Shown here: positions 1-64,000 of the stretch, piece after piece
Layout of the letters: every line of letters begins with the position of its first letter
How positions within the stretch are numbered: the first letter of the stretch is position 1
Source: Tubiluchus corallicola
Taxonomy: Eukaryota > Priapulida > Priapulimorpha > Priapulimorphida > Tubiluchidae
DNA length: 64,000 nucleotides
Reading direction: 5' to 3'
Assembly (NCBI GenBank): GCA_030141605.1
Contig: JAQGDQ010000059.1
Coordinates: forward strand, 436,001 to 500,000
Program-made: the position numbers and the translations under genes
The notes under the pieces: model-generated
Told to the model about the DNA's origin: nothing
Seen by the model: only the letters and a program-made list of their open reading frames with translations
Databases searched by the model: none

Positions 1-722
1 AAATACTGTGGAGTTATCGTAGTGCAAAAGTGAGCAACCAAAGTGGTGCTAACGACAGTATTACTTATACTATTTCAGTCTTCAGCCTTCAGGTCTGATT
101 AGCAGGCCGCTTTTTTGTAACCTAACATATCTTAGGGTTAATTGTATGTCAGGCAAGTTCTAACACGGTGAATCTCTATACTTTCATTGTCTTATTGCAG
201 TTTGGCTATTCATAACTCAGTTTGACAAGAGCTTTCATTGACTTTCGGTAATTAAATGATATTACCAGGCATAAAAATCTTGAACATAAAGATCAAGATT
301 ACGTCAAGCCACCAAAACCATACCAAATACGAATTTTTCGGGCCCAAATTCTCAAAAACCAGATATTGACATTGTGCAGTTTTGCAGGCTAAACCACTTA
401 AAAGATAAAATGGGAAATGCTGTACATTTTGCATTTGAGAGTACAAAGGGTCAAACCTTAAACATGACATAAAAATGAATTTCTTGACCCAGAAAACCCA
501 AAACCATATACTGTGTATCACTTTAGGTAGGCGGCGGCCATTTTGGATTTCCCATGTTTTTGGAAGAAGCATGAGGGCTAGACTTTTTATTTAACCGTCA
601 TAGAAGACAAACCCACCGCTGAGAAACGAACCTTCGCTTTTTCACGGTCACAGAACTACTGATAACCCAACTATATATTTCTCCAAAATTACAGCATTGA
701 CCCTACTAAAATAAACACCTAC
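1..722. other. Receptor intron, no exon recognised
   Basis: Intronic sequence downstream of receptor exon 8. Positions about 250-570 hold a stretch open on the minus strand that includes a GGCGGCCATTTTGG word shared loosely with 5975-6190 (intron 1). This looks like a dispersed non-coding repeat, not a coding exon. Confidence 0.4.
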
Positions 723-817
723 TGAAAATATTCCACTTGCTGTGTCAACCATGTCCATTAATTCAAAATCGTACTCTCTGTCGCCTTCGCTGTTAATGTG
801 TACCGTGCCAGATATGC
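723..817 (-). CDS. Receptor exon 8
   Basis: 95 nt, acceptor TTTTTCAG|GCATATC, donor TTTCA|GTAGGT. It encodes ISGTVHINSEGDREYDF and MDMVDTASGIFS, the G..G.V.I...GDR..D(F/Y)...D motif that closes the ligand-binding domain. The next exon would encode the juxtamembrane region; I found no convincing candidate in 1-722. Confidence 0.88.
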
Positions 818-3800
818 CTGAAAAACAAACAGCGCCCTATGACAACGTCCATAATGGTAGAACTTCATAAAACGAGACTTTTTTATACAACTCAATTGTC
901 TTTTACTAAGTTGTTTTTAATTTGGCATGCATATATTAAATTTATTATTACCATCCCATTTGACGGCACTGTAGGCATAAGTAATAGTAACAATTTAATG
1001 GACCAATGTGTCATGATTAATTTTGCATAATTAAAGTTGTCCTTTTTCAAAAATTGTCTCAAACAAAGCAGCAAGCTATTTTCGAAATAAATCGTACAAC
1101 TACGAATCCGAAGAGGAAAACAGAAACAAGAAAAGAATAGTTGAAAAGTAATAGCCAGGTTATTATTATTATTTTAGATCTAGCGAAAATATAGGCTTTT
1201 TTGAGAATGGGAAAAAGCAAGCAGAACTGTCTATCGATTTTCTTATTTTTACCAAAAGCTGTGTACTGACATGAGGATAACTGCATTACAAAAGATGATG
1301 AAAGTCAAATTTCTTCTCCTAATGCGTTGTTGTTTTCCAGTAACTTGTCAACATTTCAAGCAAAAGTTATTCCTCATCCGCACGTGCCGTACTGGCAAAG
1401 GCATAATAACTTGCATTATATGTCAGGTAGCAAGTCACATTTGGTTGTTCTTTTTGTTTTGTAATTCACACTCCGGTTGCTGTCTTTAAAAAATTAGCAG
1501 ACTAGAGGATAAAGGCAAGTCTGCACTCAGCTTTTAGAGTCTTATATTAGCATTCAAAATGAGTAGGTTTGGTCTTGCAACAACTACCTGCACTTAGGAC
1601 ATAACTGACCCTTAGGTCATAACTTAGGACACAACTTAGGACACAACTAACCCTGCGGTTAGTGCTGGATCTCAGCTAGCAGAATATGGAATTGCCATAA
1701 AACTCTCGTTTACACAGACCTACCTACCGCAGTTTCCATTAATGTCACATCATCCTAATCTTTTTTACTTAGTTACGCCAGTTTAAAGGCGGTGTCGTTA
1801 GGATGCGGTAATGTTCTTGTTTCTAAAAACTCACCTCTATAAGATGCGTTCCACATATTTTCTTTCAAGATGTTGACGTCATGAAAGCTTTTTCTCTGAG
1901 ATATTGTCTTGTTTACAGCAGACATGTAGACGATTATAGCATCATGGAAATTTGATGGTGGACTGTTTAACTATATAATAGCGAAACTACCATCGAAAAT
2001 ATAAGTGTATACACACAGAAATAAAAATAAACTAATTCTTTTGTGTTTGGTCGAATTTGGGTTACACTTATTGAGAAATACGGTCATGTATAAAAAACAG
2101 TATAACTAATATAGGTGTAAGCTACAAAGCAGAATTTACAAAGCATAAATCTTTTACTACTGTAGCGGAAACATTAACTACAGGGATTTACGCATAGCCC
2201 TTAACTTGGCAAGTTTCATCATTGAAGCAAAAGCAAAAATACAGCTTAAGTGCATCATTTAGAAGGGGCGAAAGACTTAGTTCATTTTGATTTGCTGGCA
2301 GCCAAGAGAGATGTTTTATTTCAATTAGGGAAATTACATCATACCAAAAACGAATCTTTTTTATGTCGGTATCCGTATTCTCGCAATGATTTCTCACTAG
2401 CTGTTTTCCGAAAGTCTTCAAAAACTTCTTTATCCTGGGAGAATTTTGCACGCCATAGCAGCAATGACTGATAAGCTACCAGAGCAATCTGAAATTGGAA
2501 AGTTTACATGTCCTTTTGTATTTTTTATATTCTCGCTGTCTTCACTGTGCAGAGAGAATCTTTAGCACTGAAGAATTGTGTACAGTATGTACATTGATGA
2601 TAACAATAGCAAAGTAAATGCGACTCACGGAAAAGGCGCAAAGGGAAAAATAGAAAAAAGGGATTAGTGTTTAGGTGCCTTTTTTCCTGTGCCATATTTA
2701 TCGTGTCGTTATTACGATGCCACTTTCCACATGCTCATATTGTACATTTTTTTTAGTTTTTCGCGACATAATTTATAGCCTACAAAGCATTATGTAAAGG
2801 CAGCAAAGGAGTTTTCTTTCAGTATATGCCACGATTAATCAATAATAATCTGTAGGCAAAACAGAAAATGATTTCTTTGTTTTTGGTCCAGGCCTATGTT
2901 GAAGAAAGCGTAATTTTAAACCCAAAATTTTCAATATTGGATCATTTAAATTTTTCATTTGCTAATCATTCATCTCATTTGGTGTTGGACCTTACTGGAA
3001 TGCTCTACCTACTGACAGGTAGATTCTTTAGTTATAAATTCTTTAAATTTCCCCTAATTCGCATTGTCAATTTATGAATGTATTGTTCTCTTACAGAATC
3101 ATTATCACGCGTTAATTTATCTTTGGGTCCTCTGTAAGGGCCTTCATTCTGTAGGACATTTCCCTTATATGAGCAAAAAAATTTTTCAGGACTTCTATTT
3201 CGCAATTTACCGTTACGATTTTTCCTTTAAATAATTCTGTCAGGTAGAGAACCGAACGAAAACTAATGAAACATCAAGTCTTCACGGTAAGTAAAACTTG
3301 TGGTAATTTAAAAGTCATAAATTGGGGAAATTAAGGTGGCAACTGGAAAAATAAGAAAAAATCAAACTTTCTGTAAGAATGACATGTCATTTGAATAAAG
3401 TTGGCTAAACGTGTTAAGGACTACGCGTAGAGAACATTAGAACTATGCAGATGAATGTGTGAAATCTTTAGTCACTTTTATTTTAAAACACCATACCCTT
3501 TTCTTGTCTTCGTTTCTGGTTTGATGAATCCATTCAGTCAGGTCTTCTGATATTTGTGTTGTGATGAAAGCAAACTCACCCGATGTCATGTTAAGCTTGT
3601 GTGCTGCACGCAGCACTTTCCACAATACGCCGGGTTTGAGAACAGAAAGGTACACAACTAGAAAGGTACAATAGAAGGCAGCCATATGAAAAGCAGAAAG
3701 TTTTCAAGTTTTTCATGTTTACCGCACATTACCAAGCTCCATTGTGAATATGAATGCAAATATTTTATTTCTTTTCGGTATTAAAGTTTTAATATTACAG

Positions 3801-6800
3801 ATCTCACCATGAAACGTAAGATCGCTAAACGTCATTCAATAATAAAAAGAATTATAACTGTAAGTATGGACTTTTTTGAAAATGCTTCGTTCTTGGTTAT
3901 AAAAACTTTCATATATCGGTTAAGATTAATAAGTTAATGATCAGGCGATTTAAGTAGTAACAACAGTCCAATCGAAGTGAATGAATTTAATAAATATTCG
4001 CAGCATTATTTGCTAGTACGTCACAACCACACACACATACACCTTCCCAAAAAAGTACATGTTTAGGATAATTATGTGTGATGTGTTTCAGTTGCTACAA
4101 AGCGAAGAAGGGAGAAAGAGAGAGAAAGAGAGAGAGAGAGGGGGGGGAGAGAAGGGGAGAGGGAGAGAGACAGAGAGAGAGTGTGTGTGTATGTGTGTGC
4201 GTGCGTGCGTGTGTGTTTGTGTGTGACTGAGCATGCTTTGCCTAGTAATTGTGTATCTTTCGTACTTCGTGAATAGTTGGCTTCGTTTCTGAGCATTTGT
4301 TCGTAGTCAGAAGACTGAAAAGTTTTTCCATCAAAAAGCTGTAGATGAGTTACGTAATCTTTTTCTCTTGCAAGCGCTGCGTTGAAAATAGCCAAACCCA
4401 AAGTATTAGCCAAAGATTGAGAAGTATCTACGGTAATGGAAAGATGGCGCCAAGAAAACTGCTCGAGTAAGTTGAAAACGCGAAGCACTATCTCTGGAGC
4501 TGAAGGTCCTACGCGTGTTAGCGTTGTGTATTGGTCTTTATTCACTATTTGAGCTCCTGTGCCCGTTAAAACAGGTATGTTCCAGTCAGCGGCCATTGCT
4601 GCAACTTGTACAGCTCGCGAGTTACATGCGGGACCTGAAACGAAATGAGGATTAAAATATGAGGATTTTAAGGATTGCAGATACAAAATGATGAAAGTCA
4701 ACTGCCATACACATTAATCGCCACAAATATGTTAACCACTCATTTGTGTACTGTGGTTACTGACTGGCAGTCCACATAAATCTAAATTCAAAAAGTATTT
4801 AAAAAAGCGTTCAAAAACTATTTCAAAAAGTGTTAATTTAGTAACTGAACCCGCTCGTTCGAGAAGAAATGAGGAAAATGAAAGGAATGATACTAGTGAA
4901 ATTTCTTAAGTAAAATTTAAAGATCTTTCTTTTAATTGAAGTCACATACACGTGCTGCGCTGAAATTGAACTAGAGATATCCCTTTAGCATTTCATAGAC
5001 TTTACGATAACAACTCTCTACTAAAACCACTGGTCGAGGAACTCGTTTAACTCGAAATGTGGATTAGAAAATGGCGTTAATGTCGCCTTTTTGAATTCAA
5101 AATAGCAAACGGAAATCCGACTCTGTCAATCGATGACTGTGAGCAGTCATTTGTTCCATTTTACAATGTAAATAATACTGAATCAATACTTCATTCTCCT
5201 GATTTTGAGAAAACTTCGGTGCTCCTCTCACAATTTGACCCAGAAAATGAGCTACCTATAACTTACATTAGTAGGAAGCTTTCAAAAGTATTCAACATTT
5301 GAACAAGAGCTTTTGGCAATTGTCTATTCAGCTGAAAAACTTTCTTTTTACTTAGTTGATAGAAGATTTGTGATCAAAATAGCTGCAAAATTACTTGCAA
5401 AACATGAAAGTTAATAACAAGAGAAAGGCTAGACGAATGTTGCTCCTTCAAGTGTATACTTTCACACTTGAGCACATTCCTGCAGTAAAAAATGAATGTG
5501 CTGATGCTCTTAGCAGGCTGTCAATACTTTTGTCACTATTTTAGATAGAAGAGCACAATTTTTTCCTTGGATAACTTTGGAAACTTTAAATCAAAGACTT
5601 CGGAAAGTTAATCCTTAAATGGACATAAGAAAAGAAAAACGGAGAATACTAAATATAAAGTTTCCGCTTACAAAAATGCGACTTTCTCCAACATTTCCAT
5701 TTCATTTCAATTGAGAATTACCTTTGTGGAAATCGAAGAATACTTTACCTATGAAGACATCAGTGTGTTCAGTGAAGTAAAGATCAGCAGCAATGGCGGC
5801 AGCTGAGCCTGTAGCACAGTAATGGTGAGCCGTTAGCACCTTTGAGTGATTGGCGATTTTTTTGCTATGATCAAGGTCACGCCTCAAAACCCTAGAAATT
5901 AGTCATTTTGTAGTATTACCTAGATACAGTAGGTATATAAGTATAACTATAGTAACAAAGGGGTTAAAAACGCAAAAAGCAAAATGGCCACCAAGTTTTT
6001 GTCCACCTGACGTAAATTAAAAGAAATTTTCAGATTAACTGTTTCACCTAATGATTTATTATAAAAACAAAGCAAATCATTTTTGTTAATCCAATCTTGT
6101 TGAATCTAAATACGGCAAGTCTAATAACAGGATGCAATAAAAATAAGCAAAAAAGAAAAGTGTCCAAGGAGGCCGCCACTTTCAAGATGCGCAACAAGAT
6201 TTCTATAGCTAGCATATAAAGGTGACATCATTGTTGTGAGGGCAGATAAGATGACGATTTTTGTGAATGTAGTTTTTCAAGGTCAAGGAATCCGCATCTG
6301 GTGCTCTGGTGCCCAACAGTTTGGCATATGTTGAAGGAATTGACGCCAAAAAACCTTTCCTTCTAGCGAACAAGCCTTTACATGCTTTGCAAACTGACAT
6401 CAATGTGCTAGCTTTGTCATACATAAGTACAACAAAATGAATGTTCCAAAACAGGCATGAGTTTAGTCAATAGTTCTGTTCTAGTAGTGTTTCTTAAAGG
6501 TACAAATGCTTCTGCTATGTGGGCCAAGTCATCTTTTCCTGTCTTTCTGTAAAATCTGAAGTTTGGTGGCATATAGTACTGTCATGGAGTCTAACAATAG
6601 TCTAACAACAGCTTAACATGTTTATTGTAGGTTTGAATGTTTATTGTAGAAAGATTCTAATCGTGACTGAATGATGCTTTTTCTATGAATGCCAGTCGTA
6701 AGAGTCATTATCATTTCCTCAGAGTGGAAGTTCATGCGACTAACTAATAAATCTATCTACACTTTACTAATTTACTAATTACATTTATCAATATAGTTTT

Positions 6801-8643
6801 CGTCTGCCTTACTGCTCCTGCTATACCTTTCGTTGCGTGAGATTAAAGACACTTCTGCCGCCCAATATGCTCTTCAATAAGCTGTTCCTTATTAATTCAA
6901 TGGGATTCTTGAAATTTAGCCTATCTTTACTAGGCAAAACACTTATACAAATACTCACTTGAGGAGGACGTCTTTAGGTAAATACTGACTCTTCTTCGAC
7001 AGAGCGATTTCTATAACCGGGCCTAAACTTGCGAAGCCCAAACGGGACTGGTTGTTGCCACTCAGAATAACCGACATGTGGATTACATTGTAATCGTGCT
7101 CATCTTTATCATGACTGTGGCGAGGTTTACTAACTGAGTGGGTTTCTATTATCACATCAATGTTTTGCGTGTCCCCAGCTTGGAAACTATGATGATCGTC
7201 ACTGTGTGCTTGAAAATCCACTTTGTCTTCACGGAAATTATGTATTTGTGATCCATGGTTAGGATCAGTTTCATCGTGATGGTGAATGACCGGATAATTT
7301 CCTCGTGAGGTGTTGTGTACATGGACCTTAACATTACTTCCATGTGAACTATCTATACGACGATGGTAGTCATGTTCAAAAGCTGCATTGTCGTTCCAGT
7401 TCTGATGACTTTCGTGTGAACTATGGCGATCGTCATCGTTTTGTGCATCCTTATGTGAATTATGATCATCATCGTTGTGTGCATCCTTGTGTGAATCATG
7501 ATGATCATCGTAGTGTGCATCCTTATGTGAATCATCATCATCATCGTTATGTGCATCCTTGTATGACTCCTGATGATCATCGTGGTGTGCATCCTTGTAT
7601 GACTCCTGATGATCATCGTGGTGTGCATCCTTGTATGACTCCTGATGATCATCGTGGTGTGCATCCTTGTGTGAATTATGCTCAACATCATGGTGTGTAT
7701 CCTTGGGTGAATTATGATCATCATCGTGGTGTGCATCCTTGTGTGAATTATGATCATCATCGTTGTGTGCATCCTTGTATGTATCCTGATCATCATCGTG
7801 GTGTGCATCCTTGTGAGTATCATGATCATCATCGTCGTGTGCATCCTTGTGTGAATCATGATCATCATCGTTATGTGCATCCTTGTATGTATCCTGATCA
7901 TCATCGTCATGTGCATGCTTGTGTGAATCATGATCATCATCCTTGTGAGAATCATGATCATCATCGTTGTGTGCATCCTTGTGTGAATCATGGTCATCAA
8001 CCTTGTGAGAATCATGATCATCATCGTTGTGTGCATCCTTGTGTGAATCATGATCATCAACCTTGTGAGAATCATGATCATCATCGTTATGTGCATCCTT
8101 GTGTGAATCCTGATCATCATTGGGGTGTGCATCCTGGCGTGATTCATGATCATCATCGTCTTGTGCATCCATGAGTGATTCATGATCATCATCGTCGTGT
8201 GCATCATTGTGTGAATTATTATCATCATCATTCTGTGCATCCTTGTGTGAATCATGATCACCGATGTAGTGCTCATCCTTGTGTGCGTCATGATCGTCTT
8301 GGTTATGGTCATTTGTGAGTGAATCATGATCATTTTCGTCATGTGAGTCAGAATTCGCGTTGCTCTTTAGATCACCGTTGTGGTCATCATCTTTTTTCCT
8401 TGCGCCACTACCAAATTGCAAGCCGTCACTGCTATTATGTGCATTACCATAAAAAGAATCATCAACACCACGAGAGTTATTATCACTATGAGATCTATCA
8501 CCAAATTGATGGTATGAATCGTCGTGATATGGAGCAAGTGGATGTTGATTTTGTTTACTAGAGCCGTCGTTAGCAAATGATATCACCTCTAATGTCAAAT
8601 GAATCAACAATGTCGCTTTTCTCAAACAAGCAAATTTCCACAT
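723..8643 (-). CDS. Receptor with NPR/guanylyl-cyclase type ligand-binding domain and His/Asp-rich N-terminal repeats (5' eight exons; 3' part outside window)
   Basis: Eight minus-strand exons join in frame: 8643-6959, 5891-5749, 4634-4266, 3657-3497, 2488-2398, 2294-2206, 1895-1835 and 817-723. They total 2,694 nt, exactly 898 codons. Order of domains: signal peptide (residues about 1-24), acidic/His-rich linker, His/Asp 12-mer repeats (about 125-405), then a type I periplasmic-binding-like ligand domain from about residue 518. Family features seen are GPVIEIAL near the domain start, a Cys pair in HYCATGS...VFIGPACNSR with the spacing of natriuretic peptide receptors, WNIPVL, RVGPSAPEIV, LNMTSGEFAFI, NDALKLY, MWNASYRG and INSEGDREYDF. 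In the family this region binds peptide outside the cell and controls a cytoplasmic guanylyl cyclase. The cyclase itself is not in the window, so a cyclase-less clearance-type receptor remains possible. Intron 2 holds a decayed gypsy fragment. Confidence 0.9.
1835..1895 (-). CDS. Receptor exon 7
   Basis: 61 nt, acceptor ATCTCAG, donor AGAG|GTGAGT (consensus). It encodes RKSFHDVNILKENMWNASYR plus a split Gly, matching the conserved M(W/F)N(R/A)SF.G segment. Confidence 0.85.
2206..2294 (-). CDS. Receptor exon 6
   Basis: 89 nt following a 103-nt intron; acceptor GCTGCCAG, donor CCAA|GTTAAG. It encodes NQNELSLSPLLNDALKLY, matching the family motif with (Y/H)DALxLY, then FCFCFNDETCQ. Phase 1 in, 0 out. 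Confidence 0.85.
2398..2488 (-). CDS. Receptor exon 5
   Basis: 91 nt, acceptor AATTTCAG|ATTGCTC, donor AGCTA|GTGAGA. It reads IALVAYQSLLLWRAKFSQDK then EVFEDFRKTA, the A(F/Y)xSLL...F(xx)F segment of the family. A different frame through this interval is also open but is a shadow. Confidence 0.85.
3497..3657 (-). CDS. Receptor exon 4
   Basis: 161 nt, acceptor CCTTTCTAG, donor AAGG|GTATGG. It encodes VVYLSVLKPGVLWKVLRAAH and LNMTSGEFAFITTQ, matching the receptor segment where ligand-domain members have a ...AxxLGMTxGEYVFI pattern. Ends in phase 0. Confidence 0.88.
4111..4225. repeat. (GA)n/(GT)n compound microsatellite
   Basis: Imperfect GAGA tract with a run of G (4111-4180) followed by GT/GTGC repeats. 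It lies in receptor intron 3, 40 bp past the exon 3 donor. Confidence 0.95.
4266..4634 (-). CDS. Receptor exon 3
   Basis: 369 nt. The acceptor TTTCAG|GTCCCGC restores GPACNSR across the junction. The exon carries AAMAADWNIPVLTGTG and TRVGPSAPEIVLRVF, the most conserved stretch of the ligand domain. The donor is CGAA|GTACGA. An open frame runs past the donor into a GA/GT microsatellite but is intronic, because splicing there yields SRIVVYLSV, which continues the family pattern. Confidence 0.9.
5110..5545 (+). pseudogene. Decayed Ty3/gypsy reverse transcriptase-RNase H fragment
   Basis: Broken plus-strand frames read ITYISRKLSK, then after a frame change TFEQELLAIVYSAEKLSFYL, then after a deletion with a stop ARRMLLLQVYTFTLEHIP and NECADALSRL. 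These are the RNase H hallmarks of Ty3/gypsy pol (RKL...E(K/Q)ELLAIV...ADALSR). No LTRs, integrase or gag were seen. The fragment sits antisense in intron 2 of the receptor gene, so it is an old insertion. Confidence 0.85.
5749..5891 (-). CDS. Receptor exon 2
   Basis: 143 nt between acceptor TTTCTAG and donor ATAG|GTAAAG. It encodes VLRRDLDHSKK through DVFI plus a split Gly, and holds the first conserved Cys (HHYCATGS). Phases 2 in and 1 out match both neighbours. Confidence 0.9.
6959..8643 (-). CDS. Receptor exon 1: signal peptide, His/Asp repeats, start of ligand-binding domain
   Basis: The exon opens at an ATG at 8643-8641 with an in-frame TAA three codons before it. It encodes 561 full codons plus two bases and ends at a consensus donor (CTCAA|GTGAGT). 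MWKFACLRKATLLIHLTLEV looks like a signal peptide. Residues 125-405 are 12-residue repeats close to HNDDDHDSHKDA. Residues 518-562 (VIHMSVILSG...GPVIEIALSKK) align with the N-terminus of the receptor ligand-binding domain. The last split codon (AA|G) joins exon 2 in frame. Splice joining ties the repeats and the receptor to one polypeptide, because both are in this one open exon. Confidence 0.9.
7429..8271 (-). repeat. In-frame 36-bp minisatellite coding 12-residue His/Asp repeats
   Basis: About 24 tandem 36-nt units encode variants of HNDDDHDSHKDA. Three composite units have an added 30-nt block (VDDHDSHKDA or similar), giving a 66-nt super-unit. Three adjacent units (HHDDHQESYKDA, about 7555-7670) are nearly identical, a sign of recent expansion. 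Unit length is a multiple of three and no unit carries a stop, so long shadow frames are also open here on both strands. Confidence 0.95.
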
Positions 8644-9134
8644 ACTTGGTGTTTAACTCTTTGCTAAACAAAACTATTGTAACAATTTTAAAGTGCCTTG
8701 CGAAACAAAACCATAAGGGCAAAAAGCAAATGATTAGTCTACGTATTGAGTGCGATGCAATGTTATTATTGGCACAATAATGAAGCTTAAACAATTTCAG
8801 TTTATTGCCTAGTTCAACATCGTCACACTTGCAAAGTAAACGCAGTGATAATGCTTGTAACATGAGGCTTCTCTCTTACCTGTCCTTAAGTCAGGCAGGT
8901 ACGTGAATCTAAGTTACTTGAAGCTGGCAGTTCCAATTACATGTACTCGGTGAATTTAGGAATTGCGCATGTCAGCTGCTAATTGTTTTTACTCAGATGT
9001 TAGTATGCGTCATAAGGGCCTTCTGTATTGTCGAACACCAATAAATTTGTCTTCCTAAATCTTATAATAAGAGCAGTGCACAATGTCAGTGCATCATATG
9101 AAGATGTCAATATCGTCACAGTGAAAAGAGTGCT

Positions 9135-9335
9135 GCTTCTGCAGGCAACAACAGCAACGACAACAACAACGATCACGACGGCAACTGTAGCAGTAACAGT
9201 AACAGCGACAGCAATGGCAAGGCAGCAACAACAATATCCGCAACAGCAGCAGCAGGGCAACAATGACAGCGACAGCAACAGCAACAACAACAACAACGGC
9301 AACAGCAACGCAGCAGCAACAACAATCCCAACAAC
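9135..9335. repeat. Degenerate (CAN)n trinucleotide repeat
   Basis: CAA/CAG/CGA-rich trinucleotides on the plus strand, 500 bp upstream of the receptor start codon. A frame of 116 codons runs through it from a TTG, with low-complexity Thr/Gln/Asn content. I read it as a repeat and not as a gene. Confidence 0.8.
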
Positions 9336-11415
9336 CCGATCGAAGAAAGTAATGCAAAATGCTTTGAAGAAAGAATAAATTTAGAAATTATGACCAACTG
9401 TGGTTAAATTTTGTGTTTTTTAGCAGAATTTCAGAAAATCTTTATCAGTGATGCAAAAACAAAGAAAGGACGCACAAGAATATTTGTGAATGTCTTTTTT
9501 CAACATGCAAGTAAAATCACTTACTCTAGTAGCCTAGGTTGCAGCTAATACTGTAGATTTTACGAGAATAATTTTACTGGCAATGCGTACTGTCATAGGA
9601 TTCATAAGTATTGTAGATCTGCTGTAATTAAGTATCAAATTTCATGTCTTCCAAGCAAGTCAGTGGTTGTTGTACTGGGAGTCACAGTTAAGAAATGAAA
9701 CACGTACACAGGTCCAGAAAAATTAGAATCGGTTGGTTAGTGCTGGCGTCAGGGGCTCCTGCTGATGTTCTCTTTGAAGCAATTTATTGAAGTCACAGTT
9801 AACAAGGAAACAATTTTTAGTAAAGAATTTTTTAAATTAGAAGCCTTTGGAACAATTGAAACAAGCAAATTATAAAAAAAGATTTTCATTTCGGATGTTT
9901 TGTTTACATTCGGTAGATGGCGCTATATTACAGTTACTAATAGAGTGCCTATAGCTGCCAATACATTGAATATTTATTTTGTCAATGCATGCTGCGGACC
10001 ATTGTGGTTCACTGTTTGTAGTAAACAAACTTTAAATGGCCCATCATAACCCATTGCTCTAAAATACGTCCCGTCGCAGAATAGCCCAAACATGTTTACT
10101 GAGGGATTTTTGGGACCTTATTTTTTCCCAGGCGACTTTCTTACTGAAAGTTTTATCTGTACAATGTACCACTCTCGGCATTGCTTTGTAAAATTTCTAC
10201 TTCAGCGGTTATTCAGAGTAGGGCAAAGGACATTTTGGGAAACTTAAGGTCATTCTCTCTGTTTCTTTTTGAGATGAGTCCGTCACGATGCCACTGGCAT
10301 ATTAAATAGGGTTATAACTAGCAAATGCGTGCTCATAATAACTTTGTAGTGCTAATAAAATATGTAATCTCCGACGGCATTGTTACTTCAGGTGCCCTGG
10401 TACGGCCAATAAGTTGTTTTGTTTGTGAACTGGCGCCCTGCCTTGACCTCAGATTCGCCTTTTTATATAGTTATGTAGCTCTTAATATTTTCTGACATTT
10501 TTATTATCGAAATAGCTGAACAGTATTAAAACATATAACTAACTAATGAGTCAAGCATACAAGATGACTATGAATTAAAGTTTACTGATGCAAGATGAGC
10601 AACTAATATAAGTGGACGTACAGACTGCTATGATTTTAAAACTACTTGTTTCAGTAACAACCGTTGTGGAACCTATAAATGATATCTAGTGACACTGAAA
10701 CGTGTAGCCATTATACAACTTTTATGCGTGTCTTAATTATTTTTATAATGTTAATTCTTGTTAATCAACAAAATTACCTAAAATTAATTTGTAATGCAAG
10801 TTTCGTACACTATATTAACAAGTCGTTTATGTACAAAACTATACTATAAATTTATTATGTCTATTATTGTCAATAGTTTGTGAACAGACTGAAGAATTCC
10901 AATATTATTATACGAGAGAAAAGCACTTTCGTTTTTTCCAAAAAAGTCTTGTGAAGCCGGTTTTTGGCAAAAAGATGAAAAACAAAGGTGTATAAAAAAC
11001 CAGTAGTTTTACCTTACCAAAACTAGGTAAAGCCTTAAAGGCTTTATCTAAAACGTTTAATAAATAACGTCTTATAAACCTAAAAATTTTCAAACGTAAT
11101 TTTTATCAAATTTAACTACTTTCTACAAAGTCTGCGCGTTTTAGATAACAAAAATAATGATGAATGACGGCTTCAATTAATTAATACAAACTTAGACAAG
11201 CGTGCAGCTTTGAATATAAGTTCGTCGTACACTTTTCAAGCATATATACAGAATGTAAATGTGCAATCTGGATCGAAGAACTGCCTTTGCAAAAACGTTT
11301 GTGACCCGGTAATCGTCTCCGCTTTTCTATTCATGTTAATAACTCAATACTTGTAGGAAACCTCTCTATAGTAATAACAACAAATCATTGTACTCAGGCC
11401 AACTACACAATGATA
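9336..11415. other. Intergenic, no gene seen
   Basis: AT-rich sequence with no open frame that looks coding and no recognisable transposon ends. It contains one AGATGGCGC word (9915-9923). Confidence 0.5.
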
Positions 11416-11631
11416 TTAATAACAAAATGGCAGCTTTTTCGATTGCTCCTCAAGAGTGTCACGTTTTTTCTTCAACTCTTCAATTTTTGTTCTGATATTT
11501 AACTGCTCAATCGTAAGATCCTCAGCACTATGAAGCTGCAAAAATGACTGAAAAACGCCATCTAGATCACAAATGGCTTCCGTGGCTTCCCTCAGATCAT
11601 CGGAAAAATATGTAGTGTTAACAGTTTCTTT
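11416..11631 (-). CDS. Unrecognised gene, terminal exon
   Basis: Encodes KETVNTTYFSDDLREAT through KKLPFCY and a TAA stop. Strong acceptor; Glu/Lys-rich helical end. Confidence 0.6.
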   Translation of the reverse strand, partial: KETVNTTYFSDDLREATEAICDLDGVFQSFLQLHSAEDLTIEQLNIRTKIEELKKKRDTLEEQSKKLPFCY

Positions 11632-12265
11632 CTGAAATAAACAAGGACAATAATAGGATTATAATTGATTTACTCGAGGGCCTAGTTATAACGTCCTAGG
11701 TAAGATTCCAATCATAACAATACAACTGCAAAAGTGCTACCCTGTTTCCCGTAAAAGGTTCACAGTCACTGATTATTTAAACTTAATGCACATAAACATC
11801 TTTTTTACATCAACTAATTTGACTGCAAAATAATGCAAGAGACACGACACCTGCCGTGTTGAACTTGACACTTACTGCAATATCGAGAACCTCCTCTGTT
11901 TCTTCGCACAACTGATAAAGTTTGTTCACAAATTTTTTTTCGGCTGTCACTGTTGACGTTACATTTGTAGCTAAACTCATTGGTCTTTTGCACAAAAAAT
12001 ATATAGGGCGAGCAGAGTCCCATTTGGAGTCCGTTTTCATGACACTCGTAGAATTGGACTTGCTTTGTAATCCTTTGTGGTATACAAGAGTTGGAAGTAA
12101 GCGAAAGTAATCACTACTAGTTTCAAAACTTCTGCAACGCAACCCTACTGAGACTGATTTCAAACACGTGCCGGTAATGCCACAACAATTATGGGCCTTC
12201 GCTAACGCCATCTGAACTAAGTTTATACATCGCTTTGCAAAATTCTCGAGTCTCTGCCGATCTAC
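11416..12265 (-). CDS. Unrecognised protein, last two exons, C-terminal coiled coil
   Basis: Two exons join in phase 0: 12265-11876 (390 nt; acceptor GAGTCAG, donor GCA|GTAAGT) and 11631-11416 (216 nt; acceptor TTATTTCAG, stop TAA). The frame is open upstream to 12316, so the 5' exon could be longer and earlier exons are probably missing. An internal ATG (VQ|MALAKAHN) could be a start. The C-terminal exon reads TIEQLNIRTKIEELKKKRDT with heptad character, preceded by DDLREATEAICDLDG. The protein is mostly helical and charged, with no signal peptide or membrane segment. I do not recognise the family; a subunit of a coiled-coil complex is possible, but that is only inference. Confidence 0.6.
11876..12265 (-). 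CDS. Unrecognised gene, penultimate exon
   Basis: Encodes VDRQRLENFAKRCINLVQ onward to LCEETEEVLDIA. The donor GTAAGT is perfect; the 5' limit is uncertain. Confidence 0.55.
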
Positions 12266-12316
12266 CTGACTCTCGTTAAATTGGCACAAGAGAGCGACAC
12301 TTTGCAGCCTTTGTTA

Positions 12317-13820
12317 GGCATGTATTAGGCATAATATGTTAATTTAGAAGAAATTGCTTCAGCAGGCTTATAAGTAAGTAATTGCATCGTGTTAAGAAAT
12401 AGCTCTATTTTTCGAAAAAAGCTATTAACTTTAATATTATAAAAGAAGAATCAGTCAACACTCATTCGAAACACTTGCAAATACCATAGCGTTGGATCAC
12501 ATTGCACACATTTAAGGCTGTAAGACGTACGTGACTCTTCGCACGTAGATCAATTGAGTTTATAGATTTAAATTGTCAATGTGCGCATGCGCTACACGAA
12601 AGTGCAAAATCGTAGCCGCTTTGAGGAGCAAGAAAGTGAAAATTTATGGAACAAGCAGAGGCTGTGCAAAGTTGAACCTCATTTAAAAATCGATCTCAGA
12701 CTACTATGTAGTAAATTTCACAAGCTCCTGAATCTTACTCCATCACTCCCAGCCCAGTAACTCTTAGATGCAGCACAAATCCAGCCCAGGCAGTTAATGC
12801 ATTACAGTGTCAGTCTTGTACTGGACTCTATAGAAGTCAGAAGCCTTAACGGTAACGGTAGCGGCAAACACCACTAGCAGCATTTAACATTTATTTGCAC
12901 GTTCGTAGAGAAATTGCACAAATAATTAATCTGGAGATAATAAACAAAAATTTTTCATATCTAAACAGCTAATGTTCTGTTGGCTGGATAAGAGACCCTT
13001 TGAGAATGGGCTAGACTCTACAGATGATAACAATTCTTGTGAGAACTTCTACGCAGCAAGGTTGAGACAGGGCTTTCTAAATATCCTATTCTCTTTTACA
13101 TTTTTATACCCGCGTAGTACATTCCTCTTACGCATTTTGATTGATTAGCTGCTTCTTGAACTCAGAACTCAAGAGAAGTTTAGTTTATCAGCCAGTGAAT
13201 CAAGTTGAACTTCAACATGCTAATTTAGTTTGGTGCACAAAACTGCAGGTTGAATTTAATATGACTGACTTTTTCAGTTCCGAACATAGTCTGAGCAGCA
13301 ATAGCAGCAACAAAATTTTTGTCACGCAAGTAGCTTACCAAGGTTCATCAGATGTTTTACTTTACTTTTTATACTATGCATAAAAGTTCGCACTTCAACA
13401 GTTTGTCAGTCAGCTTTCATATTAATCCTGTTGCTTCCGTAGGCCAAAACTACATAAAAAGTAGTCTTTAGCCAGAACGGCTATACTCATCATTCTTTTC
13501 ATTTTCTTGTATAAAGATACTTCTTAACAAGTATAAGTGCAACCGTGTAGTTGATTTCTCTCTTCAATTGCATATGCTATCGGTGGCAATGACAAATGAG
13601 GTTTAGCATTCTTTTACGTGTTCGAAACGGGAATTTAGTTCTTTTGTTACTGTATAAACTAACCAGTTATCTTCTATACTGTTTTTTCAGTAGTATTCAG
13701 TGCGGAATCACCAGCCAATATTTCACGTATCGGCTTCTTCTCTTTGTATAACTGTGAACATAAATCTTTCATAGCTCTATTTGCATGAAACAACTAAATG
13801 CACTAGTATCGTTATAATTA
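12317..13820. other. Intergenic, no gene seen
   Basis: No splice-consistent open frame and no repeat structure recognised. Earlier exons of the 11.4-12.3 kb gene may hide here as very short pieces. Confidence 0.4.
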
Positions 13821-13828
13821 CATGAATG

Positions 13829-13834
13829 TTTATT
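13829..13834 (-). terminator. Poly(A) signal AATAAA
   Basis: AATAAA on the minus strand 333 nt beyond the stop of the MACPF-like gene; a likely 3' end signal for it. Confidence 0.4.
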
Positions 13835-14166
13835 AAAATTACAGCATGTATAACCTATTTACAAATGCACAAATCTTTGCACACGATATATCACATTGAT
13901 GTGTTAATTGTTCACACGATTAATGATGGAATGGACCCATAATTATTAGCTTTGGAAGCATATATATATAAGTTTGAAAGCAAACATAAACGAAAAAGAG
14001 GAAATGAAAAAAGTGCTGGATCATAACCCAAGACAGATTTTTCCTTTTTTCAAATACACCCATTATTAGTTCAGCAAACTTGCAATTACGATTATAAATA
14101 ATTAGTTTAATTAGTTGCTTACAAGATTGTTTTGCTGTTGATGGTGAAACAAAATATGAGGACAGG

Positions 14167-17100
14167 TTAACTAAATATGTGTAATTTATCAAATAATCCA
14201 TAGGCAATAAAATCACCTGGAATATAGGCAGTCTTAAAATCGAACGTGTTGTGGCACGGAAACGTGAAGTTCACGTCTTGGAACGCGGGAATAGAACAGC
14301 TTTTCAGTTTCCGCGTAAGTCCTTGAGATAGATCTTGCCTCAATTTATCTATCTTTTTGTCCATTATATTGGTTTCATTGCTATCATTTGCATTTCCTGT
14401 TGGCTTTAAGACTATTTCTTTGGACACAATATCTAGTTTAGCTTGTGGTTTGCTATTTGTTGATTTCAGAAAAACACCTAGGCGTCCATTTATACCCACC
14501 TCAAAACCAGAGCAGGCTTTTTTGTTTGCAGAGCTGTGACAGAGCATTTGCTCACTTGAAAGACGACAGTTGAGAGCAAAGTTTAGGCCATCTATGGGCA
14601 AAGATGATATACTCATTCCAACAAGTGAAAAACGTGCAGAGGGAATAGAAACTGTTGTAAGTAATGCGCCAGTTTCTTTGTTGTATGCTGTAGATTCACC
14701 AGGGACATCTAACTCACCAAAGGCAACCTCTCCAGCAAAAATGTCATTAGGGCCATGATTCGAAACAGGTCTTATTCTTATGTTAGGTTCACTGGGTAGA
14801 AGGTTATTAAATATAACATTATTGCTCAATATTAGGCTGCACTCGTAAGGCTTTGGAAGTAATCCTGAAGTCAAGATGCCAAAATCTGAAGTTGTTCTCT
14901 CCGAGCACAAAACTTGCAAAATCTCTCGATCATCACCGGGTATCACGCAAGTTTTAATTGTTAAGTATTTGACTTTTGTTGGAATAGTTACTTTAACAAT
15001 CTCATAATGGCTTTTGATATCATGCTTCCGAAAGTATGTGGTCAAAACTGAGTTGAAGTCAATGTTACCCGGTGTTTGTACTTTTACACCTTTGATGTAA
15101 AAAACGCCTTTGTTGAGCATAAGTGAGACGGTCGCTGTGTTTTTTCCACTGTGCAAAGACAATGGTAAAATCGCTACCATGGAAGACCCTTTCGCCGTTT
15201 TTATGGGATCCATTACTGATGAATATCGTCCATTTGCTTTTACAACTCCGTATTCAAAACTTCCATCAATGATTTCCATTTGCATTTTTATGCAATTTGA
15301 ATTATTATGTAAAACAGTCAAATGAGGAGGTCCAAAGATGAGATTCCAAGATAAACGGGCTTGGATCACATTCATCTTCATGGTCAACCTTTGAGTTAAA
15401 ATTTCTCTTAGCAGACCTGGTTTTCCTTCCAAATCACCGTGCTGCTGTGACAACATTTTGTTTATTTGACTTAAGTCAACATTAAAGACATAATCCCAAT
15501 TGTTTGTGATGGAACCAAGTCCATGCATTTCTTTTACCACATGACTCTCAGGAAAGTGTCGAGCATGGGAGCTGGCATCGCTGTCAGGTTCCTGCTCATG
15601 CTGCTTCACCTTCAAATTAGTCTTGCAAGTAGCTATGCCGTCAAAGATTAAACTTATATTCAGTAGGGCGTCCAGTTTGGCATCACTGTTATGCTCACTA
15701 TCTGCGACTGCCAATTCCCAGGTAGCAAATGGGCTAACACTCGTATATGCATCATCTAGCAGAAGAAGGTTAGGCGTAATAACGGTCCTATGATCGACAC
15801 TTTCACATTTTACTAACCATTCCATAGAACATGTTTGAAAGACCTTTATTCTCTGATTTTCATACTTCTGCATCATCTCTTTTCCATGAAATCGTAGTAA
15901 AACGTCAAACATATCTGCCTCTCCCGTTTGTACCCCTTCTATTTGAACCCCAATTTTGGTTAGTTTTATTTGGGAATAATTTTTGAACTCTGTGCAATTC
16001 GGATGTATTGTCAGCAAACACGATTGACCTTTTTTGAAAGACATTCCCATGATCTCTTTAGTGGTGTAAAATATAGGTGTATAGAAGTTTCTTTGAAGAT
16101 GGTCACCATATTCCAAGAGAGCCTCGTTGTTAAGGATGACTGCAGTTTTAAGAGTATCTAAATGAATGTTAGGCGGCACGTGAGAATAACCAGTTTGAAA
16201 TTCTTGTAAAATGTTTTGAACATTGACAACCTTCATCAACAGGACAGCAATATAGTTTCTAATGACTAATGCATTATTATCGACCACTTTTTCAGACGTA
16301 GAAGACTTAGCAAAGTTACATAATCTTATAAGAAAGTTGTTGATGTAATCATGTTGTTGCTTCTGCAATAAATGAGATAGCCATTCTTGAAAACATAGGA
16401 GAGTGCTCTCTAAGGAGATGATGTAATCCATTTTCTCACGATTGTTTGGAATCACCTCTAAAATTTCCACTACACAATTCAATGTATATCGAATATCTAA
16501 AGGAAAATTTATTTGACCAAGATCGATGTCATGCTTTGATTTTTGCATGTTTTCAGAACATGTTAAGTGTGCAATAATTTCCGAGTTCAAGGTTTTCACA
16601 GTTGCACTTAGATTTATACAGATATTGTGAATTTGTTTCATGACTGGCAAAACGTCTTCGCTAACGAACAGAACTTCTGGATCTTCTCGCATCATACAGT
16701 TTAACATGTCAAACAGAAGAGTAACCGTAAAAAAATCACTATTTGAGTCGAATTGGTTCTTCAAATTTTGCTCACACTTTCTTAAATCCTCTACGTGTTC
16801 TTTAAATCTGTTTAACAGGCTTTCTAAAAGTTTTTTACTGGTATTAGTGTCCATAAAAACCAACTCCATGCACTCTCCAAATGTGTTGCACATTCCTCTC
16901 AGCTTTTCTCCTAGAATGTATTCAGGGTTTCTCCTCTCTTCTTGAAACAGCTCTTTGCACCCTATTTCTTTACTAGCTGATCCTAGTTCAGTGAAAATGT
17001 GCTGTGTTTGCTTCTGCAAAGCTTTAACGTGAGGCAGCAGCCTGTTATACGGACAACATGAAACGAATCCTGGTTTATCACCAAAACTAATTTCAACACT

Positions 17101-19029
17101 GCACAGATACGTGAGTTCTTGCTGCAAGCCATCAACACTTTCATCTCGTTTCAGGAATGAAAGTAAGAATTTAAGCCAAGATCCAAATTCAACTGCATAT
17201 CGACGAGAATCACCTCTGTTGTACAAAATAAACAGAAGTATCTTAGGCAGTGACATTTGAACAAAATGTAGCACGTTTTTTCGAACTTGTTCCAGTTCAA
17301 CCTTGTCAATTCTCTTAACAACCAAATCAGCTGTTACATCTTGTGAAGTAAACTGGGTTTGAAAATATACAGAATGTGTAAAGAATGCCATCTTGCCTTC
17401 TGTGTCTTTGATAGAGAGAATCCCTGTGGTGCTATAAGTCAACAAAACAAAATTATCTATTGTTGCTTCTGCCAGTACTAAATTAGGAATTGCCTTCTTA
17501 TTGGAACAAATTAGGTTATGAGAAATCACTGTCACTTTTTTACCTGGTAACTGTACTGCAGCACCTGAGTCAATTTCGACTAGATTTGAAACTATTAACA
17601 ACATGTCAATATTGGTGTGTTCTGATACCCTTATAACCAGTTCATTTAATAACACATGTTCTGCATAAATGACTGTTACCACACTAGCAACGACAGTCTC
17701 TGTGTGCTTCACTAAATTCTGCTTTAGTTCTTGTGAACTTGGTGAAAAGTTCAAGAAGGTAAAGTCTGCAAGTGACTTCAATATTGATTGTTGACTGATT
17801 ATATTGCAACATAAATTCCAATATGGTGCTCTATCTTCTACCAGTAACGAACTAACTGGCACCAAAACACAACTTATTACATTTGAGGAATTGTACTTGT
17901 TCAGATACTTTCGTATTTTTCGTCCCTTGATGTGTGGAGTAAGAATACTGTCAACTTGCGAGATTGTCTCATCAAACCAGATTCCCCTTTTAATATCTTC
18001 CTTGAGTTTCTCATTGTTTGCCACAGATAACAACTTTCCATATTCCTTAACAAAGCCGAACCCTTCAGCCAGATTAGGTATAGAAAAGTTTATAAAGTTT
18101 TCAACAGTCATTGTTTGTTCTTCGCTCTTAAGAAATTCAAAGACTACTTTGTCAAAAACAAACACTTGAAAGACCATATCGCCTTGAACAGCATTGTAGA
18201 TGATATGAGTTCCAAACCTATTTATTGCATCACAAAACGAAACAGCTTCCTCCTCTGCAATAGATCCAATCCAAGGTTTTGCACAGTTCAAGGTGTCAAT
18301 GCAAGACTTCAGTTCCGAAGACAACTCTTTTTCTATTTCCTTTACAGTGGACTTTTCTTCACCATTCCTAATTGTATCCGATTCGACGCTTAGCGAACTG
18401 CCCTGCGCTTGTGAGGATTCCATTAGATAACTGTCATCCTTAGTACTATTTCCTTTTTCTACAACGATGCTTAGATCTCTTAAGGATAACATGCTAAACG
18501 TTCTCAGCCTAGCATCAAACTGCGATTGCTGGAACAGGTCTTGCATTGAACTACCTTGTGCAAACTTTTCTATCAGTTTTTTGAATGAACTGTAGCTATC
18601 TGAACAATCGCTAGTTGTTAGCGAACTTAAGTTTTCTGTTACATCTTCTGAAACATCACTTTCAACACTCCTTGAGTCATCGCCATTATCAATTTTTGGT
18701 TGATGCTTGACTTTAACCAATACGAATCCATAATCGTCCGTTGAAAGTGTAATACCAAATAGTTTTTCTAAAATTTGTAGTAATTCTAAATTTGAGGATA
18801 ACAAGGTGCCCAACTGCCATGCTTTGTGATTGTGGATAATTATGTGAGGATAAATAGCGTTAACTAGTTCAGCTGGTGTCTTATGAAAACTGATTTCTAA
18901 ATTTTCCCATTGAAAATTGCCTGTATCCTGGTTGTTGCCACTAAGGCAATGTGGTCCAATGAAAGCTGTTTCGGTGGAGATTCGAAAACAAGAAGCAATG
19001 TTAGTTGTCTCGAGCTTCGAACGAGATTC
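14167..19029 (-). CDS. Large MACPF / stonustoxin-like family protein, single 4.86-kb terminal exon
   Basis: The exon starts at acceptor TTTTTTCAG|GAATCTC and stays open for 1,620 codons to TAA at 14167. Residues 264-284 read SFCDAINRFGTHIIYNAVQG, the MACPF signature (F/Y-G-T-H, six residues after the next one, G), although the second Gly is Asp. The following FQVFVFDKVVF and, further on, CVLVPVSSLL match the layout of stonustoxin-like members, where the MACPF fold is followed by helical regions. Residues after about 480 are unfamiliar and contain beta-rich segments. No membrane segment is seen. A start codon is not in this exon: the frame reaches the acceptor, so at least one 5' exon is missing. 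MACPF proteins oligomerise on membranes in immunity, venom and development. Activity here is unknown, and many stonustoxin-like relatives are not toxins. Confidence 0.75.
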   Translation of the reverse strand, partial: ESRSKLETTNIASCFRISTETAFIGPHCLSGNNQDTGNFQWENLEISFHKTPAELVNAIYPHIIIHNHKAWQLGTLLSSNLELLQILEKLFGITLSTDDYGFVLVKVKHQPKIDNGDDSRSVESDVSEDVTENLSSLTTSDCSDSYSSFKKLIEKFAQGSSMQDLFQQSQFDARLRTFSMLSLRDLSIVVEKGNSTKDDSYLMESSQAQGSSLSVESDTIRNGEEKSTVKEIEKELSSELKSCIDTLNCAKPWIGSIAEEEAVSFCDAINRFGTHIIYNAVQGDMVFQVFVFDKVVFEFLKSEEQTMTVENFINFSIPNLAEGFGFVKEYGKLLSVANNEKLKEDIKRGIWFDETISQVDSILTPHIKGRKIRKYLNKYNSSNVISCVLVPVSSLLVEDRAPYWNLCCNIISQQSILKSLADFTFLNFSPSSQELKQNLVKHTETVVASVVTVIYAEHVLLNELVIRVSEHTNIDMLLIVSNLVEIDSGAAVQLPGKKVTVISHNLICSNKKAIPNLVLAEATIDNFVLLTYSTTGILSIKDTEGKMAFFTHSVYFQTQFTSQDVTADLVVKRIDKVELEQVRKNVLHFVQMSLPKILLFILYNRGDSRRYAVEFGSWLKFLLSFLKRDESVDGLQQELTYLCSVEISFGDKPGFVSCCPYNRLLPHVKALQKQTQHIFTELGSASKEIGCKELFQEERRNPEYILGEKLRGMCNTFGECMELVFMDTNTSKKLLESLLNRFKEHVEDLRKCEQNLKNQFDSNSDFFTVTLLFDMLNCMMREDPEVLFVSEDVLPVMKQIHNICINLSATVKTLNSEIIAHLTCSENMQKSKHDIDLGQINFPLDIRYTLNCVVEILEVIPNNREKMDYIISLESTLLCFQEWLSHLLQKQQHDYINNFLIRLCNFAKSSTSEKVVDNNALVIRNYIAVLLMKVVNVQNILQEFQTGYSHVPPNIHLDTLKTAVILNNEALLEYGDHLQRNFYTPIFYTTKEIMGMSFKKGQSCLLTIHPNCTEFKNYSQIKLTKIGVQIEGVQTGEADMFDVLLRFHGKEMMQKYENQRIKVFQTCSMEWLVKCESVDHRTVITPNLLLLDDAYTSVSPFATWELAVADSEHNSDAKLDALLNISLIFDGIATCKTNLKVKQHEQEPDSDASSHARHFPESHVVKEMHGLGSITNNWDYVFNVDLSQINKMLSQQHGDLEGKPGLLREILTQRLTMKMNVIQARLSWNLIFGPPHLTVLHNNSNCIKMQMEIIDGSFEYGVVKANGRYSSVMDPIKTAKGSSMVAILPLSLHSGKNTATVSLMLNKGVFYIKGVKVQTPGNIDFNSVLTTYFRKHDIKSHYEIVKVTIPTKVKYLTIKTCVIPGDDREILQVLCSERTTSDFGILTSGLLPKPYECSLILSNNVIFNNLLPSEPNIRIRPVSNHGPNDIFAGEVAFGELDVPGESTAYNKETGALLTTVSIPSARFSLVGMSISSLPIDGLNFALNCRLSSEQMLCHSSANKKACSGFEVGINGRLGVFLKSTNSKPQAKLDIVSKEIVLKPTGNANDSNETNIMDKKIDKLRQDLSQGLTRKLKSCSIPAFQDVNFTFPCHNTFDFKTAYIPGDFIAYGLFDKLHIFS

Positions 19030-20534
19030 CTGAAAAAATCGAAAACTTTAGGTATCAGAAGCATAATACTAGCTAGGCTATTTAACTTCTTAAGAAAGGA
19101 TGTATACGCATTTAAGAAAGAACGTATAATCTTGAGTAGTTATCCTCGACGATTACCTAGGTGGCATAGGTGCAATCCAGCAGACCAACTGTGATATATC
19201 CCCACCTCTTACCATTCGAAATAAATCCCACCCTTATATTCCAGAACTACCTAAAATTAATTACGTAAAACCTTATAGGCAAGACTGCTGATCGAACAAT
19301 ATATTACAGAATTTATAAATAGGACAAACATGCAGAAGCAGAAACGTTTTGCCCACAAAGCCCCCAAAACGCCCTTCCGTTGGGAATTTACATTTGAGAC
19401 ACCCGCGTACTGTTGTGCATCTTTTTGGCGAATGTAATTGCACACTGTTTTATTTGTCAAATGAAATTAAATATTATATTTCATATACAACAATTGTTTA
19501 CTGCTTTGTATTCAAATACGTAGGTTACAATTAATTAAGGTGCCTACGTGCAGATCCTGTGTTCTATTCTTAAGCATGATATAACAAAATTTAATGAGTT
19601 TATTTAAACTTTTACTTACCATAACGAATGTCTTAGTATAAAATGCACAAAGTTGTCTATATTGAAACAAGCTCGTGTAATGAATTCATTTTACAATTTA
19701 CTGCACTTCAAATTTTCTTTAAAATAATAACAACAACAAAAACCACAGTTTCTGTTCGTCCCATGACCGATATTACTAATGTAAGTGCACGTTCTTACTA
19801 GCTGTTGCATACGTTTCACTGGGTCAAAGTTAAGCTTTTGCGTGCATTGATATTGCCTGAGGTGGAACCGTGATACATTCAATGACTGTTTGACTACAAC
19901 TGGACCTTTGCGGAATGTAAAGAATTCCCATTTCTCGAGTGTTTGTAGAAATTCGTATACAGAGTGCTAGAGAGTAGCATAAAAGTTATAAAGTCAATAA
20001 AAAGCAGGTTTTATGTATTTTGTAGTGACTGCGGCATTAATTATAATGTTTTATAAATTTTATCCAATGTGCGTCAATTGTGATTACTTATAGCTATCAC
20101 AGCCTGCGCAACATATCGTATCAACGTACCGTACAAAAAGCAAATCATAGAATGTGTTTGTTTCGGAAATGCAAAACACAGGCGTTTATTCATCAAACTG
20201 CATTTATGTGAACCAATATTATGCTTACATAGAGAGAGTGTTGCGAGATTTTTTTCAAAATATCCCAAACACTGTAACCTATTCTTTTTCATTCCAGTCA
20301 TAAGGAGTAACGATGGTGGTGGCTACGACACTAATGATGGCGGCAGTAGTAGTGAAATAAACCAGGTAAAAATTAACAAACAAATCCATATAATTAAAAT
20401 AGCAGTGTAAATAAAGGTGACTCGCACATATGAAAGAAACGCCTTTGAAAGAAAGTAAAACAAGTCTTAGTGGTGCAATTACGTGCATGTTTACAATATT
20501 AATTACTTATTTCCACAAAATCGTTATTTACCCG
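19030..20534. other. Intergenic/5' region of the MACPF-like gene, no exon identified
   Basis: A donor-like CACCTAG|GTAATC with an ATG just before it lies at 19160-19180 on the minus strand, but its phase does not match the 1,620-codon exon. No other candidate was found. Confidence 0.35.
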
Positions 20535-20725
20535 AAAATTATTTATCCTTTTATCCCCTTGTCATCATCACAATGATAATTTCCATCAACATTATAATGT
20601 GTGTCATCACCATCCTGTCAACGTGTCACCACCATTAATAAGAGGATCATTGTCGTCATCATCATAATAATTTTTATCAACAGTATTATCGTCATCATTG
20701 TCATCATCTTTTTCATTACCTTCCA
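20535..20725. repeat. Imperfect (ATC/ATT)n repeat
   Basis: Degenerate TCATCA/ATTATC trinucleotides with interruptions. Confidence 0.7.
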
Positions 20726-21266
20726 ATTCCAATTTACCTCTACCAGTTGCGTTTCAACAATTGTATATACAAAATATGAGACTGTGACGAACACTACAAA
20801 CAGTCTCAAAATTTTATAAGTATGGAACTACTGGAAATTCCCTACATAGAATTGCGAGCTGTAGGCTTTTCAATTACAGCAAACTTCTAAGCCAATAAAT
20901 CAAGAACATATTTGGACTGAAAATATCAACAAATTTGTCCTATACAGTTAACGAAAGTAATAAATTTGGCTTCCTGGGTCTGTACGCAAAGCTCTAGTTT
21001 AACGCAACTATATAGCAAAATACTGTATTGTGCTACAAACAGGAAACGATTTCAAAACGTAAACAATTCACGTAAATACATTAAGCACAATTTTAGGCCA
21101 CTCAGTCATAAAATCCAGTAACAACCAGTAAACAAACCGTTATCACCAAAAAACTACTGGTAACTTCTGACACCAATCAGAGACATAAGCCCCACTTCAT
21201 CAGTTATATCACAATTTTCTTGTTTTTTTGTCACAAAATATTACAAAATGAATGCCTCCATTACGC

Positions 21267-21360
21267 CTATAACTCTGTTGTTGGTAAAGGCCTGTTGTAG
21301 TTCTGTGCTTCTCCCACTTGCGACGTGATATCTTCTGCTTCGTAGCTTGGATTCTCATCG
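21267..21360 (-). CDS. Candidate terminal exon, Tyr-rich tail ending TTEL
   Basis: Acceptor TTTTTTCTAG|CGATGAG, then DENPSYEAEDITSQVGEAQ, NYNRPLPTTEL and a TAG stop. Entry phase 2 fits the donor of the exon at 22064-22317. The last residues T-T-E-L fit a class I PDZ ligand. Probable cytoplasmic tail of a membrane protein; owner gene not proven. Confidence 0.55.
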
Positions 21361-22063
21361 CTAGAAAAAATAAAAGCTTGTAATTGTAGTCGTTTCTAAA
21401 ATATTATGCTTTCACTTAGTTGATATAATTTTTAAGATTGAGATTGGTCATCTAATCTAATGAGGCTGAGCATACTTTTTTGCCTGTAGTCATTGACGCT
21501 GTAAACAACAATTTGGACTTCTGCAACGTTATTGTGGGAGGTGGAAAATTTACAGCAAATTTGCCTGTAAAAGTTATCCAGTACCGAAACTCATTTCGGC
21601 CTGGCAAAATTTACAATTTACCAGAAACTATGTCAGGTTTTCTTCATTACCAATTTAACAGTAACCTCCAAAAGTTATTAAACTGTAGGCTACAGTTACA
21701 GCACGGAGTACGAAAAATGTAACTAATGAAATTGTAAGAAGATGAAAGTATACACATGTGGTTTCGAGTACAGGATTAATTTTGCCAACAAAATTGTTTT
21801 TATCATAGCCACCATAATCACAAAATGCTAAGCCTGTTAAGCAGTTAATCTGTTACTCAGTTTACGTAGTATTAAAGGATTACAAAAGTAAAAACTGTTC
21901 ACATGATATCCATTTTTATTCTTCGTGTCAAATCTACATATCATCTAGAAAATATTCGTCAGGCCACTTTAATGCAAAGTAAAATATCCTATTTTCAAAA
22001 TTTATATGTATTGTTGAATGTTTACTAATCACAACAGCATTCTTAAGCTTAGACAGAAATTAC

Positions 22064-22317
22064 CCTAAAATATCTTCTCTTGTATTATTTTTCTGTTCTG
22101 CGGGTGGAAGCGTCGGTTCTGCTACGTTCTGTACTCCGTTATGGTTCGTCTGTGACAGAGAACCATACTGAGAACAAGGTAAGCCTACATGTGGATCACA
22201 GTGTGACTTCACGTTGTGAGCCTTTTCTTCTTCATGTCCTTCTTTTTCCTCAATATATATCTGTTTGGGATATGACCCTTCCGGTGGAGAATACGTTTCA
22301 ATGCGTTTTTCTTTACC
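22064..22317 (-). CDS. Candidate cytoplasmic-tail exon
   Basis: Acceptor ATTACACACAG|GGTAAAG. The frame encodes GKEKRIETYSPPEGSYPKQI, an acidic EEKEGHEEEK segment, CSQYGSLSQTNHNG and NNTREDILG. It either stops at TAA directly after 22064 or splices at TTTTAGG|GTAATT to the 21267-21360 exon in matching phase. The sequence is hydrophilic, with Tyr and Pro. It lies downstream of the two-membrane-segment gene on the same strand and can join its second exon only through a weak donor (CGG|GTACAG, about 23856), giving an alternative long tail. Confidence 0.5.
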
Positions 22318-22495
22318 CTGTGTGTAATTAAATGCACAATGGAGGCAACATCCACGATATTCTTTTTTCACATTATTATAATGTTCAATACAGGTCGCAT
22401 TTTTCCATCCATTTTAAATTGGCTTGTTGTCCTTATTGTAAATACGATTATAAGTTAGTTCACGATGATGAAATTAACCAAAAATGACACTCGCA

Positions 22496-22720
22496 ATAAG
22501 CCCACAATTGATGTTTTGAAGCAAAACTTGCCCGAAAGAAGAGAAATGTGAAAAAAGCGGGACACTGCCAGGATTTGAACCAGAGGCCTCATGTTTATAA
22601 TTTCCTTCCATCTTTTACCCAGCAGGTGCCTGGTTCAAATACAAGCTGTGTCTCGATCATTTCACGTTTATTTTCTTTCAAGCAAGTTTGATTTCAAAAT
22701 TCAGCAGTTGTGGGTTTATT
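22496..22720. mobile_element. Inverted pair of tRNA-derived SINE copies
   Basis: A minus-strand copy (about 22496-22594) and a plus-strand copy (about 22625-22720) face away from each other. Each has a B-box-like word (GGTTCAAATCC or GGTTCAAATAC), then CTG(G)C(A/T)GTGTC, then a T/C-rich body ending in ATT(C/G)(A)GCAxTTGTGGG(C/T)TTATT. The same family is found at 33.25 kb. Confidence 0.65.
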
Positions 22721-23805
22721 CCATCATTATACGTATAGGAATATTCTTGAAAATAATATTATGAATAATGAATTAGTTTACGGTTAGAAAAGATTTGCAA
22801 ACCAGCTGAGCTTTCAGTTAAATTTATTTTAACAATCGTGACTATTTTACAGGTCTTTTTTTGTTCTTGCGCTACAAATGCCTAAATTATTTCGATTTCT
22901 TCGCAAGGTGCATTTGAAAGTATAAAAGTACTAAAACAGCAGAAAATATTGCTTTAAATAATTATTTTTTCGAAAAAGTGTGTATAATTCATTGATACTA
23001 ACTTCTAGTTATACAGGGTAGCGTCTTTAATGCTATATGACACTTATCAAAATAACAAAACATATACACATTTTTACGTAGGCCTAAGTATAAAGGACAC
23101 GATACTACCTAATATTGGCTATATTTAATAAAATAATGTTATCTGCAGTTCGACGCTCTGTAGCAATAGTTAAAAAACAAATAAGATAGAATAAAACGGA
23201 GCAGAACAGAATAGAATACTATCACTACTCTGTAGACAAATGTAATGTAAGACAAAATTAATTATATTATGGTTTCACAACAAAATTGTCGCTAAGGACA
23301 TAAAAAACTATTTAGCAAAAAAGCAAGTTTATAAAATGAACTAAACAGACAAGTTTTTAATGTACAGTAGTTAACATAATAAGTATACGTCGTAGAAATA
23401 AATAATTACCAAGTATATTATTACAAAGCAAAGGCCCGGTTGTAGGCCTTTATAGTATTGTATTACTATTAAGACCGTATACGTAGTATACATATACGTA
23501 TAATGTAGGCCCGTAATAATAACTTTATGGAAACCATGAACTACATGTATCATGAATCACTTTTGCTAAATGAACACGACCTAATCTTTATTCAAAGGTA
23601 ATGTTATTATAATTTGCACGTAAATTGCCATCGAAATTAATTAACGGTTAGATCTATGTGCTTCTTATAAATCCTAAATTTTTGTATTACTAAAGGCAAA
23701 GGAACTATTTTTTTCATATAGCATTAAAAGCTCATGTACAGAGAGCTTTAATTGTTATTAAATGATCTTGATCTATAATAAACGACAAAAAATATTTCTT
23801 ATCTA

Positions 23806-23974
23806 TTAGAGATTAAGAGCATTTTTGGCAGCACTGGCTGCACTCTGTACCCGTCCTTGTTGCCGTTTCATTTGTTCCCTCAATTTTCGGTAGAAGATAC
23901 ACGATCCCACAATGCACAGGATAAAAACAACGCCACCTACAGTCACAATCACTGAACCTGTGATCATAATCGCC
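23806..23974 (-). CDS. Two-membrane-segment protein exon 2
   Basis: 169 nt, one base plus 55 codons and TAA. Carries membrane segment 2 and the basic tail ending SAASAAKNALNL. Confidence 0.72.
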
Positions 23975-26736
23975 CTGAAAGGTAAAATGAATTATTCATG
24001 TAGTTTACACGTGAAGCAAAAGTAATTAAGTAAGTGAAAGCACAATGAAACAAAAAACCTAGACAAGCATTAATAGCCTTTTTAGTTCAATAACCATGGA
24101 ACGCCGACGTAGAATTTAATGCTTATTTTTTACATTAAAAGTCATTTATGAATGTTAAAAACCATTTATGAGTATTCAAAATTGTTTATTAATATTCAAA
24201 AATAAGCATTAAATTTCACTTTGGCTTTTTATAAAGTACCAATTTACTACATGTACAGTTATACAAATGAGAAGATGGGTCTTGAATGAAAAGCACAGAA
24301 AAGCACACACCATTAATAAAAAAGGTAGGTAAAACTTAGGCTTTACTTATTCTATTGCTTCATTCTATTGCTAGGCTTTTAAGCTGCTACTGTGAATGAA
24401 TTTGGAAAATAGTTGTGATTTTTATTGTCAAGTCCAACAGTAGATGGCGCACTAAGGTGGCTAGTAGAATATAGACTGCGATCCCTGTATGTTTACCAAA
24501 GGTAAATATAAAGGTACACAAAGTAGAATACGGCTCTAGTAGAATATATAGGCACTACGTATAATACATGTAAAATCAAGAGTAGAAGTCTAGAGTTTAG
24601 AATAGTTGAATTTAATTATAGTGTACTTAAGTTGAATCAAATCCAGAAGCTTTCAGAGTAGTATATTAATTACTATATGAGAACAGGCATTTGTGATTTC
24701 CTGTGAATCAAAGGAAAACTAAACCGTATGCTACAGAACACGTAACACACATTGAGGCGATAACTGTGTCGGCAATGGCGGTGTGGCAAACCGTTTGTCA
24801 GCTTTAGTCAGTCTGCCACTTGCACTGTGTTTTAATTTGATGGCACATATTTTTAGCACATTTTAGCACGTTGGTGGTTAAATTACGTAAATGATTAGTG
24901 TCGGAAGCTAAAAATCGCGTTTATTAGTAAAAATTTGGTAACTCGCTTTTTCAGTTTTTAAGAGCTTTTTCTTGCTCTGATTTGATGTGTCACAAGATGC
25001 TGTAAATAAGTTCCCAAGTTTGGCGACTTGTGATGTTTGGCGGTGCATGATTTCTGGCTGGTCAAAATTTGGCAATGTTGAAATTCTTCTATCAGGGCGT
25101 TTTTTATGATGTAAGCCTGTAGAAATATTGTCTACATTTATTGTAAAAGTGCGAAATAAAAATTACAAACCGCGTCTAAATTATAGAAATTAAAATTTAC
25201 AACCAGAAAGTGTAACCCGCTAGCCGAAGTAGGACACTTCCGGTAAAACGCATGTGCTAAATTTGCGGAAAAGCAGTGTTGTACATGGGTAGCCCAAGTA
25301 GGGCACTAGCGATTTCTGTCAAGAATCGAGATCTATGACATAATAAAACATAAAACTAAATTTGTTTTAGAAAAAAAGTAACTTTATAATAACGATGTAT
25401 AGTCCTTGACAATTTACTTTTTACAACAATATCATCATTATTAATAATTATCCATTAATAATTATCGTCATAACATTAAACTAAGTGTCTAATGGTTTAA
25501 AGAGAGCAACTATGCAGGGCACATAACTCGCTAACCCTTTTACTTAGTAGAAAATAATTATTTGTCCAAGAGGGAGTGAAAAGGACCACCTGTCTGTGAA
25601 GCAAGGCAAAATAAAAAATGATATCCCTTAAGCAATGTTGGAATCGCCTAAAAAGTGCACTTATTTCACTTCAAAGAAGATTAATATTGGCAAAATTATA
25701 CTAACTCAGAATAAAATTCGTTCATTTTTTATCAGATGTATAATAAATTATTCAACGTGTATTGAGTATTGACGTGCTTAATTATTATTATTACATAAAC
25801 AAGGATAACGGACGGTGCTAGTATGCTTAACGACTCAATTCGCGACCTGTCTCTAGTGTCCTACTTGGGCAGCCCATGTACGACGCGTCCTACTTGGGCT
25901 AGCCCATGTACGCCAATTGTCCTACTTCGGCTAGTGGGTTACTCGGCGCCCAACACAGAGAATAGATATTAGAGATCATAAAAAACAAATAAACAGTGAA
26001 ATAACTGCATAAAAATTATAACTTACAAAGAAATAAATAATGAATTAAAAGACTTTAATGAGCAGTGAATTAAAATGTGAATAAATACGTGAAACAATAT
26101 CGCATACACTCTTGTGAGGCCTTAATGTCATAACTAAAGAATGATATTATTTTGTTATCCAATTAATTTTTATTTTATTAATAACAACAAATAGTCACGA
26201 GCTTCACTAATTTGCTTTTTAATCCTGACCTTATAGAGTGTATGAAGTAATACACAAGTGCTTGACAACTTTTAAACAGTAGTATGACAAAGTATAATCT
26301 TTGTAATGTGCTCTAATGTGCACCATAATTTGTACCAATTTTTGTTTTTTATTTTGCTTGTATTTATACACATACGTACGCACACATACATGTATATATA
26401 ATTGTATTAGTATATAACGCTTATTTTGACATAGATGCTCCTCACTGACCGACGAGAGAAAAGTAAGACAGATTTTCGTACTTTGCTTGACAAGAAAACA
26501 CCGCCTTCCCAACCAATCATTTTTGGGCTAATGTATTATATAACTTACTTAGAACTTGATTTTTTGTTTTCATCCATATTGGCATATATGACCAGAAGAG
26601 CTATGCCCACCACAATGGCACTGATAGCCAAATATAAGCAAAACACGGCGAAATTAATGCAGCATCTTGCAAGCCCAGATAAACGATTGTAAACCAGTTT
26701 CAGGCTTTTATAGCTGAGGAAACACTTGCAACACAT
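23806..26736 (-). CDS. Small two-membrane-segment protein, 118 aa, two coding exons
   Basis: Exon 1 (26736-26549) starts at an ATG with an in-frame TAA 13 codons upstream and ends at a perfect donor (TCTAA|GTAAGT). Exon 2 (23974-23806) starts at CTTTCAG and ends at TAA. The split Lys codon AA|G keeps the frame. Predicted segments: residues 27-51 (NFAVFCLYLAISAIVVGIAL...) and 64-90 (AIMITGSVIVTVGGVVFILC...), separated by a 12-residue loop with NKKSSSK. The C-terminus YRKLREQMKRQQGR is basic. The short loop implies a hairpin with both ends on one side of the membrane. I do not recognise the family. The 2.57-kb intron contains an inverted-repeat transposon. A possible 5' UTR acceptor lies 10 nt before the ATG. 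Confidence 0.7.
25212..25942. mobile_element. 731-bp DNA element with 25-bp terminal inverted repeats
   Basis: Left end 25212-25236 and right end 25918-25942 are inverted copies differing at one base (core AGCCGAAGTAGGACA). Further inside, the left end has TACATGGGTAGCCCAAGTAG (25274-25293) and the right end has two inverted copies of it (25860-25882 and 25889-25911). Each terminal repeat contains TA near its outer edge, consistent with a TA target duplication. No transposase frame is present, so it is non-autonomous. It lies inside the intron of the two-membrane-segment gene. Confidence 0.8.
26549..26736 (-). CDS. Two-membrane-segment protein exon 1
   Basis: 188 nt, residues 1-62 plus two bases. 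MCCKCFLSYKSLKLVYNRLS leads into membrane segment 1. Cys-rich start could be acylated. Confidence 0.7.
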
Positions 26737-26748
26737 CCTGCCTGCATG

Positions 26749-26945
26749 CGGAAAGAATGTCCATGCACTAGTTTATGCCTGTGTAACAAAGTAACAATGT
26801 GAAAAATTAGTAACAAGTTTTAGTCTCAGGTAAAATAGATCTACGTTAATAAGCACGATAGGAGCGCCACATTGCAGTCTTCGTTTTTGCAAATGTGTAT
26901 GAAAGATTTCTGCCATTGAAAAATTATATCAGTGATTATAATAAA
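26749..26945. repeat. Duplicated segment, copy B of 28031-28232
   Basis: About 200 bp aligning with 28031-28232 with few gaps: 3' UTR, poly(A)-signal region, terminal exon, acceptor and branch region. Copy B ends just before the two-membrane-segment protein's first coding exon. Confidence 0.8.
26841..26909 (-). CDS. Mini-peptide terminal exon, copy B (alternative or relic)
   Basis: The same acceptor context (CAATGGCAG|AAAT) is followed by 22 codons KSFIHICKNEDCNVALLSC then LLT and TAG. All three cysteines and the stop position match copy A. Entry phase 0 allows splicing from the signal-peptide exon across 1.42 kb. The downstream signal is CATAAA (26772-26777), weaker than in copy A. No signal-peptide exon of its own was found between the copies. 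Confidence 0.5.
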   Translation of the reverse strand, partial: KSFIHICKNEDCNVALLSCLLT

Positions 26946-28055
26946 TAACCATAATAAATAAGCCGAGAGAGAATTAGCTACTGACGTAAAAAAATTTAGC
27001 AAATACAACTCTAGATTTGAGGGATGATGCATCGTGGCAGTGGCAGTGGACACGAATGCATGGTATCACCAGGTGGGACATGCCATGCTTTTAGAACATA
27101 GCAGCACCTAGACGGCGACGAATGAATAAATAATCATTATATTCAACGGTTACGTCAGCGCTAAATGAGTTCGCGAACCGAGTTACTTAATTTTGAAAAG
27201 CTAATTTTTAGATGTAAGAAACACATTAGCAAATAATAGGCAACAAACTTTATTGTGTAGACCATAGGGCAAAACTGAGCGATGTAAAAAAACGTACTGT
27301 TTCCCATTCCTCTATAAACAATTTGTCTCTTATTCACTAAAATATGTAATTTATTATATGAGCAATTATTATTTTATATTTCTATATTAACCATATGGGT
27401 TATAGGCCTAATGAGTTAGATATAAATATACCCACCTTTAATAGACTCGCTGATCCAGAAGACGCGTGCTGCACATATTTTCTTATATGAGCTTATAAGA
27501 TTTCACAAGTTTGCATATGGGGCAAAGTCTATACTTTTTGTACATATACGTTTCACCGCCCAAATATCGACTGTGCCATAAATTAGATCCCTTTTAGAAT
27601 ATGATTGCTATTTTTGCCGAAATAAATTACATCTACAAAGAGTATTTATAAAAAATAACCAAAATAGACGTGTCCCTAGTGTGAAATGGCCATTCTAGAA
27701 TCGCACTAAAAGATAATTTCTCGAAATGTGATTACTACTTAAAAGCAAGCTTATAATATTGAAGAGATCTATAATATATCTGTGTCATAAATATTATGGT
27801 TTCTATTATTGCAGCTGTAAGTAAATTGCAACTGTTTCTTGTGTTACTGAAATACTGAAATAACTTTGGCACAATGCTATGTACTTTTAAATGTTTGAAA
27901 TAAGCTTAAAATAAACAATAATAAATACAGGAAACACACTTGCGTTATATTTGTTAAAATCATAGTTTTAGAAGTTTTACATAACTAAATTATTTAAGTT
28001 ACATTTATGTTTTACTACATTATTACAGTGTGCGTAAAGAATGTCTATGCACAAG

Positions 28056-28061
28056 TTTATT
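28056..28061 (-). terminator. Poly(A) signal AATAAA of the mini-peptide gene
   Basis: Minus-strand AATAAA 64 nt beyond the copy A stop; the aligned position in copy B is CATAAA. Confidence 0.5.
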
Positions 28062-28124
28062 CCTCGTGTAACAAATTAACAAGGTAATAATTAGCAACAA
28101 GTTTCGGTCTAATGTAAAATAGGT

Positions 28125-28193
28125 TTATGTTAGCAAGCATTGTAAGAGAGCCCTATTGCAGTCTTCGTTTTCGCAAACGTGTATGTCAAATTT
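28125..28193 (-). CDS. Mini-peptide terminal exon, copy A
   Basis: 22 codons plus TAA; three of the four cysteines. Paired with a canonical AATAAA downstream. Confidence 0.6.
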   Translation of the reverse strand, partial: KFDIHVCENEDCNRALLQCLLT

Positions 28194-28403
28194 CTGCCAT
28201 TGGAAAATTCTATCAGTGATTATAATAAAAAATCAGTTGAACTATATCCAATGGAATTTTAATCCATTTACATGTGTGCATGAAAACCTTCGTAAAAAAG
28301 TATATGCGGTATTAGTACAGCTACTTACTGCGCATTTGTGCGCAAGTTTTTGTATAACCAGCAACAGCAACACAAAACTAGCAGCCACGGCTGATCTGAA
28401 CAT
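28125..28403 (-). CDS. Secreted cysteine-rich mini-peptide precursor, 47 aa, two exons
   Basis: Exon 1 (28403-28329) has an ATG with an in-frame TAG five codons upstream. It encodes MFRSAVAASFVLLLLVIQKL then AHKCA, a classic signal peptide, and ends at donor GCA|GTAAGT. After a 135-nt intron (branch-like CACTGAT, acceptor CCAATGGCAG), exon 2 (28193-28125) encodes KFDIHVCENEDCNRALLQC then LLT and TAA, phase 0 throughout. Cysteines C24, C32, C37 and C44 have spacing C-x7-C-x4-C-x6-C, enough for two disulfides. AATAAA follows the stop by about 65 nt (28056-28061). Product: a short extracellular peptide, possibly hormone-like or antimicrobial; no homolog is known to me. A diverged second terminal exon lies at 26841-26909. 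Exon 1 end and exon 2 start rest on splice consensus only. Confidence 0.6.
28329..28403 (-). CDS. Mini-peptide exon 1 (signal peptide)
   Basis: 25 codons, phase 0 end. Hydrophobic core FVLLLLVI; predicted cleavage near QKLA|HKCA. Confidence 0.6.
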
Positions 28404-28628
28404 CCTGACTATTAACTAAACTGCTGTTTACTGCCAGAAACTTAAGATTCTGCAACGTGACTGCAAGTACTGATTGTGGAAAATCTTTCCTGACTTCTCT
28501 ATGTTTCAATGTCTTTGACGCTATTGCTGAAATCGTCAAGCTTGATTATCTGGGAAATGCATTTCCTTTCCATGAACTTGTCACTTTTTGTTGTGGAATC
28601 TGCAATTCCACGAGTATAATTGTATAGC

Positions 28629-28724
28629 TGCAACTTTGCCCACTAAGTGAATGTAATTGCGCGTTCAGACGAAGACATTCACTTGTGCTCGCAACTTGTT
28701 GTACTCTCTGAGAGCAAAGTTGTA
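28629..28724. other. Imperfect long hairpin upstream of the mini-peptide gene
   Basis: TGCAACTTTGC (28629-28639) pairs with GCAAAGTTGTA (28714-28724) and AAGTGAATGT (28645-28654) with ACATTCACTT (28675-28684), leaving bulges. A small separate hairpin GTGGAAT/ATTCCAC lies at 28593-28611. Could be a fold-back element or a structured transcript. Confidence 0.45.
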
Positions 28725-29660
28725 ACGTGTGAAGTGATCCACATTCCAATAATGACGATGACATGGAGGTACAGATGTCAGCACAACATCCTCACTGGGA
28801 GAACATGGTAGCGTGAATGCCATCCAGAGGATGTATAACAGGTCGACAAGAGGAATCCGAAGAGATCAGTGAGTGAGAGGTGGAGAAGTTGATGTTTCAT
28901 CAAGAAATTCAATCTGCTACACCACTCTTATAAAAATTTGTAAGTAATTTCGTGTTGTATTTTATGTAAAAATCAATTTGTCAGTTAGAAAAATTTTATA
29001 AAAGAAGCACTGTGAAAACTAGTATTCACTAGAGACGTGAGAAGGTATAATTATGAAACCTGTTGCATATTAGTCACTTTTTGGCATTAGTAGCTTGTTG
29101 TTGTCCACGTTCAAATATTTTTGGTTGCATACTCCCATGCATAGCATAATTCCTTCCTCCCTATCCCCCTCCCTCTCATTCTCTCTAAAGCCTGAATAAT
29201 ACTTTTTAAGGCATTCTCTTATAATATGCACATCACTGAAAACTACAATGCGAATAGTAGGTAGCAGCACCGGCGTATAAGAGTAATTAAAGAACTACAA
29301 CAAGTTGCAGAAAGATGTCAGCACAATGTAATCCTGGTTAGGTAGAAGAAAGTGCTCAGTAGAAATAGCTTGAAAACTTGGCTTCTTCTTAACACAGTGC
29401 TTTCTGTCTTTTTTTCTACCGTACTCTATCCCGCTCTTTCTCCCTTCTCTCTCTCTGATTTATTAACGTATGTTTTTTCGCCACTCCTTTTCTACTAAAG
29501 TAAGAATATTATTGTAAATTGTCTGTAAATTATGTTTCAAGGGAATAAATAAATCTGAATGAAATCTGACTCGCTGTCCACAAAAGCATCCCCTTGCCTT
29601 GTTTTTTCTATCAGTGATCGCTTCGTTCCCATGTATAACCTATTTCTTTCCTCCCTACTT

Positions 29661-29799
<139 letters not shown>

Positions 29800-30960
29800 T
29801 TTTCTTGTTCCCTTGCTTTCCTCCTCTTTTTCTCTTTCTGCCATTCTTATAAAACCAAACTCTGGTGTATAGTATACTGATTTCTTTCTTCTTGCGATAA
29901 GGACAGTGACCTTAGCTCCAGCAAACCAACTTTTTGTTTGATGTTAGTTAACGAAAACTTATGTTCCAAAACTTAACACTCATTAAGTAGTGTATGAGAA
30001 CACAAAATCTGATAAAATGATATGCTGGCCAGTCACTTTCTAAGAAATTGCTTGTGGTCTATGGTATTTGCCTGCAAATTTCCAACGAAACTGATTATGG
30101 CGATTAAATGATTAGTAAATTTTATTACAGTACGCTTATTCGACTTTAAGTCTTTGACTGGTAGTGTTTTACATTAATCGTGACATTGATTTACCACCTT
30201 AATTACACCAAGTACTTAAATTACCTAGATTATTATGTCGGGCGTGGTTTTTGTTTGTTGTATTTCAGTTGATTGTCTGTATGATTATATGTAATTATAA
30301 TTTACTAACTTACTTATTAAACTTTAACGGTAATTTACCAAACTTTAACGGTAATTTAAAAACCTACCACTGAACACAGAAAAGAGATAGTTTAAGCATG
30401 TATTTCTATTTTTATGATTAACATCAGCTGATGACTTTTCGTCCAAACGCTGTTATCTAGTGTAGGCAAAATTTTAATGTAAGTTAAAAGAAATTTGCCC
30501 GCAAGACAAATAAACACAGCAGTTAATCCATAAAACACTAGACACTGCTAGACAAGTCACTGGCAAAGCAATATTAAAGAACATCATACTATAGTTTTCT
30601 TTCATTTTTGTCTGCAAATGGCAGTGGAGGCGAATATTCACAAAAAGACATGTAGCTGAAAAACGAATACTGTCATCTGAACTGCACTGCCATTTGCAAA
30701 CTATTCACAAAACGAGAACTATCAAAAACGTTGCTGTAATCATTTTCTAAAACATATTTCACAGTTACCTAAAAATGTGAATAAGAATGTCTTCAATGGT
30801 TACTACGAAGTTACTGTTTCTTGTAGAATATCTGCATCCTCTCCTGCCTTCTTGTATTCCTCAGCTTCAGGGGTGCCAGCATATTAACACTCCAAGATGC
30901 TATACTTGAAGAAGTCAAAGACCAGTTTTGACAACAAAGCTTCGAGATCCTTCCATAGTC
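29800..30960. other. Intergenic, no gene seen
   Basis: AT-rich DNA. On the minus strand at about 30815-30890 a short frame reads GTPEAEEYKKAGEDADILQE, coding-like but flanked by stops; possibly an exon remnant. Confidence 0.35.
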
Positions 30961-31112
30961 ATCATCGAGCAGGTTATTCTCCCGTTGACCTCTGCGTTGA
31001 CATCGGCGGCCTCATCAGTGTATATCTGAGCATGTCATCATCAAGCAGCAGTTAAGTTATTCTCCCATTGACCTCTGCGTTGACATCGGCGGCCTCACCA
31101 GTCTATATCTAA
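30955..31112. repeat. Tandem duplication, 83-bp period
   Basis: GTTATTCTCCC at 30973 and 31056 begins two copies that share TGACCTCTGCGTTGACATCG and GGCGGCCTCA.CAGT.TATATCT with few differences. Confidence 0.85.
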
Positions 31113-31742
31113 CGTGCCTTTTTATCTATACCTCAAAAATCAAACTGTAACCAGACAATTAAGTAACAAAATATCAGATTTAATGACACAATGACAGATT
31201 TAATGGCATTTGCAAACAATGACAATTAGTAATAAGCAAAATTGAAACCGAGAACGCTATTAAACAGCATGGCATAAAATAAATGCAACGACAAAAACAT
31301 ACAAAAATCATACAGTGTTCCTGACTACTTTAAAGGGGTTCCTAGTTATTCTACCAGACACCACAAAACGAGCATGCTAGCATATTATCTTCTCCACACA
31401 GGTGTAGTTCGTGGTCGTAGTCATTTAGAGTGACTAAAGTATGGCGCAGACTTCATGTAATGGGCTCACGACCACCACAGTAACGACGCAAAAAGTTTGA
31501 AAGAAATGTAGTCCTTTCGCTAAACGTTTTAACGTAAGTCTATCAAAAGAGTGACGTGTGAACGGACCTGTTACCACACGTGCGTTCGGACGTACACATC
31601 AAAAACAAGTTCTCCCCCTGGCGCCCATTAACGATAACGTAAATAAACAAGTACCTTTGCTTTCCGGTTTATTGGCACAAAGTCCCTACCCAAGCAGAGT
31701 CGACCCGTGCGATGCACTATCGAGCTGGGCACCGCTCCAACT

Positions 31743-31762
31743 CCCTTTATATATATAAAGGG
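31743..31762. promoter_or_regulatory. Perfect 20-bp TATA-containing palindrome
   Basis: CCCTTTATATATATAAAGGG is self-complementary over 20 bp and contains TATATATAAAG-like core promoter sequence, in a locally more GC-rich 200-bp stretch. No adjacent gene was recognised. Confidence 0.3.
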
Positions 31763-33239
31763 GTGCCTAAACCAAGGGCTTGGGCTAGGTGTCAATCAAT
31801 CCCGAGCCAACCTATACCATTCAATTCATTTCTTTGAGATTTTTCATTTGATGTACTACCAGCTATTGTTAATCTGCACTTGAAAAACGTCTGCCCAACT
31901 CTCATTTTTAACTTTTCACGCCTAGCAAAAATTTTCTCCACATTTAAATGGCCCAGATATACCTGTGGGTAAGACCTCAACAACACGTAGCTATGTGCCA
32001 AAAAATATGGCCGTAGTCAAAAGTCCATATGCATATAAGTGTGTCTGTCCTACACCTTCAGCGTAACACCAAATGCTGTGGTGCACAAAAGAATTAGCAT
32101 GGTCCGGGAAGATTTTGGGCTAATGCCTATTTAGGTCACTGGCCTAGGCCAATATGGCATCCTAAATAGCAGTATGTCACAAAAATCTAGGAGTGTTTGG
32201 CAAAGGTCAATTTAGATTGCCGCCGTTCAAAACCACACTCGCTGTGCGAATAGACCCAGCTAATTAGCGTGTTACTATGACTTGAATAAACTGTCTGTAG
32301 AAAGTAGAATGCATTGTCGCATGTAAATGACCTTACGTAGGATTATAGCCAATGAGCACATACTTATGAACAGCGTGGCTTCAGCGTAAAAGGTCCATGA
32401 CTTCGAGGAAAGGGGCAGAGTATAAAAGAGTTATATTTTCACACAAGAGTGTTGCAATTTTGTTTCTTCCAGCTGACCTGGTTCCAAGCGAATATAAAAA
32501 AAAATTTGTTTTGACGCGGGCTTGCAATAACTGAAAACCATAATTCTATCAAATCCTGCAGCGTCCCGTGCCGTCGGGTTGGTTTATTGAATGACGGGTA
32601 CCAAGAAACAGTAAAACTCAGTAAAAGTCGAGATTTTATTGGAAAGTTCAAACATACTTGATGCCTTGGTGCTACTTTCAAACAAGCATCGAAATTCTTT
32701 CGCTTTTGGACAAGTTCCTGCTTTTCATTTTTAAACTTACTAAGAGAATTTATTTTCCTGTTTTTTATTAATAATTTCACAAAGCAATGCTAAGAACTTA
32801 ACTATGTACTACTTAAAAATAGGTAGCTTATATAATGCGAAATTTTTTTCTATATTGAACTGGATTTATCGAGCAAATTTCACTTGTTTCTTTCATTTCA
32901 ACAAATTAAAAAGACGAATTCATTTGATTTTCTTAAAGTGAAAGTAGTACTGAAATCGCTGTGTCGACTTATAATCATATGTGCACGTGATGGAACAAAC
33001 ATAATTGTTTATTCCACGTGATGCAATAATTAATTAAATTTTGATACCAAACTCGGCAGACAGGAAATTTGAAAGTAATTAATTAATTATTTGTTATCTT
33101 AATGTCAGTATTTCAGGCTCAAAATTAATCATATAAAAATCAATTAGAATTGCTCAAGTCCTAACATTGAAGATGCTGAAATGGTTGACCAGCTATTAGG
33201 GATGAACTTTTTACTGACATGATCAACGGAAACACAGTA

Positions 33240-33370
33240 ACTTAGCGACTATGGCGTCGGCCTTGTATGCCGAACGTTCCTGGTTCAAATCCTGGCTGTG
33301 TTTCAACTTTCCACATTTCCTCCGTTTCGGGTTGGGTATGAAAGTTTAATTAACTGCGAATTTGTTTCAT
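33240..33370 (+). mobile_element. tRNA-derived SINE
   Basis: The head resembles a tRNA: an anticodon-arm-like CGGCCTTGTATGCCG (7-nt loop, UGU anticodon position) and a T-arm CCTGGTTCAAATCCTGG. The tail TTTCAACTTTCCAC...TTTCGGG matches the 22.5-kb copies. No paired acceptor stem, so it is not a functional tRNA gene. Confidence 0.6.
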
Positions 33371-33479
33371 CATTAATGATAATCTGGACATTAAGATTAT
33401 AAATAATTGATATGCACAAATTTTTCTAAATTTACGAAATGGAAAGGACACATTATAAACAAAGACGAAAATATGCAAA

Positions 33480-33590
33480 TGCGTGAGTAGGTGCGCGAGT
33501 GAGCGAATGAAGGACGATGGGTATAAGTAAGTAGATGGGTGAGTAGCTAAGTAGGTAGGTTGATAGGTAGGTAGCTAGACCACGAAACAT
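33480..33590. repeat. Degenerate (GTAG)n tetranucleotide repeat
   Basis: Runs of GTAG/GTGA/ATGG with many interruptions. Confidence 0.7.
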
Positions 33591-34656
33591 GCACAGACAT
33601 AACCAACATACAAAAATACACAGAAAATGCACATGAAAAATTACTGCATCAATTAAGCAACGTGTAAAAATTCAACATCGAGCAAATGGTATTAAGCTAC
33701 AAAGTGTTTGATTTTGTTCTTACATGTTCTGAATACAATTACAATTCACGTTAGCGTTCGATATTTTGACCCTTTGTTTTTATAAAAGGCGCCTTTAGCT
33801 ACTATAAGATTAATTATATTCCTACCATTTGTTTGGTTTTTAACTTTTTATGGCTTTTCTTTGACGTCAGAGCTGTCAAAAACTCTTTAAGATCAAGTAA
33901 TTTGCTACAAGTCCCGAAGCGGTTTTCTTTCAGTCTTCATGCAAAAACTATGCAACATGCGTCACCTATGCGTTTGAAACCAACTTTAAAATGGTTTTTA
34001 AACTCGTTAAAGTGTTTTGTTTATAAATTCAAAACTGTTTTAGTAGATGTTGCTTTGCAGTCGTTAGGATAAAACTGAGTACAACGAAGCAGAATTGACT
34101 GAGTATTGGCTTTCACTTGTGCCTATATTCTGCGACATCTATACATAATAAGCAATGCTCAAAAACGGGATGCACATTGTCTGAACCTATGTAAGCGCGA
34201 AATTGTAAAATATATATATATATGTATATATTTTAAATTCAAATAATTTTTCTAAGTAACGAAAAGGCTGATAAATAATCAGTTAGTAAACATATATAAA
34301 CTATTTTTCAACAATATGGCGCAATTTTAAACGCAATAGCAAAACGTTTTGAATCAAGGAACTGGTATTCTGCTCTATATTGCTCTATATTTTCAATGAG
34401 CCGCTCTAATTTTGCGGTACTCATTCTAATCCTATAAGTTGAGAACAATTATTCAGGAAGAGCTCTGCCATATTGCCATATTTACCCTATTTCGTTATGT
34501 ATTGTAAGATTTTACAAAAAATTGCAACACTATTCTTAAATAAAGCCTAAAAGATTAGTCTTGAAGAAATTTTTCATCATTACACGCTGCTTTATTGCAT
34601 TCAGGGCCTGCTTTAGTAGTAACGCTATATAAAACTAAACTAATTAAACTCCCGCG

Positions 34657-34926
34657 ATGCCCGTTGGTCGTTGCCATTTTAATGGCAAGTCATTTCTAAC
34701 AAGTTTAGACAACATTGCACAAAGTTTCAAAAATAATCGAAGCATTCGTAGCACTTCGAAGCAAAAGTTTAAATTACTTTTTTCTTTCTGTAAGATCAAC
34801 TGTACATATTCTGGTGGATCAGTGATGCACACCGGGATGGCGATTCAGTGCCGTTTTACCAGATGGCGCGAGTATTTTAAACTATTTACAATTTACTTTT
34901 CCATTTGCACAAGTCTTTCAAACAGG
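34657..34926 (+). CDS. Candidate coding exon, unrecognised
   Basis: An ATG-started frame of 90 codons (MPVGRCHFNGKSFLTSLDNI...) ends exactly at a strong donor AACAG|GTAAGC. There is no domain similarity and the following 250 bp is a microsatellite. Chance is not excluded. Confidence 0.22.
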
Positions 34927-34942
34927 TAAGCGTAGTGCTAAG

Positions 34943-35178
<236 letters not shown>

Positions 35179-35726
35179 ATAATAAACGCTTTATTTCACA
35201 AACACAAATCAACATAAGTACGGTTAACAAATCACAAACTTAGGTAAATGACGCATACAGGAACACGTCCCTACAAATTCAGGATTCTTTTAAAGCGTAG
35301 TTGAACAAAAAATACAATACAAAATACAAAAATACAATACAGATGTATCACAGCACAAGTTGACTGGCATACATTAATTCTTAGCAAAATTAAATCGCAC
35401 CTCTTAATTTAGAATCGCGAGTAGCTGAAATTTTATTAACAGTTTAATTAACAGTTTCTTAACTTCACATCTCCACTCTTGTTTAAAAATATAAACTGAT
35501 CGATATCACACGTGGTTGTGAATTCGGGAAAACAGCAGATGTTTGGCTTAAGAACCAAAATTCTAATACAAAACACAATAAAAATAAAATTTAGCATGAA
35601 TTTATCAAAGAAATGATGTGCGTGGGTTTTGAAGTCTGTTTCAAACATTCGTTGGTCAAGTATGTTTCAAGCAAGGTTTCTGGGGCTATTTTTGGCGATA
35701 ATTAGACCAAAATTCTTAAGTAAAAC

Positions 35727-35728
<2 letters not shown>

Positions 35729-35774
<46 letters not shown>
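35729..35774. repeat. (GA)n microsatellite
   Basis: Perfect GA dinucleotides. Confidence 0.97.
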
Positions 35775-35776
<2 letters not shown>

Positions 35777-36110
35777 CAAAAGAGTTAATGCAGTATAAGT
35801 CTCATGGGAGTTTATTGCAAGTAGGATAAGTGAAACTACATATTCACTTCACTGGTAGAATTGAAATCATTTCACTAATTTGGAGTAATCTCGAGGGTGT
35901 GAAATTCATGACATTCGCAAGTGAGTCTTCAGTTAATCAAAGTGCATTAGGTATGCATAACTTGTACCCGAGACGGTTAGGACATTGGCCAGGGCAGACT
36001 CATTCTGGTTGTGCATCCCTTTCGGTATCTGTTGTTTTACTTTTGAAAAGAATTTTAATTATATTAGTTTGCGTTAGGCGTGAAATTTGAGAGAGGACCT
36101 TAGACCATGC

Positions 36111-36287
36111 TTAAGACTGGAGACAACTATCTTTATATTGTTCAAGTTCGTGTAGAGGTTCGCCAATAGCTTCATTAGATGTGCAGGACTTTCTATCAAT
36201 AGATCTAATTAAGTGTAACATTTTAGCTGCCGCACTGGTCACTAGGTTGGTGAGTGATTTGGGAAAGCTTATAAGTTTCCATTTCAG
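36111..36287 (-). CDS. Candidate terminal exon, unrecognised
   Basis: Strong acceptor with pyrimidine tract (TTTCGTCTTCGTCTTCAG) then LKWKLISFPKSLTNLVTSAA...AKMLHLIRS...GEPLHELEQYKDSCLQS and TAA; phase 0 entry. No 5' exons identified. Confidence 0.35.
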   Translation of the reverse strand: MKWKLISFPKSLTNLVTSAAAKMLHLIRSIDRKSCTSNEAIGEPLHELEQYKDSCLQS

Positions 36288-37711
36288 CTGAAGACGAAGA
36301 CGAAATAAAAATTTCATCCCATTCGCAGTCATTATGAATTAGCTTAAGTGAAACAATAAAGTAATCCCAGATCAAGTTTTGATGTTTTCAATATTGTTCG
36401 GACGGTCCTGTTAGAACACACTAAAAACGTGTACTCTGACGTGTTTAATTATAGTCTACACAATAGCGTTTGAAAAAGAGTAGGGCCTAAAGTCAAACTA
36501 TAATCAGCGCAGAATAGCCCTGCTTTAGAGAACGCCATAAAACCTACAAAAGACCATGTAGTTTAGCAAGCAAAGTAGCAAAATGCGCAATGGGCTAAAA
36601 CTAATAAGTCCGTGAACAACGAATGTGTAATATAATAAATTTTAGTAAACTAAGGTTACGCTCTTTTACTTGTAAAACCTATACAGGGTCAGATCTTGAT
36701 ACTTTTATACAACTTATACGATTATCCTAAATAGTAACTCCTAAGATCTAGCAAATTTCGAGTAGATTTACTGTGAAAATACTGCTAGAAGGTATCATTT
36801 ATGTCAAAGAGAAGCTCTGTAACTTTTAAGATCATCCAGAAAAGAACCATTACCTGCAAATTCTTTAATAAAACTAAAATGACAAGTCAAAAACGCATCA
36901 AAATTTTACAGAATAACAATGGATATAAACTCTAGATTAAGTCAGGGCTATTTTCTAAGTTATGTATACAAAAAAATCGAAAGCTGAGTTTCTTTTTCAT
37001 TTAAAAGCGATTGAAAATTTTTTATTTAAATATAAATACATGTATATGTAACGTTTATGTAACTTTGACTTTCATTTTAACAAATATACTTTGAAACGGG
37101 ATTTTGCTTTATATCTGATACAAATAAACTAACCTAGAAGGAACTAAAATGCTAAAAATTTAATGTCATATATTTCAATTCTCTTTGCGGGAGTCATCAA
37201 CAAACGAAACTTCACCGCATCTTGAGCACGTTTAAAATAGGTGACATTGAGGTAGAAAAATATTTTTATCATAAGAAATGTATAATGAGTCATAAACAGG
37301 CTGCTATTCTGTTATTTTAAGTCATGTCCATGATCTGTAAGATTTGCTGGAGGTGATGAATAATTTTTTCTCCTTTTCAACTCATGAACTTTAATAGTAT
37401 CAATGCTTTCGGATAGACATGCCCATATTTTCTAGAGAAAAAATCAGAAAAACTGGTTCCTGAGTTTGAAAGTAAAAGTGTCTGCTAATCGTCTTGGTTT
37501 GGATAACCTCCTTATTTTTACCAACTTTCACTTTTGTCCTCAATTCTTTTGTAACGCGAGATAATTTTATCTTCTTCGAGTCTAAACTTAGACATTATAC
37601 GGAGGCAGCTTCAAAATTTGAAGAACCATTGGAAACTAGCTATAAAGTGTGTCAGAGAAGTGTGTGGTATACTTGTTACGAACGTTAAATGTTTTAACAC
37701 TGAGAATATTA

Positions 37712-38017
37712 TTAATTATCATTTTGCAAATTTCCTTTAAGATTTTCTTTTCTTGTTTTGAAAATATTTTGTTCCTTTTTTAGGTTTTTGTGAAACCACC
37801 CTTGAACGATTCCCTGGTAAAACTCATTCTCATCTAAATATTTATCCTGGTGTCTGTTACTCGTCATCGCTTTCAAGGTCTTTGGTCGAAGAAAGCGGGG
37901 CGCGATGAAGCTGCCTAAAACACAGGTTTGGCGCGGCCCTACAAATTTTACTGCACCGTGTAACTTATTAACGGTTTCAGCGTTAAGCTCCACATGTTCT
38001 GTTTTTGTAAGCTGCAT
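37712..38017 (-). CDS. Candidate small protein, 101 aa, unrecognised
   Basis: ATG in a favourable context (AAAAAATGC) starts MQLTKTEHVELNAETVNKLH, then GAVKFVGPRQTCVLGSF, a Lys/Asn-rich end and TAA. Balanced composition for this AT-rich region. No signal peptide, domain or neighbour evidence; may be an exon or a chance frame. Confidence 0.3.
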   Translation of the reverse strand: MQLTKTEHVELNAETVNKLHGAVKFVGPRQTCVLGSFIAPRFLRPKTLKAMTSNRHQDKYLDENEFYQGIVQGWFHKNLKKEQNIFKTRKENLKGNLQNDN

Positions 38018-38144
38018 TTTTTTAAAATTGTGAAAGTTACTTCTCCGAACCAATTTCCAATAGCCTATTTGATTTAACTTAATTGTCCGTTAATTATAAT
38101 GTTAACTTTAAAATGATGTACGGCTTGTAAACGAAAGGCTGAAC

Positions 38145-38215
38145 TCCGGCTTTTTCATTTCTTTCGAAAAAGTTTGATTTCAAAATGTTGCTATTGTGTG
38201 TTTACGCTGTATTGA
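38145..38215 (+). mobile_element. SINE 3' fragment
   Basis: CATTTCTTTCGAAAAAGTTTG followed by ATTTCAAAATGTTGCTATTG and GTGTGTTTACGC matches the 3' body of the 22.6-kb SINE. Confidence 0.45.
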
Positions 38216-38233
38216 TCGTCCATTGATCGGCGA

Positions 38234-38379
38234 GGAATTTACAGTTCCCACACACTTTAAATACCTTAACCCTAACCTAGCCCTAACCCTATCCCTAACC
38301 CCAACTCTAAGCCTAATCATAACCCTAATCCTAATCCGCTTCACGAACTAATTTCTTATGCGCGGGAATTGTAAATTTT
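38234..38379 (+). mobile_element. Short inverted-repeat element carrying degenerate telomere repeats, copy A
   Basis: Ends GGAATTTACAGTTCCC (38234-38249) and GGGAATTGTAAATTTT (38364-38379) are inverted with 13 of 16 matches. The interior (38262-38338) is degenerate CCCTAA repeats followed by GCTTCACGAACTAATTTCTT. Same family, opposite orientation, at 51961-52144. Confidence 0.75.
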
Positions 38380-38792
38380 AGCCCATGTTTTATTCATCAT
38401 GCAACATCATTTTAAATTTTTTTATTTGTAGCAAACAAGCTTAGAATCTGCAGCAATCGAAGATGATACCCAGAATGAAATGATTGTTGTTATCATCACG
38501 CATTTATGACTTTGATTTTATATTCGTAAAGGTGAAGCTTTTGATCTTAAACGTGGTTTCTGTCATATGTAGCAGCCTTCCTTCCAGGTCATCTGAGGAG
38601 AGGTCTAATATCCCATTACCCGTCACTTTTTTTAATTAATCTATATTTGGGATGTCACTAGCATATCACTTTATTACCTCAGTAGGGCAACACACTGACT
38701 CACTTCTTGATATATCACTCACCCACCCATACATTCGCTCGATAATTTACTTGCTCACCTATCCGAAACTTATTAAATTACATATTTGCCAT

Positions 38793-39311
38793 TTATTCAT
38801 TCATTCACTCATTCATTCATCCATCCATCCATCCATCCATCCATCCATCCATCCATCCATCCATCCATCCATCCATCCATCCATCCATCCATCCATCCAT
38901 CCATCCTTTCACTCATTCGTTCATTCATTCATTCATTCATCCATTCATTCATTCATTCATTCATTCATTCATTCATTCATTCATTCATTCATTCATTCAT
39001 TCATTCATTCATTCATTCATTCATCCATCCATCCATCCATCCATCCATCCATCCACTCATTCGTTCATTCATTCATTCATTCATTCATTCATTCATTCAT
39101 TCATCCATTCATTCATTCATTCATTCATTCATTCATTCATTCATTCATTCATTCATTCATTCATTCATTCATCCATCCATCCATCCATCCATCCTTTCAC
39201 TCATTCGTTCATTCATTCATTCATTCATTCATTCATTCATTCATTCATTCATTCATTCATTCATTCATTCATTCATTCATACATTCATTCATTCATTCAT
39301 CATTCATTTAA
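38793..39311. repeat. (ATCC)n/(ATTC)n tetranucleotide array with 144-bp higher-order period
   Basis: Blocks of ATCC alternate with blocks of ATTC. The marker CATTCGTTCATTC recurs with its G at 38919, 39063 and 39207, exactly 144 bp apart. Confidence 0.95.
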
Positions 39312-39423
39312 TGACTCAACCGAGCACTAAGTTGGTTCTTTGCTCTCATTCGTTTGATTAAAAACTGAAGGAGAAAATAGGGTACGGAAAACAGAATGAA
39401 AGCGAAAAAAGTGGGAAGAGAAA

Positions 39424-43930
<4,507 letters not shown>

Positions 43931-44163
43931 GCCTCTGCCTTCAGACTGCTGATAATGGAATGCCTTTGAATTGTTGCATTTTCGGTCCTTCGGATGACTC
44001 GAAACTTCTGCGGATAGCAGGTCCACAGGGATGTGTGAAAATTTCCCCGGATGATTATCGTTTAACTAGGCGCTTGCCCAAGTTATGCCCATTTTATATT
44101 CTAAATTATTCTTCTGGTTCTTACTGTGGCTATCTTAGCACACACGACTTAACATTTAATTAA
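43931..44163 (+). CDS. Candidate terminal exon convergent with the SBK1-like gene
   Basis: Acceptor with branch-like CTGAC, T-rich tract and CCTTTAG at 43930, then an open frame LCLQTADNGMPLNCCIFGPS, DDSKLLRIAGPQGCVKI, SPDDYRLTRRLPKLCPF and on to TAA at 44161-44163. Composition looks coding. The stop lies 12 bp from the kinase stop on the other strand. No 5' exons were recognised. Confidence 0.35.
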
Positions 44164-44174
44164 TTATAACACTG

Positions 44175-44180
44175 TTTATT
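44175..44180 (-). terminator. Poly(A) signal AATAAA overlapping the kinase stop codon
   Basis: CTCAATAAACAG: the TAA stop lies within AATAAA, implying a very short 3' UTR if this signal is used. Confidence 0.4.
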
Positions 44181-45312
44181 GAGAAACGTGATCGGCATCA
44201 GCACTATCACAATCTGGTAACGACAAGATCCATTCTCGTAGCCGCCTTTCCTTGAATTCCTTTTCTTCTAGTAGTTCTGTGCCACTATTGGTTTTACCAG
44301 CTGCATTATATTTGGACGCATTTAGTTCTCCACTGTCTGACCTGCTGCCATTGATCTCAGATGTAGCATATCTGGAAGCGTTGCGCCGCCGGATCCACCT
44401 ATTATCCATGTACTTATAGATCTCCTCGATCTTACATCGTCGCTCTGGTTTCACCTCCAGAAATCTCCGGAAGAGGCGCATCAGTCGCGGTGAAAACTTG
44501 CGCCACTGCGATGGTATCTTAACAGTCTTTCGTTTCTGCCAAAGTAAGAATTCGTTATAGTATGAGTCGTCGAACACTGCCTTTTCCCAAGGAAAATTTC
44601 CTGTAAGGCAACAGTACAATGTCACGCCAAAGGACCAGACATCGATATTGGTCTCACAACTGTAACCCTCATTATAGACGGCATCACATATTTCTGGTGG
44701 AGTGTACGGAATACTGCTGTTCTTCTTCTTTACCAGAGTACCGGCCTTTCTTGATAGACCAAAATCTGTCAACTTCACCTTCTGAATGTTCTCATCAAAG
44801 ACTAGAATGTTTTCTGGCTTTACATCTCGATGCACAATGTCCTTGCTGTGCATGAACTCAATGGCTGATGATATTTGTTGCATAATTTTCTTCACACACT
44901 CTTCAGGTAGACCTTGCTGAGGCGGAATTACCTCAAAGAGGTCACCGCAAGGGGCGTACTCTTGCACAAACACGTAAGAATGTTTTGTTTCGAAGGCCAC
45001 GTCGTATGTCATGACAATGTTTCTATGTGGAGAGAGATAATAACTCAGTTCAAACTCCCTCTGAAAGTCCTTTAACTTGGTATCGTCCTTGCTCATGTGC
45101 TTGAGCGCGATCACAGTTTCGGTCTTCCGGTGCTGGGCAAGATGCACTTTTCCATAGGTACCCTCGCCCAGCAACCGGATTATTTTGTACTCCTCGTCTA
45201 CATTGACCATGCGGAGGTCCTTCCCGGTTGTCGGCAAACCGGCCGCACTAATCCGCTTAGCATTCGAGACGAACATGTTCGTGTCTAACTGAGCGCAGTT
45301 TAAAGACGGCAT
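44176..45312 (-). CDS. SBK1-like: SBK1-like (SH3-domain-binding kinase family) Ser/Thr protein kinase, 378 aa
   Basis: Single coding exon from ATG (45312) to TAA. Kinase landmarks: glycine loop GEGTYG (49-54), lysine ALK (K71), EYAPCGDLF, HRDVKPEN (161-168), DFGLS (183-187), TPPE in place of APE (204-207), DVWSFGV, CLTGNFPWE and SQWRKF. EYAPCGDLFEVIPPQQGLPE and LTGNFPWE are typical of the SBK family, whose members phosphorylate Ser/Thr in the cytoplasm with poorly known substrates. All catalytic residues are present, so an active kinase is expected. The tail after residue 310 is Ser/Asn-rich and then acidic; the proline-rich SH3 ligand of mammalian SBK1 is absent. The stop codon is embedded in AATAAA. 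A 5' UTR acceptor (TTTGTTTCAG) lies at 45385, so transcription starts further upstream. Confidence 0.9.
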   Translation of the reverse strand: MPSLNCAQLDTNMFVSNAKRISAAGLPTTGKDLRMVNVDEEYKIIRLLGEGTYGKVHLAQHRKTETVIALKHMSKDDTKLKDFQREFELSYYLSPHRNIVMTYDVAFETKHSYVFVQEYAPCGDLFEVIPPQQGLPEECVKKIMQQISSAIEFMHSKDIVHRDVKPENILVFDENIQKVKLTDFGLSRKAGTLVKKKNSSIPYTPPEICDAVYNEGYSCETNIDVWSFGVTLYCCLTGNFPWEKAVFDDSYYNEFLLWQKRKTVKIPSQWRKFSPRLMRLFRRFLEVKPERRCKIEEIYKYMDNRWIRRRNASRYATSEINGSRSDSGELNASKYNAAGKTNSGTELLEEKEFKERRLREWILSLPDCDSADADHVSQ

Positions 45313-45384
45313 CTTGCTTGTCTTTTGTATCTTTGCCAGTTTCTCTTGATAAATTTTTCACTCTGCTGTTTTGTTTATATTCAT
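45313..45384 (-). other. 5' UTR part of the kinase exon with upstream ORF
   Basis: After the acceptor GTGTTTGTTTCAG the first three bases form an ATG that opens an eight-codon upstream frame (MNINKTAE, stop) before the kinase ATG. May reduce translation. Confidence 0.5.
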
Positions 45385-47375
45385 CTGAAACAAACACAAA
45401 AATACAATGACGTCCCATGTAGCTCAGCAAACGAACAGTTATTACACAAAACAAAGTGCAGCTTCACGTAGGCCACTGACACCAAAGTTTATCAAACTAT
45501 TATCTTTCGTAAAAAGCAGATGTGCTTAACAGACGAATGCAAATGTCCTCATGACATCTGATCTAACTGCTTTTGTATATTTTTTTCACCTGGGATGCCA
45601 TTTTAATAAATTCCAACTAGAGTTGATAATTAAGAAGTCAAGGAGTAAGTAAATATCAACACAACTTAATTTGATTTCTTTCAATGGAAGGTTAAAAAAC
45701 TCATATTGTCTGCATGAAGTGAAGTTCAGAGCTTACATAAACTTACAATCGCTCATATAAAAACAAAATAGCAAATCAGTGCCCTCTAAACCAGAAGTAA
45801 CTGTCAAACCAGAATAATTACAGCACCACAATATTAGCTTCACCAATGCAATAAAATTTGCCCGACAGCGACTCATTTTGGACATGTAGATGAGTCTCTT
45901 GGCCTAGAAACTTCAATGAAAGTTGTTCGGTGAAACAGATGAAATCGCATCAATAAAATCGAATGAATAACACGCTTATTACCTTAACAATCTTAAGTGA
46001 CCCAAAATAGAAGCCGCAGCGAAGACATAATGCGATTAGAAGCAGTGAAGACTGCGTTCTGTTCTGAAGGCTTTCTCTGCGCTGAAACCACAATGATTCC
46101 ATGAATCGCTTGAGTTTATGAAGCTCGTTCAACAAAATTGACGCAAATGCCAAAATACTACAAGCGGCGTTCAAGTCGAAAACACTGTGCTACGGCAGCT
46201 GTTTCGCATTAAGCCCACAGGCGGCGCCAACACTTTAGTCTGAAAGAGAGTTTTGAAACGCCTAAAAGTCAATGTTAATACTACAGAAGCTATACAAGTC
46301 ACGTGCTCTGTCAAAAAAGGCCAATAGTATGGAAAATAATTTCACTTTAACATTTCCTCCAGTCATGTTTGCTTTCCTGATAATAGATGACATGGAATCT
46401 ACCATGGATCCGACGACTGAGTTTTTAAGTTTACATGAAACTAAAGACAGGGTCTATGTGAAGCTTTCAAGTGGTGAATTACAGACGACTACAAGTTTAA
46501 AGTTAAAGACGACGACTGAGGTAATCCAGATCCTTTGGAAACCGAAACTTGAATTTCTCTAATGCAATCTCACCAGGCATATGATGAAGTATGTGTAATC
46601 CATTTTAAAGAATAAGATATTGCATAAGACACAACCCACTGAATATGAAGTTTTTCTGTACAGGTTTTCTGAACAACTTACTATCTTTCGCTATTTTTCT
46701 ACTTAGCTTCCAGTTTTTAGCAAAACTGATTTTGATTTTTCCGCCACAGCACTAGCACCATATGTTCTAATAACGGTTTCTTCATTTCTCTTTACTGTGC
46801 GAGTGACCATAACTATAGACAGTTGTTGCATCAACTCTAAAGATCTTGTATTTATTACACGCCGTGTTTCAAAGCGTAAGTTCAAGCGAGAACAAAAACT
46901 CCGTATTACAGAAAAAATAGAAACAAAATAGGAGCAATACCTATTGTATTACTTATAGCAACAATGAAAGTGTTTTCAATGTTTCCCGTGTGTGTTTATT
47001 GCAGGGCAAACAGCTATCATAGGTGAAATTTTTGGGAAACTAGGAACTAGGAATATCGGGTCTTTTTATGAGCAGTTGAAGTTCTCCTAAACATTGATAT
47101 GTAAAGAAATGCTTCAGACAAACACATGCATGCTGACTACCAAAGAAAATCCCATTTAAGATTCTATGAGCCTAATAAGCAAAACAATTGAAAATAAGAA
47201 CTATGTGTTTGAAATTTTTTTGGCAATCTTCCCAGAATCTTAATGCTGAGAGACAATCAGACGTTATAAGAATCTTTAAATAGATTAATTTTTTCGGATT
47301 AAGTTCCCTCAATTGGCTCTGACATGCTGGTGAAGCCTTATTATCGTTTCTATTCTAATATCTTTTTTGCATTAC
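45385..47375. other. Upstream of the kinase; no certain gene
   Basis: A plus-strand frame from ATG 46329 (MENNFTLTFPPVMFAFLIID...) reaches a good donor GAG|GTAATC at 46521 and could be a first coding exon; unsupported otherwise. Confidence 0.25.
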
Positions 47376-47760
47376 CAGAGGCGTAGCTAAGTCGGGGCAA
47401 CACTGGGCAATCGCCACTGGGGGCAAAATTCTGATAGTGTTCAATGACTGTTAATTATTAATTATTAATCCGACATTAACAAAACAATTAACAACAGTTT
47501 TCAAGCTACAAAAAATTGCCTAGTCAGAGATCATCGTAGCTGACTTAATTACCACATAGAAAAGAATTATTCTGGTGAAGTACCGCAAATCAAACTCAGG
47601 ATGATTTTTAGAAAAAATTCGCTTATCTTTATCCCATCATATCGAAAAGGAAGGTCGGGATCAGGGACGTAGAAAGCGCGCATAGTTTGAGGCTTCACCC
47701 ACAAAACAAATGATAAAAAGGTTTTGCCCCCGGGTGTAACAAACACTTGCTACGTCCCTG
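47376..47760. mobile_element. hAT-like non-autonomous element (MITE)
   Basis: The left end CAGAGGCGTAGCTAAG and the inverted right end CAGGGACGTAGCAAGT fit the hAT-type CAGRG(A/G)CGTAGC(C/T)A end. Both are followed inward by GGGGGCAAAA. A second CAGGGACGTAG lies at 47662. No clear 8-bp target duplication; no transposase. Confidence 0.5.
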
Positions 47761-50700
47761 CCTTGTATACATACATGTTCTACGCATGTCATTTTACTAC
47801 TGTGCAAAAGTACACTTTATGTCACGTAAAAAATGTTGAGTATGCTAATTTGACGTAGTCTGGACGAAAATCAACTGCTAAAATCTGAATGCTCTGAAAA
47901 CAAAAGTTCATTTGAAATTCAAAATAATCTGCGAACAAACGTGACAAAATGCGTTTTGTATGGGGATTTCACTCTCAGTTTTCAAAGCAGACGAGATGCT
48001 GTGACTGGACCTGTCATCGTGTGCACCATTAATGACGTCACAAGTCTTCCGAATGTTTAGATAGCGTGCGCTACCAATCACGAGATGACTTCTCCCTACT
48101 AAGGAAGCAGTAAAATGTCTAAACATTTGAATAAGAACGCTGCATTAAGCACGTAGACAACTTTGGGTTTGAAATGCATCTATTTCAGGCACACTATAAT
48201 CACGCTCTCTTCATAAATAACGTTTGCATACTTTTGTTGTCTATTCATTTTGTAATTCAATGACTTATGTTTTAATTCATGTTCCTTAATAAATGTAATA
48301 CTAGATTTATATATAAAGGAAAAAACGCTCGCTATTTTGCAGTTTCTGTACAAAACTTCATTAAAATATATAATCAAATTATAAATTTAATGACAAATAT
48401 TTCACGTCTACAAAAACTACTAGAAGTAAAACTCAATCTGACCACTAACAGTTAAATCTAACCCGTTTAAAATATATTTTGCGAACTAATTTCTAACGTA
48501 GCTTGTCTTTTTATGCAGAAAATAAGAATTACAAGAGCTGAATATTTACTGAATCACTGCAAGTGGGTAGTTAAATTCATGAATTTTGACGTATTGTCAT
48601 TTTGTCATTACTCATGTGCTCCACGTATATTTCACTGTGTGAAGGCAAGCAGAATACGCGAATTACGTAACCCTGGTTCTGTTACCATGCATTGTTACAA
48701 GTGTCCGAAGGGTATCGTTGTTGCGGTGATGAACTCAAGAAATCCTAGTTGAAGCAATGATCATTAAAGTCAGAAATACATTCGTCGAGTCTCGAGATAT
48801 ACGAGCTGATATCATTATCATTTTAAGTTCTGGAATTTAATTCTAGGCAGGTGTTACTCAGTATATGGTTACTATCTATACCCGATAATGTACTACGAGC
48901 AAAATCTAACTAACTAACTGGAGAAAAAATTTGGCATTTTTCCATGCTAGACGCACTAAGTTGATTACATAAGAGACAACCGGAGATTAAAGAAATCTTT
49001 CAATGCGATAAAATTTTTGGCTAACTTCCAGATTACGGTTGAGACGATTTCATTTAAGTGAAAAGCAATTCCAAATTTCGTTTAAACCAACAATCGAAGA
49101 AATGTTTGAATTCATAAAATCAACAAAATTAGCTTTGGGAGCAGAAACCGTATGGAAGATGATGACTGAGGGAGTTCAGTAAGAGAAGAGGTTCTTGAAA
49201 GGTTTCCCGACGCTGTGAAAACAACTTTTACTTATGAAACCTGCGAACAGCTTTAGATGTATTCAGCCAGCTTCTCTGTAGCAATCCTTGCCAGCAGAAG
49301 CTGTTTGGCTTGAACGGTTGTTTATCCCACCCAGCGGTTTCCAGCCTGATTCGCGATTCTCAGAAATAATAACATCTCCTCGTCAACAGTCGATTGGCTT
49401 CCAGCAAAATGCTAAAGTGCATAGAAAATAAAGCAGTTAATGGATATTATGGGAAACACAATGGCTTCTGGAAATCGTGAGCTATGGAAATCATTTTTTG
49501 GGTTTTGAATGGGATTTTCTGTGAAGCTCCGTCACTTTAAATTTGAATATAAGCATAATAGCGCCTAAGATCACTTAGGCGACAGTATACAATTATAGAA
49601 ACCGCCTTACTGGAATTAGCATCTTATAACGTATTTTCGCCTTTAAAGACATCTTCAAATCTCTTAAATCAAGGGAAACAACATTTAAGTTAATATCAAC
49701 AACTTTAGGTCACCTTTTGAAAATGGCTGACAGAAACAATTTTCTAAAAAAGTATACTAAAATTTCATTAGACTGATCACAATTAATAACTGCTCAAGTT
49801 CGCGAATTTGAAATTTAATCACGTAGGCCCCTATCATTAGAAAAAAGATATATTTTTAAAGTCACAAAATTGATATCAAAATTTACGTGAATAAAAATTT
49901 GAAAAAAGAAGGAAAGCAAATGTTTAAGATTAAAAATTGCATTATGTGAAATTGTAAGCTTTCTGCAAAAAATATTGCATTTTTATTATTTATTATTTAT
50001 TTTACGGTTTATTAATTTTGCAAAGTTTTATCCGCGAAAAGTTTTGACAAAAATTTTATCACACTGAAAATGCTTCTTTTTTCCAATAATCAGGGCTCAG
50101 CGAATGAATTTCAAAGGCACTAATTTGTGTAATTTTTAAGTAAAACCGGTTTAATAGTTCTTGTATGCATTTCAAAGAGTTGTTTTTTATAAAAGTTAAT
50201 CAACAGTCATTACTATCAAAGTTCAGAAAGTGCCTAAAAAGACGTTTCCAATTAGAACAGAGTGCATTTGGCGACTTGAAATTTTCTAAATGTCCACGGC
50301 TACTTTTTAGTAAAAGAAATCGAGTACCAACAATGACAGCTTTAAGTTTCAACTTTCTGCGATTAAAAGCGAGCGTTAGATTGATATGAAGCTGACGTTT
50401 TCACCACATAACTATGCTGGATTGTCAACGCGCCATTGATTTCGTCCTATTCGCGCGTGAAAGGACGCGACTGATGATTTTTACGATTGGTGCATTATTT
50501 AATCGGCACTAAATCGGTGCTGGGTACCTATTGTACAACGCTGATGAGAACTGGAATAGAAGAGATGATTTCGAAATGTAGTTGATTAAATAGAATTCGT
50601 GTTTTCACTGCTTGGCGAAGCGGGCGAAGAAAGTTTCTGTTCCCTTTTCTTTAAACCAACTGGAAAATAAGAGGAAATTCTATTTTTTTTTCATTTCAGA

Positions 50701-51960
50701 AAGTCTTTCCCCACAGTTTTAGATTTCTTACATTAATTAGTGCTCCTTACGATTATGAAATGTTTGCATTTACAGTAGTACGACGGCAAGTCATTTACGA
50801 CGATAGTAGTGATGATGATAATATGGACGGTAATCATGACGATGACGATGATACGTGTGTAATGATTTTTTAATATATAGCTCAGTGTTAGGCGAGCATT
50901 ACCCAGCGGCCAGACCAAAACTCATTTCATCCATGTTAATCTTGTAAGGTGAAACACAGAACTGGGAAAGCTGTCTTAGTTAGTTACGGATCATACTTCC
51001 TCCCTCTTGAGACAGAGACGAGACAGTACAGCAGACGAAACCACACAGAAGCAGCTTTCCTGGCACTTACTATTAAGCATTGTTCAATTCACACTGTGAC
51101 TACTAAGCTATTCCTCGCTTTATTGAGGAAACCTGCTTTTCGCGGAGTTTTAGAAGACAAGAAGTGCTAGTATATACAAAAAGGTAATTCTTTTTAGTAC
51201 AATTATTTAAAGCTCATCTCTTCGCACTTCTTCACACTTCAGTAAACAGCATGACACTACAAAATGAAACACAGAGACGCTGCATGGAAGCAAATAACGC
51301 TAAACCCGATTTGGTTTACTCGGCAAAATTAGAATGAAGTAGATTCTCCTTGACACTAATTATACTTGAAGATACAATGAAGGCAGTGTCATCATCGATA
51401 ACTTTGCGAATTTGCAAGCACCCATTTATATCTTGTTGATCAACTGGTAACAGCCTCACAGAACATTATTTTTCAAGAAATTTTGAATTTCTAAAAACTT
51501 TGCAGACCATAACCACAAGCTCCCCTACCAACTTCACAATCAGTTTTCCTCTGCTCAATGCCCTGCCGATTCCGCATTTAATGTGTGAGGTAGCGTGACC
51601 CAATTCTGGAGCCGCTTCTATTAAATTTGACTGCTGAGCACGTCAGAAAACGCAAAGACGAAATCAATCGCCTGATGAAAGAACTAATGAAAGAAAGACA
51701 CAATCTAGTCAGTACCAAGGATTCTCGTGGCACGATCTAGCTGAGCTGCACTTTTCCATAATTAAGACCGTCAGATTAATTCAAATAAAAGAAGATTGCA
51801 GGCGATTAGCGCCTCTGAATAATGCTAGTTTTAAAGAAGCCAAACCTTATACACCGAGCAACAGCTGTCGCTCCTCCCAAAAAACTACAAATTACCAATG
51901 AATTATCAAAACAGTCCGGAAATAAAAAATACATGCACATATAGGTTAAAGGATTTGGCT
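47761..51960. other. Intergenic, no gene seen
   Basis: AT-rich. Frames of 60-80 codons (48513-48752, 50165-50389) have no further support. If the 53.3-kb first exon belongs to the kinase, this is its first intron. Confidence 0.4.
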
Positions 51961-52144
51961 AAAGTTTACAATTCCCCACACACAAGAAATTACTTCGTGA
52001 AGCAGATTGGGGTTAAGGTTAGGATTAGGGTTACAGTTGTGTTAGGGTTGGATTAGGGTTGCCGTTAGGGTTGGGTTAGGGTTAGGGTTAGGGTAATTTA
52101 TTTATTTGTGTATTTATTAAATTGTCTAGGAAATTGTAAACTCC
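51961..52144 (-). mobile_element. Short inverted-repeat element carrying degenerate telomere repeats, copy B
   Basis: Ends AAAGTTTACAATTCCC (51961-51976) and GGAAATTGTAAACTCC (52129-52144) are inverted. The interior holds TTAGGG-like repeats (52008-52094). AAGAAATTACTTCGTGAAGC matches the reverse of copy A. Confidence 0.75.
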
Positions 52145-52408
52145 TTCCAAGGGTTTTCTATTATTTTCGTTTGTTAAATACGTTTTCATATAATAAATTG
52201 ATTAACTTTTTTCTGTGCCTTTCTTTCTGTGCTTCTCTTCTGGACCTCTAAGGAGGAAAGTGTAGTTATCCATAATAGTTTCCTTAAATATGCTATTATT
52301 TAACAGTACTATTTAATATAACTTGATAGATCTGTACAGCCATAAAAGAATGTGGCATGCACTTAACTTCTTGATGTAATTTTTAACAATAATTCTTGAT
52401 AACATTAT

Positions 52409-52452
52409 ATTATTATTATTATTATTATTATTATTATCATTATTATTATTAC

Positions 52453-52524
<72 letters not shown>

Positions 52525-52539
52525 CATTATTATTATTAC

Positions 52540-52634
<95 letters not shown>
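52409..52634. repeat. (ATT)n microsatellite with 87-bp internal duplication
   Basis: The variant pair ATC (C at 52438) and ACT (C at 52452) recurs at 52525 and 52539, each 87 bp later, i.e. 29 units. Confidence 0.95.
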
Positions 52635-52635
<1 letters not shown>

Positions 52636-53261
52636 AAGTAACACAGACGCAGCGTATATTTTAACACAGGGGAGAAAGCGCCTCTCAAATTATAGTAACA
52701 CAAAGGCATCCGAAAGAGCTTTATTTTTGTTGATAAGTAGAAGCTCTTTTTGATTCGTGTTTTGGGTTTTGTAATAAAGTAACTGGGTTTCAACTGAAAA
52801 ATGAAATTTCGTATCGACCCTATGGTCACACTGAATACTGCAACGTATAAAATTCGCTATCGATACCGTCCCATATTTATCAATTTGCAAATGATATCCA
52901 AATTTAATGTATTCTTATACAAATCTAATGAAGCAAATTTTTAATACCGTGTAGAACAATGGAAATTGCAGGTGTAATTCAGTCTTTAATTTACTTGTGT
53001 GTGTACAACAGACTTAAAATAACGATATTATATCACCTGAAATTACCAGTTTAACGTAATAACTTTTAGTAATAATTTTGGGCCTAAATTGAAAATTGAG
53101 CTGAGATTATTTAAAGTGACATAAGAAGGTTGAAATATTTCACTTTTCGTATTTAAATCCATATGAAATTAACAAGGTTTATATGAAAAAGATGTTTCGC
53201 AACAGTTCAAGAAATCACACATAACAAATTAACAATTAAGAAAATTTAAAATCTCACTCAC

Positions 53262-53450
53262 CAGTACAGCGTACTTTATGTGCAGTGCATGGGTTCAGAA
53301 CTCCGGAAATATTTTCTTTCACAGTGTACAGTGTCCAATGTTTACTGTCAATGATTTTCTTAAGCTTTCCCACATAGCTCACGCTGTTTCTGTTTAAGCT
53401 GAATCTACTGGGAAGCCGGCTGCAATGGATATTTGAACTCGGGCAACATC
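53262..53450 (-). other. Predicted non-coding first exon of a minus-strand gene
   Basis: Ends at a consensus donor GTACTG|GTGAGTGAG (53262). Short ATG frames inside end quickly, so it would be 5' UTR. The only minus-strand coding gene downstream that needs a 5' exon is the SBK1-like kinase 8 kb away. Confidence 0.4.
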
Positions 53451-53459
53451 TGGCAAAAG

Positions 53460-53490
53460 TGACGTCAGTGTTACGTCACGCTACCAATGG
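53460..53490. promoter_or_regulatory. CRE pair and CCAAT box
   Basis: TGACGTCA (53460-53467), TTACGTCA (53471-53478) and ACCAATGG (53483-53490) within 31 bp. CREB/ATF and NF-Y type sites of this spacing are typical of proximal promoters. They sit directly upstream of the predicted first exon. Confidence 0.5.
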
Positions 53491-53499
53491 AAACCACTA

Positions 53500-55517
53500 C
53501 TCGGAGCTGGCTGTGCACAAATCAATGCCTGCTTGCTCACTAAACTCGAGTTTTCAGAGCAAATGAGAGCAAAAACCTTGATAAGAAGTAAATTGATCGG
53601 AGCCTGCGTAAGTCAAACCCATTTATGAGGATCGGTTTTTTACTGGGATGAAAATCCGCCCTGACAATCATATGGATTTCGCTATAAAGCAGTAAACTTT
53701 TTTTCCGTGTAAATTGGGTTTATTTCGTAATAACTGGCATTTTAATACTTGTTTACTTTTAACCGATTCTAAAGAATATTATTGAAATAACGTCTTGACA
53801 GATCTTATCTTTCTTCTCTCTTTTTTTATTTTGAACACAAAAATTAAACAATTATGCTAAGAAATGACCGTAGATCTCCAAATTTTGTTCCCTTAAACCT
53901 GTGGAATCTATAATATAACAATTGCTTTACATTGGCTTCACATTATGCAACACATTGCAGAAAACTTGAATGCATAATTGTGGTATTAAGTTGCGTGCCT
54001 TTAACAACATTCGTCATGAAATTTTTAAGGTAAGTTTCCTAACTTTATAGACTTGTTGGACATGTGTAATTATCAACTTGTGCATGCAGCTGATATCAAC
54101 TTGCGTGTAGACAATACCTAAAACCAAAAGCGAGTACAGCTGGATGCGGCTGTTTTGCTGCATAAAACCTGGTATAGGGGACCTAGGGAGCATTAACTGC
54201 AGTGTCATTTCTGTGTGTGACGGAATTTCATCTTATTACTTAAAAGACTAGATATGGGCGATACATTGACAAGTGTTACTATCTTTATTTGATTTGCTGG
54301 CTACCAAATCATAGCTTATTTTTAATCTAACTTCATTTTTAATTCCAAACTAGTTACAAATTTCCTGCTTGAGTGGATAGTTAAGTATGATAAGATTTAT
54401 CAGACACATGTGTAATAATTTTTCTGTTAGATGTGCGTGTTTTCCAGTCTTGTGGGAAAGGATTAGGTTTCTTATGGTTTTCTTCTGTTTTGTGTAATGA
54501 TCGTCCTTATGGTAGTCGATTTACGATGATTTGTCATGATTATAAGCCACTTAGAAGTGTTAAATTAACTAGCTTTACTTTAACGTTAACTTACTTTAAA
54601 TATGGTATCTAACTTTAAATCATTTTTAAAGTTAGATAGGCATACATTCAGTATTCGATACAAGCATGCGAAGCTACTTAACTAAGTACAGCAGCTAAGC
54701 TAAGTAGCTCATTGTAATTATCTTTGCTGTTGTTACGTCACGGGGTTAATGATGTGAAATAACAGTTTACTGCAGCTGGACTAAGGGTAAATTGTTTGTT
54801 CCTTTTTGTAAGGTCATAAGCTAGTGCTCCAATAAGGCACAATAAGGTGGAAGTTGCTCTAAGCACCTATTATATTCCTTGGGGTTATCTTAAAAATGTC
54901 ATCTCTTTTGAAAATACATGTTAAATTCAAGGCAAGGATTTTATTTACTATGATAATTTGTATTGATGTTTTGAACTTTACAATATTGTTGCAATTAATG
55001 TAAAGTTTTTTAACTATTTGTGTTTGTGAAATGTGAAAGATTTACGAAATAAAAATAAAAATTTGACTGATTATTTTAGTGCGGCGGGGACAGACAAGTA
55101 GTCATGGTGTGCTTGGCTACAAAACTTAATCAGTCTAGTTTGATCAGTAAATGGATGGGTGACATCTGGGAATGGTGATTCTGGGCAATTAAACTTTACT
55201 GAGGTAGCTTGTATGTACATATGTAGATGGCTAAGATACCACTACCAGTACAGTGACTCGGGCATCAACCTAAGTAAGAGTCCAGTACTGCCACAAGTAT
55301 CAACGTAGTAAGCATGCCCAACTATTGAATGCTTGACGCCGGCTCGTAGTCATACTCTCACGATGATAACCAGGCGCAAATGAAATTCGGAAAACAGACA
55401 GAACAAAAGATAGATTTCTGAAAAGGAATTCTGTTACCTAGCTGTTACCTAGATAATCCCATTAAACTTTATTTTTTCACAACATTGGTGGTACGCAGAC
55501 TGCTGATAAATAGCGAA
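53500..55517. other. Intergenic, no gene seen
   Basis: AT-rich; no coding-like frame, no repeat recognised. Confidence 0.45.
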
Positions 55518-55617
55518 AGTGAACGGAGAACATGAAAAAATTGTTGCTACAAATAAAATCTCATTTTTCCAGTTTCACTCACAGCTTGTGTGTGACGACA
55601 AACACGTGCCCAGTGTG

Positions 55618-55845
55618 ATGACTTCACAAGTGGCAATGACATATTTTCTTCTGTTTTCTTGTTTGCTGTTCTGCCGGTTTGTCATGGATGACATTATCCC
55701 GCGTTCGGAACAGGATCCATTTCGTACAAAAAATGTAGAGAAGTATCGTGTCTCATACTTTAGTCCGAAAGGCATTTTACTGTATTTAATAATTAAAATA
55801 ATGTTTTCAATATGCATGGTCAGAGTGAAAGATTACTCTTTCTAA
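55618..55845 (+). CDS. Candidate secreted/membrane small protein
   Basis: ATG then MTSQVAMTYFLLFSCLLFCR, a signal-peptide-like start, then DDIIPRSEQDPFRTKN, a second hydrophobic stretch and a stop (75 residues). A TTTTTCCAG acceptor-like site lies about 45 bp upstream. No homology recognised; may be chance. Confidence 0.22.
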   Translation: MTSQVAMTYFLLFSCLLFCRFVMDDIIPRSEQDPFRTKNVEKYRVSYFSPKGILLYLIIKIMFSICMVRVKDYSF

Positions 55846-56794
55846 CTTTTGGCTTAGAAGTTTTCCAAGTGCGCCCTTTTGCTGGGGCCACCCCCATTCC
55901 TTCCAGGGTCGAGGATCGGTTTCGTAATGAATAAGTAACTGTAATTGTAAACGAAGCCTACGCCCGTTTCTTACGCGTCTCTTCGGAATAGGTCAATGCC
56001 AGCTCGACTGTAAACTTTTCAAGAAACTCATTAACATAGGCCAAAACAATTTGCTAGGACATCCTGTAATACCCAGACAGCTTCTAGTAGTGGAAATTAT
56101 TGTGACATCTTGAAATGCTGCTACCCTTTCGTGCTTTCAAACAATGAAGACTCATACACTTATCTACATATATAAATAAGATTTACTATATTAATTAGGT
56201 GCTAAATATTTTCTTAAAGTCTTCCAATTTCTGTTAAATGCAGAGTTTTCCACTGTTGCTGGTTTCTTCTCTTTCTCGCTCTCTATAATATATATATATA
56301 TATACTATATATAATAGTATAAACGTAGTCCTTAAGCTCTAAGATATCCCACCGTAAAAATTATTTCAATCTGCGGCTGTTTTGTTTTTAGAGTGTAGCC
56401 TTGTCGTTAAGTAAGCTTGCGGGAAGATTTCATGTTTTATACAAAGTTTCAAGTTTTTAACTGCATAACGCAGTTTAAAATGTATAGAGAAATATTAAAG
56501 CGTGCAAAGCTGCAAACTCGGGTTTCAATTCTCAAAATAAATAAAACTGTTGCATCGCGACATTACTGATCGAAGCATATCTGTAATGTACTTTTTAGTC
56601 TGTTGAAATAAGTTCCAATATTTATTCTGGGAGTTTAAATTCTCAATGGCAGTTCGAATTCCCCCATTCGAAGAACAACCAGGCACCAATAAACAGAAAG
56701 TGACCAACTGGGCGTAACTACCATTATTTTCTTGAAAACCAACTTCCCTGCTTGCAAAATCTATTTCACTCTAATGCCAGTGTCCTGTTTTTAG

Positions 56795-56905
56795 GGATGA
56801 ATCAGCTATAGGGTGGATAGATTCATCACTACGATAGCGTCGCCTGGCTGTCTACCAAGAATCGAACTGGAGTGATGCAACCCAATCCATCGCTGACTCA
56901 CCTTT
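56795..56905 (-). mobile_element. tRNA-derived SINE-like fragment
   Basis: On the minus strand an A-box-like GTGAGTCAGCGATGG is followed 20-30 bp later by B-box AGTTCGATTCT, then a body ending GATGAATC.ATCCACCCTA.AGCTGATTCATCCCT. Confidence 0.45.
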
Positions 56906-57556
56906 TTTCGCTGCAAAACACGTGCGCTTACTTTAGCGCTTGTCAACTTTGTAAACGCGTAAAACACGGGTACGCCTGAAGTCAAGTTCATTTATCCTCT
57001 GTGGTTCCTGGAAGCATCGTCATTTGCATTTCGAGAGCGGTTCCATGCACATGACAGTGGATACCCCCTGCATGGAAAGCCTTTGCAAATTTACCCAGCA
57101 CGAGGACAGAACGCTTCTGGAATTAAATATTCAGTATAGTTCAGCAGACAAAGATGATTAAAATGTCATCGTTTATAGTAACAGTTATTTACCTCCTCCG
57201 TCAAGTCTTCTGTCTGGATTGGTTCTTCTCTCCTGTGCCAAGCCGACAAATCACATGCAGCTGGAGCGAAGTGAGATAAAGGAAGAAGACGTGCAGAAAA
57301 GAAGACAACAACACACAAAAAATGCAAAGCGGATGTACTGGATTATGCGCGAAAGCCGCATGCCTCAAGGACAAGACTACGGTCAGGGAAACTTCCGTAC
57401 ATTAACACATAAAAACAAATAAAGATGTACAAGTTTAAACTATAATGCTAGCAACGTTAGCATTAGACGCAGGCTAATCTTATGCAATGAAATTAGTTCT
57501 ATGTAGGAAATCCCATGATGATATGGCGTCATAGTCATCATTGCAAATTCTTGTAA

Positions 57557-57795
57557 TCAGTCAATGTCACGTACATAGTGTGACTTCGACAAGAGCAGCA
57601 AACGTCGTTTTCTTAAATAATTTAACCATCTTGGAGTTAGGCCTTGCTTGATACCATGACTTTGTTCTTTCGTATTTATGCGCGAGCTTGAGTCAAAATA
57701 AATTAATATTATCTGCTCCTTCAGTTCTGCATGGTGGGGTTCCTCAAGGTACCCGTCTTGGTCCTGTACTGTTTCAGATTTTGGTAAAGATTTAG
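57557..57795 (+). pseudogene. Non-LTR retrotransposon reverse-transcriptase fragment
   Basis: 57721-57795 reads SVLHGGVPQGTRLGPVLFQI then LVKI and a stop. GGVPQGTRLGPVLF is the conserved reverse-transcriptase block of LINE-type elements. Upstream sequence is decayed and only loosely matches the preceding block. Confidence 0.75.
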
Positions 57796-58149
57796 CAGCA
57801 AACAATGATTTTAGCACCCAAGTAGATTCTCTTATTTTTTAAACGAAAGTTTATTGCATTATTATTTTATTATTTATTTTAGGCATTTATAGTCCATAGA
57901 AAACTAAAAATAAGGACAAGTGAAAACACAGAGTTAGTTTACAAAAACATAGTAAATTTATATACAAGAAAGAGTTAGTTATAATGGGTAAACTGTAATA
58001 ATTATTATTGCGGTGCATTAATGAGTGACAGGATTTATTATGTTAGATGAAATTATTTACGATGAAATTATGTTAGACTCGATGGTTTTATTTAAATGCT
58101 AATGAAGGGACTAAAGCAGCCGACCAACTGATCTAATTTAAGCAACCAA

Positions 58150-58320
58150 ACCAACAAATTTAAATGAATGAATAAAATAACGATGTGAATTGAATAAAAA
58201 GACAAATGAGCAAACAAACTATAAGGCATAAGAACGAAGAGATGAATGGACGGACGGATAAATGAGTGAAAGAACAAATGAACAAACAAATGAATCAAAT
58301 GAAAACAAAAAATTAATTAA
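58150..58320. repeat. Degenerate (GAAT)/(AAAC)n repeat
   Basis: GAATGAATAAA, GGACGGACGGAT, AACAAATGAAC and similar tetranucleotide words. Confidence 0.6.
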
Positions 58321-59334
58321 CTACCATTTAGCCTCAGTATACGAACAAACAAGCGATATATTTAAGGCTTCAGTGCGCGAGTTTTCTTCATCAGTATAAC
58401 AACATCTTTAGTCAAAACACTGAAACGCCCCGCAAATAGCAATTTGCGTGGGATATAATAAGTTAATTACCTGCGCGTTTAACCAAAAATAAATGTCACG
58501 GAGAAGTTGTTTATATGCAGATCTCCTTGCGGATGTAATTAAAGCCATATTGTTGAGTGCTGCTTATTTACCCCTCAGAATCTTGGAGAACAGCTTCAAG
58601 AAGTAAAGGCATCACTCGTAGGTGTCTAATCGCCTGTGCAAAGAACTGCGTGGTACAAGTTGTTGTATTAGGTGACACGTCCTAATGAAGACTTAAGTGC
58701 GAAAATGGGGGGCTTCGCTGAGTCAGCTGTTATAGGAAGCCTTGTAATTCCGCTAGAGCTAATGAAAGGGACTGGGACACGAGTCCCTGGTGGTTCCTGC
58801 TGCTGTCAGCTCGTAATATCACGGCCATTGTCTTCGTCGCAAAACTTTTCATTAAGCAATTTAGGTGCTTGTGACTACAAATAGTTGAGTCAAATTCTTT
58901 AATTGCTGACTGGCAGGTTCAAGTTACGGCTTGGAACTGTAATCAGATAATCTAGTTGGTCCAGTAAAATCCAAATAACTTTGTGTTTAAAATGCCGTCT
59001 GCAGTCTGCAACGATTTACATTTTACTACGTACTGTTGTGACCACTGTTCCCTTTCTAGTACTTCTAGTAATTTCACCCACGCCTAATCACGATCGCATT
59101 GCAACCAAAATATTCCACCTCAGTAGAACTTCCAACTCAGTATTGCGTAGACCCTTCAACGCAGATGAATTTAAATGAATACGCCAGATTTGTCGGCAGC
59201 AATGCTCTCTTCAGATATAATGAAAGATATTTTCTCATTCAACAGGGCCTTAGGCAAACCGACAGATAGTTCCTCCAACTATAGACAATATCCGTTTAGC
59301 TAGCTTGTCATGTTGCCTGTCAAGCAGTCAGGTG

Positions 59335-59545
59335 GCAAACCAACCAATCCGTCACCAACCCCAACAAACAAGCAAGCAACAACCAATCAACTTACTGACT
59401 GACTGTTTGACCAACTAAGCAACCAACCAAGCAAAGAAGCAACCTAACGACCAACAAACTAACCCACCAATCAACCAAACAAACAATCAAGCAACCAGCA
59501 AACCAACCAACTAACAAACCAACCAACTAACCAACCAAACCAGTA
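59335..59545. repeat. Degenerate (AACC)n repeat
   Basis: CAACCAAC/CAAGCAAC words with interruptions through the interval. Confidence 0.8.
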
Positions 59546-60059
59546 CATTTTTCTAGTCTTTATTTTTTCAAGTATTTTATTTTCCTGTTTTCCTGTTTTC
59601 GTTAGAAAAGCCACGAACTTGATATAATTTCATAAGCCGTGGATCATGCTTGAGATACGACGAAGCAATTTTATTGAAGGTGAAACCTAATTCATACCGT
59701 CTGCGAAGCAAGTTCTTTGCGCTTGCGTACACTAACGCCAATGTGTGTTTTGTCCAAACAAATATAATAACTTGATAATAAAGTGTGAACTAGTAAGACT
59801 TCATAGTAGAGCTATGATTACTAGAACGAGAATAATTTGAATAATTCATATTTACAATGGCATTTTGTCTGAGAGCGTCTACATGTAGGTGAAAAATGTA
59901 AAAATGCACAAGATATGGCTTGATGCGTACGTTTCCCACTTTTGCCGAAATGGTTTATTTTGACGCTCCAAATTTTTGCTATGTAAATTAATATAAAGCA
60001 TGCTCAAAATTCAAAATTAGTAGCAAAAGTCCAATTTACTACTAAGAGACAAAGCCCAC

Positions 60060-60425
60060 ATTCTCTTGTAGTGAGAGGTAGAAGATAGAAAGAAAAAAGG
60101 AGAAAAGGTAGAAACGTAGGCGAGAGGCATATTAAGGCAAAAAACAGACAAAGGAAAACGAAAACAGGAAAAGGACAACGGACAAAAGGTAGAAATGAAA
60201 AGTAGATGGACGGACAGATGGATGGATGAATGGATGGATAGATAGACAGGGGGAGGGAAGAGAAAAATAAAAAATATCGGTGATACAAGAAACAGAGAAG
60301 AGAGAGTGAGACAAAGGGAGAGAGCATGGAAAGAGAAAGACGGAAAAGCAAGAGAGAGAGAGAAAGAGCGAAAGAGAAACAGAGAGAAAGAAAGAAAGAA
60401 AGTGGGGGCGGGGGAAAGAAGGCTT
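60060..60425. repeat. Purine-rich low-complexity tract
   Basis: GAAA, GGAT and GAGA words; includes a short GGATGGAT run at 60215-60245. Long minus-strand frames here are low-complexity shadows. Confidence 0.8.
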
Positions 60426-61487
60426 TAGCAAATTTGAAGTGATTGTCGACAGCTACATACAATCGATTTTATGGTGTTCGAAACAGAAGAAAATGAGTTT
60501 TATAACATTGATTTTATAGTAAAACTAAGTTTATGTGCAGAGATATTGTGCTCCACAATAAAGAATCTACAACCTTTATGTAGCTATTACCTACACGGTT
60601 ATGCTTTTAATGTTTAAAGGTATTTAAATGTCAAGGTATGAGAAGCCCGTGAGCGCAGTGACGCATTTCTCGCGTAGTGGAGTATTTCTCAAGCGAGAGC
60701 AACAGGCATAGCAAAATTAGTCATTTTGGAGCTAAGTCGTAAAAAAGATCCATATTTCGTGAATTTGGTGAAATGATAAAAAATCAAATCTTGGAAACGA
60801 CGCTCCTGGCCTAAGTGGGGGAAAGGCGACTAATTAGATGAGATGCCCTTTAAGTCTATAATGATCAGCCACAAATCTGACATTAAAGTCTGATGTTATG
60901 AATGGAAGAAGTGAAGAGGAAAGGTGTGACAAGTAAAGGTCTGTGAACCGTGACATTTCTTTATTGGTTTTCATCAATGGCTGAACAAATTCAAGTACAT
61001 ACATAATAATTCATGTGACATTTTGATTATTGAGCTTTTGCATTTACAAGGAGCCAGCGCTCACTTATTAAAACCCGCCTATTAATTAACCTTAATTGTT
61101 GATGACTGACAACAATTTCTGTTGTATTTTGAAATTCTCCTTACTTACATAAGCTATGTTTATAGATATACGTACGGCTTGCACATAAATTATATAGTCA
61201 GGCAATCTTCCGATCTTCACAGCAAGCTGTAAACAGTTACTTTATGGCAAAGCCTATGATTACATGTGAAAGATATTAAGAGAATTACTTGTTTCTTCAA
61301 GACTCGAAATCTGTAACAATTGTTCCACTTCGAATAAGTTATAGATACCTGTAAAAGATTCTTGCAACACCATATACTGTAATATAATTACAAGAGCACT
61401 GAAATGAGTGGATATTACAAAGCAGAATTACAAAGAAATAAACTCATAATACCAATAATAAAAATATGCTGAAGGGATAACAAAACC

Positions 61488-62027
<540 letters not shown>

Positions 62028-62029
62028 AG

Positions 62030-64000
62030 TTTACAGTAGTAAAAACACTTGGAGGTTTGTTACAGGCTTGGTCCTTAAAAGCAGAATCATTGGAAGCAGT
62101 CATGAGGGTGGCACAGAATGCGATGGAGTGAGCATATAAAGATTACAAGAAGAACCACGACAGCATGGTGGCGTTGGAGATGGTTGATGCAGGTGTTTAT
62201 GGTTTCTACACTCTCAAACAATCAGAGTGGATATAGGCAGGTTAAGCAAACAAGGCAAAACACATGATGTGCCAGTTCTGCTGCAATTCTTTTACCTACT
62301 ATTGATTGTGCTGTTGTTGTCTGCTTTTTTTATGTGTGATTGCTTACGGGAAAAGAGCAAATCAAGACCGTAAACTTTGTTAGATCACAGACGCAGAAAG
62401 CAAATTAGTTCCGACTTGAATGTCTGGGTACCACATGTTTGGCACTAACAGGACCCTGGGAATTTAAAAGAGTATAGAGTCAGTAGTCGCTCACTGACTA
62501 ACACGGAACTAAGGATCAATTCGCAAAACGTAGTAAACAGGGCCTCATAGTATAAGCACAAAATGTCAATTAAGGAAATGTTTTTAAACTTTTCTAAGAT
62601 TTAACGAAACCCAAACATGCGCCATTTCTCTAATAATTGAGCGTTATATGGATGACGAAATAATGGATTGCACACAAAATACTAAACCGTTTTTTCTCAA
62701 TATCAATGATATATCAATATCAAAGTTTTCAGAAAATTTTAATAGTTACCCCTGTATTTTTAAATTTTACAGCAGCGGTAATTATTACAATTGCCAAAAA
62801 TATGAAACTGCTAGAACTGCTGTATTTTTAGTAGCTCTCAAACGGGCAGCATAAATTTATCTTGCATGAGATGAAACTGCAAAAATAAAATTAAGAAATA
62901 AAAAACTGCTAGTTTCACATGAAAGCGTGCAAAAACTGATACAACTATAACTTCAATACAACAATTTTAACAGAACTACGAATGTAAAAGGCGTCGATGG
63001 CAAGACCAATTCATATTATTTAACCTAGGTTATCAAGTTTGTTTAACCGAGGTACCTTAGTTAAGTATATTATTTGTTTTTTAGGATACCACGCATGCAA
63101 ATATATAAAAAAGACCCCAAGCGTACGTTTGTTTTCATGACTAACATACTTGCATTGGCCTAAGATCAACGGGGCTACTGAATTTTGACTTCAAAACGTG
63201 TTCTATCTGTTATCGGTGATACCACAACGGATATGAGTAACCCAGTAGAAGTTATTGGTCGGGTCACTAGTGTGTATGTGATCCAGATACTTAACCTGCA
63301 TTTGGCAAAACAAAATCATATTTCTAGATACATGATCTTCATATAAACGTCATTATTTCCCTTACATGTTTAGATAAACTAGATAAGTCCTACTAGCTTT
63401 GCCCTAATCTGATTTCGTTTAATGACATAAAGAAGCGGGACACATCAGCTTATACACGTGGCAGCAATGTTTTTTTATAGCCCGCTCTACTCGTTATCAC
63501 ACAACATGGTTCAAGATTATGCGCTTGTATATGCGGGATACTCTGCATGGGTTGAAAAAAGTCGCGTCTGCTTGAAACTTGGACACACATTTTGAGGCCA
63601 AAGATAGAAATGACAACAAATCACAAAAGAGATTTTAGTTTTCACCACTTGGTTCATTTGCTTGTCTTGCAAAAAATCATTATAATAGTTAGTTCCACGC
63701 CCAGGCTTAAGCCACTATTAGAAACGCCGCCAAAGAAAACTCTATCGGGTATTCCCGTGAGATTAAAAACAAGCAAAGGACGTCGTTTTCTGGTGTAAGA
63801 ATAGAGGTCGCGCATAATCACTTAATAGAGAACATAAGTCAGACATTTGGGTAAACTTACTGAGGTCGTTGAAACCAGGCTAGAGCTAGGATGAAAAATA
63901 TACATGCTCAACTGAAGGAATTTGATGCCAATATTAGTATAAAGCGAAAATCAAAAGCATCGGTTAGTATACAAATGCGTGTCGCAAACCAGATCAATTT
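62030..64000. other. Intergenic, no gene seen
   Basis: Frames of 68 codons at 62648-62854 and 63592-63798 have no splice or domain support. Confidence 0.45.

Follow-up and report, generated by a model that had tools for sequence, protein, structure and literature searches.

The window, which is the whole 64,000-nucleotide stretch of DNA that was analysed (C1834:436001-500000, from a genome of 343.5 Mb in 2344 contigs), contains on its minus strand the first exons of a predicted receptor guanylyl cyclase gene. Exon 1 (8643-6959 in window coordinates, minus strand) lies in an open frame of 565 codons (8652-6955) that follows directly after an in-frame TAA, and it starts at the first ATG, at 8643. 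It encodes, in a single frame, a candidate signal peptide, a Cys-free, His- and Asp-rich extension of about 490 residues, and the first part of a ligand domain:

8572..8643, minus strand: candidate signal peptide, residues 1-24 (MWKFACLRKATLLIHLTLEVISFA), from the first ATG after the TAA and hydropathy
8350..8571, minus strand: polar, non-tandem N flank, residues 25-98, with 8% His, from composition
7411..8349, minus strand: His/Asp region, residues 99-411, with 22% His, 39% Asp+Glu and no Cys, from Tandem Repeats Finder and unit count
7099..7410, minus strand: non-tandem C flank, residues 412-515, with 16% His (17/104), from composition
6959..7098, minus strand: first part of the ligand domain, residues 516-561, with the donor at 6959, from donor score and NPR-A alignment

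The candidate signal peptide is atypical and "not textbook": its highest 11-residue Kyte-Doolittle mean is 1.85, and the hydrophobic core holds one His and one Glu. At the other end, the exon passes from the His-rich C flank into YNVIHMSVILSGNNQSRLGFASLGPVIEIALSKKSQYLPKDVLLK, which is the beginning of the ANF-receptor ligand domain. The repeat array is also open on the plus strand (280 aa, window 7332-8174) and in a second minus-strand frame (337 aa, window 7353-8366), and both of these frames are by-products of the 36-nt period. Since a period divisible by three allows several open frames, the openness of the array proves little. For residues 1-98, the coding frame contains no stops and the other five frames contain 2, 4, 6, 6, and 19, while the corresponding numbers for residues 412-561 are none versus 6, 7, 8, 12, and 19. 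The possibility that the exon 1 frame is a mere by-product of the 36-nt period was rejected, as the flanks outside the repeats have just one open frame. We consider exon 1 to be coding because of these stop-free flanks together with the ligand-domain homology downstream. That one exon joins a candidate signal peptide, His/Asp repeats, and the first part of the ligand domain had been proposed in a preliminary description of this DNA, and the 565-codon frame, which is stop-free in its non-tandem flanks, bears this out. At the genome level, the fusion of the His/Asp extension to the ligand domain is confirmed to be real.

The donor at 6959 (AA/GTGAGT) has the top score among the donor-like sites of exon 1. 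It joins in frame to the acceptor at 5891, and the later exons, with predicted ends, follow in matching phase:

5749..5891, minus strand: ligand-domain exon 2, with the first conserved Cys of the domain, from Pfam, NPR-A alignment and phase
4266..4634, minus strand: ligand-domain exon 3, with the GPAC motif, from Pfam, NPR-A alignment and phase
3497..3657, minus strand: ligand-domain exon 4, from NPR-A alignment and phase
2345..2488, minus strand: ligand-domain exon 5, from NPR-A alignment and phase
1835..1970, minus strand: ligand-domain exon 6, with NFHDAIIVY and MWNASYRG, from NPR-A alignment and phase
723..817, minus strand: ligand-domain exon 7 (ISGTVHINSEGDREYDFELMDMVDTASGIF), with a weak donor, from phase; the gene continues to the left of the window

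The preliminary description had counted seven further ligand-domain exons in frame with exon 1 and a product of 898 residues. The in-frame joining is predicted here as well, but only six of these exons lie within the window and the next one is located to its left, and the joined part within the window is 910 residues long in the present model. The joined ligand domain matches the Pfam family ANF_receptor (PF01094) with an E-value of 3.1e-34 (119 bits versus a cutoff of 25.4), and its matches among the PDB chains include NPR-A (9.5e-28) and NPR-C (2.2e-24). The alignment to NPR-A begins at residue 20 of the ligand-domain query. Inside the window, the ligand domain has 2 Cys in 395 residues, which we take to be one Cys pair of NPR-A, presumably joined there by a disulfide. 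This pair and the two juxtamembrane Cys of NPR-A are kept, whereas the NPR-A Cys in drpCff and in viyiCss have both been replaced.

The remaining domains are encoded in the same orientation in the 40 kb to the left of the window (C1834:432898-413455):

C1834:432898-432736, minus strand: juxtamembrane segment, from NPR-A alignment
C1834:430914-430833, minus strand: transmembrane helix, from NPR-A alignment
within C1834:430490-421146, minus strand: cytoplasmic and kinase-homology exons, from Pfam and NPR-A alignment
C1834:420541-420392, minus strand: dimerisation helix, from NPR-A alignment
within C1834:415637-413455, minus strand: cyclase, from Pfam and NPR-A alignment

The juxtamembrane segment contains two Cys (PRCGFEGNAPEC) and is followed by a single transmembrane helix (GWTIAMISVAMAAVLFVVVFLIYR), both within C1834:432898-430833 and with predicted splice ends. 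When joined, these exons encode 646 residues that match NPR-A (PDB 9bcv) with an E-value of 1.6e-180 over residues 2-644, and GC-C with an E-value of 2.3e-112 over residues 91-642. The kinase-homology domain, in which some exon ends are uncertain, was identified by PF07714 (3.9e-28) and PF00069 (3.2e-20), and the cyclase by Guanylate_cyc PF00211 (2.2e-62). The active-site stretches TIYFSDIVGFT, YKVETIGDAYMVVSGLP, and LKMPRYCLFGDTVNT are identical to those of NPR-A (9bcv), and the encoded cyclase is probably catalytically competent. In this model, the exon-7 donor and the splice ends of the first cytoplasmic and kinase-homology exons and of the VAPELL exon are weakly scored, the first residues of the VAPELL exon are missing, and the C-terminus is incomplete, as it was cut where homology stops.

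The predicted gene encodes an NPR-type receptor guanylyl cyclase in which the domain order is complete and the same as in the vertebrate NPR-A/NPR-B (GC-A/GC-B): ligand domain, transmembrane helix, kinase homology, dimerisation helix, and cyclase. This agrees with the preliminary assignment to the NPR/guanylyl-cyclase class, for which the ANF_receptor and NPR-A matches speak together with the cyclase exons, sought and present on the left side. An NPR-C-like or soluble receptor without a cyclase was rejected as a candidate once these exons were found. No second receptor cyclase that could represent a tandem paralogue was found in C1834:296001-600000, where all 19 tblastn matches are exons of this gene. 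An intron of the receptor cyclase gene harbours, on the other strand, an intronless open frame of 469 aa that resembles an ionotropic receptor (C1834:427421-428830, plus strand; Lig_chan 8.9e-18).

The matched NPR-A chains have no counterpart of the roughly 490 residues of the extension, and the match begins at residue 18 of 1dp4 and at residue 19 of 8tg9. Tandem Repeats Finder places an array at 7428-8295, with a period of 36 nt, 25.1 copies, and a score of 915. Counted by residues, the regular array extends from residue 134 (nt 8244) to residue 411 and consists of 24 units, so that the previously suggested number of about 24 is correct. The array was also described as about 280 residues of 12-mers; by our count, 20 of the units are 12-mers with the consensus KDAHNDDDHDSH, three are 8-mers, and the last one is a 14-mer. 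The regular units are preceded by a degenerate unit of 16 residues.

In total, the extension (residues 25-515, 491 residues) contains 92 His, 151 Asp+Glu, 40 Lys+Arg, and no Cys, and is probably disordered, judging from this composition. Assuming a His pKa of 6.5, its computed net charge is about -107 at pH 7.8, -65 at pH 6.5, -40 at pH 6.0, and -24 at pH 5.5. In residues 99-411, successive His are spaced by 3, 4, or 5 residues in 46 of the 68 steps. From its chemistry, a His/Asp composition of this kind would be expected to be pH-responsive and to act as a ligand of divalent metal ions. The C flank contains 17 His in 104 residues; shuffling of bases within codon positions gave a mean of 10.8 and reached at least 17 in 15 of 2000 shuffles, and shuffling of all bases did so in none of 2000. 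The N flank contains 6 His, which is not above the mean of 6.0 in the codon-position shuffles; this number was reached by 1111 of 2000 of these and by 47 of 2000 shuffles of all bases.

Our best explanation of the extension, to which we assign a probability of about 0.4, is that it tunes the cGMP output of the receptor to extracellular metal or pH, a function that the preliminary description had also put forward. The mature N-terminus would be the strongly acidic, His-rich extension, placed directly before the ligand domain and forming a polyanionic brush on an ectodomain that is presumably dimeric. Such a brush could be loaded with divalent metal ions, with His and Asp as ligands, or with protons. 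The loading would alter its charge and compactness, and the altered brush may in turn change the access to, or the stability of, the ligand-binding dimer and thereby tune the cGMP output. The features that suggest a sensor are the stop-free frame into the ligand domain, the His/acidic composition, the pH-dependent computed charge, and the His enrichment in the C flank. We infer that the gene is expressed and spliced as modelled, that the extension is disordered and the receptor dimeric, that metals or protons are bound, and that there is any effect on activity.

Receptor guanylyl cyclases are otherwise known for sensing peptides, CO2, and temperature. The idea of a sensor has precedents in GCY-14 and histidine-rich glycoprotein. 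In Caenorhabditis elegans, His-174 in the ectodomain of GCY-14 is reported to be needed for the sensing of alkaline pH, and the protein also senses Na+ and Li+ (PMC5225109). GCY-14 is thus similar in idea, as a receptor cyclase ectodomain that uses His for pH, but differs in that the available part of the report names a single His and describes no His-rich tandem array (PMC5225109). The tandem His repeats of histidine-rich glycoprotein are described as sensing Zn and pH, with Kd values in the micromolar range and an altered affinity for partners (PMC5372734). The likeness is one of chemistry, since both have tandem His-rich repeats, but those of histidine-rich glycoprotein are of the GHHPH type and belong to a soluble plasma protein. 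Neurexin-1beta, a protein of the neuronal surface, also carries a His-rich domain at its N-terminus, which seems to originate with the vertebrates (PMC12894811), but it represents another receptor class. The preliminary description knew of no described member with such an insert. In the accessible parts of the open-access literature, to which our survey was confined, we found no receptor guanylyl cyclase whose ectodomain is His-rich or carries repeats.

There is no sign of homology between the extension and GCY-14 or histidine-rich glycoprotein. Residues 99-411 gave a single weak match among the PDB chains at E<=0.01, to a BUD13 homolog (E 0.0044, 19.6 bits), which is probably an effect of charge composition. 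Histidine-rich glycoprotein, whose His-rich region may or may not be represented among the PDB chains, was not matched in this search, which, like the Pfam search of exon 1, is limited by the low complexity of the sequence. For residues 500-910, no match at E<=0.001 was obtained among the 7993 candidates that shared most words in a large protein collection, which seemingly holds few or no animal receptors and thus says nothing about conservation.

While tuning by metal or pH is a reasonable interpretation, it is almost as likely that the extension arose by near-neutral growth of a minisatellite in a linker that was disordered beforehand, the receptor being an otherwise ordinary orphan guanylyl cyclase, in which case it would have no specific role and may do nothing to signalling. 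The expansion would have been tolerated since its product is soluble and lacks Cys, and since a unit of 36 nt, or 12 codons, keeps the frame. The DNA of three consecutive units is identical, and a super-unit of 60 nt (12+8 residues) occurs three times (4.1 copies with 92% matches in Tandem Repeats Finder), which suggests that the array has expanded recently and argues for growth of this kind. The pN/pS between 20 of the units is 0.77 in the coding frame, with a bootstrap interval of 0.48-1.37 that spans 1 and is rough, as the units are related by descent. In the other frames, the values are 0.41 (frame +1), 2.5, 0.55 (one antisense frame), 8.3, and 0.91. Since the coding frame does not have the lowest value of the six, selection on the protein is not clearly evident from the units. 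In favour of constraint, the deviations from the unit consensus number 35, 6, and 27 at codon positions 1, 2, and 3, so that substitutions generally remain within the set H, D, N, Y, K, Q, and E, although the base make-up of the unit may also explain this.

Near-neutral growth is also consistent with the presence of many GAT-rich tracts in the genome. A search with the DNA of exon 1, which skips simple repeats and thus gives a lower bound, resulted in at least 31 matches in the same genome, namely the gene itself and 30 others at 65-76% identity. No second full-length match to exon 1 was found in this search. The best 7 of the 30 others are of low complexity, six of them GAT/GAC-rich and one a tract of the AACACAACAATGATG type, and the 12-residue unit was not found in the inspected stretches of these seven. 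Against near-neutral growth, the unit is more complex than a simple trinucleotide repeat, the His enrichment goes on into the non-tandem C flank, and 490 residues lacking stops and Cys would be long for neutral drift.

Compared with tuning by metal or pH in general, a stronger version, in which a dedicated multi-site sensor for metal or protons has been added to the receptor and the loading of the His/Asp brush switches or gates cGMP signalling, appears unlikely. Somewhat less probable still is that the extension positions the receptor rather than senses, by anchoring it to extracellular matrix, mucus, or mineral, or by clustering receptors; the clustering, with the same low probability, would run through phase separation or metal cross-linking. 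Its His/Asp composition is compatible with such a role, and His-rich extracellular proteins are reported to condense or to cross-link through metals, as in squid beak (PMC6884462) and in the mussel byssus, where imidazole coordinates metal (PMC6477608). However, searches of exon 1 identified no matrix-binding domain, with no Pfam family at E<=1 and no match in NCBIfam. Least likely of all is that a different signal peptide comes from an exon further upstream, which would be spliced to an acceptor within exon 1 and leave most receptors without all or part of the repeat. In favour of this, the candidate signal peptide is atypical, the upstream sequence has a strong donor-like site at 8880 (minus strand, score 7.2), and exon 1 contains acceptor-like sites at 8109, 7641, 7605, and 7569 (1.6), 8588 (1.3), and 8133, 7785, and 7352 (0.6). 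Against it, the three ATGs in 9020-8881 each reach a stop before 8880 (by eye, in this stretch), so that an exon ending there is more likely to be 5' UTR, and none of the internal acceptors exceeds 1.6, a score surpassed by 7 of the 13 chosen acceptors (a weak argument, as 5 of the 13 score lower and all are predicted).

Natriuretic peptides have been reported from vertebrates only, and outside the vertebrates most of the ligands of such receptors are unknown (PMC6878697). A receptor with an extension of such extreme His/Asp composition is a testable candidate for direct control of cGMP by metal or pH, and provides a case for asking whether a receptor can acquire a sensor through the growth of an in-frame minisatellite. 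If the stronger version with a dedicated sensor is true, the gene would encode a metal- or acid-responsive member of the receptor guanylyl cyclase class, and if the extension is neutral, it would still show in an extreme form how much the ectodomain of a receptor can tolerate.

Elsewhere in the window, there are long simple-sequence arrays of CATT, AG, ATG/ATA, and ATT at 38790-39308, 61518-62025, 34960-35185, and 52404-52634, respectively, and the long open frames in the CATT and AG arrays are probably spurious. A single-exon open frame of 1626 aa (14167-19047, minus strand) has a weak match to MACPF below the cutoff (E 0.0077) and none in NCBIfam. Another single-exon frame, of 393 aa (44176-45357, minus strand), encodes a protein kinase (Pkinase 2.7e-55), and a tRNA gene is located at 33231-33303 on the plus strand (Rfam, 45 bits).
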